This document shows positions 1-9,387 of a stretch of 9,387 nucleotides of DNA, one piece after another. The notes under the pieces are model-generated. The model was given only the letters and a program-made list of their open reading frames with translations, was not told the DNA's origin and did no database searches. Location: contig DAOVVV010000056.1 of the NCBI GenBank assembly GCA_030637025.1, positions 1 through 9,387 of the forward strand. The letters run 5' to 3'. The DNA comes from JAGLHV01 sp023143305 [NCBI: Clostridia bacterium] (GTDB taxonomy: Bacteria; CBDUZB01; JAGLHV01). The first letter of the stretch is position 1; each line of letters opens with the position of its first letter. The position numbers were made by a program, and so were the translations under genes.

Positions 1-1812
1 AGTTTTAGTGACTTCTTCTTTAAAGGCTTCATCACTTAATTTGTCCAATTCTACGCCGGTCAATGCCCGAATATCATTTTCAAAAAAACCCAATTTTTGA
101 GCAATTGCCACTGCTGTTTGTTTATGGTCACCGGTAATCATCACTGTTCTTATGCCGGCGGTTTTACATTCAGCTACCGCTTTTTTTACTTCTTCCCTGG
201 GTGGGTCAACCATTGCAATTAAACCTAAAAAAACAAGATTTTTCTCTATGGTTTCCGGGTCATAATCGGGAACGTTATTATCTAATTCCCGGTAGCTTAC
301 CGCTAAAATTCTCATTGCCTGATGGGCAAGTTCATTATTAACGTTAAGTATATTCTGCTTATCGTCCTGGCTAATTTTTTTTCGCTGACCATTTAGTTCT
401 ATTTCAGTGCAATTATCAAGCATTACATCAGGAGCTCCTTTTACAAAAGCAACTAATTTTTCTTTGTCTTTACGGATTATGGTCATTTTCTTTCTGATAG
501 AATCAAAAGGTATTTCTTCTACAAAAGGAAATTCTTCTTCAAGTTTATCTTTCCATAAACCGGATTTAGCCGCACAAACTAATAAAGAACCTTCTGTAGG
601 ATCCCCGATTATTTTATAAGAATCATCTTGCTTAATTAGTTCAGCTCCGTTACATAAGCTCCCACAGACTAAAACATTTTTTAAATCCGGATAATCGCCT
701 AAATTAACTGCCTGTTCCTTGAGTAAAAATTCTCCCTGGGGCTCATATCCTATTCCGGTCACTTTAAATAGAGTATTATTGGTAAAAACTGCCTGAACGG
801 TCATTTCATTTTTAGTGAGAGTTCCTGTTTTATCCGAGCAGATCACTGTTGAACAGCCTAATGTTTCAATAGCCGGGAGTTTTCTGATCAGGGCATTACG
901 CTTTACCATTTTTTGAACACCCAGGGCCAGCACAACAGTTACTACTGCCGGAAGTCCTTCCGGGATAGCGGCTACAGCTAAACTTACGGAGGTAAGAAAC
1001 AAATCAAAAAGATTTCCTCCGCGTAGAAATCCCAATAAAAAAACGATGGAAACAAGAACAAAACAAAAGTAAACAACAAATTTCCCAAACTGGGCTAATT
1101 TTTTTTGTAAAGGGGTATATTGCTGTTCCACCTCTTGAATCATTTCCGCAATTTTACCCAACTCAGTGTTCATCCCTGTTTCAACGATTATTGCTCTTGC
1201 TTTACCCGAAGAAACGGAGGTTCCCAGATAAAGCATATTTTTTCTATCGGCTAAGGCAACTTCTTTATCTAAAACAGCAGTAGTTTTTATCGTTGGATTA
1301 GATTCTCCGGTAAGACTTGCTTCTTGTGTGCTAAAGTTTTGAGTCATATAGACCACACGGCTATCCGCCGGGATATGGTCACCTGCCTCGATTTCTATCA
1401 GGTCACCGGGGACAAGATTTAAAGAAGGTACGATTTCATGTTTGCTTTTACGGATGACTTTGGAAAAAGGGGAGGATAATTTTTTTAAACCCTCCAGGGC
1501 TTTTTCAGCACGATATTCCTGAATAAATCCCAAAATAGCATTCAAAGTAACAATAACTGCAATGGCAATAGCATCTATCCATTCACCTAAAAAACCCGAC
1601 ACAAAAGCCGCTCCAATTAATATCCAGACGATAAAATTTTCAAATTGTTCAAAGAAAATCCGCAGAGGGGAACGGCCTTTTTTTTCTTTTAATTGATTTT
1701 GTCCATATTTTTTTAATCTGCTTATTGCTTCTTCGCTACTTAACCCGGAAGTTAAATCGCTGGCTAATATCTTGACTACTTCTTCTTTGTCTATCTGCCA
1801 CCAATGTTTCAT
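1..1812 (-). CDS. P-type cation-transporting ATPase, SERCA/PMCA-like (partial, C-terminus beyond left edge)
   Basis: ATP-driven inner-membrane cation pump, most likely exporting Ca2+. The first 604 residues are visible; the family usually has about 850-900. In order: an N-terminal cation-ATPase domain (about 4-50); M1 and M2 (about 57-99); the actuator domain with LTGES (T168-S171); M3 and M4 (about 246-296) with AAIPEGLPAV, where E285 matches the SERCA M4 calcium-ligand glutamate; the phosphorylation loop CSDKTGTLT with the phospho-acceptor at D327; the nucleotide-binding domain with KGAPD (K458); DPPR; and MITGDH (D562). The TGDGxND hinge and M5-M10 are cut off by the window. The PEGLP motif argues for a type II Ca2+-like pump rather than a heavy-metal P1B pump, which would have CPC, or a Kdp pump. 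The start ATG at 1812 follows AAAGGAAAA. No intact stop interrupts the frame. The family is certain; the ion is inferred from motifs. Confidence 0.95.
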   Translation of the reverse strand, partial: MKHWWQIDKEEVVKILASDLTSGLSSEEAISRLKKYGQNQLKEKKGRSPLRIFFEQFENFIVWILIGAAFVSGFLGEWIDAIAIAVIVTLNAILGFIQEYRAEKALEGLKKLSSPFSKVIRKSKHEIVPSLNLVPGDLIEIEAGDHIPADSRVVYMTQNFSTQEASLTGESNPTIKTTAVLDKEVALADRKNMLYLGTSVSSGKARAIIVETGMNTELGKIAEMIQEVEQQYTPLQKKLAQFGKFVVYFCFVLVSIVFLLGFLRGGNLFDLFLTSVSLAVAAIPEGLPAVVTVVLALGVQKMVKRNALIRKLPAIETLGCSTVICSDKTGTLTKNEMTVQAVFTNNTLFKVTGIGYEPQGEFLLKEQAVNLGDYPDLKNVLVCGSLCNGAELIKQDDSYKIIGDPTEGSLLVCAAKSGLWKDKLEEEFPFVEEIPFDSIRKKMTIIRKDKEKLVAFVKGAPDVMLDNCTEIELNGQRKKISQDDKQNILNVNNELAHQAMRILAVSYRELDNNVPDYDPETIEKNLVFLGLIAMVDPPREEVKKAVAECKTAGIRTVMITGDHKQTAVAIAQKLGFFENDIRALTGVELDKLSDEAFKEEVTKT

Positions 1813-1847
1813 TTACTTTTCCTTTTTATAGATAATTTGTGTATTAA

Positions 1848-1873
1848 TTGTAAAAGAGATAAGGATTTTACAA
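1848..1873. promoter_or_regulatory. Perfect 8-bp dyad upstream of the P-type ATPase (candidate operator)
   Basis: TTGTAAAA (1848-1855) and TTTTACAA (1866-1873) are perfect inverted copies around a 10-bp spacer. They lie 36 nt upstream of the ATPase start. The arrangement suits a dimeric repressor site or a small leader hairpin. No run of T follows in either direction, so it is not a good terminator. No convincing promoter was found next to it: a TTTACA/TATAAA pair with an 18-bp spacer exists, but it would start transcription inside the ribosome binding site. Confidence 0.4.
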
Positions 1874-1951
1874 AAGAAATCTCAAATATATTTTGGTAGG
1901 AATAAAATGCTTTTTTCATAAATAATACGGAATAATATAAATGTTAAAGCA

Positions 1952-2111
1952 TAAAGGCAAAATGTGTTTTAAACGATTTAGCGAATTTTAGCAAAAACAG
2001 GCGTTAAAAAAATGAGCTTGCCTGAGCAAAGCGAGTTGCTCATTTTTAGACTGTTTTTGTGTGCCCATAGGGTAAAATTACGCATTTAGAGAAAAACATA
2101 TTTTGTCTTTA
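1952..2111. repeat. 160-bp imperfect palindrome (MITE-like element or very long hairpin)
   Basis: The two halves of this non-coding stretch are imperfect inverted copies. Four paired blocks nest inside one another. The outer block is 1952-1970 with 2093-2111, 17 of 19 positions matching. Next is 1981-1990 with 2073-2083, matching apart from one extra base. Next is AAAAACAG 1993-2000 with CTGTTTTT 2051-2058, perfect. The inner block is AAAAATGAGC 2008-2017 with GCTCATTTTT 2038-2047, perfect. The two outer mismatches become G-U pairs in plus-strand RNA. The ends can be read as TA-flanked (1952-1953 and 2110-2111), as expected for a mariner/IS630-type non-autonomous element, but TA ends are easy to find by chance in AT-rich DNA. 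No open frame lies inside. Confidence 0.6.
2006..2047 (-). terminator. Probable intrinsic terminator downstream of the aldolase
   Basis: Read on the minus strand, AAAAATGAGC and GCTCATTTTT form a 10-bp stem, and the downstream arm runs on into an unbroken stretch of T (to 2006). A small TTGC/GCAA hairpin sits in the loop. It lies about 90 nt past the aldolase stop and before the ATPase gene, so it probably separates their transcripts. It is the core of the larger palindrome at 1952-2111. The opposite strand also has a T run (2043-2047), so it may work in both directions. Confidence 0.6.
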
Positions 2112-2135
2112 ATAACAAATTTTATTTATTAAAAA

Positions 2136-3125
2136 TTATTCGATCAGTTGATCATAAAATTTTAAATAGCAGTCTTTTTCCGGGCTTTGTCTTAATTTAA
2201 TAGCTTCCCGGGGATGACAGTTGAGTTGGCCGGTTATCATATAGGGTATACTGTGTCCCCAGTCAAGCTGAGCTTTTAAAGGTAAAATGTCTTTTTCTAT
2301 ACATTCAATAATAGGGCGAAGGTGAAATCTTGGATTTTTAAGAAAACCAACCAGGAGTTCTAAAGGACAATTACCTGCTCCGCGTCCCAGGCCGTTTATT
2401 GTAGCATCCAGCCTGGTTGCACCGAGGATGAGGGCTTCAATAGTATTAGCATAGGCAAGCTGTTGATTGTTATGGCAATGTACACCAACTTCTTTTCCCG
2501 TTCCTTCCAGTATTGTTAGGTATTTCGTGGTTAAATTTTTTATCTGTTCGGAATAGAGTGCGCCGAAACTGTCTACTAAAAACACTGAACTTACCGGTGA
2601 TTTAGCAATAACTTCCAGTCCGTCACCGAGCTCCTTATCCTGTACAACGGAAATAGCCATTAGCTGCATGGTTGTTTCATATCCTTTATCAGTAGCGTCT
2701 TTTACAATATCCAGTGCTGCCGGAATCTGATGAATATAACAGGCTACACGAATAGTATCCAAAACGCTTTTTTCCTTAGGTAATATATCTGTGTGATAAT
2801 CTGTTCTTCCGGTATCTGCCATAGCACAAATCTTCAGGTCAGTTTTATTTTCGCCTATAGCACGGCGAATGTCGTCTTCATCACAAAACTTCCATTTTCC
2901 GAACTTGTCGGGAGCAAAAAGTTTTTTAGAGGATTTATAACCTATTTCCATATAATTTATGCCTGCACTTACCAGGGTGTCGTATACTGCTTTCACAAAT
3001 TTTTCATCATAGTTGTGATCATTAATAAGGCCTCCATCCCGAATGGTACAATCGCATACCTTAATCTGAGGCCTGTAAGTTACCCATGAATCTTTTAGTT
3101 TGTTGTTTTTTTCCTTTTCCATCAT
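2136..3125 (-). CDS. DRE-TIM metallolyase-family aldolase (HMG-CoA lyase / 4-hydroxy-2-oxovalerate aldolase-like)
   Basis: Predicted soluble cytoplasmic TIM-barrel enzyme that makes or cleaves a C-C bond next to a 2-oxo acid using a divalent metal. Visible family marks: CDCTIRDGG (D25, R29, D30), the DRE-type motif on the first strand; VDSFG (185-189); VHCHNN with the metal-ligand histidines H216 and H218; and GLGRGAGN (about 245-252). At 329 residues it is as long as the catalytic barrel plus a short tail, with no LeuA-type regulatory domain. That points to an aldolase or lyase rather than isopropylmalate or homocitrate synthase. The exact substrate cannot be read from sequence. GGAG lies 3 nt before the first ATG (3125) and 6 nt before the second (3122), so initiation may be at the second. 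No acetaldehyde dehydrogenase (DmpF-like) partner is visible. Its promoter carries paired operators (3285-3320), so it is probably tightly controlled. Confidence 0.85.
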   Translation of the reverse strand: MMEKEKNNKLKDSWVTYRPQIKVCDCTIRDGGLINDHNYDEKFVKAVYDTLVSAGINYMEIGYKSSKKLFAPDKFGKWKFCDEDDIRRAIGENKTDLKICAMADTGRTDYHTDILPKEKSVLDTIRVACYIHQIPAALDIVKDATDKGYETTMQLMAISVVQDKELGDGLEVIAKSPVSSVFLVDSFGALYSEQIKNLTTKYLTILEGTGKEVGVHCHNNQQLAYANTIEALILGATRLDATINGLGRGAGNCPLELLVGFLKNPRFHLRPIIECIEKDILPLKAQLDWGHSIPYMITGQLNCHPREAIKLRQSPEKDCYLKFYDQLIE

Positions 3126-3133
3126 TGTCTCCT

Positions 3134-3286
3134 TTATTTTATTTTTGAACTAACCCATGTATAGAATCTTTCTGTAAGTTTAAGTATGTCCAAAGCTTCC
3201 TTTTCAGTAGAATTTCTGTCTTCATATTCAATGATATTTTTTTTAAATAAAATTTTCTTTATTAAGAAGGAGGCACTCTTTAATGT
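3134..3286 (-). other. Protein-like open frame with no start codon, just upstream of the aldolase
   Basis: A 50-codon frame on the minus strand runs from an in-frame stop inside the operator region to a TAA 8 nt before the aldolase ATG. It has no ATG, GTG or TTG until late in the frame. Its second half, roughly YEDRNSTEKEALDILKLT and then ERFYTWVSSKIK, has the charged/hydrophobic alternation of a real helical protein. It could be the leftover C-terminal end of a deleted gene, a gene with a rare ATT or ATC start, or chance. I do not recognise the family. Confidence 0.2.
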
Positions 3287-3320
3287 TTACAAATCTAAAC
3301 ATGTGTTTGCAAATGTAAAC
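3285..3320. promoter_or_regulatory. Paired palindromic operators over the aldolase promoter
   Basis: Two 16-bp sites, GTTTACAAATCTAAAC (3285-3300) and GTTTGCAAATGTAAAC (3305-3320), differ at two positions and are exactly 20 bp apart, about two helical turns, so two dimers would bind the same face. Each is one substitution away from the perfect dyad GTTTACA-AA-TGTAAAC. They begin just downstream of the -10 box and cover the start point, so occupancy should repress. The core resembles the TACA-NN-TGTA sites of BlaI/MecI/CopY-type repressors, and TetR-type repressors also use such dyads. No regulator gene lies in the window. Confidence 0.7.
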
Positions 3321-3322
3321 AT

Positions 3323-3351
3323 AATATATAATCTCTTTAAATCATTGTCAA
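3323..3351 (-). promoter_or_regulatory. Sigma70-type promoter for the aldolase
   Basis: On the minus strand a perfect -35 TTGACA (3351-3346) is followed by a 17-bp spacer and -10 TATATT (3328-3323). Transcription would begin near 3316, inside the paired operators. The leader is about 190 nt long and contains CTCCTT (near 3266-3272), which could pair with the aldolase AAGGAG. Confidence 0.8.
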
Positions 3352-3428
3352 TAAAAATATTTATTTTATTATTTAAAAATTAGAAGTGGACACCAAAAAA
3401 AAAGAACTATTCTGATGAGAAACTTTTC

Positions 3429-6400
3429 TTAATGAGGTTTCTTGTATTGATTAATTTCTTTTGGGGTAACTAATTGGTCGGTTAAACGGAACCATTCGGT
3501 AACCAGGAGTTTCAATTGTACCGAATAAGCAATTTTATTAAACCTGTTATCTTCCTGTTTGTTGATTGCGGCAATCAAGTCATTAAGTGTTGCCTGTCCC
3601 AGTGTGTAGTTTCTTTGTTCATCTTTTAAGATGGATTGGGCTAGTTCAATACGCTCCTGGGCATTAGTTATAAGAGTTTTGGTTTTTTCTATCTGGTCAT
3701 AAAGGTTAAGCAAATCAGTATAAAGGTTAATATGCTTGTTTTTTGAAGATAATACTGCTTTTCTACGATTGACTTTGGATATTTCGTATGCCGCTTTTTC
3801 CTGTGTAGCTTTATAGGGAAACTCAAGAGAAATCATAGTATAAACAAAGCTGTCTTCATCAGTTATCCTGTATTCGGATCCATCCCGGGAATATCCAAAA
3901 CTAAGATTTAAAGAAGGGAGTAAAGCGTTTTTATCTTTGCTCAATTCCAGGCCTGATTTTTTTTCCAATAATTCCAGTATTTTAGATGTACGGCTCTTTT
4001 CTTTAAATATCGCGTATTCTTTTTCAAAGGAGCGGGTTAACCCTTTGTAAAAGGAAGGATTTTTTTCGGGTAAAAATTCTGATTTATTTTTTTCTCCGAC
4101 AGCCTGTTTAATCAGATTGTGCGTTTGGTCAAAATTGTCAGCAAGGGCGATAACACGCTCTTTTTTGGCCAGCACTTGCAGTCGTATTTTATTTACATCA
4201 ACAGCAAGGGCAATATTATTTTTCTCGCGTTTAAGCATATTATCCAGTTGTTTGAGGCTTTCCTGATAAGAAGCTTCTGCGGTTCCTAAGTTTTCATAAG
4301 CAAAGTACCAGTTATAATATAAGGTGATTAATCCAGCCAGATAATCTTCATAAGCTTCAACAATTTGATGATTGGCTACAGTTTCTTCAATACCGGTTAT
4401 TTTTTTAAGGTACCGGTTAGTTTTTCCAAAAGCATTTTCAGCCAGAGGCTGCGAAACCAAAACCGAAAAAGAGGAACTACTTTCTGTTGATGAAGGGTTT
4501 CCGGATAAATCATAGTCAATAGAAAGATTTGTGCCGATAGCAGGGAATAATTTGCCCAGGGAGACACTGTTGGTAGGGCTGGTGGTAGAATCGCCGCTAA
4601 TGATGGTATCATGCTGACTTTTCAGTGAGAATATCCAGTCTTTTACCGGGAGGGTTAAAAAACTTGTATAGGTAATGGCCAGTTGATCAATAAGAATTTC
4701 CTGAAAGGTAATATCGTTAGTGCAGACTCTGGTAACAAATTCAGGCAAAGGCAATACCTTAGGTTGGTCTGTTTCTTTCGCTTCAAGGAAAACGCTGCTG
4801 CAAAGAATTAATAACAAAAAAATAAATAAGTTTCGGGATACTAAAAATTTCTTTATGTATATTAACCTATGTTTTACATCCCTTACAAATCCATACAAAC
4901 AGGGAATTAATAATAGAGTAATAAAAGTACTAAATAAAAGACCCCAGGACATAGCCAGCATCATATCCGCCAGCATGGCATCATATCCTGCTATACCGTA
5001 TGCTGTGGGAAACAATCCGGCTACAGTGGTCAGGGTAGTAAGAATGACCGCCCGCAGTCTGGTTTTAGCAATGTGGGCAATTTGTTTATTGGATAATTCT
5101 CTATGTTGCCCCCGGTCATATTCCTTGTCCAGTTTAACCAGCATAATAATAGAATCATTTACCACGACGCCGGCAAGGCCCAGTGCCCCTATAGCTGCGA
5201 AGTAGCCTATCAGGGTAATCCCATGTGCCCAGAATGCGAAAATTATGCCCACTATTCCAAAAGGGATGGAAACCATAATCAGAAGAGGTTTAACCAGTGA
5301 GTCAAATAATAAAGAAAGAACAACATAAATGAGAAAAAGTACCATAAAAATGGCTATTTTAAAATAGTTTTGCGATTCCCGTGTTTCTTTTACCTCGCCT
5401 TCAAAGACAATACCTGCAGTCGGATATTGGGAAATTATTTGCGGAAGGACATTTTTTTCAAAATGCTCGGCAACTTCAACAGGGGTTAGATCAGTGTTTT
5501 CACTTAAATCAGCATCAATAGTAGTGGTTCGTATATAATTTTTACGTGAAATACTATTTGGGGAAATAATTTTTTTAATGTCAACGATATTTTTAAGAGG
5601 AACAAGATAATTGCTTTTATTTTCCACAGGAACATTAAGCACTTTTTTTATGTCGTCTTTGGCCTCTTCAATCGCAGTCAAGCGGACCTTAATTTCTTCA
5701 TCTTCGTGAAACACTTCATAAAGTACATTGCCCTCCAGCAGAGTCCGGAAGGTATTCTTAATGTTGGAGGGATTAATACCCAGACGTTTGATCAGTTTTC
5801 GCTTAAGGTCTACCTTATATTCAGGCCGTTTTAGAGGTCGATCAACCTCAATATTATCCAGAGCGGAAAAGCCCTCCATACTTTCAACCATCATAGCTAC
5901 TACTTTTTCCCGTACTTCGTCGTCATTTTCCTGAATAATTACTTCAATAGGACTTCCGCTGGCATGGCCAAACCGGTGTTTTTGAAAATCAAGTTTGGTA
6001 AAACCAGGAATCCCGGCCATTTTTTCCTTCCATTCCCCGATAAGTTGTTTGGATGATTTATCCCGTTTTTCTTTAGACACAAGCTCAATGCGCATCCGCA
6101 TTTTATTTTCTTCTACAGCAGATCCGCGCCTGCTCCGGGCTATCTGTGTACGAAAACCGATAACCTCTTTGCCAATATATTCAGAAAACATTTTTTCCAG
6201 TGGTTGTACCATCCGGGCAGTCTCATAGCGTTTTGTGTCCGGGTGGGCTTCACCGACAAGAGAGACCTGCATAGTTTCCTCCCTGGGAAACATCACAAAC
6301 TTCATTTTTGTCATAAAAATAAATCCGGCAAAAACCATAAGTCCGATAAATATCAGGAAAATAAGCAGTTTAAGTTTCAATATTTTTTCCATAATTTTGC

Positions 6401-8024
6401 CGTACACATCTTCAACAGAGTGAAACCAATGAATTTTTTTATTCTTTAATTCCGGAATAGGTTTATTTTTTTTATAATATTTATCAATTAGAGGAAGCAT
6501 TCCCAGGGAAAATACATTCCTGAGCCAGCGAGGTACCTGAATGTTCATATGAGAAGGAAGAATAAAAATGGATTCAAAAAGACTCCCAGCTAACATAAGA
6601 AATATTATAGGTGGAATAACCTGGTTAAACTTGCCAAACCTTCCCGGAAAGAAAAACAGGGGTATGAAAGCGACACAGGTAGTAATAATGCTGGCAATAA
6701 TAGGTAGAAGAACATAGGATGTTCCTCTTACCGTTGCCTCGTGGAAATTAATACCTTGTGCTCTTAATCTGATAATATTTTCAGCAACCACTATGGCATC
6801 GTCAACAACCATACCCATAACTATTATTACCGCTGCCAGGGTAATATTATTAATAGTAAAACCGAAAAGCGAAGAGAAAATCATAGCAAAACAGAAGGAA
6901 AAAGGTATACCCAGGGCTACGTATAGGCCTGATTTAAAATCAAGAAAAATAAAAAGCATAATCAGTATGAATATAAATCCTATAGCTCCGTTAATTTGAA
7001 CTATGGAAAGCCGGTTGCGGACAGTTATTGACTCATCATCTAAAGGGACTATTTTTATATCACTGTTTTTAAGGGTACTGTCTGCGAAACTTTTTATTTT
7101 TTTATTAACCACATCGACACTTTCTAAAATACCAGAAGAACTGCTTTTTACAACATTGAGGATAATACCTTCATGTCCGTTGATTTTAAGAATATTTTTA
7201 TTTTTTTCATAAGCATAGCTAACATCGGCAAGCTGGTTAAGTCTTATTGTCTGGCCTTCAAATCCACCTTCAATAACAAGTTGACTAAGTTTTTTGGGGT
7301 CGTCCAGTTCTGCGGAAAGGGTTACTTTTGATTCTTCTTTATCTTCAATACTGCCTGCCGGCTGGCGCACATTGTTGTTTTGGATTTCCTGCCGTACCTT
7401 ATTAAATGAAATATTATAGTGCATAAGTTTTTCCGGATAAGCATGAATTTGAATTTCTTCATCAAGATATCCGCTTCTTCCTATTTCGCTTACCTGGGGA
7501 AGGGCTAACAGTTGGTTTTCCAATACGCGAACATAACTTTGCAGCTTTTTTCTTTGGTCATAATCTAAGAGATGTTGGGTGGTATCAAACAGGGCAATAT
7601 CTATGATTGCTTTTTTAGAAGTTTTAAATTCTCTAATGCGCGGTTCATCTATCACTTCATCTGGAAGTCGTACGTCCATTACCGCATTGCGGATTTCAAT
7701 GATACACTCATCCCTGTCTGCGTAATTTTGTTCCAGCTGGACAGAAATACTGGAGCTCCCTTCATTGGATGTGCTGGATATTTCATCAATCCCGTCAATT
7801 CCTTTAATCGCATCTTCTATGGGTTTGGTGATGAAATGTTCTACTTCGCTGGGAGAGGCACCGGGATAGTAAGCAGATATTCTTACAAAATCAAACTCCA
7901 TATTGGGCAGTTCTTCTTTGGGTGTATGATGCCAGAAAAATACTCCCCCAATCAGTATAGTAAGCATAATAAAGTTAACTAATAAATGCTTTTCGGAACA
8001 ATATCTTATAATTTTTTCCCACAT
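3429..8024 (-). CDS. RND efflux transporter fused to a TolC-like outer-membrane channel
   Basis: A single 1531-residue frame carrying two pump parts. Residues 1 to about 1050 are a full-length RND permease (AcrB superfamily). TM1 is at about 13-31. The first periplasmic domain has YYPGASPSEVE. TM2-6 (about 340-490) include MGMVVDDAIVVAENI, with the proton-relay aspartates D408 and D409. TM7 is at about 552-571, followed by the second periplasmic domain. TM8-12 (about 888-1045) include GVVVNDSII (N956), where AcrB has lysine K940; this is common in other RND branches. Residues 1058-1082 read as a signal peptide: KK, R, a hydrophobic stretch and FLEA. Residues 1083-1531 (449 aa) are a TolC/OEP-family channel with two repeats of beta-hairpin and long helices; LLPSLNLSFGYS and YTLGQATLNDLIAA are typical. 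RND permeases are normally about 1030 residues with the channel encoded separately. The ATG at 8024 follows AAAAGGAAA. No internal ATG, GTG or TTG precedes the signal-like segment. No adaptor gene is adjacent. The substrate is unknown. Confidence 0.93.
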   Translation of the reverse strand: MWEKIIRYCSEKHLLVNFIMLTILIGGVFFWHHTPKEELPNMEFDFVRISAYYPGASPSEVEHFITKPIEDAIKGIDGIDEISSTSNEGSSSISVQLEQNYADRDECIIEIRNAVMDVRLPDEVIDEPRIREFKTSKKAIIDIALFDTTQHLLDYDQRKKLQSYVRVLENQLLALPQVSEIGRSGYLDEEIQIHAYPEKLMHYNISFNKVRQEIQNNNVRQPAGSIEDKEESKVTLSAELDDPKKLSQLVIEGGFEGQTIRLNQLADVSYAYEKNKNILKINGHEGIILNVVKSSSSGILESVDVVNKKIKSFADSTLKNSDIKIVPLDDESITVRNRLSIVQINGAIGFIFILIMLFIFLDFKSGLYVALGIPFSFCFAMIFSSLFGFTINNITLAAVIIVMGMVVDDAIVVAENIIRLRAQGINFHEATVRGTSYVLLPIIASIITTCVAFIPLFFFPGRFGKFNQVIPPIIFLMLAGSLFESIFILPSHMNIQVPRWLRNVFSLGMLPLIDKYYKKNKPIPELKNKKIHWFHSVEDVYGKIMEKILKLKLLIFLIFIGLMVFAGFIFMTKMKFVMFPREETMQVSLVGEAHPDTKRYETARMVQPLEKMFSEYIGKEVIGFRTQIARSRRGSAVEENKMRMRIELVSKEKRDKSSKQLIGEWKEKMAGIPGFTKLDFQKHRFGHASGSPIEVIIQENDDEVREKVVAMMVESMEGFSALDNIEVDRPLKRPEYKVDLKRKLIKRLGINPSNIKNTFRTLLEGNVLYEVFHEDEEIKVRLTAIEEAKDDIKKVLNVPVENKSNYLVPLKNIVDIKKIISPNSISRKNYIRTTTIDADLSENTDLTPVEVAEHFEKNVLPQIISQYPTAGIVFEGEVKETRESQNYFKIAIFMVLFLIYVVLSLLFDSLVKPLLIMVSIPFGIVGIIFAFWAHGITLIGYFAAIGALGLAGVVVNDSIIMLVKLDKEYDRGQHRELSNKQIAHIAKTRLRAVILTTLTTVAGLFPTAYGIAGYDAMLADMMLAMSWGLLFSTFITLLLIPCLYGFVRDVKHRLIYIKKFLVSRNLFIFLLLILCSSVFLEAKETDQPKVLPLPEFVTRVCTNDITFQEILIDQLAITYTSFLTLPVKDWIFSLKSQHDTIISGDSTTSPTNSVSLGKLFPAIGTNLSIDYDLSGNPSSTESSSSFSVLVSQPLAENAFGKTNRYLKKITGIEETVANHQIVEAYEDYLAGLITLYYNWYFAYENLGTAEASYQESLKQLDNMLKREKNNIALAVDVNKIRLQVLAKKERVIALADNFDQTHNLIKQAVGEKNKSEFLPEKNPSFYKGLTRSFEKEYAIFKEKSRTSKILELLEKKSGLELSKDKNALLPSLNLSFGYSRDGSEYRITDEDSFVYTMISLEFPYKATQEKAAYEISKVNRRKAVLSSKNKHINLYTDLLNLYDQIEKTKTLITNAQERIELAQSILKDEQRNYTLGQATLNDLIAAINKQEDNRFNKIAYSVQLKLLVTEWFRLTDQLVTPKEINQYKKPH

Positions 8025-8127
8025 AACTAAATTTCCTTTTTACAAAAATTATCCAAAAGCAGGAAGTCCTAATTCCGTTAAATCCCGTAGGCCAATTCAA
8101 TTAGATATCCAACCTTTGGTGCAATAA

Positions 8128-8164
8128 TAGTCAGCAATTTTCATCCTTTTATTGGTTCTGACTA
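8128..8164. promoter_or_regulatory. Inverted repeat in the RND leader
   Basis: TAGTCAG (8128-8134) and CTGACTA (8158-8164) are perfect inverted copies. CAAT and ATTG directly inside extend the stem after a 3-nt bulge. It lies in the predicted minus-strand 5' leader, about 100-140 nt before the RND start. It could be a leader hairpin or a protein site. No T run follows. Confidence 0.35.
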
Positions 8165-8279
8165 ACGATTTCAGTTTTAATTATTTCTATGGTGTTTTTT
8201 TTCCTTTGTTCTGCCGGTATAAGAAATACATAATAATATTAAAAGCTTAGACCCTTTTTTGATATTTTAAGAGTTCTTC

Positions 8280-8308
8280 ATTATACTTATTTGCAAAAAA
8301 AATTACAA
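8280..8308 (-). promoter_or_regulatory. Candidate promoter for the RND-TolC gene
   Basis: On the minus strand, -35 TTGTAA (8308-8303) has a 17-bp spacer to a perfect -10 TATAAT (8285-8280). Transcription would start near 8273, leaving a leader of about 250 nt before the RND ATG. The -35 matches four of six consensus positions, and the region is AT-rich, so the call is moderate. Confidence 0.5.
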
Positions 8309-8524
8309 GCCGTAATTTCTGATAGTTAGTGTCAGACTTTATTCTGATTTTTATTATTTTACTTCTCTTTAATTTAGACAAAAAAATTAAAAAAAAGTTC
8401 CCTAAAAAAACATTTTGCTATATTAATGTTTTCTTTCAAGGAATTTGTGTTTAAAGGGATTTGTTTTTTGCATTTAAATAAACAGATATAAAAACTTAGA
8501 TTTTGGAGAAATAGTAAACTTTTG

Positions 8525-8552
8525 GATATTCAGAAGCTTAAAAATGAATATC
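8525..8552. promoter_or_regulatory. 8-bp dyad upstream of the DUF2294 promoter
   Basis: GATATTCA (8525-8532) and TGAATATC (8545-8552) are perfect inverted copies around 12 bp that include AAGCTT. The site ends 49 bp before the -35 box of the plus-strand promoter. It could bind a regulator. It has no T tail, so it is not a terminator. Confidence 0.3.
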
Positions 8553-8601
8553 TCAAAGGTGTGCACTTTTAATTCTTAAATAGACGGGTTTGGGGATAGT
8601 G

Positions 8602-8630
8602 TTGACTTATAATGTTGAATAATTTATAAT
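8602..8630 (+). promoter_or_regulatory. Sigma70-type promoter for the DUF2294/MpsC gene
   Basis: -35 TTGACT (8602-8607), a 17-bp spacer, then -10 TATAAT (8625-8630). Eleven of twelve consensus positions match with ideal spacing. Predicted start is near 8637, leaving a short leader of about 36 nt that contains the ribosome binding site. Confidence 0.85.
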
Positions 8631-8672
8631 ATAAAACACAAAAATGGCAATGGAGAAAAAGGAGCTATGGTA

Positions 8673-9044
8673 ATGTCTGATATGACCAAAGGGCAAATCG
8701 AGGCCCAGATTAGTGAAGCGATAATAAAGTTTGAAAAGGAATATATGGGTAGAGGACCTATGGAAACCAAGACCTATATCATAAAGGATATGGTTTTTGT
8801 TCGGCTTAAAGGTGTTCTTACGCCTGCTGAGGAACAATTAGCCAAGACTGCTGAAGGATCAGATCTGATAAAAAAGACACGCGTTCAATTATTAGAGGGT
8901 GCAAGACTTTTATTGGAGAATATTATTTCGGAGATCACAGGTTGTCAGATAAAGAGCTTGCATACAGATATAAGCACAAAAACTGGAGAAAGAGTTATTA
9001 TTTTTACATTAGACCGGAATTTAGAAGATAAATTAAAAACATAA
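8673..9044 (+). CDS. DUF2294 / MpsC-family protein
   Basis: A small soluble protein of 123 residues covering the whole DUF2294 domain, a family now named after MpsC of the staphylococcal Na+-translocating, membrane-potential-generating MpsABC system. Recognisable stretches are GRGP (near 26), IIKDMVFVRLKGVLTPAEEQ (36-55), a central helix with LIKKTRVQLLEGAR, and the family signature HTDISTKTGERVIIFTLD (97-114). No signal peptide or membrane segment is seen. Two in-frame ATGs are possible, at 8667 and 8673. AAGGAG (8659-8664) is only 2 nt from the first but 8 nt from the second, so 8673 was chosen. It has its own strong promoter and is not next to MpsA- or MpsB-like genes, at least within this window. 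The biochemical role of stand-alone members is not established. No obvious terminator follows before the next promoter. Confidence 0.9.
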   Translation: MSDMTKGQIEAQISEAIIKFEKEYMGRGPMETKTYIIKDMVFVRLKGVLTPAEEQLAKTAEGSDLIKKTRVQLLEGARLLLENIISEITGCQIKSLHTDISTKTGERVIIFTLDRNLEDKLKT

Positions 9045-9052
9045 AAAAATAG

Positions 9053-9081
9053 TTGACAATTTTTTTTTATTATTATAGAGT
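9053..9081 (+). promoter_or_regulatory. Promoter of the structured leader / small RNA
   Basis: A perfect -35 TTGACA (9053-9058) starts 9 nt after the preceding stop codon. The -10 is less certain: TATAGA (9074-9079) gives a 15-bp spacer and TAGAGT (9076-9081) gives 17. A start point near 9087 is likely either way. Confidence 0.6.
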
Positions 9082-9086
9082 ATAGT

Positions 9087-9246
9087 TAACAAAAATAATA
9101 TTTGGAAGACTGAGACAAGGATCGGTATTAATTTTCTGGAAGTAATAATCGGATAGATTAGTGCTGGGAGTTGCAGAGTAAGCCAATGTCAATATCTTTT
9201 AGTTCTCTTAAAAGAGAGCGGGAGATGACGTTGGTTTTTTGTTTTT
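9087..9246 (+). ncRNA. Unidentified structured transcript ending at an intrinsic terminator (leader or sRNA)
   Basis: About 160 nt from the predicted promoter to a strong terminator, with no credible gene inside. It is either a stand-alone small RNA or the attenuated 5' leader of the gene starting at 9352. TATTA/TAATA (9126-9130 and 9143-9147) could form a small stem. I see no T-box AGGGTGGNACC motif and no motif of the TPP, SAM, lysine, cobalamin, glycine or c-di-GMP riboswitch classes that I know. A 20-codon frame at 9188 lies within the terminator, has no ribosome binding site, and is probably chance. Confidence 0.4.
9183..9246 (+). terminator. Strong intrinsic terminator inside the leader
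   Basis: CCAATGTCA (9183-9191) pairs with TGACGTTGG (9226-9234), 9 bp with one G-U pair. TCTTTT (9195-9200) can pair with GGGAGA (9220-9225). GTTCTCT (9202-9208) pairs with AGAGAGC (9213-9219) around a TAAA tetraloop. This gives about 22 bp in one nearly continuous hairpin, followed at once by six Ts, a G and five Ts (9235-9246). It lies about 105 nt before the next start codon, so it could act as an attenuator. Confidence 0.85.
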
Positions 9247-9260
9247 AATAGGTATTTTCA

Positions 9261-9325
9261 CCCTGTTAGAAATAAGATGCCAAAGGCGACTGCTGATGCG
9301 CAAGCGCATCGGATTTCTAACGAGG
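9261..9325 (+). promoter_or_regulatory. Three-way-junction-like RNA fold directly upstream of the last gene
   Basis: GTTAGAAAT (9265-9273) and ATTTCTAAC (9313-9321) form a perfect 9-bp closing stem, which the flanking CCCT/GAGG partly extends. Inside are GCC-AAA-GGC (9279-9287) and the perfect hairpin GATGCG-CAAG-CGCATC (9295-9310). The fold ends 10 nt before the AAAGGAGG ribosome binding site (9336-9343). It may be a regulatory leader element or a 5' stabilising structure. I do not recognise a named RNA family. Confidence 0.5.
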
Positions 9326-9351
9326 TTCACCAAAAAAAGGAGGATGTTGTT

Positions 9352-9387
9352 ATGCAAGAAAAATATGTCGATAATTACCTCCGGATA
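9352..9387 (+). CDS. Unidentified gene, first 12 codons only
   Basis: ATG at 9352 follows a near-perfect AAAGGAGG (9336-9343) with an 8-nt gap, one of the best ribosome binding sites in the window. The visible peptide is MQEKYVDNYLRI, after which the window ends. That is too short to assign a family. A competing ATG at 9344 abuts the ribosome binding site with no spacing and is unlikely. The gene lies behind the promoter at 9053 and the structured leader with an internal terminator, so its expression may depend on readthrough of that terminator. Confidence 0.7.
   Translation, partial: MQEKYVDNYLRI

What the first reader, a model, noticed from the sequence alone, without database searches (positions are those of the whole stretch)
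3429..8024. RND permease and TolC-type outer-membrane channel encoded as one polypeptide
Two parts of a tripartite efflux pump, normally separate proteins in different membranes, sit in one uninterrupted 1531-codon frame. Both halves look complete: D408/D409 and 12 membrane segments in the first, and two OEP repeats in the second. Inner- and outer-membrane parts would then be tied in a fixed 3:3 ratio. I recall fusions of this kind among long CusA/CzcA-type proteins of Bacteroidetes. This one is not obviously of the heavy-metal type, and its D-D/N-D motif set suggests another RND branch.
Basis: partly seen in the sequence, partly recalled or inferred. Interest (0 to 1): 0.78.

Follow-up and report, generated by a model that had tools for sequence, protein, structure and literature searches.

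The report
One-gene efflux pump, internal signal peptide
A single bacterial gene encodes both the inner-membrane pump and the outer-membrane channel of an efflux machine, and a signal-peptide-like stretch left at the join suggests that the cell cuts the product into two normal parts instead of using one giant tethered protein.

Summary
Window 3429-8024 (-) is one open frame of 1531 codons with a full RND permease (residues 8-1047) and a TolC-family channel (two OEP stretches). It is not an assembly slip: two other species of the genus carry the same fusion (88% and 93% identical), both halves are under purifying selection, and the only indel at the join is 3 bases. The next relatives (G534, G036) have two overlapping genes. 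RND-channel fusions are already common in Bacteroidota, in the CusA/CzcA branch; the window's pump lies in another branch, so the fusion probably arose separately. At the join (about 1058-1082) lies a signal-peptide-like stretch ending V/L-E-A|K-E. Bacteroidota-set fusions also keep the channel's signal peptide: 81 of 89 located junctions have [AGS]-Q right after a hydrophobic run, against 1 of 119 windows around RND membrane helices. I read these genes as polyproteins cut by signal peptidase I; the cutting itself is untested. The window's RND branch is usually linked to a channel gene and not to an adaptor gene (20 of 28 loci). Structure prediction failed (mean pLDDT 39 and 31).

The parts
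4884..8024 (-). RND permease half, residues 1-1047 (ACR_tran), D408/D409 in TM4, N-D in place of the AcrB K940 site
4779..4853 (-). Signal-peptide-like segment at the join, residues 1058-1082: KK, hydrophobic run 1066-1080, then L-E-A; proposed signal peptidase I cut after A1082 (between bases 4779 and 4778)
   Evidence: alignment of three species keeps a hydrophobic run and E-A-K-E; no ATG or GTG codon nearby; cutting is inferred
3432..4778 (-). Outer-membrane factor (TolC family) half, residues 1083-1531, two OEP stretches, best 1341-1515; stop codon at 3429-3431

Best explanation
The gene is a polyprotein precursor of an efflux pump. The RND permease is made first; the chain then runs into a further hydrophobic segment, which is the old signal peptide of the outer-membrane factor. 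This segment inserts N-in/C-out, the channel part is exported, and signal peptidase I cuts after A1082. The permease stays in the inner membrane and the 449-residue channel goes to the outer membrane, made 1:1. The fusion probably arose from an overlapping RND-OMF gene pair in which an indel bypassed the permease stop and the channel start. Shown: the fused frame, its conservation in three species, the signal-like segment, split overlapping relatives. Inferred: insertion, cutting, equal dosage, pump function.
For: Fused frame in three species with both halves under purifying selection while the linker diverges but stays open and keeps a hydrophobic run plus E-A-K-E. Signal peptidase I (PF10502) found in 5 of 5 genomes searched; Omp85 in 2 of 3 genus genomes, so there is an outer membrane to reach. 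Nearest split relatives G534 and G036 have RND then OMF, overlapping by 19 and 4 nt, the OMF with its own signal-like N-terminus. In the parallel Bacteroidota fusions 81 of 89 located junctions (90 loci fetched) carry [AGS]Q right after a hydrophobic run; on the first 82 located, 74, against 4.5% of shuffled junctions and 1 of 119 windows around RND helices.
Against: No cleavage was observed. The [AGS]Q rule does not describe the window genus, whose site is E-A|K-E; there the case rests on three aligned sequences. A lax signal-peptide rule also passed 133 of 165 RND helix windows, and a strict A-then-polar rule gave 69 of 82 junctions against 28 of 165 helix windows, and 10 of 14 junctions in the complete proteins. 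In the AQ control the plasmid junction window (68 aa) was longer than the helix windows (56 aa). No SignalP-type program was available.
Confidence: 0.72

Rival explanations
1. The chain is not cut. The extra hydrophobic segment is a plain membrane anchor and the channel stays tethered to its permease, a covalently joined 3:3 pump.
For: One unbroken frame in three species. RND membrane helices can look like signal peptides under lax rules (133 of 165), so a signal-like look alone proves little.
Against: A signal-peptide end is kept at the join in the Bacteroidota set far above the controls. Recalled geometry, not computed here: the channel's N-terminal region lies far from the inner membrane in known pumps, and the roughly 20 residues between the segment and the first OMF helix seem too short to bridge that.
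Confidence: 0.14
2. Two products arise because ribosomes also start inside the frame, just before the channel's signal peptide.
For: 29 of 78 Bacteroidota-set junctions have a Met within 14 aa before the hydrophobic run; the ArgH-OMF frames in G002 and G003 have an ATG there; G002 has a TTG in the linker.
Against: No ATG or GTG in the junction of the window, G002 or G003, and the window's only TTG there lies inside the hydrophobic run. 49 of 78 Bacteroidota-set junctions lack such a Met.
Confidence: 0.06
3. The segment is a lipoprotein signal cut by signal peptidase II at the conserved Cys (C1075).
For: The Cys is invariant in the three species; some outer-membrane factors such as OprM are lipoproteins (recalled).
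Against: The residue before it is L, L or F, not the A, G or S of a usual lipobox (recalled rule).
Confidence: 0.05
4. The fusion is an assembly or frameshift error, or a dying gene.
For: The genus carriers with a title are metagenome assemblies; no reads were available.
Against: Contigs of three species agree; dN/dS about 0.11-0.14 in both halves and the only indel at the join is 3 nt.
Confidence: 0.03

Closest known systems
CusA/CzcA-type RND proteins of Bacteroidota with a C-terminal TolC domain (e.g. WP_264563277.1, Flavobacterium sp. N2155)
   Same: RND permease followed in one frame by an OEP channel, with a signal-peptide-like segment at the join
   Different: Heavy-metal (HME) branch of RND; TM4 has D-G where the window has D-D; an adaptor gene lies directly downstream in 11 of 11 plasmid regions fetched, one of which (L108) is a split pair; the join ends A-x-A|Q and not E-A|K
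Split RND-OMF gene pairs of the window's own RND branch (G534/L176, G036/L068)
   Same: Closest RND relatives (51% and 44%), same gene order, no adaptor gene found beside them
   Different: Two genes overlapping by 19 and 4 nt
Classical tripartite pumps AcrAB-TolC, MdtABC-TolC, CusCBA
   Same: RND fold family and TolC-family channel
   Different: Separate genes, adaptor present; the AcrB K940 site is N in the window; AcrB, MdtB, MdtC and CusA fall outside the window's group in the tree
FbcH cytochrome b/c1 precursor of Bradyrhizobium (recalled, not found)
   Same: Works alike: a membrane protein, then an internal signal peptide, then an exported protein, separated by signal peptidase
   Different: Unrelated proteins; there the second product stays at the inner membrane

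Membership tests
RND permease (PF00873) | Full-length ACR_tran domain with the TM4 Asp pair | tested here: met
   8-1047, 518.7 bits; D408/D409
HAE-1 multidrug branch (AcrB, MdtBC) | Grouping with AcrB/MdtB/MdtC in a tree; Lys at the K940 site | tested here: not met
   Outside the 31-row group of the window at 100/100, with long branches; N in place of K940
HME heavy-metal branch (CusA/CzcA) | Grouping with CusA; CusA metal-binding Met triad 573/623/672 | tested here: not met
   CusA and the HME fusions group elsewhere; V, K, R at the three Met columns of a rough alignment
Outer-membrane factor, TolC family (PF02321) | Two OEP repeats and relation to TolC-type structures | tested here: met
   Two stretches; profile of 18 OMFs finds CmeC 4mt4 and TolC 1ek9
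Outer-membrane factor, TolC family (PF02321) | Trimeric channel fold | tested here: inconclusive
   AlphaFold2 mean pLDDT 39.2 with three sequences
Bacteroidota CusA/CzcA-OMF fusions | HME-type RND half with adaptor gene next to it | tested here: not met
   Branch differs; no adaptor among the window's scanned proteins
Polyprotein cut by signal peptidase (FbcH-like) | Internal signal peptide between two proteins | tested here: met
   By sequence only: join in three species, Bacteroidota set
Polyprotein cut by signal peptidase (FbcH-like) | Observed separation into two proteins | not testable with these tools
   Needs protein data

The most novel reading that the evidence does not exclude
A whole trans-envelope pump is encoded by one gene: the window's RND branch works with its channel without a periplasmic adaptor, and in this genus both parts come from one polyprotein that is cut in two. 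More broadly, RND-OMF fusions arose at least twice and each time kept a cleavable internal signal peptide.
Probability: 0.2. Interest if true: 0.8.

Novelty: new variant of a known kind. Interest (0 to 1): 0.52.

Why it matters
If right, many proteins annotated as one CusA/CzcA transporter of about 1450 aa are precursors of two proteins, and their topology and stoichiometry should be read differently. RND-OMF fusions would be a class of bacterial polyproteins that supplies an inner-membrane and an outer-membrane part from one gene. The adaptor-poor RND-OMF branch would let one test whether an RND pump can work with a channel without an adaptor.

Tried and rejected
Structure prediction of the OMF half plus join (A3) and of the RND half (A4), with only the window and the two search for related loci sequences as the tool requires, gave mean pLDDT 39.2 and 30.6. 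No fold search was run on them and nothing is drawn from them.

A lax signal-peptide rule passed 78 of 82 junctions and 17.7% of shuffled ones, but also 133 of 165 RND helix windows, so it was dropped. A strict A-then-polar rule gave 69 of 82 junctions, 8.1% of shuffled ones and 28 of 165 helix windows. The [AGS]Q rule was written after seeing the junctions; it gave 74 of 82 and 81 of 89 after seven more junctions were located.

Long open frames elsewhere were checked as possible further fusions. G051: RND of 1426 aa without OEP. G524, G670, G412: judged from ORF lengths and ends only, as an N-terminal extension in an overlapping frame, two separate RND genes, and a 1278-aa RND. A recoded stop codon was thought of because of the ArgH-OMF frames and set aside without a test.

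Paper searches for such fusions, for an internal signal peptide and for adaptor-less RND pumps showed nothing that describes them (listings; no papers). In PMC8277102 and PMC11213822 I saw found passages only. A search for the MAG names gave unrelated papers. The library lacks most subscription journals, so this does not show absence in print.

Full report
What is there. The minus-strand frame 3429-8024 runs 1531 codons from ATG to stop. It holds a full ACR_tran domain (8-1047) and an OEP domain in two stretches, best 1341-1515. D408/D409 align with AcrB D407/D408; the AcrB K940 position is N, followed by D. Against solved structures by sequence, the whole protein is nearest to CmeB (196 bits), and a profile of 18 OMFs led by this one finds CmeC and TolC.

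Is the frame real? The nearest held genome, G001, shares 100% of the window's sampled 31-mers. Its contig C33 carries residues 1-1140, across the join, and C28 carries 1177-1531. Two other species of the genus carry the whole fusion: G003/L037 (1531 aa, 93%) and G002/L036 (1518 aa, 88%). NG86 dN/dS values for window-G003 and window-G002: RND half 0.024/0.191 and 0.059/0.557; OMF half 0.043/0.342 and 0.059/0.428; junction 1048-1080 0.329/0.455 and 0.298/0.847. The only indel at the join is 3 nt. An assembly error or a dead gene is very unlikely, though no reads were mapped.

The join. After the last RND helix the window reads KHRLIYIKKFLVSRNLFIFLLLILCSSVFLEA-KETDQPKV. L037 and L036 have different linkers but keep a hydrophobic run and then V-L-V-E-A-K-E. 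This has the shape of an OMF signal peptide with a signal peptidase I site. No ATG or GTG lies in the junction of any of the three; G002 alone has a TTG in the linker before the hydrophobic run, and the window's TTG lies inside the run. Signal peptidase I is found in 5 of 5 genomes searched: G001-G003, G534, G036. The genus looks diderm: Omp85 in 2 of 3 genomes (G003, 86% complete, gave none) and OEP proteins in 3 of 3, although one record is titled 'Clostridia bacterium'. The 60 relatives drawn held three genomes of this genus and otherwise only 'same domain' ones, so the lineage is isolated among the genomes held; I could not name it.

How it arose. The nearest RND relatives found, in G534 (51%) and G036 (44% over the RND half), are two genes in the same order, overlapping by 19 and 4 nt. 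In the tree the three fusions group together, with L176, L068 and L072 as successive neighbours (supports 100/100, 100/99, 100/99, 100/100). An indel in such an overlap would give the fusion and leave the signal peptide in place; this is inference. In a wide draw of 386 genomes searched with the RND tail plus OMF, every listed match that covers both halves in one unbroken frame was in this genus; the list is cut at the best rows, and G006 covers both halves with one stop between. In 60 genomes searched with the whole protein one further fused gene appeared, in G056, and it is of the HME type. No plasmid record covers 80% of the window protein among the 5000 counted.

The known parallel. Bacteroidota have many such fusions in the CusA/CzcA branch. 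With the G056 protein as query, 51 plasmid records have one place that covers at least 80% of it; the 5000-record limit was reached. In 296 genomes of a phylum reached through a record titled 'Bacteroidetes bacterium', unbroken frames of over 1400 aa fill most of the upper part of the list. I fetched 90 such loci, the 30 best and 60 more picked from the listed rows, not all that are listed. 82 junctions were located at once and 89 in the end; L244 was not. [AGS]Q directly after a hydrophobic run is present in 81 of 89. Controls on the first 82 (74 positive): 4.5% of shuffled junctions, and 1 of 119 windows around RND helices in ten plasmid fusions, whose own junctions were positive in 10 of 10 with a longer window. 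By eye the eight negatives also look like signal peptides. Of nine further loci fetched, six (L280-L285) are split pairs that overlap by 4 to 110 nt when the first possible start is used; their OMFs have a signal-like N-terminus ending in A-Q or S-Q in five and A-T-E in one; two are fused and one is broken. So fusions seem to keep the channel's own signal peptide, in two RND branches.

Mechanism. I commit to a polyprotein: permease, internal signal peptide, channel, cut by signal peptidase I. The precedent I know, the FbcH cytochrome b/c1 precursor, is recalled and was not found in the library. Cutting is not shown here. Looser signal-peptide rules were much less specific than the AQ rule, and the AQ rule does not fit the window genus, where the case rests on three sequences. 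An internal start cannot be excluded for the 29 of 78 Bacteroidota-set junctions with a Met before the run.

Which RND branch, and the adaptor. The tree puts the window in a 31-row group (100/100) apart from AcrB, MdtB, MdtC, CusA and the HME fusions; several rows have long branches, AcrB most of all. I read 29 loci with RND, OMF and MFP seeds; 28 hold an RND whose best seed is the window's. In 20 of 28 an OMF gene is adjacent and no adaptor was found in the stretch. L274 has an OMF, with an adaptor-RND operon upstream; L271 and L277 have an adaptor directly upstream; L072, L187, L260, L266 and L272 have neither. The stretches differ in length, some end at contig ends, and the search was phmmer at E 1e-3, so adaptors can be missed; it did find them at L071, L271, L274 and L277. 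The genus has few adaptors. TIGR01730 finds one protein in G001 (CusB-like, beside its own RND), one in G002 besides a match next to what by eye is a biotin carboxylase gene, and none in G003. PF16576 finds only the G001 one in the genus. PF13533 finds none in G001 or G003 and two weak ones in G002. RND genes number about three or four per genome. G534 and G036 do have adaptors elsewhere, so an adaptor acting in trans is possible. An adaptor-less pump is a lead, not a result.

Verdict. A real, conserved gene fusion, a new variant of a known kind.

Noticed in passing
L066:2063-4750 (G002) and L067:340-3006 (G003): Argininosuccinate lyase and a TolC-family OMF stand in one open frame (895 and 888 aa) in two species of the genus, with a signal-like stretch and an in-frame ATG at the join. 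A cytoplasmic enzyme in frame with an outer-membrane channel is odd and may be the same kind of event.
   Followed up: partly
L068, L070, L176, L179, L181, L182, L261-L265, L267-L270, L273, L275, L276, L278, L279: Twenty loci with an RND of the window's branch beside an OMF gene and no adaptor gene found in the fetched stretch, from diverse families.
   Followed up: partly
L064:1045-5406 (G056), L184:2345-6766 (G066), G068:C43: Three of nine genomes of another small phylum also carry CusA/CzcA-type RND-OMF fusions.
   Followed up: partly
L071:3077-7645 (G006): RND and OMF genes in the same frame, with a stop and a few codons between them, like a step before fusion; this locus does have an adaptor gene.
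   Followed up: no
L036:7897-8946 and L037:5120-6130: Downstream of the fusion in G002 and G003 lie a 207-aa and a 128-141-aa protein that by eye look like a nucleotidyltransferase/HEPN pair; not scanned.
   Followed up: no
window 1-1812 (-), 2136-3125 (-), 8667-9044 (+): Neighbours are, by eye, the N-terminal part of a cation P-type ATPase, an HMGL-like aldolase and an MpsC-family protein; none is an adaptor.
   Followed up: no
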